Shown: one piece after another, positions 1 to 35,158 of the stretch
Layout: each line of letters starts with the position of its first letter
Numbering within the stretch: position 1 is the first letter of the stretch
NCBI GenBank assembly: GCA_947631205.1
Contig: CANRKL010000009.1
Span: 1 to 35,158, forward strand
DNA length: 35,158 nucleotides
Source: an uncultured Bacilli bacterium
GTDB lineage: Bacteria > Bacillota_I > Bacilli_A > RF39 > UBA660
Direction of reading: 5' to 3'
Position numbers and translations under genes: made by a program
Notes under the pieces: generated by a model
Databases searched by the model: none
Seen by the model: the letters and a program-made list of their open reading frames with translations, nothing else
What the model was told of the DNA's origin: nothing

Positions 1-101
1 TTATTAAATACCCCCCCCCCAGCGCATATTACACCAAGGGCTACCGCAAAAGTCATAAGTTTCTTTTTATTATTTTTTTCTTTAAATTTGTCTATTCTCA
101 T
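1..101 (-). CDS. 5' end of a phase-variable surface protein gene (copy A, cut by window edge)
   Basis: Only the first codons of this minus-strand gene are in the window. The start at 101 follows a GAGG-type SD, and the leader (MRIDKFKEKNNKKK, then a hydrophobic stretch) matches the leaders starting at 1959 and 11881. After exactly 27 codons comes a run of 10 G on the coding strand (11-20), followed by TATTTAATAA as in copy B. With 10 G the frame does not continue into the Y-L-I codons that copy B shares; 9 or 12 G would. I read it as a fourth member of the family, out of frame as assembled. Its body lies outside the window, so the product is inferred from leader identity only. Confidence 0.7.
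   Translation of the reverse strand, partial: MRIDKFKEKNNKKKLMTFAVALGVICAGGGVFN
11..20 (-). repeat. Homopolymer tract, 10 G on the coding strand
   Basis: Ten consecutive C on the plus strand, directly after codon 27 of the copy A leader. In a very AT-rich window a C10 run is striking, and the same site carries C10 and C11 runs in the two sister genes. It is a candidate slipped-strand phase-variation switch. Confidence 0.85.
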
Positions 102-127
102 GACTTTCCTCTCTTTCTATTATCTAC

Positions 128-156
128 ATCATATCATAATTTTTTTTTATTTTAAA
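128..156 (-). promoter_or_regulatory. Promoter of copy A
   Basis: On the minus strand, TTTAAA (151-156) is followed after 17 bp by an extended -10, TGA-TATGAT (hexamer 128-133), 27 bp upstream of the start codon. The gene at 11881 has TTTAAA-17-TAAACT with a TGn extension at the same distance, and the gene at 1959 has TGG-TATGAT there. Confidence 0.6.
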
Positions 157-352
157 GTGCTAAATTTTCTTGATTTTGCCAATTTTCTATTTTCTGTATC
201 TTTATTTTTTACAAAAATCAACGAATTTTTTAAATCTTCATTTTTTTCTTTACTTTTATATATTTTTTTTTATACGATAGTCATCGATACATCTAATTAA
301 CGTTAGGGTGCTCCAATCTATTTTTTATTAAAAGAATAAGGAGGAGATGTAT

Positions 353-444
353 ATGAAAAAAGAAGATAATAAAGATAAGCAATTGTTTATCATCACATAA
401 TATTACTTTTTTTAGTAATATATATGTTACTTATTTTTAAGTAG
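353..444 (+). pseudogene. Small plus-strand peptide gene, apparently frameshifted
   Basis: A strong SD (AAGGAGG) lies 8 nt before ATG at 353. The frame gives a 15-residue charged peptide, MKKEDNKDKQLFIIT, ending at 400. The -1 frame overlaps from 391 and encodes HHIILLFLVIYMLLIFK up to a stop at 442-444, a convincing short membrane helix. Joined, the two halves would form a ~30-residue charged-then-hydrophobic peptide, the size of small toxins in type I toxin-antitoxin pairs. I do not recognise the family, and no antisense RNA is proven. It may be a broken gene, a frameshift artefact or chance. It is one of the few plus-strand signals in the window. Confidence 0.3.
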
Positions 445-446
445 CT

Positions 447-480
447 AAAAAAATCGCACTAACGTTCAAGACGTTAGTGC
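447..480 (-). terminator. Rho-independent terminator after copy B
   Basis: A perfect 10-bp inverted repeat, GCACTAACGT (456-465) with its complement at 471-480 and a 5-nt loop. On the minus strand it runs into GA and then seven T (453-447). It terminates transcription coming from the surface protein gene ending at 597. Confidence 0.85.
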
Positions 481-596
481 TCTAACCAAACGGAGCACCT
501 ACCTTGTTTCAAATTAGGTGTATCCTTTTTATTTTATGAAAATTTCTTTCATTACATACATTCTACCATTATTATTTCTTATTTTCAATCTCTTTC

Positions 597-1959
597 TTAC
601 TCTATTATAAATGGATTACTAGAACTTCCGTAATCGCTATCAGTTTTATTTTGTATTTTAACAGAAGACTTTAAATAAGCAGTAGGACGAACGGCATGAG
701 CACCGCTGGCACTATAAGAACTCAGACCACCACTACTAAAAAGATATAACGCATTGCAAGCCTCCGTCGAAGCAGGGACAGGTGTTATGGTCCATTGCGT
801 ACTTGAGCTATCTATTAACCAATCATTTCCTTTACAATCAGGACTGCTATCTATCCAATTGTATATACTTTTAGCTAAACATTCTGTTCTTTCACTACCT
901 CCAACAGCATACCCATAATCTGACGGATACATGAGCCCTATAAATCCATCCCATGTTGTACGTCTTTCTACTGGGTCATTACAATTTCTTCCTCCACTAC
1001 TTGCACATTGTTCTTTTCCATTATAATTACTTCTCTCTGCTTGATAAATATAACTTGACGTTATTTTACTACTACTATATACTTCTCCAACTGTTCCCGT
1101 ATTCCATCTTACTCTCGCTAATTTGTTTCTTGCTTCTTTGGTAAGACCCGTACTACTAAAATCACATGGTTTTTGACCATTATCATACCTATAATAACAT
1201 TGACCACTCGTTTTATTCCAGTATAGTCCTGAGTTTAAAGTGGTCATTAAGTCAGCCTGACTCCATTCATTCACACCAGAACCATAATTTACAGTACTTG
1301 CCGATGAGTCCCAACTCCAATCCCCTATATCTTCTGCTCTAATGATTTTAATTAAATTTTCTATGCTACTTACATCTCCATATTCATCAATTACAGAAAT
1401 ATTTTTCATTGCTCCTATTACTCGCCATAAAATTGGTTTATCTTCAGAATCTCTATCTCCTATATCTATATAATTGTTAGGATTTTTTCCAATATATCTT
1501 AAATTTTTATCGCTTGTATCATCATAAGCAAACGTAGAAGGATTCTTTTTCATTAAATCTTCTAATTTGTTTAAGCTATCTTTTTCACTAAAATACAAAG
1601 TGCACTTCGTTTTGGTTTTAGTTATATTTAATACTTTAGGAGCCCAAGATATACTGTCCCATTCCACACTTGCCCCATTACTACATTCAGCATGGTCAAA
1701 TCCTAATTTTTCTGGATTATCTTTCTTGGGCATTTCTGTTAATTGTTCGTTATCCCCTTTATAAAACGCAAAGAAGACATCTCCGCTACCCTCATAGTTC
1801 ACTGTCCCTTCCATGACTTTGAAACTCACACTTTCTTGGTAGACGGCATAACTTCTATTTATTAAATACCCCCCCCCCAGCGCACATTACGCCAAGGGCT
1901 ACCGCGAAAGCCACAAGTTTCTTCTTATTATTTTTTTCTTTAAATTTGTCTATTCTCAT
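597..1959 (-). CDS. Phase-variable cysteine-rich surface protein (copy B), out of frame at a G10 tract
   Basis: The real start is ATG 1959 behind GAGG, not the internal GTG at 1829. The leader is MRIDKFKEKNNKKK, then a hydrophobic core, then Gly codons made by the G tract, then YLINRSYA, which looks like a signal peptide. After 81 nt of leader come 10 G, and reading frame 0 then hits TAG within a few codons. With 9 or 12 G the protein continues as YLINRSYAVYQESVSFK into the full 410-residue body. The body has a small domain with a conserved AEC...GASV.W...KTKC.LYF pattern, then a domain with NYIDIGDRDS, ILWR.IG, TTWDGFIGLMYPSDYGYAVGG, GNDWL, ITPVP and VRPTAYLKS. The layout recalls DUF6273/C-lectin-like extracellular domains; this is inference. 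As assembled, the protein is off. Confidence 0.75.
1869..1878 (-). repeat. Homopolymer tract, 10 G on the coding strand
   Basis: Ten C on the plus strand inside the copy B leader, after codon 27. Frame arithmetic from ATG 1959 (81 nt + 10 G) places the downstream YLINR codons one base out of frame. Nine or twelve G would be in frame. Confidence 0.9.
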
Positions 1960-1985
1960 GACCTCACTCTCTTTCTATTATCTAC

Positions 1986-2016
1986 ATCATACCACAAATT
2001 CTAAAAAAATTGTAAA
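1986..2016 (-). promoter_or_regulatory. Promoter of copy B
   Basis: Extended -10 TGG-TATGAT (hexamer 1986-1991) lies 27 bp upstream of ATG 1959, the same distance as in copies A and C. A TTTACA -35-like hexamer sits at 2011-2016 with a long 19-bp spacer, so the promoter probably relies on the TGn extension. Confidence 0.5.
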
Positions 2017-2071
2017 CTTTTTCAGCACTTAAAAAAATAGTTTAATAAAAAATTTTTTTACAATTTTATCT

Positions 2072-2098
2072 AAAAAAAATAAGTGTTTGACCACTTAT
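2072..2098 (-). terminator. Rho-independent terminator of the 646-residue protein gene
   Basis: ATAAGTG (minus strand, 2098-2092) and CACTTAT (2085-2079) form a 7-bp stem with a 6-nt loop, followed by a T8 run (2079-2072). The hairpin overlaps the end of the upstream gene. Confidence 0.75.
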
Positions 2099-4035
2099 CT
2101 TCTAGTTCTTTCTAAACTTACTAAACCATCTATAGGCGCTCTAAATTCAATGTCTTTAGTACTTTTAGAATAAGGATTAATTAAACTAGCTACAACAGCT
2201 TCATATCCTTGTTTTTGTAATTTTATAACTTCTTCATTTGTCTTAGCATTAACAAATTCTTCATCTTTAGCCATACCAATTGATTGAACTACACGAGGAA
2301 TACTATCACCATAACGAGCATTATAACCATTTTGATTTTTATATGCACTCCAAACATCGTTATAAACAGTTACATCATCATTTTCTATATTCACCCATTC
2401 ACCAATATTAGGCATATCACTTAAAACAATATCACTTTGAGGTAAAGCCTCTTTAAGTTGCATTAATTCTTGTTTATAATTTTTTAACATTTCTCTAGTT
2501 TCAGCATTATCAACCACTTTTACAGTACTTTCTTTTAATTCTTCTTTTTCTTCTACAACTTGTTTATTTTCAGTTTCTTTTTCAGTTTCTAAAACCTTTT
2601 TTTCAGTCTCTGTTTCTTTAACTTTATTAGTTTCTGTTATTTTTTCAGTCTCTGTTTCTTTAACTTTATTAGTTTCTGTTATTTTTTCAGTCTCTGTTTC
2701 TTTAACCTTATTAGTTTCAGTCATTTTTTCAGTTTCTAATGTAGGCATTGTTTGTTGTTCTTCTATTTTAGTTTCAGCTTCTGTTTCTATTTTAGTTTCT
2801 GCTTCTGTTTCCTTTAAATCTTTAATATCTTTTAAATTTTCAGTATTAAGACCAGCTAAAGTAGTATCCATCTCTACTTTTATTTTTTTATCACTACCAA
2901 GTCCCGCTAAAACAGTTTCTGGTGTTTCACTAATTATTTCAATGACATTTTCTTTAACATTATTATTTTTATTTTTATTTTTTAATACCCCAATACCAAA
3001 TAATCCCCCTAAAGAAGCCATAACTGTTGCTGAAATACCAGCTATTAAAGCAACTTTTTCCTTTTTATTATCTTTAGTTATAACTTGTCCTTTTTGATAT
3101 TTATCATTCATTTTTATATTAGACTTTAACTCTTTATATGCTTCACTATAAACTTGATGTTTTTCATTAAATTTAGATGATGATAAATATTTATCATTTA
3201 ATTTAAAACTCTTCTTATATACTGGGAAAACATAATTTAACTTTTTAGACATTGAATCAATACCATTTACTAATTTATATGTACTAACATCTAAAATTCC
3301 TTTAGAATATCCTTTTTTAACTAATTTATCCATTTTAGATTTAGCTTTTTTAGTTTTCTTAATCCAATATTTTATATTTACCGGTATTAAATCTTTTAAA
3401 TCTTTTTCTTCTAATAATTTTAAATCATTATAGTATTTATTAGATATTTTTAACATTTTTCTTTCAAAATCTTTTTGTTCTTCTAAACTTATTTTTTTAG
3501 TTTCAGTTTGTTTTATTTTTTTAGCAATTTTTGGATTTTTATTAATTAAATATTCAATGTAATTAATTTCACTACCTAAACAATTTAATTCGTCCATATA
3601 ATCGTTTTTAATTCCTTCATTTAATTTAAAATTAATATTTCTAATATTTAATAATAAAGTTTCAATATGAGTTATTACTCTTGAATTAGCGTCATATTTT
3701 CCAAACTTAACTAATTTATAATGTCTATCAATATAACGATTATAAAATGTTAATAAACTACTTCTAATATCATTAATTTCATATTCATTTATCATTTCCA
3801 TAACATTATATTTATCAAAAATGATAGTTGTACTACTGTCTTTGATAATAGACTTATATTCTTCCCCATTTTTATAATAAGTTGTTTTATTATTGATTTT
3901 GTTATAAGTCATAATTAATTTATTATTTCTATCAAAGAAATATTTAATTCCATTTCTTTCTTTATTTGTACTAACTTCCATTAATATCTTATTTAATTCT
4001 TCCATTATTTCATTATATTTTTCTTGATTTTTCAT
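2095..4035 (-). CDS. Unknown repeat-rich single-pass membrane protein
   Basis: A 646-residue protein I do not recognise. The start at ATG 4035 follows a strong AAAGGGGG SD. Residues 1-325 are Lys- and Asn-rich and largely helical, with no signal peptide. One membrane segment lies at about 327-350 (ALIAGISATVMASLGG), followed by a basic KNKNKNN stretch. Residues ~370-500 are low-complexity Glu/Thr/Lys, including a 14-residue repeat (core KETETEKITETNKV) present about three times. The last ~110 residues look folded (DMPNIGEWVNIEN, then VWSAYKNQNGYNARYG). The arrangement suggests a cytoplasmic head, a membrane anchor and a spacer carrying a C-terminal domain, probably outside; topology is inference. 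It has its own terminator and no obvious operon partner. Confidence 0.75.
   Translation of the reverse strand: MKNQEKYNEIMEELNKILMEVSTNKERNGIKYFFDRNNKLIMTYNKINNKTTYYKNGEEYKSIIKDSSTTIIFDKYNVMEMINEYEINDIRSSLLTFYNRYIDRHYKLVKFGKYDANSRVITHIETLLLNIRNINFKLNEGIKNDYMDELNCLGSEINYIEYLINKNPKIAKKIKQTETKKISLEEQKDFERKMLKISNKYYNDLKLLEEKDLKDLIPVNIKYWIKKTKKAKSKMDKLVKKGYSKGILDVSTYKLVNGIDSMSKKLNYVFPVYKKSFKLNDKYLSSSKFNEKHQVYSEAYKELKSNIKMNDKYQKGQVITKDNKKEKVALIAGISATVMASLGGLFGIGVLKNKNKNNNVKENVIEIISETPETVLAGLGSDKKIKVEMDTTLAGLNTENLKDIKDLKETEAETKIETEAETKIEEQQTMPTLETEKMTETNKVKETETEKITETNKVKETETEKITETNKVKETETEKKVLETEKETENKQVVEEKEELKESTVKVVDNAETREMLKNYKQELMQLKEALPQSDIVLSDMPNIGEWVNIENDDVTVYNDVWSAYKNQNGYNARYGDSIPRVVQSIGMAKDEEFVNAKTNEEVIKLQKQGYEAVVASLINPYSKSTKDIEFRAPIDGLVSLERTRR
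2599..2724 (-). repeat. 42-bp in-frame tandem repeat, 3 units
   Basis: Units 2599-2640 and 2641-2682 are identical over 42 bp, and 2683-2724 differs at three positions. 42 bp is 14 codons, so unit gain or loss would keep the reading frame and only change the length of the Glu/Thr spacer in the 646-residue protein. Confidence 0.85.
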
Positions 4036-4128
4036 ATTAAAAAATCCCCCTTTTTCATAAACGGCATTTATAATACACTATTTTAAGGCAAATGTCAAAT
4101 AAAATTTGTTACTAATTATCATCCAAAG

Positions 4129-4152
4129 AAAAAATCCCCCAAATGAAGGATT
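4129..4152 (-). terminator. Probable terminator of the YtxH-like gene
   Basis: Minus strand AATCC (4152-4148) and GGATT (4137-4133) form a short stem with a 10-nt loop, followed by a T6 run (to 4129). It starts at the stop codon of the 4151-4558 gene. The stem is weak, so this is moderate. Confidence 0.5.
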
Positions 4153-4558
4153 ATTTATCTTCTAATTTCTTTAAAACAGCTTTAGTTACATCAATAGCTT
4201 TCAATCGAACATTTTCCACTGTTTCTTCTAAAACTGGTGTCCCTTTTTCTTTAGCATAATTAACTAATTCCTTAATATTCTTCTCTATTTCTTTAGATTT
4301 TTTCTTAGCTATATCTAATACTTTTTCTTTATCTAAGTCTTTTAAAGCATTCTCTATTTCTTCAGTTTTTGTTACTATATATTCTTTAACATCAAGTGCA
4401 TCTACTTCTTTAGCTTTATTTTTTAATTCAACCATTTTATTTTTTATGTCTTCTCTTGTATCTTTACCTTTTTTAGGTGCAAATAATAATCCTAATCCAG
4501 CTCCTAAGGCAACTCCTCCTAATAATGCTGTTGTTTTCTTTTTTCCCACAATAATCAT
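4151..4558 (-). CDS. YtxH-like general-stress-type membrane protein
   Basis: A 135-residue protein with an N-terminal glycine-rich membrane segment (LLGGVALGAGLGLLFAPKKGKDTR, residues ~12-35), the hallmark of the YtxH family, followed by a long charged helix with many Lys/Glu that is probably coiled coil. Function is unknown in the family, although B. subtilis YtxH belongs to the general stress genes. The start is preceded by AAGAAAGGATG, and a TATAAT -10 lies at 4579-4574. It is transcribed alone. A second YtxH-like gene is at 6689-7123; the two share the anchor but differ in the helix. Confidence 0.75.
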   Translation of the reverse strand: MIIVGKKKTTALLGGVALGAGLGLLFAPKKGKDTREDIKNKMVELKNKAKEVDALDVKEYIVTKTEEIENALKDLDKEKVLDIAKKKSKEIEKNIKELVNYAKEKGTPVLEETVENVRLKAIDVTKAVLKKLEDK

Positions 4559-4667
4559 CCTTTCTTAAATTTAATTATACTATATATATTCACCTAAATG
4601 CTTAAAAATATAACCTTTTTACATTTTTTGACAAAATTAGTTTAAAAACTTTGTCGATAAGTTTTTC

Positions 4668-4696
4668 TTGATAATTTTCTAAATTCTTTATACAAT
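4668..4696 (+). promoter_or_regulatory. Promoter of the small plus-strand gene
   Basis: TTGATA (4668-4673), 17 bp, TACAAT (4691-4696), about 25 bp before ATG 4722. A TTGACA at 4628-4633 has no good -10 at normal spacing. Confidence 0.55.
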
Positions 4697-4721
4697 ATTT
4701 TTATCAGAAGGTGGGTATAAA

Positions 4722-5024
4722 ATGATTATTAAAAATAATATTGTTTTTTCTTGTGAAGAACAGTATAATGCAGAGTTAGATGAAATAGATTTAGTAGGCA
4801 AAATAATTTATAATAATGAAGAAATAGTTACTCTTCCCCCAATTGTTGGTATGAGTTTTAAAGATTTATCTTGTGGATATTATGATTATGATGATAAATA
4901 TATTTATTTAATTAGAAACAATGTTATTATTTCTATGTTTGATATAAATAAAAAGGAACTAATAAGTGTTCCTGAAAATATAGTTGATAATTATAGAACT
5001 TTTAATAATAATTTAGGATTATAA
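4722..5024 (+). CDS. Unknown 100-residue acidic protein
   Basis: A plus-strand gene with an AAGGTGG SD 8 nt before ATG 4722 and its own promoter. The product is acidic and rich in Ile, Asn, Asp and Tyr, with alternating hydrophobic residues (YIYLIRNNVIISMFDINKK) suggesting a small beta-rich soluble domain. It has no signal peptide or membrane helix, and I do not recognise it. Its stop codon TAA (5022-5024) abuts the stop of the convergent phosphoesterase gene with no spacing. It is one of very few plus-strand genes here. Confidence 0.65.
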   Translation: MIIKNNIVFSCEEQYNAELDEIDLVGKIIYNNEEIVTLPPIVGMSFKDLSCGYYDYDDKYIYLIRNNVIISMFDINKKELISVPENIVDNYRTFNNNLGL

Positions 5025-5879
5025 CTATATATTTAATAAATGATAACAATTTATTGATGGTACATTAAATAAACGAATAGATAAATTTTCTGTTCCAATT
5101 CCATTTGAAATATATACTTTTGTATCATTTCTAACATAGTAGCCTTTATTATAGACTCCTGTGTTTTCTTTTTTTATTACTCCTCCAATAAATGGAATAT
5201 TAACTAAACCTCCTAAAGTATGTCCTGCTAAAAAAACATCAGTTTTACCAACAACATCATCTATAACAATAGGTTCATGACTAACAAAAATTTGAAAATT
5301 TTCTCTACTAGCAAAAGCTTTTTCATAATTAGGCTTTTCTTTTTTTATAGTATCTATTCCACTTATATAAATTGGCTTATTCCCTTTATAATATATTTCT
5401 TCATTAAGACCATTTAACATTGTAAATCCAGCTTCCGTCATTACTGATAAATATTTTTCACTCAATGGTAAATCAGAATCTCCAAAAATAGCATATTTTT
5501 TAAAAGTTGATTTTATTTTTTTTAAGGTTTCTTTTAAGAAGTTAAAGTTATCATCTGATAAAGTTATATAACTATCAAATAAATCACCGGTAAATATTAC
5601 AATATCAGGTTCACAATCATTAATTTTTTCAACTACTTTTTCTAACTCTTTTTCGTTAGTTGTCCTCCCAAAATGAATATCAGAAAATTGAACTATTGTA
5701 AATCCATTAAAAGATGAAGGAATTTTAGAACTAGTAATATTATAATCAATTATTTCTAACATCTTTGGTTCAATAAAATGAATCCAACTAAATATTATAC
5801 AAATTACAATAATAACAATTACAATAGCTTTAATTAAAGGATTAATTTTTCTTTTTATAACAATTTCTTTTTCTTCCAT
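5025..5879 (-). CDS. Membrane-anchored metallophosphoesterase with altered active-site motifs
   Basis: A 284-residue calcineurin-like phosphoesterase resembling the YkuE/YaeI group, which hydrolyses phosphoesters at the membrane. A membrane anchor at residues ~15-35 is followed by FSDIHFG (D67, H69), FTGDLFD (98-102) and SHEP (H201), all expected metal-site motifs. Two motifs are not standard: the usual GNHD/E is GDSD (133-136), losing the Asn-His pair, and the usual GHTHGGQ is GHTLGGL (219-225), losing the second His. The fold is clear, but activity may be reduced, changed or lost. It lies 9 bp downstream of the CPBP protease gene, probably in one operon, and converges with the plus-strand gene ending at 5024. 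Confidence 0.85.
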   Translation of the reverse strand: MEEKEIVIKRKINPLIKAIVIVIIVICIIFSWIHFIEPKMLEIIDYNITSSKIPSSFNGFTIVQFSDIHFGRTTNEKELEKVVEKINDCEPDIVIFTGDLFDSYITLSDDNFNFLKETLKKIKSTFKKYAIFGDSDLPLSEKYLSVMTEAGFTMLNGLNEEIYYKGNKPIYISGIDTIKKEKPNYEKAFASRENFQIFVSHEPIVIDDVVGKTDVFLAGHTLGGLVNIPFIGGVIKKENTGVYNKGYYVRNDTKVYISNGIGTENLSIRLFNVPSINCYHLLNI

Positions 5880-5888
5880 TTGTATGCC

Positions 5889-6602
5889 CTATAATAAACT
5901 ACTACCTAATAAAATAACTAAAACTGATAAACCATTATGGACTATATGACAAATCATACTAGTAAATATACTATCTGTTTCCACATAAGCTTTTGCAAAA
6001 AAATATCCTAATGCACTATAAGAGAAAATATATAATAATTGCATAACTGATTTAATATCTGTCCAATTTATTATTTCTAAACTAGCTAATAAGTGCATAC
6101 TTCCAAAAATTAAAGCTGTACATATCATAAATAATTTATCACTATTAAATGCTTCTCTAAAATTTTTTCGAAAAACTAATTCTTCTAATACAGGTCCTAA
6201 AAAGACCATGGTAATTATTGAAAAAACTGGTAATTTAGTTAATATCTCTCTATTTTGACTTTCATTTACCGCAATATCTCCTACTAAACTTATAATTAAT
6301 AAATTTATAACAACCATTGCTAAAAAACCTAAAATCCAATTCTTAAAAGCCTTTTTGAAACAAACTTTCTTATTACTCCAAAAATTTTGCCAATCTTTCT
6401 TTAAACTTTTACAATAAATAATTAAAACAATAATTAAATTAATTACATATATAGCTAAATTAGCTATTGTTATATAAATATCATTATCAATATCTTTCAA
6501 AAAAATAGCTATAGGCAAACTAACTAAAAATGGAATAATTACTAAATACAATAAAACTATTAATATACTTTTTCCTAATTTTTTAAAATTAATTTTGTTC
6601 AT
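5889..6602 (-). CDS. CPBP-family intramembrane metalloprotease (CAAX protease-like)
   Basis: A 237-residue multi-pass membrane protein with about six or seven hydrophobic segments. It carries the CPBP/Abi motifs: EE...R in LEELVFRKNF (E140, E141, R145), a His in FGSMH (H170) and H219 in SMICHIVHNG. Family members cleave membrane substrates or act in bacteriocin self-immunity; the substrate here is unknown. The ATG start at 6602 follows a GGAG SD (AAAAGGAGTG). The phosphoesterase gene follows closely on the same strand. Confidence 0.85.
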   Translation of the reverse strand: MNKINFKKLGKSILIVLLYLVIIPFLVSLPIAIFLKDIDNDIYITIANLAIYVINLIIVLIIYCKSLKKDWQNFWSNKKVCFKKAFKNWILGFLAMVVINLLIISLVGDIAVNESQNREILTKLPVFSIITMVFLGPVLEELVFRKNFREAFNSDKLFMICTALIFGSMHLLASLEIINWTDIKSVMQLLYIFSYSALGYFFAKAYVETDSIFTSMICHIVHNGLSVLVILLGSSLL

Positions 6603-6671
6603 TTCTTCACTCCTTTTATAATTCTACTAAAAATATAACATAATTTTAATGAAAAATAAATATTCCTAAAA

Positions 6672-6707
6672 GAAAAAAGAAAATTATTTTACTCACTTGT
6701 AATTTTC
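6672..6707 (-). terminator. Rho-independent terminator of the 6,689-8,960 gene cluster
   Basis: Minus strand GAAAATTA (6707-6700) and TAATTTTC (6686-6679) form a perfect 8-bp stem with a 13-nt loop, followed by TTTTTTC. It overlaps the end of the last gene. Confidence 0.75.
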
Positions 6708-7123
6708 TTTTTTAAAACTTTCTTTCTTGTAACTTTTTTCTTATTTTCTAATTCTTTTATAATACTTTGAGCTTTTTGTTTAACATTAGTTGCCGCTTCA
6801 TATACTCTAGGTAATTCTTTTTCTTGAGCAAGTTCTTCTAAATTTTCACATATATCACAAATATTTTTTAATTTTTCTTTTAGTTTTTTTTGTTCACTTT
6901 CATTTGTTAAATTATTTAAATTATTTTTAATAGCTTTTAATTGTTTCATAAATAAATTTTTGGTCTCAACAATATCAATATCTGTTATAGTATTCAAAAG
7001 ATTATTTAGTGTTTCTCTTAATTTTTCTTTTGCTTCATTACTATCTTTAGGCGCTAGTAAAAGTCCTAACCCTACTCCTATTAAAGCTCCCGTAAAAAAA
7101 GAATGAAATTTTGATTCTTTCAT
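6689..7123 (-). CDS. YtxH-like membrane-anchored coiled-coil protein
   Basis: 144 residues. The N-terminal segment FFTGALIGVGLGLLLAPKDS matches the glycine-rich YtxH anchor. The rest is a long charged helix ending in a very basic tail (KKKVTRKKVLKKK). The start codon overlaps the stop of the DUF948-like gene (TAATG), so translation is coupled. YtxH and DUF948 (YtxG-like) genes are also neighbours in Bacillus, which supports both calls. It is the last gene of a four-gene unit reading lipoprotein, acidic protein, DUF948, YtxH. Confidence 0.8.
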   Translation of the reverse strand: MKESKFHSFFTGALIGVGLGLLLAPKDSNEAKEKLRETLNNLLNTITDIDIVETKNLFMKQLKAIKNNLNNLTNESEQKKLKEKLKNICDICENLEELAQEKELPRVYEAATNVKQKAQSIIKELENKKKVTRKKVLKKKITSE

Positions 7124-7461
7124 TATTTTGAACCTTTCTTCTTTTTAGGAGTTTTTACTTCTACAACTACACTATCATCTTCTTCTTTTTTACTTTTCTT
7201 CTTAGGAACAACTAAACTTTTTATCATCCCAATAATTGCTTCTACTACTTTATCAGTTACTAAAACTATTTTATCTGTTGTAGTATCTATAATATGAAAT
7301 AAATTATCCAAGGCATGAACTTTTTCATTGACATTATCGACTGTTCTTTCTACTTTATCAAGTGTAATTATAAACTTAATAGCTAAAATTATTCCTATTA
7401 GTAATATTATAATTAATAATATGTAAACAACTATTGGTAAAAATTCTAATAAAAATTCCAT
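7123..7461 (-). CDS. DUF948 (YtxG-like) membrane protein
   Basis: 112 residues. A strong N-terminal membrane helix (residues ~8-32) is followed by an amphipathic helix with regularly spaced hydrophobics (TLDKVERTVDNVNEKV) and a Lys-rich tail. This is the DUF948/YtxG layout. The ATG is preceded by AGGAGG, and its gene directly abuts the stop of the 7462 gene. The biochemical role of the family is not established. Confidence 0.75.
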   Translation of the reverse strand: MEFLLEFLPIVVYILLIIILLIGIILAIKFIITLDKVERTVDNVNEKVHALDNLFHIIDTTTDKIVLVTDKVVEAIIGMIKSLVVPKKKSKKEEDDSVVVEVKTPKKKKGSK

Positions 7462-8301
7462 CTATTCTTCCTCCTTTTGTTCTTCATACATTGAGTCTAT
7501 TAAATCAAATAAATCATTTTCAATAGTATCTTCTTCAACATTTACTTTTTTCTTTGGTTTATCAATTGGCTCTATTTCTTGTTCTTCATTTACAACTGGA
7601 ATCTCTTTTGTTTCATTTTCTTCTTTAGGTATTTCAATTGTATCAAATGCTGTTTCTTCTAGTAAATCTTCAATGCTTTTTTCTTCTATTTCTGGTTCTT
7701 CTACTTTAGGTTTTGGTTTTTCATCATAAAAATTTTTAACTGTTTTAGTAAGTGTTTTTTCTAAATCATTTTCAAGTGTCCCAAAAGCTTTTTTGCGAAC
7801 ATCATTTACATTAATAGCTTTCTTTTCTTCTTTTATAATGACATCTTCTTTTTTATAATTTTTATCTAAGACACCATAAACGGGAGAAATAACTGGACTT
7901 GGACGGAATTTTTGATTATCAGTTGTTCTTACATCTTTAGCATAAGCTCGTCCCTTAATTTCTGGTGTTTTTTCAACACGTGGTTCTTTTTTTATCTTAG
8001 GTCTTTCATGGTCTAAGATATTTATTCCCATAGATTTAGGCTTTTCTTCCACTTGTTTCATACTTGCAAATTCTTCATCATCAAAATCAGGAAAATCAAA
8101 TGTTTTCTCTGCCTTAAATAATTCACGGTCACTTAAAATACTTTCTTTTTTCTCTTCTTCTTCAAAAGTCATTTTAACAACCTTCGGTGGTTCTTCTGCA
8201 ATTTGAGGTTCTTTAACCCGTCTTTTTGGTTCTTCTTTAACCGGTACTTCTATTTCTTCTTCTTCAAATAATACATTTTTTAATTTACTAAATATTCCCA
8301 T
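7462..8301 (-). CDS. Acidic, largely disordered cytoplasmic protein of unknown function
   Basis: 279 residues, very rich in Glu, Lys and Pro. No membrane segment or signal peptide. The first residues (MGIFSKLKNVLF) could form an amphipathic membrane-targeting helix. A central hydrophobic island (FRPSPVISPVYGVLDKNYKK, ~130-150) stands out from the charged background and looks like a short binding motif. The C-terminus (IENDLFDLIDSMYEEQ) is a second likely helix. It lies 11 bp after the lipoprotein gene and directly before the DUF948 gene, so a membrane-linked scaffold role is plausible but inferred. Compare the protein at 17252-18205. Confidence 0.65.
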   Translation of the reverse strand: MGIFSKLKNVLFEEEEIEVPVKEEPKRRVKEPQIAEEPPKVVKMTFEEEEKKESILSDRELFKAEKTFDFPDFDDEEFASMKQVEEKPKSMGINILDHERPKIKKEPRVEKTPEIKGRAYAKDVRTTDNQKFRPSPVISPVYGVLDKNYKKEDVIIKEEKKAINVNDVRKKAFGTLENDLEKTLTKTVKNFYDEKPKPKVEEPEIEEKSIEDLLEETAFDTIEIPKEENETKEIPVVNEEQEIEPIDKPKKKVNVEEDTIENDLFDLIDSMYEEQKEEE

Positions 8302-8312
8302 GATATCCTTCC

Positions 8313-8960
8313 TTATCTTCTAATAAAGTCTGGGTCAACAGTTTCTTCTTTTTCTTGATATTGACCATATTCTTCCGCTATTTCCAAATAACCACTTTCG
8401 GTTTTAGCTGTTTCAAAAATATTATAACTTATTTCACTAGCCATTAAAGAATTTTCTTCCATAAGATTTGCCAAGACTTTATCCTGATATTTGATAGAGT
8501 TTAAGATTGTTGCACAGTTAGCAATACTATTTTTAAGTTCATCTTCTTCTACTATCACTTCTATTTTAGCATAATTGTACATGATTTCAATAAAATATTT
8601 ATCATTTGTAGTTTTTTTTATTTCTAAATAGCCAAATTTATCCCCATTTTCTATTTTTTGACTAATTACTGCCGATTTATTTTCTTTAAAATCAACTTTG
8701 ACTTTCTTATAATAACTAACTAAATCAATATATAAATAATATTTAGTATTTTCTTTAGCTATGATTTCATTACTACCTGTATTTTTCAAAATTCGCATTC
8801 CCTTTGGTAAATAATAAAGATAACCACTTCGGTATTCATTACTAAGTAGATTACTACTTGCCAAAAGATTATTAACAATTTGCTCATAACTTAAACTATT
8901 TATACTAACACAGCCTGTTGAAACTATTAATAAGATAAATATAATTAAGAACTTTTTCAT
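8313..8960 (-). CDS. Lipoprotein of unknown function
   Basis: 215 residues with a lipoprotein signal: MKKFLIIFILLIVSTGC, with a lipobox-like V-S-T-G-C at C17. It is expected to be lipid-anchored outside the membrane. The mature part mixes beta-like stretches (YYLYIDLVSYYKKVKVDF) with C-terminal helices and ends VDPDFIRR; I recognise no domain. It is the first gene of the 6,689-8,960 unit, with a TATACT -10 at 8981-8986 and a GGTGA SD. Confidence 0.75.
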   Translation of the reverse strand: MKKFLIIFILLIVSTGCVSINSLSYEQIVNNLLASSNLLSNEYRSGYLYYLPKGMRILKNTGSNEIIAKENTKYYLYIDLVSYYKKVKVDFKENKSAVISQKIENGDKFGYLEIKKTTNDKYFIEIMYNYAKIEVIVEEDELKNSIANCATILNSIKYQDKVLANLMEENSLMASEISYNIFETAKTESGYLEIAEEYGQYQEKEETVDPDFIRR

Positions 8961-8980
8961 TTCATCACCATTACTTTATA

Positions 8981-9010
8981 AGTATATCATGAATTTAAAA
9001 ATTTTGGTAA
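8981..9010 (-). promoter_or_regulatory. Promoter of the lipoprotein/DUF948/YtxH unit
   Basis: Minus-strand TGA-TATACT extended -10 (hexamer 8981-8986) with a weak TTACCA (9005-9010) 18 bp upstream, just before the lipoprotein start at 8960. Confidence 0.5.
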
Positions 9011-9038
9011 TTAACTTTTAAGAAATAGTTGAGAACTT

Positions 9039-10409
9039 TTAATTTACTCCTTCTAGTACAAATGGATTACTTTGATTTCCATAATCACTTGCCGAATTAG
9101 CTTTTATTTTTATATTGCTCTTTAAATAAGCAACAGGACGAACGCCCCATCCAGAGTAAGCATAGGAGCCGCCATTCACACTCCCGCTAGAAGACACATA
9201 GAACACACGGGAAGCACCCGACGAATCAGGGACAGGTGTTATGGTCCATTGATAATTACTACTATCATATAACCAATCATTCCCTGTACAATCTGGACTA
9301 CTTTCATCCCATTTAGACATTGTTTTTGCTAAGCAACTAACCCGCACGTTTCCTCCTACTGCATATCCATAGTCAGATGGGTACATTAGTCCTATAAATC
9401 CATCCCATGTGGTTGTTCGCTCTACTGGGTCATTACAATTATTTCCTCCACTACTGGCACATAACTCTTTTCCATTATGAGTACTTCGTTCTGCAGTATA
9501 TAATGCCTTTGCATTAAATTTTTCATCACTACTATATATATCACTACTAATTGCTTCACCTATTGTCCCCGTATTCCATCTTACTTTGACTAATTTATCT
9601 TTAACACTGGCGGTTAATCCTGTACTACTAAAATCACATGTTCTTTTACCATCATTTCTAGTATTGTAACATTGTCCACTTGTTTTGTTCCAATACAAAC
9701 TATTACCAATCTCACTATCTTTTGTATATATATCTTCTGGATTTAATAATTTCATTAAATCAGCCTTGCTCCATTCATTTACTCCATATCCTGAGTTTAC
9801 TCCACTTGCTGATGAGTCCCAACTATATGACCCTATACTACTACTTCTGATTATTTTCACTAAACTTTGTCCTATGATTTCTGTTTTATCGTCATTTATA
9901 ACTGTCATATTATTCATTACTCCGATTATTCGCCATAATATTGGCTTTTCAGCTGAATCTCTATCTCCTATATCTATATAATTATAAGGACTTGCTCCGA
10001 TATATCTTAAATTATTTTCTTCTGTTTCATCATACGTCAAATTTGTTGTATCTTTATCGGATAATCTTCCAAAATAATCATTAGCTAAATTAGGTGCAAA
10101 ATATAAATTACATTTTGTTTTATTCTTTGTCATATTTCTTACTATTGGTGCCCAATTTTGATAATTCCACGCTACACTTGCACCATTATTGCATTCAGCA
10201 TGCTCAAATCCCAATCCTTGTGTATTCCCTTTTTGGGGCATCTCAGTTAGTTGTTGGTCTCCATTATAAAATGCTAAGTAAACATTTCCTTCTTTTTTAC
10301 TATATTTTTTATAAGTATTAATAAATTGAAATATTATCAATATTAATGTAAAAGATAAAATGATTATTATTGCTTTTAAAAATATATCACTACTTACTAT
10401 TTTTTTCAT
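9039..10409 (-). CDS. Paralogous surface protein without a G tract, membrane-anchored
   Basis: 456 residues. Instead of the G-tract leader it has an uncleaved-type anchor (residues ~10-30, KAIIIILSFTLILIIF). From residue ~42 it matches the family body: AEC..GASV.W...KTKC.LYF, NYIDIGDRDS, ILWRIIG, TTWDGFIGLMYPSDYGYAVGG, GNDWL, ITPVP, VRPVAYLKS. It starts 10 bp after the stop of the phase-variable gene at 10419, so the two probably share a transcript. This copy is intact. Its ITPVP-to-VRP block differs strongly from the other copies. Many conserved Cys suggest an extracellular disulphide-bonded domain; ligand binding is inference. Confidence 0.8.
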   Translation of the reverse strand: MKKIVSSDIFLKAIIIILSFTLILIIFQFINTYKKYSKKEGNVYLAFYNGDQQLTEMPQKGNTQGLGFEHAECNNGASVAWNYQNWAPIVRNMTKNKTKCNLYFAPNLANDYFGRLSDKDTTNLTYDETEENNLRYIGASPYNYIDIGDRDSAEKPILWRIIGVMNNMTVINDDKTEIIGQSLVKIIRSSSIGSYSWDSSASGVNSGYGVNEWSKADLMKLLNPEDIYTKDSEIGNSLYWNKTSGQCYNTRNDGKRTCDFSSTGLTASVKDKLVKVRWNTGTIGEAISSDIYSSDEKFNAKALYTAERSTHNGKELCASSGGNNCNDPVERTTTWDGFIGLMYPSDYGYAVGGNVRVSCLAKTMSKWDESSPDCTGNDWLYDSSNYQWTITPVPDSSGASRVFYVSSSGSVNGGSYAYSGWGVRPVAYLKSNIKIKANSASDYGNQSNPFVLEGVN

Positions 10410-10418
10410 CTTTCCACC

Positions 10419-11881
10419 TCAACTTTCTATTACAAATGGATTACCAGAACTTCCATAATCACTTGCAGAACTTTCTTTAATTTTAATAGAAGACTTTAAA
10501 TAAGCAGTAGGATATACATATCGTTTATTAAAAGCAGATTCATGGTCTATACTTCCATCACTAACAAGGTTAAATACATAAAAAGCATAAATAGAATAAG
10601 GAATAGGTGTTATGAGCCATTGAGATTTTCCAGGATATAACCAATCGTTATCTCTACAATCTGTTCTTTTATAACCCCAGTCATGCATACTTGTTGCTAA
10701 ACAACTATTACGTACGTCTCCTCCTACCGCATACCCATAATCAGAGGGATACATAAGTCCTATATACCCATCCCATGTCGTTGTTCGTTCTACTTTATCA
10801 TTGCAATCATAAGTATCATTACATTTTCCTTTTCCATTATTACTGCTCCGTTCAGCTTGATATGCTGCATTTGGAAACCATCCTGCATTATTATTTGATG
10901 AAAATGTTCCTGTATTCCAACGTATTTTAGCAAGTTTTTCTTTGGCACTTTCACTAAAACCGTTATTTATAAAATCACAAGAGGTTTGAGAATCTCTTGA
11001 ACCATCGTAACACTGTCCACTTGTCTTGCTCCAGTATGTTTCATAATTCAAAGTTGTCATAATATCTGCTTGACTCCATTCATTTATTCCATAACCACTA
11101 TTTATTCCTGTTCGTGATGAATCCCAAGTCCATTCTCCTATATCTTCAGCTCTAATTATTTTTACTAAATTTTCTAAATTAATTAGTTTATTATCATACA
11201 AAACTGATATATCATTCATAACACCGATGATTCGCCATAAAATTGGCTCACCACTACTATGTATTTTTTCACAATTATAGTGATAAACACTATCGCTACT
11301 ACAAGAACTTAACGTTGAAAATTTTCTATAAAAATTTTTATTATTTTCATACATATAACCTCTGTAAACATCACCAGAATATCTATCTCCTATATCGATA
11401 TAATTATTTACTTCTTTTCCAATATATCTTAAATTTTTATCATTAGTATCATCATATGCTAAAGTAGCAGTATCTTTTTCTGCTAATCTTTCAAAATAAT
11501 CATTAGCTACATTTTGAGCAAAATATAATTTACATTTTGTTTTACTTTCTTTTAAATTAGTTATCATCGGTTCCCATTTCTTAAAATTCCAAACAATACT
11601 GGCTCCTTTGTCACATTCAGCACGTTCAAAAGTTAATTCCGTATCATCTTTAGTTGGCATTGTATCTAATATAGTATCTCCCTTATAAAACGTAAAAAAT
11701 ACATCTCCACTACCTTCATACTGCACTGTGCCTTCCATCACTTTGAAACTGACACTCTCTTGGTAGTTAGCATAACTTCTATTTAAATACCCCCCCCCCC
11801 AGCGCACATTACGCCAAGGGCTACCGCGAAAGCCACAAGTTTCTTTTTATTATTTTTTTCTTTATATTTATCTATTCTCAT
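10419..11881 (-). CDS. Phase-variable cysteine-rich surface protein (copy C), out of frame at a G11 tract
   Basis: The true start is ATG 11881 behind GAGG, 27 bp downstream of its -10. The leader MRIDKYKEKNNKKK plus hydrophobic core runs for 81 nt into 11 G. Frame 0 then reads Gly-Gly-Gly-Gly-Ile-stop (TAA). With 9 or 12 G it would continue as YLNRSYANYQESVSFK into the body. A GTG at 11807 opens the downstream frame but has no leader, so I regard it as incidental. The body carries the family motifs plus an extra ~27-residue insert between NYIDIGDR and ILWR (rich in Tyr, Ser and Cys), and a strongly divergent ITPIP-to-YPTAYLKS block. The paralog at 9039 follows after 10 bp, so loss of translation here could also affect that gene. 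Confidence 0.78.
11790..11800 (-). repeat. Homopolymer tract, 11 G on the coding strand
   Basis: Eleven C on the plus strand inside the copy C leader, after codon 27. The flanks are nearly identical to those of the tracts at 11-20 and 1869-1878, but the length differs by one, as expected for an unstable switch. Confidence 0.9.
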
Positions 11882-11907
11882 GACTTTCCTCTCTTTCTAT
11901 TATCTTA

Positions 11908-11936
11908 AGTTTATCACATCACTCTTTTATTTTAAA
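11908..11936 (-). promoter_or_regulatory. Promoter of copy C
   Basis: TTTAAA (11931-11936), 17 bp, TGA-TAAACT (hexamer 11908-11913), 27 bp before ATG 11881. The spacing and TGn extension match the copy A promoter. Confidence 0.5.
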
Positions 11937-11964
11937 GTATTAAATTTTATCATTAAAAAAAAAC

Positions 11965-12903
11965 TTACATTTTTAAAAGTCTTTGTAACTTTTGAAAAAT
12001 TGTAAGTTCCTTATTTTTCTTAATATCTAAAAATTCATAAAGTTCTAAAACTTCATTATTTTCTTCTTTAGTTTTTATATTATTACTATCTAAAAGAAAA
12101 TCATTTCTATCATCAATAGTTGATAACATATTCTCTTTAGGAAAATTTACTCTATCACATAAATCTTTTTTATAATAATATTTTTCTTGCCAATATAATA
12201 TAGTACTCTCTATTCTATCAGCTATCAAACAACTTCTAATAAAGTCTTCTAATACTAAATTATCTGATTTATATTCATAACAATATTTTACATATTTATT
12301 TAAATCATTTAAATAATCTATATATTCTTCTTTTTCTCTATCTTTATAAGAAGGACTTTTAATTTTCTTCATTTTCTTAAGATATTGATATACTTTAGTA
12401 TTATCTAAATCTTTACTAGTAATTTTTTTAATATCTTCTAAAGAAAATAAATAATCATAAGAATCATAATCAGTTATCATTCCCCAAGTTGTATCAATAA
12501 TATATTCATGATTATTTATTTTTGCTTTTAAAAAAGCATGAGGATATTCTTGATAGTTAAACTGAAAAACTTTTTTACAATGGTTAGCATAATTTTTTAA
12601 ATTAGCTAAAATAATTTCAAAATCATCAAAATAAAGACTAAGCGCTAAAGAACAAGTATAACAATATCCATTAGAATAACTACTTTTTAGTAATTCTTTA
12701 ATAGGAAAACCTAAAAAATAATAATCTGGTAATCTTGTTAAAAAAGCATTATATAATGTCTTTTTAATCTCTTTAGGTCGATGCCAATCATCTTGATATT
12801 TACCACACCACCAACCAGCTTCTCTTTTATATGTTATATAGTCATAAAAAGATACTTTATCATTATCTTTTAAATATTTCATTCTATAACTATAATCTGT
12901 CAT
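11965..12903 (-). CDS. Transglutaminase-like (papain-fold) protein
   Basis: 312 residues, no signal peptide. The segment with Cys in GYCYTCSLALS (C81/C84), His in YPHAFLKAKINN (H122) and Asp in YIIDTTWG (D137) fits the Cys-His-Asp order and spacing of transglutaminase-like domains; the H...IDTTW pattern is especially typical. The C-terminal half is a Lys/Asp/Tyr-rich helical region without recognisable motifs. The substrate is unknown. The gene overlaps the upstream gene by ATGA (12900-12903), so the two are translationally coupled and may act together. Confidence 0.55.
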   Translation of the reverse strand: MTDYSYRMKYLKDNDKVSFYDYITYKREAGWWCGKYQDDWHRPKEIKKTLYNAFLTRLPDYYFLGFPIKELLKSSYSNGYCYTCSLALSLYFDDFEIILANLKNYANHCKKVFQFNYQEYPHAFLKAKINNHEYIIDTTWGMITDYDSYDYLFSLEDIKKITSKDLDNTKVYQYLKKMKKIKSPSYKDREKEEYIDYLNDLNKYVKYCYEYKSDNLVLEDFIRSCLIADRIESTILYWQEKYYYKKDLCDRVNFPKENMLSTIDDRNDFLLDSNNIKTKEENNEVLELYEFLDIKKNKELTIFQKLQRLLKM

Positions 12904-13490
12904 CTTTTTAATATCCTTACACTTGCTTCTTCCTTAGAAGGTAGAAAACGATTATATCTATTTTCTGGATAATATATACAAGCTAACTTATATAAATACA
13001 ATAATGAATGAATTTGATATAAATCACTTTTTTCTAATTTATCATTATATATCTTAGCCATATCACCAATTCTTGTCAATAAAAATTCTTTAAAATAACG
13101 GTCCCTTGATGATAACATTAAACTTTCAAATTCTCCCCTATTATCTTCTTCTAATTGATATTTAATAAAATTATTATGAATAAGTTGTTTAGCCCCAAAT
13201 AAGGCTTTTCTAGCTTCTTTACATTCATCTAAACTTAAATAACTATTATATCCTAAAATATCTAAATATCTTCCAATATTATGACTATTTACTACCCCAA
13301 TAATATCTATAGCCGGATAAGTATTTTCTAATATTGGATAATTAGGTGAATCATAAAGAAGGTCCCAAACTATTTTATTAGCATTTATCGTATACATAAT
13401 TTTTCGATAATATTTTATATTAGTTTGATATTTTGATACTTTTACTACATCACCAATATATATTTCATCTCTATTAATTCTTTCATTCAT
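12900..13490 (-). CDS. Unknown protein coupled to the transglutaminase-like gene
   Basis: About 196 residues from ATG 13490, chosen over an upstream GTG at 13502 because AAAGGTGG lies 8 nt before it. The N-terminal ~60 residues (DEIYIGDVVKVSKY) look beta-rich, perhaps a small barrel; the rest is mainly helical, with no membrane helices. I do not recognise the family. It follows the alaS-type gene by about 25 bp and shares an ATGA overlap with the next gene, so it may be expressed from the T-box operon upstream. Confidence 0.65.
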   Translation of the reverse strand: MNERINRDEIYIGDVVKVSKYQTNIKYYRKIMYTINANKIVWDLLYDSPNYPILENTYPAIDIIGVVNSHNIGRYLDILGYNSYLSLDECKEARKALFGAKQLIHNNFIKYQLEEDNRGEFESLMLSSRDRYFKEFLLTRIGDMAKIYNDKLEKSDLYQIHSLLYLYKLACIYYPENRYNRFLPSKEEASVRILKR

Positions 13491-13515
13491 TTTACAAACC
13501 ACCTTTTCTAAAATA

Positions 13516-15261
13516 TTATTCTAATATAGCTTTTATTCTTCTAACACCAGATGATGATGCTTCTTCTTTAATTATTTTAAATTTTCCTAATTCTTTTGTA
13601 CTATTAACATGAGGACCTCCACATAATTCTTTAGAAACATCACCAATCTGATAAACTGTAACAATATCTGGATATTTATCAATAAACATACATTCAGCTC
13701 CACTTTTTATTGCTTCATCTTTAGCCATTGATATTTTTTTTACAGGTAAATCTTCTTGTATCCAATTATTAACTATTTCTTCTACTTTCTTCTTTTCTTC
13801 ATCACTTAATTTATGGTCACAAGAAAAGTCAAAACGAAGTCTTTCTTCAGTTATATTACTACCTTTTTGATGAACATCACTACCAACAACTATTTTTAAA
13901 GCAGCATTAAGTAAATGAGTAGCAGTATGATATTTTGTTTCTATAATACCATTCCCACTTAATCCCCCTTTAAACTTTCCAATTGACGCTGTTCTTGATT
14001 TTTCTTGATGTTCACTAAATCTTTTATGAAAGCCTTCAATATCAACCGTTAAATTAAGTTCACTTGCCATCTCTTCAGTAAGTTCAATAGGAAAACCATA
14101 TGTATCATATAAGTGAAATGCTGTATCACCATCAATACTTTTTAAATTTTTAGCTACTTTATCAAACTCTTTTAATCCTCTTTCTAAAGTTCTATTAAAT
14201 TTAATTTTTTCATTAGCTAAAACTTCCAATACAATATCTTTATTATCTCTTAATTCATGATAAGAATCTTGATATTCTAAAATTATTACTGACGCTAATT
14301 TTTCTTCCCAATTACTAGATATATCAATATTTAATTTTCTAGCATGTCTTATTGCTCTTCTAATAAGTCTTCTTAAAATATAACCTTGGTCAGTATTACT
14401 TGGCTTAATTCCTGCTGGGTCTGCCGCAATAAAAACAGCTGTTCTTATATGGTCCATTATTATTCTAAAAGATTTTTCATGTCCCTCATAAGATAAATTA
14501 GTTATCTCTTCTAATGTTTTTAATAAATTAGCCCAAATAGATGTTAAATAATTATCTGTTTTCCCCTCTAATATAGCAATAGTTCTTTCTAATCCCATTC
14601 CAGTATCCACATTTTTATTTTTAAGTTCTCTTACACTACCATCTTTATCCTGATAATATTCCATAAAAACATTATTCCATATTTCAACCCATCTTTCATC
14701 TTTTGGGTCAAACAAAGTAGGTATTTCATCATCACTTCTAAAATAAAAGATTTCTGTATCTCCTCCACAAGGACCAGATTCACCTGCAATCCAAAAATTA
14801 TCTTCTCTTCCTAAATAAGCAATTCTTTCTTTAGGTATCCCTAATTCTTCCCATCTTTTTGCACTAACTAAATCACGTGGTATTTTATCATCACCTTCAA
14901 ATACTGTTATAGCTAATCTTTCTATTGGAATATTTAATACTTTAGTTAAAAAATTAAAGCTATATAAAATACTTTCATTTTTAAAGTAATCTCCTAAACT
15001 CCAATTTCCTAACATTTCAAAAAATGTATGATGTGTCTTATCTCCAATACTTTCTAAATCAGTAAGTCTCACACATTTTTGAGAGTCACATAATCTTTTT
15101 CCATAAGGATGTTCTTCTCCCATCAAATAAGGAATTAATGGTTGCATTCCTGCTGTATTAAATAAAACTGATGGGTCATTTTCAGGAACAATTGGGGCAC
15201 TTGGTATTTCAACGTGTCCTAAACTTTTAAAATAATCTAAATACATTCTTTTTAAATTCAT
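13516..15261 (-). CDS. alaS: Short-form alanyl-tRNA synthetase
   Basis: A class II synthetase that charges tRNA-Ala. The core is clear: MQPLIPYLMGEEHP, the motif-2 region around THHTFFEMLGNWSLGDYF (~76-93), GPCGGDTEIFY (163-173) and GMGLER (221-226), followed by YILRRLIRRAIRHA. The editing zinc site is present as HTATH (H445, H449) and CGGPH (C547, H551). At 581 residues it is about 300 shorter than typical bacterial AlaRS. The linker and beta-barrel before the editing site are reduced to ~20 residues, and the chain ends shortly after the editing domain, so the C-terminal C-Ala domain is absent. GPCGGDTE instead of GPCGPCSE is also unusual for Bacillota. It overlaps the kinase gene by ATGA and lies behind a T-box. 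Confidence 0.85.
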   Translation of the reverse strand: MNLKRMYLDYFKSLGHVEIPSAPIVPENDPSVLFNTAGMQPLIPYLMGEEHPYGKRLCDSQKCVRLTDLESIGDKTHHTFFEMLGNWSLGDYFKNESILYSFNFLTKVLNIPIERLAITVFEGDDKIPRDLVSAKRWEELGIPKERIAYLGREDNFWIAGESGPCGGDTEIFYFRSDDEIPTLFDPKDERWVEIWNNVFMEYYQDKDGSVRELKNKNVDTGMGLERTIAILEGKTDNYLTSIWANLLKTLEEITNLSYEGHEKSFRIIMDHIRTAVFIAADPAGIKPSNTDQGYILRRLIRRAIRHARKLNIDISSNWEEKLASVIILEYQDSYHELRDNKDIVLEVLANEKIKFNRTLERGLKEFDKVAKNLKSIDGDTAFHLYDTYGFPIELTEEMASELNLTVDIEGFHKRFSEHQEKSRTASIGKFKGGLSGNGIIETKYHTATHLLNAALKIVVGSDVHQKGSNITEERLRFDFSCDHKLSDEEKKKVEEIVNNWIQEDLPVKKISMAKDEAIKSGAECMFIDKYPDIVTVYQIGDVSKELCGGPHVNSTKELGKFKIIKEEASSSGVRRIKAILE

Positions 15262-15785
15262 AATAAATCCTCCATTACTTCTAATACATTATCATATAAA
15301 TCTTCTTCATCATCATTATTAATTACATAATTATAATCATTGTAATTATCAAGGGCATGTTCTGTTTTATGTGCTTTCTCTTTAGAACTTAATAGATAAT
15401 CACCATCTTTTTTAGTTACTAAAATTGTTATAACTTCTAAATATTTTTCTTTTATTTTTATTATTTCTTCGGGCATTCTAACATCACTAATAATTACTAT
15501 ATCCATAAATTTTTCATAAACTTCCATATCAGTAAGCATTCTTTTTATAAATAAATCTTTGTGATGTAAATTCTCCCTTATAAAAGACCCCATTTCTTGT
15601 AAAAAAGCCCTAGGCTTAGGTTCTAATCCATCCCAATCTAACATTTCTTTAGCAAATAATTTTATATACTTACTATATTCTGTAATTACAACTTTTTGTT
15701 TTCTCTTCTCTAATTCTTTTTTTAATATTTGAGCTGTCTTAGTTTTCCCTACTCCTGATTTTCCAGCAATTAAAATAACTTTCAC
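15258..15785 (-). CDS. P-loop nucleotide kinase-like protein
   Basis: 175 residues. A Walker A motif opens the protein (GKSGVGKTKTA, ~8-18), followed by ISDVRMPEE (~100-108), typical of deoxynucleoside monophosphate kinase-like and related P-loop phosphotransferases. Likely a nucleotide or small-molecule kinase; the substrate is not decided by the sequence. The start is GTG 15785 behind GAGGG, just after the T-box terminator. It overlaps the alaS start by 4 bp, so the synthetase depends on its translation. Confidence 0.7.
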   Translation of the reverse strand: MKVILIAGKSGVGKTKTAQILKKELEKRKQKVVITEYSKYIKLFAKEMLDWDGLEPKPRAFLQEMGSFIRENLHHKDLFIKRMLTDMEVYEKFMDIVIISDVRMPEEIIKIKEKYLEVITILVTKKDGDYLLSSKEKAHKTEHALDNYNDYNYVINNDDEEDLYDNVLEVMEDLL

Positions 15786-15803
15786 TATTACCCTCTTTTC
15801 TGA

Positions 15804-15979
15804 AAATAAAAGAATGGAACCAAAGGAGTCTAATTTTAGACGGTACCATCCTTTATTTAACTTAATTTTATAACGAGATACCCCGATTTAGTTTCCCTAG
15901 GCAGCAGTTAAAAATTTTGTTTTATAAATTTTCACCAACCATTTACTCTCTTTTAAAAACTTAATTTTTACTTTCCTAG
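15804..15979 (-). promoter_or_regulatory. T-box riboswitch leader, probably alanine-specific
   Basis: Minus strand, 5' to 3'. A helix CTAGG (15979-15975) with CCTAG encloses an internal loop with AGTA (15972-15969) on one side and AACTGCTG on the other. Above it come AT-rich helices, the conserved AGAGAG, and a GGTTGGTGAAA loop closed by TAAAT/ATTTA. Downstream is the T-box sequence AGGATGGTACCG, then GTCTAA/TTAGAC and a terminator arm GGTTCCATTC with a T-rich tail. The likely specifier is GCT (15905-15903), an Ala codon followed by a purine, matching alaS downstream; TGC in another register cannot be excluded. Uncharged tRNA would favour read-through into kinase-alaS. Confidence 0.85.
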
Positions 15980-17134
15980 TTCATCAACTAACATACTTTT
16001 ATCAGAAAATAAATTATATTTTTCTTTAACAAACTTCCATACAACCTTAACAAGCGCAATACAAGGAGTTGCTAAAATCATTCCTATAATACCAAAAAAA
16101 TGTTCAAAAAGCAATAGTCCTACAATTATTGTAACCGGATGTAATTTAATTGTTTTACTCATAATTATTGGTTGTAAAACATTATTTTCTAATAATTGAA
16201 CAATAACCGCTACTATAACAGTCATAACTCCAATTAAAGGTCCTTGAGAAAATCCAATAATTGCTGCAACTATTCCCCCAATATAAGGTCCAACATAAGG
16301 AATTAAATCTGTTATTCCACAAAGAAGTCCAAATAACAATGGAGCTTGTAACCCAATAATCCAAAAACCAAACGAATCACAAATAAAGACCATTAAAGCT
16401 ACTAAAAAAGTTCCATTAACACTTTTCCTAACTTCTGTTGAAATATTAGTAATAAGCAAAGATATTTCAAAACGATTCTTTAAAGGAATTATTTTTAAAA
16501 AATATTTACTAATTGAATTAAAATCAAGTAAGATATAAATTCCTATAACTAATCCAAAAGTAATAGTTACCATACTTGAGAAAAATCCCCCCACTAAATT
16601 AACAATAGTTGAAGGTAGAGAATTAATAAAACCATTTAATGTATTAGTTAAACTATTCATCGTTCCATCACGAATCGCACTTATATCAAATTGATTAAAA
16701 TGACTTAACTTATCAAACATATTATCTAAAAACTTTTCTATTTCTGTAAATATTGATGGTAAATTATTAATTAATAATTGTATTTGAGTATAAATAGTTG
16801 GAACTAAAAATCTCATAAATATTACAACTGCTAAAATAAAAACTGCATAAACAATAATTGTTCCTAAAACTCTAGGAATTTTTTTAGTTTCTAACTTAGT
16901 AACAACTGGATTTAAAAGCCAAGCAATAATAAATCCTAGAAAAAATGGTGATAAAACTTTTAACAAACTTAAAATAAAACTCCATACTCCCCATTCTCTA
17001 GCTATAATAGTTAAAATTAAAATCATTGCTATTACCATGGCTATATAAAACAAATGTAATATTTTTTTAGACAAACTAACAACTTCATTTACTTCTTCAA
17101 TATTTATTTTATCACTAGATTTAAAAAGTTTCAT
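15968..17134 (-). CDS. AI-2E family transporter (YtqI/PerM-type permease)
   Basis: About 388 residues from ATG 17134, chosen over GTG 17146 because AAAGGTG sits 9 nt upstream. Several membrane helices are visible, with the family layout: two N-terminal helices, PFFLGFIIAWLLNPVV, a hydrophilic amphipathic middle, then DLIPYVGPYIGGIVAAIIGF and the C-terminal LLLFEHFFGIIGMILATP. Substrates of the family vary, and the name does not prove autoinducer export. The last codons (CTA GGA AAG TAA) double as the 5' strand of the T-box stem I. Confidence 0.85.
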   Translation of the reverse strand: MKLFKSSDKINIEEVNEVVSLSKKILHLFYIAMVIAMILILTIIAREWGVWSFILSLLKVLSPFFLGFIIAWLLNPVVTKLETKKIPRVLGTIIVYAVFILAVVIFMRFLVPTIYTQIQLLINNLPSIFTEIEKFLDNMFDKLSHFNQFDISAIRDGTMNSLTNTLNGFINSLPSTIVNLVGGFFSSMVTITFGLVIGIYILLDFNSISKYFLKIIPLKNRFEISLLITNISTEVRKSVNGTFLVALMVFICDSFGFWIIGLQAPLLFGLLCGITDLIPYVGPYIGGIVAAIIGFSQGPLIGVMTVIVAVIVQLLENNVLQPIIMSKTIKLHPVTIIVGLLLFEHFFGIIGMILATPCIALVKVVWKFVKEKYNLFSDKSMLVDELGK

Positions 17135-17221
17135 TAAGACACACACCTTTCTTTTCTATTTGTATTATATCATAAGCTTTATATTTTATGAAAAAAAAGA
17201 ATATAACTTTCTTATATTATT

Positions 17222-17247
17222 AAAAAAAGTTAGATATTCTCTAACTT
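17222..17247 (-). terminator. Rho-independent terminator
   Basis: Minus strand AAGTTAGA (17247-17240) and TCTAACTT (17234-17227) form a perfect 8-bp stem with a 5-nt loop and a T7 run. It ends the gene at 17252. Confidence 0.8.
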
Positions 17248-17251
17248 AAAT

Positions 17252-18205
17252 TTACTTATCAATTTTAAATGACTCTTCTTCCAAACTATCTAAAACATTC
17301 TTAATGGTAAATGTTTCTCTTGGTTCAACTTTTTGATTATCAGCCATCTTTGGTAATTCAATTTTCTTAGGTAATTCAATTGGTGGCTTTGGTTCTACTG
17401 AAGGTTTTTCATCTTTATTTACATAAACAGAACTAAAAACTTGAGGCATAACTTTTTTCTCTTGTTTAATATCTTCTTTTATTGGTGGTACGTCTTCTTT
17501 TACTTGTTCAAAATTAGGAAAACTAAATTCTTTTTCTTCAATTACTGGTTTTACTTCTGGAGCCTTAAATGAACTTTCTGTAACAACATTATCTTTTGGC
17601 TTTTCAATTGCTTCTAATTCTTTATTAATCGCATCTGCTAAAGCATCAAAATCAAAAGTTTTATCTAAAGGTATTTCTTCTGGTTCTTTTTCTTCTACTT
17701 TTTCTTCATTAAGCGATAAAGTATCATTAAAAACGGGATTAGCTGTAATAACTGGATGTTCTGGTATAGCTTCAAGTTTAACAGGCTCAGTTATTTCTTT
17801 AAAAGCATTCATATTATTATCATTATTATTTAAAGTTGGTTGGATATTAGTATTTAAAGAATCAGTATTAATTTGAGGATTTTCTAATGGTACTTCTTGA
17901 ACTGGTAAAACTAAAGATGGTGCATTATCACTAACACTTGGAGTTACTACTTCATTATTTAAAGGTTGAACATTTAAATTATTAATCATAGCTTCATTAT
18001 TTGTTCCTGATAAATTACCAATATTATCAGATAAACTCTTAATTTCTTCTTCTGGTGTCATTTTTTTATTTTCATTTTTTCGAGTCTTTTCATCTTTCTT
18101 TCCAAAGAATAAAATAACAAAAAATAACACAATCAAAACGGCAATAACTATTAACAAATATATTCCAAAATTCTCATTACTATATAATTTTTCTAAAAAT
18201 TCCAT
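17252..18205 (-). CDS. Single-pass membrane protein with a long disordered tail
   Basis: 317 residues. One N-terminal membrane helix (~15-34, IYLLIVIAVLIVLFFVILFF) is followed by a basic KKDEKTRKNENKK stretch and an Asn/Pro/Glu/Val-rich tail with no clear domain. The positive charges after the helix suggest the tail is cytoplasmic. Two hydrophobic islands stand out: LDKTFDFDALADAINKELEA (~185-205) and VMPQVFSSVYVNK. They resemble motifs in the protein at 7462-8301 (EKTFDFPDFDDEEF, SPVISPVYGV). This may be a membrane scaffold or a divisome/envelope-linked adaptor; that is speculation. It is expressed alone. Confidence 0.65.
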   Translation of the reverse strand: MEFLEKLYSNENFGIYLLIVIAVLIVLFFVILFFGKKDEKTRKNENKKMTPEEEIKSLSDNIGNLSGTNNEAMINNLNVQPLNNEVVTPSVSDNAPSLVLPVQEVPLENPQINTDSLNTNIQPTLNNNDNNMNAFKEITEPVKLEAIPEHPVITANPVFNDTLSLNEEKVEEKEPEEIPLDKTFDFDALADAINKELEAIEKPKDNVVTESSFKAPEVKPVIEEKEFSFPNFEQVKEDVPPIKEDIKQEKKVMPQVFSSVYVNKDEKPSVEPKPPIELPKKIELPKMADNQKVEPRETFTIKNVLDSLEEESFKIDK

Positions 18206-18301
18206 CCACTAATCACCTTTATTCTTATTACTATGTTAAAAGAATAACACATTTTAGACTATTTAGTCAATAATAATTTTATGATGTTTTATAGCAAAAT
18301 A

Positions 18302-18321
18302 AAAAAGTATTTCTACTTTTT
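18302..18321 (-). terminator. Rho-independent terminator after the UPF0154 gene
   Basis: Minus strand AAAAAGTA (18321-18314), GAAA loop, TACTTTTT (18309-18302), running into a T-rich stretch just after the stop at 18329. Confidence 0.7.
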
Positions 18322-18328
18322 CCTTAAT

Positions 18329-18538
18329 TTACATATAACGATTCATTTGATTCATTACTTGCTTAATTTGTTTTTGACTAGGTTTTCTTCCCATACTACT
18401 CATCATAACTTCTATCATTTTTTCATTAATAGGAGGATTTTTCTTTAAATATTTTTTCATAAAACTCCTAGCTCCAATAAAACCAATTATTAACCCAATA
18501 ATAAGTCCAATTACAATCATTAAAATATCATGTCCCAT
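18329..18538 (-). CDS. UPF0154 (YneF-like) small membrane protein
   Basis: 69 residues. One N-terminal membrane helix ([22 protein letters not shown]), then [31 protein letters not shown], the highly recognisable UPF0154 signature of Bacilli and Mollicutes. The length matches the family. The function is unknown. It has its own terminator. Confidence 0.9.
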
Positions 18539-18597
18539 AATATCTTCCCTCTCTTTTTATACATATAGTTTACTAAAATATTATATTTCTTGCAACT

Positions 18598-19041
18598 TTA
18601 TTTTATTAACTTTCTTTCTAAATAATTAATTGACTCATTTAAACATATATCATTACTCTCTTTATATAATATATAATCTTTTACTTCTTTAGTTGAAAGC
18701 ATTTGTAATGTAACTTCATCTTTTTCACAAGAATCTATAATTTTTAATAATTCTTCTTTCATAAAATCATTATAATAAGCATAAAATATTTTAATATATT
18801 CTATTTTCGTTTTATATAATTTATTATTAAGCGTTTGACATTTATAACGTTTTTCTTTAAAACTCTTTAGCATTTCTGCTTTTTCTAAATCAATCATTTT
18901 AGTAAAACATTTAGAAATACATGGATACAATTTACTATAATTACATGGTAAAATTAAATGATGATAATTAGGATTTTTAGTTTTAAAAGTCATAATTTGT
19001 CCCTCATTATTATATATTAAATAGTAATCTTTAATAGTCAT
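18598..19041 (-). CDS. Unknown small cytoplasmic protein
   Basis: 147 residues, start ATG 19041 behind AAAGGAC. It is Lys-, Tyr- and Cys-rich and predominantly helical after a short N-terminal beta-like stretch (DYYLIYNNEGQIMTF). Cysteines cluster in LPCNYSKLYPCISKC (~52-66), which could bind metal, but no standard motif is complete. No signal peptide or membrane helix. Not recognised. It lies between RNase Y and UPF0154 on the same strand. Confidence 0.6.
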   Translation of the reverse strand: MTIKDYYLIYNNEGQIMTFKTKNPNYHHLILPCNYSKLYPCISKCFTKMIDLEKAEMLKSFKEKRYKCQTLNNKLYKTKIEYIKIFYAYYNDFMKEELLKIIDSCEKDEVTLQMLSTKEVKDYILYKESNDICLNESINYLERKLIK

Positions 19042-19112
19042 TTTATTTAAGTCCTTTCTATAGTTTTAAAAAAAAAATAAAATTAATGAATAAATCACTA
19101 CCTTTTATTCTT

Positions 19113-20669
19113 TTATTTTGCTTCTTCTAAAGCTCTTGATTCTCTTATAACAACTATCTTAATTGTTCCTGGATATTGCATTTCTTTCTCAATTTTTTCT
19201 TTCATTTCTCTAGCAATTTTATATGATGTTTGGTCACTTACTTCTTCCGGTTTAACCATAACTCTAACTTCTCTACCAGCTTGCATTGCAAAAGTTTTTT
19301 CAACACCCTCAAAAGAATTACCAATCTCTTCTAGTTGTTCTAATCTCTTAATATAGTTATCTAAAGAATCATTTCTTGCTCCAGGTCTTGCTGCAGACAA
19401 AGTATCAGCAATTGATACCAAATATGAAATAACACTTGTTGCTTCTACATCACCATGATGAGACGCAATGGCATTCAATACTACTTCATCTTCACGATAT
19501 TTTTTAGCAATATCTAACCCTACATCAACATGACTACCTTCAATTTCAAAATCAATTGATTTTCCTATATCATGTAGTAAACCAGCTCTCTTAGCTAATA
19601 CAACATTTTCCCCTAATTCAGCAGCCATTAGCCCACAAAGTTCACCAACTTCAATTGAATGTTGCAAAGCATTTTGACCATAACTAGTCCGAAAATTTAA
19701 CTTACCAATCAATTTAACTAATTCTGAATCTACTTTAGAAATACCTAACTTAAAACAAGCATTATTTCCTAATTCAATAGTTTTACTATTCATATCTTTA
19801 CATACTCTATCATATATTTCTTCTATTCTTGAAGGATGAATTCGTCCATCTTTTATTAAAGTTTCAATTGTAATTTTAGCAATCTCTCTTCTTAATGGGT
19901 CAAATGATGATATAACTATTGTTTCTGGTGTATCATCAATAATTAAGTCAACACCTGTTACAGCTTCAATTGTTCGTATATTTCTTCCCTCACGTCCAAT
20001 CAATCGTCCTTTCATTTCATCATTAGGAAGATTAATTGTACTAACAGTTTGTCCAGTAGCAACATCTTCTGAATAACGTTCCATAGCTTCCACAATTAAT
20101 TGTTTAGCTTTTTCATGAGCTGTTATCTTAGCTTCTGTTTCTTTTTCTTTAATATACTCTGCTATTTCCAAAGCCATTTCTTCTTCAGTTCTTTTCATGA
20201 TATGTTCTCTAGCTTTTTCTTGACTAAACTTAGATATTTTCTCTAACTTAATCATTTCATCTTTTAATAAATTATCAAGTTCATCTTCTTTACTTTGAAT
20301 TTCTTTTTGTCTAGCTAATAAATTTTCTTCTTTTTCATCTAATGTTAAATCTCGTTTTTGAATCATTTCATCTCTTTTATCTAAACTATTTTCTCTTTGT
20401 AACAAACGATTTTCATTAGCTTCTATCTCTTCTTTTTTTAATTTAATTTCACGTTCAGCTTCTTCTTTCACGCGAATTCTTTCAGCCTCTATTTGTTCTA
20501 ATTGTTCTTTCTTTATTTTTTGAGCTTCACTTTTGGCATCTAAAATTAATTTATTAGCAAGATTTTCAGCATCTTTCTTCCGTTTTATAGAAACTAAAAA
20601 GCTTATTCCTATCCCACCAAAAATACCTAAAATCAAAGTTAAGAGGATTGTAGCAATAGAAGTTTCCAT
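19113..20669 (-). CDS. rny: Ribonuclease Y
   Basis: 518 residues, the usual length. It is the endoribonuclease that initiates mRNA decay at the membrane in Bacillota. Layout: N-terminal membrane helix (~7-27), a long Glu/Lys/Arg coiled coil (~30-200), a KH RNA-binding region with LIGREGRNIRTIEAVTGVD (~218-236), then the HD domain with LLHDIGKS and ASHHGD metal ligands. ATG at 20669 follows a GAGGAAG SD, and a good promoter lies ~60 bp upstream. The C-terminus (TIKVVIRESRALEEAK-like) matches the family. Confidence 0.97.
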   Translation of the reverse strand: METSIATILLTLILGIFGGIGISFLVSIKRKKDAENLANKLILDAKSEAQKIKKEQLEQIEAERIRVKEEAEREIKLKKEEIEANENRLLQRENSLDKRDEMIQKRDLTLDEKEENLLARQKEIQSKEDELDNLLKDEMIKLEKISKFSQEKAREHIMKRTEEEMALEIAEYIKEKETEAKITAHEKAKQLIVEAMERYSEDVATGQTVSTINLPNDEMKGRLIGREGRNIRTIEAVTGVDLIIDDTPETIVISSFDPLRREIAKITIETLIKDGRIHPSRIEEIYDRVCKDMNSKTIELGNNACFKLGISKVDSELVKLIGKLNFRTSYGQNALQHSIEVGELCGLMAAELGENVVLAKRAGLLHDIGKSIDFEIEGSHVDVGLDIAKKYREDEVVLNAIASHHGDVEATSVISYLVSIADTLSAARPGARNDSLDNYIKRLEQLEEIGNSFEGVEKTFAMQAGREVRVMVKPEEVSDQTSYKIAREMKEKIEKEMQYPGTIKIVVIRESRALEEAK

Positions 20670-20728
20670 TTTAACACTTCCTCTCTATATTTATAGAAAA
20701 TTTAAATTATTTAATTATCTATAACTCC

Positions 20729-20757
20729 ATTATAAAGGTAAATTGTTATTTTGACAA
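20729..20757 (-). promoter_or_regulatory. Promoter of rny
   Basis: Minus strand TTGTCA (20757-20752), 17 bp, TATAAT (20734-20729). Near-consensus and about 60 bp upstream of the RNase Y start. Confidence 0.75.
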
Positions 20758-21108
20758 GTATTTGTCTAATATTTTAATTAAAAGTCAAGAGAATTTATTT
20801 GACTTAATCACCTATTTGTGATACAGTTCATATCGATTAGTATTCAAGAAACTTATGAAGCCCTGAGTCAATTTTTATTATAGTGGAAAATAATGTATAT
20901 GTTAAAATTAAACTAAAATTTTTAATAATCCATTTTTGATAAAAAAATTTGCAGAAAGTAAAAAAATGAAATGAGGATTTTTAATTTAGATAAATTATGA
21001 TAATGACACTTTAATTTTTCACCTTAAAAATATTTGAATATAAAGAGAATAAGATTATTAAAAATTAGAATATATGTCTAATATTTTATCTATTAATCTA
21101 TTCTTAAG
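20758..21108. other. Divergent intergenic region, AT-rich, no gene seen
   Basis: About 350 bases between the rny and rpsD promoters. It contains a 7-bp inverted repeat AAGTCAA/TTGACTT (about 20782-20805) and a small TCAC/GTGA hairpin just after it. A less AT-rich stretch at ~20820-20875 stands out from its surroundings. No open frame with a start and SD is convincing. An unannotated small RNA is possible but not shown. Confidence 0.4.
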
Positions 21109-21138
21109 TTGACAAAACAAAATATTATTAGTATAATC
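21109..21138 (+). promoter_or_regulatory. Promoter of rpsD
   Basis: TTGACA (21109-21114), 18 bp, TATAAT (21133-21138). Both hexamers are perfect consensus. Transcription would start near 21145, giving a ~160-nt leader. Confidence 0.85.
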
Positions 21139-21144
21139 TAAATC

Positions 21145-21303
21145 GCTACTAGTTAGGCAGCAAATTAAAGTCTATTAATGTGTAATTTAAAAATTATATT
21201 TTATCACAAGTATAAACTGCCTTTAGAAAGTGTCAATAAATTACTCCCTAATAAGATTTTAATTTATAACTTGTTTAGCAATTTTAAAGGAAAGGAGGAT
21301 ACT
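21145..21303 (+). promoter_or_regulatory. rpsD 5' leader, possible S4 autoregulatory structure
   Basis: About 160 nt between the promoter and the rpsD start. AGGCAG (21156-21161) can pair with CTGCCT (21217-21222), making a long-range stem like those of S4-repressed rpsD leaders in Bacillota. The leader ends with a strong GGAGG. S4 regulation is known for the family; that this leader folds that way is inference. Confidence 0.5.
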
Positions 21304-21906
21304 ATGTCAAGATATACTGGACCTGCTTATAAAAAATCTCGTCGTCTAGGTTTTTCAACTTTAGAAAATGGCAAAGAAATAGCTAAAAGACCTTATGCTC
21401 CAGGAATGCATGGAACTGAAAGACGCCGTAAATTAAGTGAATATGGAGTTCAATTACAAGAAAAACAAAAAGTTAGAACTTTATATGGTTTAAATGAAAA
21501 ACAATTTCACAAAGTATTTGAAAATGCTTCCAAAAAACGTGGCGTAACTGGTGAAGAATTATTAATTTTATTAGAAAGCCGTTTAGATAATCTTGTTTAT
21601 CGTATGGGCCTAGCTAATACTCGCCGTGGTGCAAGACAATTAGTTAATCATGGTCATATTACAGTAAATGGTAAAAAAGTTGATATTCCATCATACACTT
21701 GTAAAGTTGGCGACATCATAGCTGTTAAAGAAAATTCTTTAAAACATCCAGCTATTTTAGCTAGCTTAGAAGCTAATCATTCATTAAAAGGATTTGTTGA
21801 ATTTGACAAGAAAAAATTATCAGGTAAATATGTTAGATTACCTCTACGTTCTGAATTAAATCAAGAAATAAATGAATCATTAATCGTTGAATTCTATAAT
21901 CGATAA
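21304..21906 (+). CDS. rpsD: Ribosomal protein S4
   Basis: 200 residues from ATG 21304, directly after GGAAAGGAGG. Primary rRNA-binding protein of the 30S subunit body and typically a repressor of its own m[21 protein letters not shown] is a classic start, and the S4 domain ([48 protein letters not shown]) is intact. No N-terminal Cys zinc motif is present. An in-frame extension to 21178 is leader, not protein. It is monocistronic, with its own promoter and terminator. Confidence 0.98.
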
Positions 21907-21907
21907 A

Positions 21908-21937
21908 AGAGCTCAAAAATTTGAACTCTTTTTTTTT
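21908..21937 (+). terminator. Rho-independent terminator of rpsD
   Basis: AGAGCTCAAA (21908-21917) and TTTGAACTCT (21920-21929) pair with one mismatch and run into a T-rich end at 21929-21937. It just touches the 3' end of the convergent VirB4-like gene. Confidence 0.85.
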
Positions 21938-23720
21938 ATAATCCACCACCAGAACCAAAGGAATCTAACTCCTCTTGAGTAACAATTACATTTATTCGCA
22001 TTCTTCTATTACCACAAACAAACAAAGCATCACCTTGATTATATGACTTAATACTTTCTTTTTCACTTTCATTTAAATCAATCAATTGAGCTAAATCTTC
22101 AATTCCTTGTTTCTTTAATCCCATAATTAAATAATATGAAGCATTATCAAAAATAGCTTTTCCATGAACTATAACTCCTGGTGCAATAAAGTCAGTAGGT
22201 TGTTGAGTAATAATAATTGTTCCTGTATTATATTTTCGACTACGTCTTTGAATCTGAGCCAAAAACTCTGCCCCTAATTCATTTTTAGTTGATAATAAAA
22301 CATGGGCTTCATCAACATACATAACAGTATTAACACTAGGGTCTAAACATAATCCCCAAGCATACTTTAAGATATTAAAGAATAAAGCATTACGAATATT
22401 TTCATCAGCATTCATTAATTCTCTAATATTAAAGACAATAAAATCACTATCAATATCCAAAGTAGTATGACCAGTAAAATAATAACGAAGTTCTTTAGTT
22501 AAAGGTCTAATTTTTAACTCTAATCTTTCCATAATCTCTCTTTCATGAGTTCTTTCAGTCATAGATAATAATCGACCTTTAATTGTTGCATAAACATCAT
22601 CAAATGTTGGATAATCTTCACTAGTAAACTTTGTATAATCCGAATCATAATCTATTTTATAACGTTTATAAGTATCTTGAACAACTTCTGTAAACATTGT
22701 TAAAACATCATCATCAATATCAGGCGAATAATATTTCATAAATGCTTTTAATTGTTGTAAAGTTCTTGTTAAAACTGTATAACCTAATCCTTGATTAATT
22801 TCTTCTTCATCAGCATCAATGACTATTTCCAAAGGATTAATCATTCCAAATTCTCCACCCTTACCAAGGTCTAAGAAGTTACCACCTAGCATATTAGCCA
22901 TATCTTTTAATTCACCCTCAGGGTCAACACATACTATTTTATATTCGTTACGCAAATGACTTCTTAAAAGTAACTTAGCTGCTGTTGATTTACCAGAACC
23001 AGTAGTTCCTAAAATTATCATATTAGCATTGTTACGATTATGCTCTTTTTTTATTTGATATAAGAATTGGTTAAATAAAATTACTCCTCCAGAAAAATCT
23101 ACACCAAATAATGTACTATTTCCTGGGTCTTTAATTGAATCAAAAATAAATGGATACATTGCTGCAATTGTCACTGATGGAATAGGTGCTCCTACTCTTT
23201 CTTCAATGTCTTGTTTAGGAAATATTGGTAACATTGATTTAATTACTTTTTCTTGTTCAAACATTAAAGATATTCCACGCATCCCTAAAGCGTCTAAAAA
23301 ATTTCTAACTTGCATTTTTTTACTATTCATCTCATCTTTAGTATCTGCTGAAATAAAGATATGCAATTGAAAATCAAATATTCTTGATTGAGTAGCAACT
23401 AACATTGAAATAAATTGCTCTAAAGATTCATAGTCTTGTCTTATTCTTTCTTGAATTGTCTTATCTCTTTCAGATTGATAACGACTCTTTAAATCAGCTA
23501 TTTCTTTATTAATCATTCTTTGTAAAGTTGATAATTCAATTGGAATATGTTTAGCTACAATTTTTATTCCTGATAAATTCGTTAAATTAGCTAAATATCC
23601 TTGAGATATAAACTTAGGAAAACTAACAACTGTTAAAATTGTACAATATTTTCCACTCATCATAAATTCTGTTGGTTTAAATTCTACTCCCTTTGGAGCT
23701 ATCTGTGCTTTTAAATTCAT
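21936..23720 (-). CDS. VirB4-like secretion ATPase, C-terminal part
   Basis: 594 residues, the motor part of a type IV secretion ATPase. Walker A is GTTGSGKST (238-246), the DPEGE motif is at 266-270, Walker B is MYVDEAH (467-473), and TIIITQQPTDF (~501-511) is the typical post-Walker B segment. The first ~200 residues belong to the VirB4 N-terminal domain. It resembles the VirB4 of Gram-positive conjugative elements (TcpF/PrgJ/CD1110-like). Its ATG overlaps the stop of the upstream gene (ATGA, 23717-23720), and together the two products have the ~780-residue length of a single VirB4. Expected on the cytoplasmic face of the membrane channel. Confidence 0.88.
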   Translation of the reverse strand: MNLKAQIAPKGVEFKPTEFMMSGKYCTILTVVSFPKFISQGYLANLTNLSGIKIVAKHIPIELSTLQRMINKEIADLKSRYQSERDKTIQERIRQDYESLEQFISMLVATQSRIFDFQLHIFISADTKDEMNSKKMQVRNFLDALGMRGISLMFEQEKVIKSMLPIFPKQDIEERVGAPIPSVTIAAMYPFIFDSIKDPGNSTLFGVDFSGGVILFNQFLYQIKKEHNRNNANMIILGTTGSGKSTAAKLLLRSHLRNEYKIVCVDPEGELKDMANMLGGNFLDLGKGGEFGMINPLEIVIDADEEEINQGLGYTVLTRTLQQLKAFMKYYSPDIDDDVLTMFTEVVQDTYKRYKIDYDSDYTKFTSEDYPTFDDVYATIKGRLLSMTERTHEREIMERLELKIRPLTKELRYYFTGHTTLDIDSDFIVFNIRELMNADENIRNALFFNILKYAWGLCLDPSVNTVMYVDEAHVLLSTKNELGAEFLAQIQRRSRKYNTGTIIITQQPTDFIAPGVIVHGKAIFDNASYYLIMGLKKQGIEDLAQLIDLNESEKESIKSYNQGDALFVCGNRRMRINVIVTQEELDSFGSGGGL

Positions 23721-24289
23721 TCTGGACTCACCATCCCACTAAATGTTGTACTTACTCCCCCATTAAAGAAGTTATCTAAAATAACTCTTAAATCATTATT
23801 ACTTGTTTGTTGACTATTTAAGCCACAATTAGCTAAATTACTAATTAGTTGATGTAATCTCTTTTGAATAACGTCCATCTTTTTTTCTTTAAAAAGAATG
23901 TAATATTCAGTATCTACTACGTTATATTCGGCACTCATAAACATATTAGCTTTACTTATATCCTGCATTATTAACTTACGAGTACTATTATTTTGAGCAT
24001 TATTAAATAGTATTTGTAATTGTGATAAATAAACTTGAATATCTACAGGACGGTCTGCAACAATCAACCAAAATTCATAAGTAATTGTATTATAAAAATT
24101 TTGTAATTGATAAATAACATTATCTCTTGTAGATGAATCAAGAATAAAAATGTTTCTTGGGGCAACTTTAATACCTGTTACATACTCTCCATTCTCTAAT
24201 TGAATCATACCATTCATAATATTTTTTATTGGAACCCAATCTTCACTCCATTTACTAAGTAACTCTTTTTCATTTTTGCTTTTCGCCAT
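23717..24289 (-). CDS. VirB4-like protein, N-terminal part (split gene)
   Basis: 190 residues without a P-loop. DWVPIKNIMNGMIQLENGEYVTGIKV is the typical opening of Gram-positive VirB4/TcpF proteins, followed by a region covering the start of the VirB4 N-terminal domain. It ends GGVSTTFSGMVSPE, and the next gene starts at the ATGA overlap, so the two halves are translated in coupling. The split looks orderly rather than decayed. It overlaps the PrgI-like gene by 20 bp on its other side. Confidence 0.75.
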   Translation of the reverse strand: MAKSKNEKELLSKWSEDWVPIKNIMNGMIQLENGEYVTGIKVAPRNIFILDSSTRDNVIYQLQNFYNTITYEFWLIVADRPVDIQVYLSQLQILFNNAQNNSTRKLIMQDISKANMFMSAEYNVVDTEYYILFKEKKMDVIQKRLHQLISNLANCGLNSQQTSNNDLRVILDNFFNGGVSTTFSGMVSPE

Positions 24290-24584
24290 CTCTTATACAC
24301 CAGCCTTTCCAATAATATCTTTTTCTTCCTAGTATAAATGTTACTATATTTGTTATTAATTGTAACACATTATGATAATTTGGTACAGGGATAACTAAAA
24401 ATCCCGATATTAAAGCAGGTAATAAAATTAAAAGAGCCACACTAAAAGTCATACCTTGAAATATTAAAAGCATTAATAAAGTTATTCCACAGCCACTACC
24501 AAAAATAATTAAATCTAATAAGGTAAAAAATCCCAAATATAATTTAGATTTTTTAGTATTAGCTGGAATTAAATAATTATTCAT
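24270..24584 (-). CDS. PrgI/VirB3-like membrane protein
   Basis: 104 residues with two close membrane helices (~17-60), preceded by YLIPANTKKSKLYLGFFT and followed by PVPNYHNVLQLITNIVTFILGRKRYYWKG. This is the PrgI family pattern, where the gene normally sits directly before virB4, as here. An inner-membrane component of the type IV secretion channel. Start ATG 24584 behind AAGGGG. Confidence 0.8.
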   Translation of the reverse strand: MNNYLIPANTKKSKLYLGFFTLLDLIIFGSGCGITLLMLLIFQGMTFSVALLILLPALISGFLVIPVPNYHNVLQLITNIVTFILGRKRYYWKGWCIRDGEKQK

Positions 24585-24599
24585 CGCCTTTTCCCCTTC

Positions 24600-26963
24600 C
24601 TATTTTTTATCCTGTTTTCTTTGTCTAAAAGTATCTTCTTTCAATGTAAATTCATTCAATCTATTATTATATAAAGACTTATTAACCTTTTGTCTAGTTA
24701 CAACTGTACCATTTGATAATGTTTCAGTTTCAATATCTGAAGATTTACCAATATAGCTTGATAAAGATTGATTATTATTTCTAAATGTTTCAATTTGTCT
24801 ATCAAGTGACTGAATAGCAGAAGCTTTTTGAGTTTTAATTTCCATTTCAGTAGCTTTTAAGAAATCATCAGCTTTCCTAGAAGCTGCATCAGCACTTAAT
24901 TTATCTTTATGCAATCTTTGGAATTCAGTTGAACGAGTATCTACAGACTTCTCAAAAGAGGCCTGTTCAGATTCAGGAAGGCTTTTTGAAACTGTTGTTT
25001 TAGCATTGTTCACAGCTCTTGTAGATGCCTCTTCAAAAGATATTGATGGTTCTTCATTAATAATACTTTCAAATTGACTTTTATATTCTGAAACAAATTG
25101 TGAATTCATAGCAGAAGCAAAATTATTAAATTCATTATTAGCCATTGTTGCATTAACATGAGCTTGTCTTTGTGATGCCTCGGCATCAACATAAGCTTTT
25201 TCCTTTTTAACTAAATCATCTCTACCAGTAACAAGTTTTTTAAATTCATTAAGTCTTTCACGTTCTTTTTTCTCTTGTTCAGTTAAAGTATAAGCAGCTG
25301 CTCCTAATAAAGCATCTCTAAAATCTCTACCTATATCTTCAACATGAGCAGTAGTAGTCGCTAAACCTGGAATATTTGGTAACCCAGGATGTCTAGCTCT
25401 GGCACTAGCTTTGTAATTTTCTCTATTAGCTCTTGCAGCCTCTGATTTATCAGCAGCTACTAAAATATTTTTTGGAATATCTCCAAAGTTTTTAGAGTCT
25501 TTACCAGCACTATATCCATTTTTTCCACCACTAGCAGCTCCGCCAATAGCCGATGCTCCAACTCCTAATGCAGAAAAAAGCGTTTTTCCAATAAGAAGTC
25601 CATATGCTCCAGCAGCTTTTACATTTTCATCTGCTTTATCAAATATATTTCCATTTCTTGCATTTTCCCTATGGGTATTAAAAGATTCCTTAGCTAATTC
25701 TTTATTAACTTTCCAACTATTAACAAATCTTTTACCACCTGGAATAACATTTCTTGCAAGCGATAAAGCTGCACCTCCCGCCACTGAAGTTGCTGCAAAG
25801 AATCCTCCAGCTTTTAATTTATCTTTAATACCTAATTTAATATTTCCAGAATCAAGGCCTAACATATCACTAATTAATTTAGGAGCTTGCTTAGCAAATG
25901 CTAATAATCCCATTAAAATAATTGCTTTAACAAGTAATCCTTGAACACCATTCATAATCGGTGTATCCCCGCCATTAGAAACAGCCCTTGAAAATGTAAA
26001 TAACTCTGAATTAGCAATTTGACTAAAGAAGTAGACAACCATATACATAATTCCTACCCTAATAAACACTTCAAAATAAACAGTCAAAGTCAGTTTTAAC
26101 CACTTATCAAACGTCCCTTTTTTTCCTGGAACCATCCTCATAATAATTGGAATAGGAGCAATTAATTGACAAAAAGCAAACTTAACTATCCTTATTCCTA
26201 AATCTAAACAAAAACTAGCCATAATATAAAGTGTAATTAACCCACAAATAGTACTAATAATTGGTGTATATGATGGAGTTACATAAGTCCCTTTTCCCTT
26301 TCCATCAGACGCATCACTTATTAATTTTTTAGCTTCTACACACCATGGACTCATTATTGTTATCGAAGTAAAATGTCCATTTTTAATCAAATCAACTTTT
26401 AAATCAAACCAACTATAACTATCTCCTAAAGAAACATTATAATTAGCCGGATTCAAAAAAGGATTTAAAACTGTATAAGCCATATAATTTCCATACTGAC
26501 TTAAAGTAGCAGTTTCTTTTGCCGAACCTGTCCCTAAAATAACTGCCCCAAGAATATTTTCTTTAAAAACTAATCCTTGTAAACGATAAGCATAATCAAA
26601 AATAGTTGGTAAAAGTCCAAGTAAAGCTAGAGAAATAACAATATTTTGAGCCAGTTTACTAATTCCCTTGTCACCCGAAAAAGCTTTATCTGGGTCAATC
26701 AAAGCATTTAATAAAGCATATGCTAAATAAAAGAGCATAACTACTCCAATAATAGCATATATTCTTTTGGCAAAATTACTAAAAAAAGCATCTTGAAATA
26801 TTCTAGCATCAGCTAATTTTACAAATATTTCAAAAACTTGCGAAATAGCCCAATAAACTGCACCATCTAATAATAACAAAAGTTTATGAACCATATCACT
26901 AGCCCACTTATCAATTTCCCAAAAATTATACGAAATGATAATTAATTTTGTAAGCAATCCCAT
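24600..26963 (-). CDS. VirB6/TrbL-like large membrane protein with soluble tail
   Basis: 787 residues. The N-terminal ~370 residues hold several membrane helices (for example IYAIIGVVMLFYLAYALLNAL and LITLYIMASFCLDLGIRIV), with the polytopic layout of VirB6/CD1107-type proteins. Around 375-480 is a Gly/Ala-rich stretch (GGFFAATSVAGGAALS). From ~540 to the end it is a long charged coiled-coil-like soluble region rich in Glu, Lys, Ala and Asn. It probably forms part of the membrane pore, with a cytoplasmic or external coiled arm. It lies 16 bp upstream of the PrgI-like gene in the same operon. Confidence 0.75.
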   Translation of the reverse strand: MGLLTKLIIISYNFWEIDKWASDMVHKLLLLLDGAVYWAISQVFEIFVKLADARIFQDAFFSNFAKRIYAIIGVVMLFYLAYALLNALIDPDKAFSGDKGISKLAQNIVISLALLGLLPTIFDYAYRLQGLVFKENILGAVILGTGSAKETATLSQYGNYMAYTVLNPFLNPANYNVSLGDSYSWFDLKVDLIKNGHFTSITIMSPWCVEAKKLISDASDGKGKGTYVTPSYTPIISTICGLITLYIMASFCLDLGIRIVKFAFCQLIAPIPIIMRMVPGKKGTFDKWLKLTLTVYFEVFIRVGIMYMVVYFFSQIANSELFTFSRAVSNGGDTPIMNGVQGLLVKAIILMGLLAFAKQAPKLISDMLGLDSGNIKLGIKDKLKAGGFFAATSVAGGAALSLARNVIPGGKRFVNSWKVNKELAKESFNTHRENARNGNIFDKADENVKAAGAYGLLIGKTLFSALGVGASAIGGAASGGKNGYSAGKDSKNFGDIPKNILVAADKSEAARANRENYKASARARHPGLPNIPGLATTTAHVEDIGRDFRDALLGAAAYTLTEQEKKERERLNEFKKLVTGRDDLVKKEKAYVDAEASQRQAHVNATMANNEFNNFASAMNSQFVSEYKSQFESIINEEPSISFEEASTRAVNNAKTTVSKSLPESEQASFEKSVDTRSTEFQRLHKDKLSADAASRKADDFLKATEMEIKTQKASAIQSLDRQIETFRNNNQSLSSYIGKSSDIETETLSNGTVVTRQKVNKSLYNNRLNEFTLKEDTFRQRKQDKK

Positions 26964-27022
26964 ATTATCTACTCCTTTCTAAATCCCAAAAGTTTTTTCT
27001 ATAAAAAACATTATACAACATT

Positions 27023-27991
27023 TTAAGAAATACCACAATTACTTAAATCATAAAGTCCAAAAATTTGAAACAATAATTCTAATAAATAAGGTAACATAAC
27101 TATAACAATTGTAATAATTAATCTTTTTACTGTCTTTTTATTAACTTTTTTTAACTCATCACTATTAACTAATACTTTTATATAAGAAATAATCGTCACG
27201 ACAATCATTATTATTGGAGAAGCAATTTTAATTAAAGAAAAAATACCATCTAATAATACTTTAATCGTTTTTTCACTGCCATCACTATTATAAAAAACTG
27301 TCTCACAAGTTGTCTCTCCCCCATTTATATCAGATATTCCATTAGAATATTTATCTTCTAAAAGACCTCCTAATTCTCCCCCAATTTCTTGGTTATCATT
27401 ATTACTACTACTATTTACTTGAACTTCATTCCATTTATTATATCTTGCAAAATATTTAAAATTATTATTACCAACTCTTATTTGAGGTCCCGAAACCCCA
27501 TTATAACTTGAACTATGAAACCAAATATTTACTCCATTTTCTTTACCAACATATATCCCAACATGATTACAAGGTCCAGTACAATCAGATTTAATATTTA
27601 ATCCTATATCTCCTGGTCTTAATTCTGTTTCACTAATCTCTGTAAAATCTGATGAAAGACTAAAATTCGCTGTAGACCACCCACATATATTTCTAACTCC
27701 TGCTCTGTAATATGCTAAAGAAACATAAGCAGAACAATCAAGTTCTGGTGGCTTAACAGTATCACTACAATTTCTATATCCTCCACCATAAACTATCCCC
27801 TTATTAATCATTTTAGCTGCTTCTATTACTACTTGTACCCTTCCATCATCTAAACCACTTGGCCAATCATTAGCCATTGAAGTAAGCCTTTCATATACAC
27901 TTTTATCAATATTATTACCCACAAAACTATAAGCCCAAGAATTTATAGGAAATATTACTAATATTAAAATTACAAACAATATCTTCTTCAT
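27023..27991 (-). CDS. NlpC/P60 cell-wall hydrolase with C-terminal two-helix pilin-like module
   Basis: About 322 residues from ATG 27991, chosen because it gives a clean signal peptide (MKKILFVILILVIFPINSWA); an ATGA-overlapping start at 28003 is also possible. The NlpC/P60 catalytic set is Cys86 (ELDCSAYVSLAYY), His143 (NHVGIYVG) and a polar His159 (WFHSS), cutting peptide links in peptidoglycan. A Ser/Asn linker (~190-210) leads to a C-terminal module: Cys, helix (IKIASPIIMIVVTIISYI), a basic loop (KKVNKKTVKR), helix (LIITIVIVMLPYLLELLF) and a terminal NCGIS. That module matches the small VirB2-like proteins of this cluster. VirB1-type role: opening the wall for the secretion apparatus. 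Confidence 0.82.
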   Translation of the reverse strand: MKKILFVILILVIFPINSWAYSFVGNNIDKSVYERLTSMANDWPSGLDDGRVQVVIEAAKMINKGIVYGGGYRNCSDTVKPPELDCSAYVSLAYYRAGVRNICGWSTANFSLSSDFTEISETELRPGDIGLNIKSDCTGPCNHVGIYVGKENGVNIWFHSSSYNGVSGPQIRVGNNNFKYFARYNKWNEVQVNSSSNNDNQEIGGELGGLLEDKYSNGISDINGGETTCETVFYNSDGSEKTIKVLLDGIFSLIKIASPIIMIVVTIISYIKVLVNSDELKKVNKKTVKRLIITIVIVMLPYLLELLFQIFGLYDLSNCGIS

Positions 27992-27999
27992 AGTCCACC

Positions 28000-29250
28000 T
28001 CATGTAATTCCACAACTATTAAAATCAAACAATCCAAATATTTCAAATAACCAATTTAATAAATATGGAAGCAAAACAACAATCAAACCAATTACAAGTC
28101 TTTTAAGTCCCCTATTTATTAATTTTTTTTGACTAGACGCTAAATCACTTTCAGCTAATGTTTTAATAATATCTATAATCGTTAAAACAATAACTAAAAC
28201 TGGAGAAGCAATTTGCATTATATCAAATGTTCCTTGAACAAAATTTCCTAACCCATTTAAATCTCCAGTACTATCTACTAAAAGTAACCTACAAGATAAA
28301 GATTTTTTATTAAATGACATAAAACTATAATTTGTATAAATATCAATTAAAGAACCACCTTCAGGGTCTTTCTCATCATCATCTTCACTACTTGGATTAT
28401 CTGTAATTGTCGCGTCACTTCCTGCTATATCAATAATAGCTATCGCAAGTTCCTTAGCTAATTCATCTTTTTTAGTAATATATTCTGAAACATCTTGAGC
28501 ATTATCCATAAAAAATGTTTCTAAATAATATACAGGAATATTTCTTGACCTTGTTAAATTACTTACCGCACCTAATGTATATCCTAAATAATCTTTATCA
28601 TTCACAACCGATGAACCACTAGTTCCTAAAACTTTATCTACAGCCCCCGTTAACTTTTCACCATTTATTTTATAAATTCCTGTTGGATTATCAACCATAA
28701 CAACACTTTGACTTAACCCATTTTCCCCATCAACTGCATTAAAATGTAATTCAACCGCAAATAAATATTTATCAGTCCCAATACTATCTATATGATTATA
28801 TAATGCTGGACTATAGCTTCCTATTGTTCCTTGAATAAAACCACAACAAGCTGAATCTATTGGATTACAATTACTAGCTTGCCAACCCTCATAATCTGTA
28901 AAAAACTTATCTCCCACTATTTCATTAGATATTTCATAAGCAACACCAGCACTCTTTAAATATCCTGCTATCTTATTTATCATTATTCTTGCTTCTTGAT
29001 TTTCATAATAAGTAACACCATTTACAGTAGCACTAGCATGATTACAGCCTCTTCCACCTAATCCATGAGCCGCTTCTAATAAAATTCTTTTATCATCACC
29101 AGTAGCATTTGATTTATTAGCTTCTAAAAGAACTCTAGGACTACTTTCATAAACCATATTTTCACGACAAAAAGAAGAATAACTACAAATTAAACTTAAA
29201 ATAATAATTACTAATAATTTTAAGTAACTTCTTTTTATCAAATTTGTCAC
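28000..29250 (-). CDS. Amidase_3 N-acetylmuramoyl-L-alanine amidase with C-terminal two-helix pilin-like module
   Basis: 416 residues. Signal or anchor helix at ~10-27. The Amidase_3 zinc set is visible: H62 (EAAHGLGG), E84 (YENQEA) and H169 (VELHFNA), plus a later catalytic Glu in YYLETFFMDN. The enzyme would cleave the amide between MurNAc and L-Ala. After an acidic linker (DDDEKDPEGG) comes Cys, a helix (IMQIASPVLVIVLTIIDII), a basic loop (SSQKKLINRGLKR), a helix (LVIGLIVVLLPYLLNWLF) and NSCGIT, the same module as the next gene. The start (GTG 29250) is uncertain; a TTG at 29241 is an alternative. It overlaps the NlpC region and shares the operon. Confidence 0.8.
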   Translation of the reverse strand: MTNLIKRSYLKLLVIIILSLICSYSSFCRENMVYESSPRVLLEANKSNATGDDKRILLEAAHGLGGRGCNHASATVNGVTYYENQEARIMINKIAGYLKSAGVAYEISNEIVGDKFFTDYEGWQASNCNPIDSACCGFIQGTIGSYSPALYNHIDSIGTDKYLFAVELHFNAVDGENGLSQSVVMVDNPTGIYKINGEKLTGAVDKVLGTSGSSVVNDKDYLGYTLGAVSNLTRSRNIPVYYLETFFMDNAQDVSEYITKKDELAKELAIAIIDIAGSDATITDNPSSEDDDEKDPEGGSLIDIYTNYSFMSFNKKSLSCRLLLVDSTGDLNGLGNFVQGTFDIMQIASPVLVIVLTIIDIIKTLAESDLASSQKKLINRGLKRLVIGLIVVLLPYLLNWLFEIFGLFDFNSCGIT

Positions 29251-29258
29251 ACTCCAAA

Positions 29259-29648
29259 CTATTTACACTCAGTTACATTTAAAACACAAGTAAAACATTC
29301 TTCATAACTATTTTCATATCCATTAACCCAATCATCAACTAAACTAAAAGCAAATTCAATAATTATTGGAACATAAAAAATAATTATTCCTGATAATAAA
29401 CGCATTATAATAGATTTTATAGCTTTCGGTAATTCTCCATCTTTACCAGCAGTTACAACTTTAAATAAATCAATTGCTCCCATTCCAATTATTACCAAAG
29501 GAACCAATATTCTTATAATAAAAACAATATAACCAACTATTTGTAAAGTACTTTTAAAAACAGTACAGTAAGGATTAGCCGCCAAAACTACTGGCGAATA
29601 GAAAGTTACTAAAATTATTAATAATATCATATATAATTTCTTTTTCAT
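29259..29648 (-). CDS. VirB2/TrbC-like small pilin-type protein (copy 4)
   Basis: About 129 residues from ATG 29648 (AGGTG SD), with an apparent signal peptide (MKKKLYMILLIILVTFYSPVVLA). The mature part is Cys (PYC), helix 1 (YIVFIIRILVPLVIIGMGAIDL), a charged loop (GKDGELPKAIK), helix 2 (LLSGIIIFYVPIIIEFAFSLV), then CFTC and a last Cys. Two-helix hairpins of this kind fit VirB2/TrbC pilins. It is the first gene of the secretion operon, behind an extended -10. Confidence 0.75.
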   Translation of the reverse strand: MKKKLYMILLIILVTFYSPVVLAANPYCTVFKSTLQIVGYIVFIIRILVPLVIIGMGAIDLFKVVTAGKDGELPKAIKSIIMRLLSGIIIFYVPIIIEFAFSLVDDWVNGYENSYEECFTCVLNVTECK

Positions 29649-29670
29649 TTTAAACACCTAACTCATCAAA

Positions 29671-29679
29671 ATTATAACA
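29671..29679 (-). promoter_or_regulatory. Extended -10 element of the secretion operon
   Basis: Minus strand TGT-TATAAT (hexamer 29676-29671), ~25 bp upstream of the first pilin-like gene. No consensus -35 at 17 bp (only TTTATT), so the TGn extension probably matters. Confidence 0.55.
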
Positions 29680-29706
29680 TGAATATTTCAAAAAATAAAC
29701 TACTTC

Positions 29707-29759
29707 AAAAAAAGAAAGTGCCCAAATAATTTAAAGAATTTAAACTAAATATAAGCACT
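29707..29759 (-). terminator. Hairpin terminator separating the AlbA_2 region from the secretion operon
   Basis: AGTGC/GCACT closes a long AT-rich hairpin (29717-29759) followed on the minus strand by a T7 run. It would stop transcription from the AlbA_2-type gene and repeat array before the secretion operon promoter. Confidence 0.6.
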
Positions 29760-29880
29760 ATCTTTAATTTAATTTTTAAAAGACATACTAGGTAAGAGAT
29801 TTACTATAAAATAATAAACTTTTATTATATACTTCCTTTGCCATAACTAATACACCAATAATTAAGTTAAAAATATTTAA

Positions 29881-30040
29881 CGGGTGTAAACAGAACTGAA
29901 CGGGTGTGAACGGAACTGAACGGGTGTAAACAGAACTGAACGGGTGTGAACGGAACTGAACAGGTGTGAACGGAACTGAACGGGTGTGAACGGAACTGAA
30001 CGGATATGAACGGAACTGAACGGGTGTGAACGGAACTGAA
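29881..30040. repeat. Tandem array, eight 20-bp units with internal 10-bp period
   Basis: Eight head-to-tail units (29881, 29901, ... 30021), consensus cgggtgtgaacggaactgaa, with 0-4 differences per unit and alternating A/G variants. Each unit is itself two 10-mers of the form CGGnnnTGAA, so there are sixteen 10-bp direct repeats, about one helical turn each. The array begins a few bases after the stop codon of the AlbA_2-type gene and is much richer in GC than its surroundings. There are no spacers, so it is not CRISPR. The minus strand has no stop codon in any frame through the array. Confidence 0.95.
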
Positions 30041-30045
30041 CAGAA

Positions 30046-30786
30046 TTAATTTTTTATTATATACTTACCCTTATTATCAAACTTTGTTGTTCCTGTCCAA
30101 ACTATTAAGTTCATATCTACTAATCTATTTAATAATTTTATAGAAGTTGTTTTGCCTCTATTAATTATTTTTGAAGTTTCTTCGGATGTTATTTCGCCCT
30201 TATCAAAAATCGTAGTTAACACTTGTCTTTCTAAATAATTTAAATTATTCCATTTATTTTGAATAGATTTATCTTTCAAAATACTTTCTTCTCTTCTTTT
30301 ACTACGCATCACTATATTATTATCAAGTACAAGTAAAACAGAATTCTTGTCAGGTTCAGAATATTTTGGGTCTTTCAAGAAAAATCTTTGCATTTCGCTA
30401 TAAATTCTTTTTACACCTTCATTTAATTCTCTTACTATACCCATTTCATTTAAAACTCTTGCAATTTGAGGATTTCTGGAATATCTTTTGCTTTTCATTG
30501 TTTCTAATGTAACGAATCCACCCAATTTTCCTGGACTAGATATTTCTAATCTATCATCAAAAAGTTTAACTATAATTTGTTCACCACTATTACTGTAATC
30601 TCTATGGGTTACAGCATTTACAAGCCCTTCATACCACGCAAATTCTGGATATTCAGGTACAGTTTCAAATACACCTTCTAAATTTAAATGTGTGAATTCT
30701 CTTAATTGTGTTTTAATGAAATTTCTAGCTTGTTCTATTGTTTTATATAAGCAAGAATCAAACGTTCTATCTTTAACAATATTCAT
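30046..30786 (-). CDS. AlbA_2-type ATP-binding regulator, C-terminal half (frameshifted)
   Basis: 246 residues from ATG 30786, which has an AGGAG SD. The N-terminal part (FAWYEGLVNAVTHRDYS and the later SSPGKLGG) is the HATPase-like domain typical of the second half of AlbA_2 'putative DNA-binding/ATP-dependent' proteins, and the C-terminal ~70 residues look like a winged helix (LEREQ-type start, then ITSEETSKIINRGKTTSIKLLNRLVDMNLI). In relatives this is one chain with the 30795 product. Here the frame is broken just before it: KFQVGAD reads straight into MNIVKDRTFD in the -1 frame. The SD may allow independent translation. Confidence 0.75.
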   Translation of the reverse strand: MNIVKDRTFDSCLYKTIEQARNFIKTQLREFTHLNLEGVFETVPEYPEFAWYEGLVNAVTHRDYSNSGEQIIVKLFDDRLEISSPGKLGGFVTLETMKSKRYSRNPQIARVLNEMGIVRELNEGVKRIYSEMQRFFLKDPKYSEPDKNSVLLVLDNNIVMRSKRREESILKDKSIQNKWNNLNYLERQVLTTIFDKGEITSEETSKIINRGKTTSIKLLNRLVDMNLIVWTGTTKFDNKGKYIIKN

Positions 30787-30794
30787 ATCTGCTC

Positions 30795-31508
30795 CTACTT
30801 GAAATTTTCTTTACCCTCAAATTTCAAAACTCGAACTCTAGCACTCGGTAAATATACTGATGGATTCTTTCCAAACAATAACATTCCAGCTTTTGTTAAA
30901 TGCCATTCGTCCTGTTTTTCTCTTAAAAATCCTCTTGCTTTTAAAACATCTTCACTAGACAATTTTGTTCCTAATTTTTTCTTATAAAATTCAACCATAT
31001 CCATATCTATATCATTAATAGTTGAGTCATATAAAATTTCAGTCTCAAAATCACGTTCTTTTCTATCATATTCTAAGCTACGAATCTGCTCTGATGTTAA
31101 TTTAATTGATGAATCACCTTGTCTTAAAAAAACCTCATCTTTATTATTTCTCACAATATAATTCATAGCAGGCTCGATATGAAAAAGTAATATATTATCA
31201 TCAATGTTTTTAAAATTTTTAATATTAATTAACTCACATTCATAAATAGGTGTTGGATTCAAATATCCTGATACAACTTTTTGGCAATCATTTAATTTTT
31301 TTAAGCCGTACTGATTAAAGCCTTCTATTAATCCATCATCAGTTATTCCAACTACAAGAATTCCACCATTAGCATTAGCAAAAGAGGCTATTTCATTTGC
31401 TAAATCCTGTAAAGAAACTTTTGCACGTTTTCTCTCTAAATATAAATTTTCTTGAGCTTGTGTTAAGAAATTAATAGTTAAACTCGAATCAATTCTTGAT
31501 ATATTCAT
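30795..31508 (-). CDS. AlbA_2-type DNA-binding domain protein, N-terminal half (frameshifted)
   Basis: About 237 residues from ATG 31508 (AGAGGTG SD); a start at 31541 lacks one. The AlbA_2 domain is clear: LERKRAKVSLQDLANEIASFANANGG, ILVVGITDDGLIEGF, FLRQGDSS, then LTKAGMLLFGKNP and LPSARVRVLKFEGKE, which in the family leads into the HATPase-like half. Here frame 0 ends GAA AAT TTC AAG TAG at 30795. The -1 frame from AAATTTC (30807-30801) continues the protein. It could be a programmed shift, a real mutation or a sequence error. Related proteins act as regulators, some in phage or mobile-element defence; the role here is open. Confidence 0.75.
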   Translation of the reverse strand: MNISRIDSSLTINFLTQAQENLYLERKRAKVSLQDLANEIASFANANGGILVVGITDDGLIEGFNQYGLKKLNDCQKVVSGYLNPTPIYECELINIKNFKNIDDNILLFHIEPAMNYIVRNNKDEVFLRQGDSSIKLTSEQIRSLEYDRKERDFETEILYDSTINDIDMDMVEFYKKKLGTKLSSEDVLKARGFLREKQDEWHLTKAGMLLFGKNPSVYLPSARVRVLKFEGKENFK

Positions 31509-31789
31509 AATATTTTCACCTCTACCTTTATATTTTATCATAATCTTGTTTGTTTTTTGTTAACTTATATATTTTTATATAACTAATATTAATTATAATT
31601 AATATAATTATTATAATAAAATTTGACAATTATTTTCATCTAAACTTTAAACATGCTTTCTTTCTAAAGCAAATATTTTTTACTTTATCACAAAAAGATT
31701 TATCCAAATCCAATGTATAATCTCAAAAATTATCCTTATTAAAGAAAAAAATCTTAATATTTTTTTTATTTATCAATTAAAAAAGTATT

Positions 31790-32341
31790 TTAGCAGTTAA
31801 AAACATCTAAAACACATTTTTGACAAATATTAAATTCACTTTCAACAGAATCAAATCCATCTACTAGTGAAAAAACAAAACTAACTATTGATGGCACAAA
31901 GAAAATAGCCACACCAGCAATTAAACGGAAAGCAAAAGATTTAACTGACTTAACTATCTCTCCATCTTTTCCTCCAGTAACTGCTTTAAATAAATCCAAA
32001 ACCCCAAAAATAATCAAAACAATTGGAATAAGTATTTTAATAATAAAAACAATATATCCTATAAATTTTAATGGAGGCTTTAATTTAGTACACGGACTAT
32101 TTTTAGTACTACCACCTTCGACATTAGTAGTAACAGCACCTGTATAAGTTACACCATTTCTTATAATCTTATTTCCTGATATAGTTCCAAAATTAGAACC
32201 AGAAGAGACCGTCTCACATTTGCTTCCAATACAAAATTCATAATCCCCATTATCTTTTTTTGTATAAGTATTATCTGCTTTAACATTTTTTATTCCAAAT
32301 AAACACACTATAACTAACAGTATCATAAAATACTTTTTCAT
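31790..32341 (-). CDS. VirB2/TrbC-like small pilin-type protein (copy 3)
   Basis: 183 residues. Signal peptide MKKYFMILLVIVCLFGIKNVKA, then ~60 residues of Gly/Ser/Thr/Lys-rich polar sequence with Cys, then PCTKLKPPLKF, helix 1 (IGYIVFIIKILIPIVLIIFGVLDL), loop GGKDGEIVKSVK, helix 2 (LIAGVAIFFVPSIVSFVFSLV), and CQKC plus a final C. The two-helix body aligns with the proteins at 29259, 32341 and 33803. Start overlaps the stop of the previous gene (TAATG, 32341), so the pair is coupled. The long polar N-terminal part is unusual for a pilin. Confidence 0.72.
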   Translation of the reverse strand: MKKYFMILLVIVCLFGIKNVKADNTYTKKDNGDYEFCIGSKCETVSSGSNFGTISGNKIIRNGVTYTGAVTTNVEGGSTKNSPCTKLKPPLKFIGYIVFIIKILIPIVLIIFGVLDLFKAVTGGKDGEIVKSVKSFAFRLIAGVAIFFVPSIVSFVFSLVDGFDSVESEFNICQKCVLDVFNC

Positions 32342-33099
32342 TAATCCATACCTCCAATTTTACAATTCTTACTTTTACAACTCTTAACATCACAATCAGC
32401 ATTTAAAATACATTCTGTACAACAACACCAAGTATTTTTATAATTACTCCATTCATTTACTAAATCTAAAACCATTTGAATAACTCCTGGTAAAAAGAAA
32501 ATACAAACTCCTGCAACTATCCGAACACAAATGGATTTAACTGCTCCAGATATAGCATCTTGTTTAGAAGAAGTCAAAGCTTTAAATAAATCTACTCCAC
32601 CTAAAACAATAATAATTAAAGGCACCAAAATCTTTAAAAATCCCACTACTAAACCCACCATTTTTAAAGGTTTCCTAATATTTTCACTAGCGCATATTTT
32701 TTTTAAACTAGTGTCTTTTATAGGCCCCCAATCAGTATCACTATAATCAACAGAATTAACTAAACTAACTGGATTAGTATAACTACCACTCTTCTTATTA
32801 TTAAAAGAAATAGTTTTTTTATCTTCACTAATTCTAAGATATAAAGTATCAAGGCATTCTATCTTATCTCCCACTTTAAAATCATTATAAGTTATTAAAG
32901 ATGTTATAAATGATGTTTTGGCTGTTGAACCATCTTTTCTAACTTTAGATTTTTTTAGATTTTTATTGCCCTCTATAACATCAAATGTATATATATATTC
33001 ACCAACATCATAAGAGCAAGAGATATGCATTTTAGCTTTAACTACAAAAGGTGTGAAAATAATTAATAAAAACATTAAAAATAAATATCTCAATTTCAT
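32341..33099 (-). CDS. VirB2/TrbC-like pilin-type protein with extended N-terminal domain (copy 2)
   Basis: 252 residues, the longest copy. Signal peptide MKLRYLFLMFLLIIFTPFVVKA, then ~120 residues with beta-like character (YDVGEYIYTFDVIEGNKN) and Cys. The C-terminal module is KKICASENIRKPLKMVG, helix 1 (FLKILVPLIIIVLGGVDL), loop SSKQDAISGAVK, helix 2 (IVAGVCIFFLPGVIQMVLDLV), then CCCTEC and several more Cys. The extra N-terminal domain could be an extracellular receptor-like head. ATG 33099 follows GGAG. Operon with the 31790 gene. Confidence 0.72.
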   Translation of the reverse strand: MKLRYLFLMFLLIIFTPFVVKAKMHISCSYDVGEYIYTFDVIEGNKNLKKSKVRKDGSTAKTSFITSLITYNDFKVGDKIECLDTLYLRISEDKKTISFNNKKSGSYTNPVSLVNSVDYSDTDWGPIKDTSLKKICASENIRKPLKMVGLVVGFLKILVPLIIIVLGGVDLFKALTSSKQDAISGAVKSICVRIVAGVCIFFLPGVIQMVLDLVNEWSNYKNTWCCCTECILNADCDVKSCKSKNCKIGGMD

Positions 33100-33143
33100 T
33101 ATTTCACACTCCTCGCACCATAATTATAGCATACTTTTATAAA

Positions 33144-33737
33144 TTACACATTAATATTTTCTGCTATGATATTATATATTTCTTCTCGACCCTTTTTAGT
33201 TGTTGAAGAAAAATGAATAAACCCATTATCTTCTAACTTTAAGGTATCTTTTATAAGTTTATCTTGATTAGCTCTCATTGACATTTTAACTTTATCATAC
33301 TTAGTTGCAACAATTGTTGTTTTTAAATTATAATATTTCAAAAAATTATACATCAAAACATCATCTTCCGTAGGTTTATGTCTGTAATCAATAAGTAAAA
33401 AAACATGACTCAAACTTCCACGACATTTTAAATATTCTTCTATCATAAGTCCAATCTTTTTGCTATTTTCTTTTGACATATTGGCATAACCATATCCAGG
33501 TACATCTACTAAATAAAATAAATTATTTACTAAATAAAAATTCAAAGTCACTGTTTTTCCTGGTTTACTAGAAGTTCTTGCAAAGTTCTTTCTCACTATT
33601 AAAGTATTAATAAAACTTGATTTCCCTACATTACTTCTTCCTACTAATAAAAACTCAGGTTTATTTGCTTCTGGATACTGACTTTGTCTAACCGCAATCT
33701 TTTCTAAAGTTACAGAATCAATTTTCAATTTAATCAC
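33144..33737 (-). CDS. ysxC: Ribosome biogenesis GTPase YsxC/EngB
   Basis: 197 residues, normal length. A GTPase that helps assemble the 50S subunit. G1 is GRSNVGKSS (~33-41), G2 is around KPGKTVTLNFY, G3 is DVPGYGYA (~74-81), G4 is TKYDK (~141-145). Start GTG 33737 as drawn; TTG 33728 with AGGTG 6 nt upstream is also possible. It sits between pilin-like genes, which places the secretion locus among core genes. Confidence 0.95.
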   Translation of the reverse strand: MIKLKIDSVTLEKIAVRQSQYPEANKPEFLLVGRSNVGKSSFINTLIVRKNFARTSSKPGKTVTLNFYLVNNLFYLVDVPGYGYANMSKENSKKIGLMIEEYLKCRGSLSHVFLLIDYRHKPTEDDVLMYNFLKYYNLKTTIVATKYDKVKMSMRANQDKLIKDTLKLEDNGFIHFSSTTKKGREEIYNIIAENINV

Positions 33738-33802
33738 CTACAACAATTATAAAGGATAATTAAGAATAATGCAAATTAAAAGATGCCTAAGCACCTTTAT
33801 CA

Positions 33803-34213
33803 TTAATCAACAGAATATTCAGTCTCGCCATTCCAAGCATTTGTAGCATAGATACTACAATCATTTGACCCGCCACCATTTGGATTAGTTATACAAGCTT
33901 GACATACTTTAAAATCATCTTTGGCTCCTGATTCTGCAAAATTAGATACTAATCCTAAAATCATGCTAATTAAAGTTGGAATAAAGAATATTGCAATTGC
34001 TGATATAGCTCTTAAAGCTAAAGATTTAACTGCTTTCTTAATTTCATCATCTTTACTAGCAACTACAGCTTTTCCTAAATCCATAATACCAAAAATAATT
34101 AATAAAATAGGAATAACAATTTTAAATATTAGTAACAAATAACCAACAATTTGCCAAATATTGGCAGTACTTATACAAAAATTGATTTCTGCTAAAAGCA
34201 TTAATTTTAACAT
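33803..34213 (-). CDS. VirB2/TrbC-like small pilin-type protein (copy 1)
   Basis: 136 residues, the shortest N-terminus, with no classical signal peptide (MLKLMLLAEINFC). Helix 1 is YLLLIFKIVIPILLIIFGIMDL, the loop ASKDDEIKKAVK, helix 2 is AISAIAIFFIPTLISMILGLV. Cys are at residue ~13 and in CQAC, with one more at SNDC, followed by a short hydrophilic tail (GETEYSVD). Same module as the other three. ATG 34213 follows GAGG. A hairpin AAGGTGC/GCATCTT at its stop (~33,779-33,800) may terminate it. Confidence 0.72.
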   Translation of the reverse strand: MLKLMLLAEINFCISTANIWQIVGYLLLIFKIVIPILLIIFGIMDLGKAVVASKDDEIKKAVKSLALRAISAIAIFFIPTLISMILGLVSNFAESGAKDDFKVCQACITNPNGGGSNDCSIYATNAWNGETEYSVD

Positions 34214-34326
34214 AATTTATACCTCATTTCTTCATATATCTTTATTTTAAAAGGAATTTCTAAATAAGTCAAGTTGTTTTACGTCCATATACATATTTTT
34301 TAACAAAAACATGTAATTTATTATAA

Positions 34327-35112
34327 CTATCTTGTTGTTATAATATTTAAATCTAAAAACATTATTGAAACTAATGACAATAAATTGTAGTACTTATTAC
34401 TGTCTAAAAATAATTCTTGCCTCTCCAAAACTTCTAAAGATGTTTTAGAAAAATCATCTAAATCATATTCTTTAATTCCACAATTTAATAATCCTTTATT
34501 CATCATAACTGTAGCATTTAAAAGAGTATGTTTATTTATTTTATTTATTCTATAATCCATATCTTTAACATATTTTTTTAAATTTTTTTCTTTCAAAAAT
34601 ATTATATGTTTAGTAAAATTTGAAATAGTATAAGCTTCTATACATGGATAACTTAACAATAATAAACCATTCATTTCCCCATTTTGATTAGAAGTAGAAT
34701 TCCCTAATCGACTTAATAAGTATTTCACAACATTTTTTGGATTAGAAAAATTATCTCTATCCCATATAAAATATACATTAATATTTTTGACATCTATTCC
34801 ATATTCTAAATATAAATTCTTATAAATCTCATTAAGATAATTTTCATCTTTTTTTATAGAAGATAAATTAGAATTTTTAGCATTAATTACTATTACTCGA
34901 GAATTTTCATTCCCTTTCATGACAAATTCATCATAATTTTTAAAATTTTGTTCATTCCTACTTTTTTGAACATAATTATAATGAAGAATATTTCTAAATA
35001 TTTGTTTTAATAATTCAAATTCATAGGAAGCACCTTCTACAATAATTAATACTGAACCAATATTTCTTTTAAAATTAATCTTTAAAGATTTTGTTGTATC
35101 TAGGCATTCCAT
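34327..35112 (-). CDS. RloB/TOPRIM-like protein
   Basis: About 261 residues from ATG 35112 (GGAG 6 nt upstream), preferred over ATG 35124. LIIVEGASYEFELLK (~25-40) has the TOPRIM-type Glu, YFIWDRDN (~118-125) the DxD, and LSYPCIEAYTISNF (~158-171) resembles the NPCFE-type motif of RloB. TOPRIM proteins act on nucleic acids, and RloB is found in restriction or defence islands. The match rests on three short motifs, so the call is tentative. The C-terminal ~90 residues are helical and unassigned. The substrate is unknown. Confidence 0.45.
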   Translation of the reverse strand: MECLDTTKSLKINFKRNIGSVLIIVEGASYEFELLKQIFRNILHYNYVQKSRNEQNFKNYDEFVMKGNENSRVIVINAKNSNLSSIKKDENYLNEIYKNLYLEYGIDVKNINVYFIWDRDNFSNPKNVVKYLLSRLGNSTSNQNGEMNGLLLLSYPCIEAYTISNFTKHIIFLKEKNLKKYVKDMDYRINKINKHTLLNATVMMNKGLLNCGIKEYDLDDFSKTSLEVLERQELFLDSNKYYNLLSLVSIMFLDLNIITTR

Positions 35113-35158
35113 TAAACACTCCATTTAAATACATTTTTTCTGTATTTTGAGATTCTCT

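Follow-up and report, generated by a model that had tools for sequence, protein, structure and literature searches.

Peptidoglycan hydrolases with a C-terminal pilin-like two-helix module in a chromosomal T4SS gene cluster of uncultured gut Bacilli

The window, that is, the whole stretch of DNA analyzed here, is an entire contig of 35,158 bases from a low-GC assembly of 1.15 Mb (68 contigs, 88% complete). It carries a T4SS gene cluster, which is chromosomal and set amid housekeeping genes; the neighbours include genes that we take to be those of RNase Y, ribosomal S4, and AlaS, and an EngB gene whose product was matched as a GTPase by Pfam. The features of the cluster were as follows.

21936-23720, minus strand: ATPase part of VirB4 (NCBIfam VirB4_plasma, model positions 294-891, E = 6.8e-105).
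23717-24289, minus strand: N-terminal part of VirB4, a separate ORF (NCBIfam VirB4_plasma, model positions 95-276, E = 4.9e-15).
24270-24584, minus strand: PrgI/VirB3-like protein (Pfam PrgI, 0.0039, below cut-off; synteny).
24600-26963, minus strand: polytopic VirB6-like protein encoded just after the NlpC fusion (NCBIfam Mbov_0396 family, 2.1e-6; synteny in 45 loci).
27023-28015, minus strand: NlpC/P60 hydrolase with signal peptide, head, linker, and C-terminal pilin-like module (Pfam NLPC_P60, T4SS_pilin, AF2).
27026-27340, minus strand: aa 226-330 of the NlpC protein, its C-terminal pilin-like module with two helices (homologous by profile to the small pilin-like proteins; AF2 helices).
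28000-29250, minus strand: Amidase_3 hydrolase with C-terminal pilin-like module (Pfam Amidase_3, invariant H/E/H/E).
28003-28329, minus strand: aa 308-416 of the amidase, its C-terminal pilin-like module with two helices (T4SS_pilin 0.0044 when searched as a fragment; profile homology).
29259-29657, minus strand: small pilin-like protein, 132 aa (T4SS_pilin 0.005; AF2 helices).
31790-32341, minus strand: small pilin-like protein with an N-terminal extension, 183 aa (T4SS_CagC 0.005, T4SS_pilin 0.097; module HMM at aa 79-164).
32341-33099, minus strand: pilin-like protein with a larger N-terminal extension and a Cys-rich tail, 252 aa (module HMM at aa 129-217).
33803-34213, minus strand: small pilin-like protein, 136 aa (T4SS_pilin 0.0031).

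The VirB4 of the window (21936-24289) is thus encoded by two overlapping ORFs, an N-terminal part of 190 aa and an ATPase part of 594 aa, and this split is retained across the loci of the genus and of other genera of the family. Between the pilin-like genes, at 30046-31541, two adjoining ORFs look as if a single SLFN_AlbA_2 plus HATPase_c_4 protein (Pfam) had been split between them, a pair not seen in the clusters of relatives. Outside the T4SS genes, three related large proteins without a Pfam match (597-1829, 9039-10409, and 10419-11807) share the N-terminal motif FYKGD/FYNGD ... MP ... C.LYF, of which further copies occur in relatives.

The first-pass annotation had proposed that both enzymes end in a Cys, a helix, a basic loop, a second helix, and CGIS or CGIT, and this pattern was borne out in the two ORFs. 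It had also held that these tails mirror the body of the four small pilin-type proteins, which proved correct for the two helices. The C-terminal ends of the two classes differ: the small proteins have Cys-rich tails of the CxxC type, whereas the enzymes end in GLYD(L/I)SxCGI. An HMM built from 58 enzyme tails alone was run on the 615 ORFs of the fetched loci together with reversed and shuffled decoys. It matched the small pilin-like proteins with a median E of 3e-13, and the reverse search, in which a small-protein HMM was run against the enzymes, gave a median E of 2e-20. The best reversed decoy reached 1.5e-6 and the best shuffled decoy 0.009; the remaining ORFs were no better than 0.14, except for the VirB6 proteins, which reached 0.015 at best, and an NlpC fusion that is truncated. 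Because the 615-ORF set held a few short enzyme-type modules, the comparison was repeated with curated alignments. Aligning 36 enzyme tails with 19 pilin-like modules by hhalign gave Prob 99.1, E 8.1e-19, and a score of 105 over 77 columns, compared with 30.7-34.5 for reversed alignments, 10-18 for column-shuffled alignments, and 12-17 for three membrane families, one of them the two-helix PrgI-like family. Both classes of module have in common a Pro in helix 1, D..KA, and R..(I)G..IFFLP. At the level of sequence profiles, these results confirmed homology between the C-terminal ~100 residues of the enzymes and the body that the four small pilin-like proteins form with their two helices. The N-terminus of VirB6 was also considered as an extra copy of the module, as hinted by iterated HMMs; its hhalign scores of 28-32 were below the reversed control and did not support this candidate.

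Structure prediction, which the first-pass annotation had suggested as a check, was performed with AF2 on two of the six modules, and both were predicted to be similar helical hairpins with a tight turn. The helices were placed at 242-275 and 277-310 in the NlpC protein (pLDDT 82; model numbering is ORF numbering minus 8) and at 27-67 and 70-103 in the small protein at 29259-29657 (pLDDT 76). A crude hydropathy scan located a basic loop in nearly all modules, with a median net charge of +4 in the enzymes and +2 in the pilin-like proteins, which is consistent with a cytoplasmic loop. A Cys before helix 1 and another after helix 2 were both present in 52 of the 58 enzyme-type proteins; the six enzymes without the second Cys comprised three that also lack the first and three that retain a Cys in the first flank. 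A disulfide between the two module Cys residues is plausible.

Both enzyme tails and three of the four small proteins of the window matched Pfam T4SS_pilin (PF18895) at 13-19.5 bits, under its cut-off of 26.6, and the match to the NlpC protein (0.0011) covered aa 248-308; Pfam gave no direct T4SS_pilin match to the 32341-33099 protein. The fusion of a relative from the same family reached 27.5 bits, above the cut-off. T4SS_pilin matched 25 of the 36 enzyme modules at E <= 0.05, the best at 1.8e-7, and 16 of the 28 small proteins at the same threshold; TrbC/VirB2 models matched a few modules weakly, and GPCR models matched up to 8 of the 36 by composition, which indicates the noise level. Since the T4SS_pilin and TrbC matches lie mostly below cut-off and GPCR models produce such noise, we use the term pilin-like for the module and do not class it among proven pilins. 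The pilin designation comes from those matches, and two traits of T4SS_pilin-type proteins were present, namely a two-helix hairpin with a short basic loop (from the two folded modules of the six and the hydropathy scan) and genes beside VirB4, VirB6, and a PrgI/VirB3-like protein. Searching PDB sequences with the module profiles returned only membrane-composition matches, such as rhodopsin, and Foldseek and VIA-align gave no specific match to the hairpin, a two-helix hairpin being an uninformative query.

The NlpC/P60 head (27023-28015) matched Pfam NLPC_P60 at 29.3 bits against a cut-off of 23 (9e-7, aa 82-176), and its Cys-His-His residues, in the motifs DCS, (N/E)H, and FH(S/C), were conserved in 10 orthologs. 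A Foldseek search with the model of this protein returned weak matches to NlpC/endolysin-type catalytic domains. The match of the amidase head (28000-29250) to Pfam Amidase_3 was 23.9 bits against a cut-off of 27 (4.7e-5, aa 56-272), with related fusion proteins matching at up to 1.1e-15, and H62, E86, H169, and E244 were invariant across 13 orthologs. Both catalytic heads of the window look intact.

The distribution of the module was centred on one family. When the amidase was used as a query on 59 relatives, 34 genomes including its own matched, within the genus only and mostly through the module alone. Of 54 genomes sampled from the same family, 49 matched the module profile, whereas the 341 other genomes of the class yielded 3 weak matches; when the phylum was sampled, 19 genomes matched the module, 17 of them from this family. 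No homologous fusions were found in plasmid and viral collections. The gene order was kept across loci: small pilin-like genes, one to four enzyme-type fusions, VirB6, the PrgI-like gene, and the N- and C-terminal parts of VirB4. Across the family, VirB6 was immediately preceded by a module-bearing gene on the same strand in 44 of 45 loci, the exception being on the opposite strand; as the loci were fetched for containing the module, its frequency is conditional on that choice, while its position is not. With their position just upstream of VirB6, the module genes show a very strong genetic link to the T4SS.

A search for more enzyme-plus-module fusions, also suggested at first pass, found them to be common in the genus, with hydrolase-family matches in about 40 of the 58 enzyme-type proteins. 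The heads were NlpC/P60 (14), C39-like (12), Amidase_3 (11), a T6SS VgrG3-like C-terminal domain (3; a match at 5e-10), M15 (2), and ELLD (1), and two-domain heads also occur, such as Amidase_3 plus NlpC/P60 in L047:5824-7698. Within the genus, no recognised head was present in clusters e6 and e10 and two singletons, and in three loci (L062, L069, and L070; L062 was scanned) the VirB6-adjacent protein is about 165 aa long and carries the module without a recognised head. In other genera, the VirB6-adjacent fusion usually has no recognisable hydrolase domain. These unrecognised heads and the loci with no recognised head indicate that the module is the constant element, with hydrolase heads as one of its uses, so that wall cutting would not be its general role. 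Other arrangements were also observed. The module precedes an M23 peptidase in L093:694-1797 of another genus, and in L090:17226-17999 an N-terminal module is followed by a domain that is SGNH-like by eye and without a Pfam match. In a pilin-like protein of L038:10958-13417 the module is followed by Big_2 and by a region that matches YkuD (L,D-transpeptidase) weakly, and the window's own genome holds an orphan ELLD/NlpC-module fusion (L049:6758-7729) by a gyrase-B-type gene, away from the T4SS cluster.

Near-identical modules occur on different heads. In L047, two fusions of a single genome, one with a C39 head and the other with an amidase-NlpC head, have modules that are 94% identical in protein and 92% in DNA. 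Six such pairs, including this one and with neighbouring fused genes among them, share 3' blocks of 315-410 bp with 89-97% nucleotide identity and abrupt ends, and five of the six had no alignable head DNA. The heads are related in the L103 and L065 pairs, so gene duplication accounts for part of the pattern. Heads in this genus have apparently been exchanged through recombination at the shared module, to judge from these alignments, and this modularity hints that a large family of uncultured gut Bacilli has a general system for display.

Other parts of the machine lie on a separate contig of the same genome. There, a second T4SS locus (L073:1541-7164), adjoining apparent glycan-synthesis genes, encodes VirD4 (T4SS-DNA_transf, 8e-57), a VirB8-like candidate identified by position alone and without a Pfam match, and, beside VirD4, an 865-aa VirB1-like protein with M23 and phage-type lysozyme domains and without the module. 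VirD4-type proteins were found in most genus genomes searched. The relaxase family PF03432, the one relaxase family searched, was not found in the window's 88% complete genome.

Wall synthesis in this clade appears incomplete as judged by profile matches. Neither the window's genome nor any of eight close relatives had a Mur_ligase_C match, and in 14 of 37 genus genomes (its own and 13 congeners) Mur_ligase_M matches were weak or missing, with none of a strong MurC-F type; in the window's genome the weak match corresponds to MurT, beside GatD. MurC, MurD, MurE, and MurF matches were missing, and MraY-type, MurG, FtsW, MurT/GatD, and five PBP matches were kept. The absence of MurC-F matches with the later steps kept is an unusual half-pathway (seen also in L142 and L143), and no MurB was seen beside MurG, its place in genome G012. 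Genomes with the amidase and NlpC pair fall nearly all in the MurC-F-less group, which is a related set, and the link may therefore reflect ancestry only. A survey of the order RF39 and neighbouring orders considered that missing steps may force muropeptide scavenging (PMC10868615). We treat the absence of MurC-F as a lead and not as support for any mechanism.

The reading that we prefer, with a probability of roughly 0.58, is that the hydrolases are plugged through the pilin-like module into an assembly near VirB6 and open peptidoglycan at the T4SS. The signal peptide would export the catalytic head, and the two helices would lie in the membrane with the basic loop inside and both ends outside, as in the neighbouring small pilin-like subunits. 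The module would dock with these subunits, which may form a pilus, and with VirB6, whose gene comes next; the amidase and NlpC/P60 heads would then reach into the wall where the T4SS is built, presumably with the cell's own wall as the main substrate. VirB1-like wall-opening activity would in this case be integral to the assembly, as opposed to residing in a separately anchored enzyme. VirB6 of R388 has been proposed as a platform for pilin-subunit assembly (PMC12857230), and a head-bearing subunit encoded beside VirB6 would thus be well placed at the base or tip, near the channel. Since the same genome encodes a module-less VirB1-like enzyme by VirD4, the fusions may be additional to it or serve another role.

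One such role would be action on other cells, with the fused proteins serving as anti-wall effectors whose heads the T4SS would carry outward or inject to attack bacteria nearby, much like the tip or spike fusions known from other secretion systems. The bond specificity of the heads varies between close relatives, with apparent swaps on near-identical modules as in arms races, a locus may hold up to four fusion genes, a T6SS VgrG3-like domain is found among the heads, and DNA transfer is not the obvious job of a system whose genome has no PF03432 relaxase. However, no immunity-like genes lie between the fusions and VirB6, the adjacency to VirB6 is as rigid as for a structural part, and the hydrolase heads belong to a broader head set that extends to proteins without a wall-related domain; we regard the effector role as unlikely. 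A pilin-based T4SS whose exchangeable enzyme heads, on tip or base subunits, breach and harvest the walls of neighbours is in our estimate quite improbable; if true, harvesting would fit a clade that lacks MurC-F and keeps lipid-linked precursor and crosslinking enzymes.

The hydrolases might also have a part in general turnover of the wall or in recycling nutrients, and lie in a T4SS operon for co-expression only. A clade without MurC-F matches that keeps MraY, MurG, MurT/GatD, and PBPs may need wall material from outside, as the survey infers for RF39 and related orders, but turnover would leave both the fusion to a T4SS module and the strict VirB6 adjacency unexplained, and fusions are also present in relatives that retain MurC-F. 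We therefore give turnover little credence. Finally, the hairpin could be an ordinary two-helix anchor that resembles the small proteins by composition, which would make the enzymes plain VirB1-like hydrolases. Hydrophobic hairpins do give chance matches, as seen with the GPCR models and the reversed control at 34.5, yet the alignment score of 105 is far from this control and from the values of at most 17 for other membrane families, among them the two-helix PrgI-like proteins, and the residue pattern is common to both classes. An ordinary anchor was already disfavoured on this evidence and is very unlikely.

How Gram-positive T4SSs pass through a thick wall is poorly understood. With wall-cutting heads mounted directly on a pilin-like module, assembly and the opening of the wall would be coupled, and the proteins described here provide a concrete and testable set. 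In the open literature searched, we found no description of pilin-hydrolase fusions. The nearest likeness is to the T4SS pilin arrays of Patescibacteria (PF18895/VirB2-like), in which small two-helix proteins are also arrayed beside VirB4, VirB6, and PrgI in chromosomal and mostly relaxase-less systems of a monoderm host (PMC12102498, PMC10633639); here, in contrast, enzyme heads are also mounted on the module, and the system belongs to a family of gut Bacilli. VirB2 has been stated to be absent from Gram-positive T4SSs except in Patescibacteria (PMC12857230). Like the VirB1-like hydrolases PrgK, TraG of pIP501, and Orf14 of Tn916, which are secreted, membrane-tethered, and T4SS-encoded (PMC12857230), the window enzymes have a hydrolase domain, apparently intact active-site residues, and a gene in a T4SS cluster, with secretion and tethering predicted here from sequence. 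They differ from the usual SLT/CHAP/LytM-type in their NlpC/P60 and Amidase_3 heads and C-terminal pilin-like hairpin, and from PrgK, TraG, and Orf14 in having as a rule one enzyme domain each (a few have two) and in coexisting with a separate, ordinary VirB1-like protein.

The closest VirB4 and VirB6 matches were to the Mycoplasma ICE T4SS (NCBIfam Mbov_0395/0396/0397), for which a pilin-like Mbov_0395 family exists. The Mycoplasma system is ICE-borne by its NCBIfam names, whereas the present cluster lies amid housekeeping genes in a genome with no PF03432 relaxase found. Some secretion machines have swappable tips (VgrG-type and polymorphic fusions), in which a constant base carries interchangeable functional heads. 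The present proteins are alike in combining a constant base with exchangeable heads and differ in that the head is N-terminal and the base is a pilin-like hairpin, with delivery being hypothetical. The best reading of these comparisons is a variant in which VirB1-like activity would be an inherent part of the pilin-like subunits of a T4SS that is chromosomal and relaxase-less (PF03432) and belongs to monoderm Bacilli.
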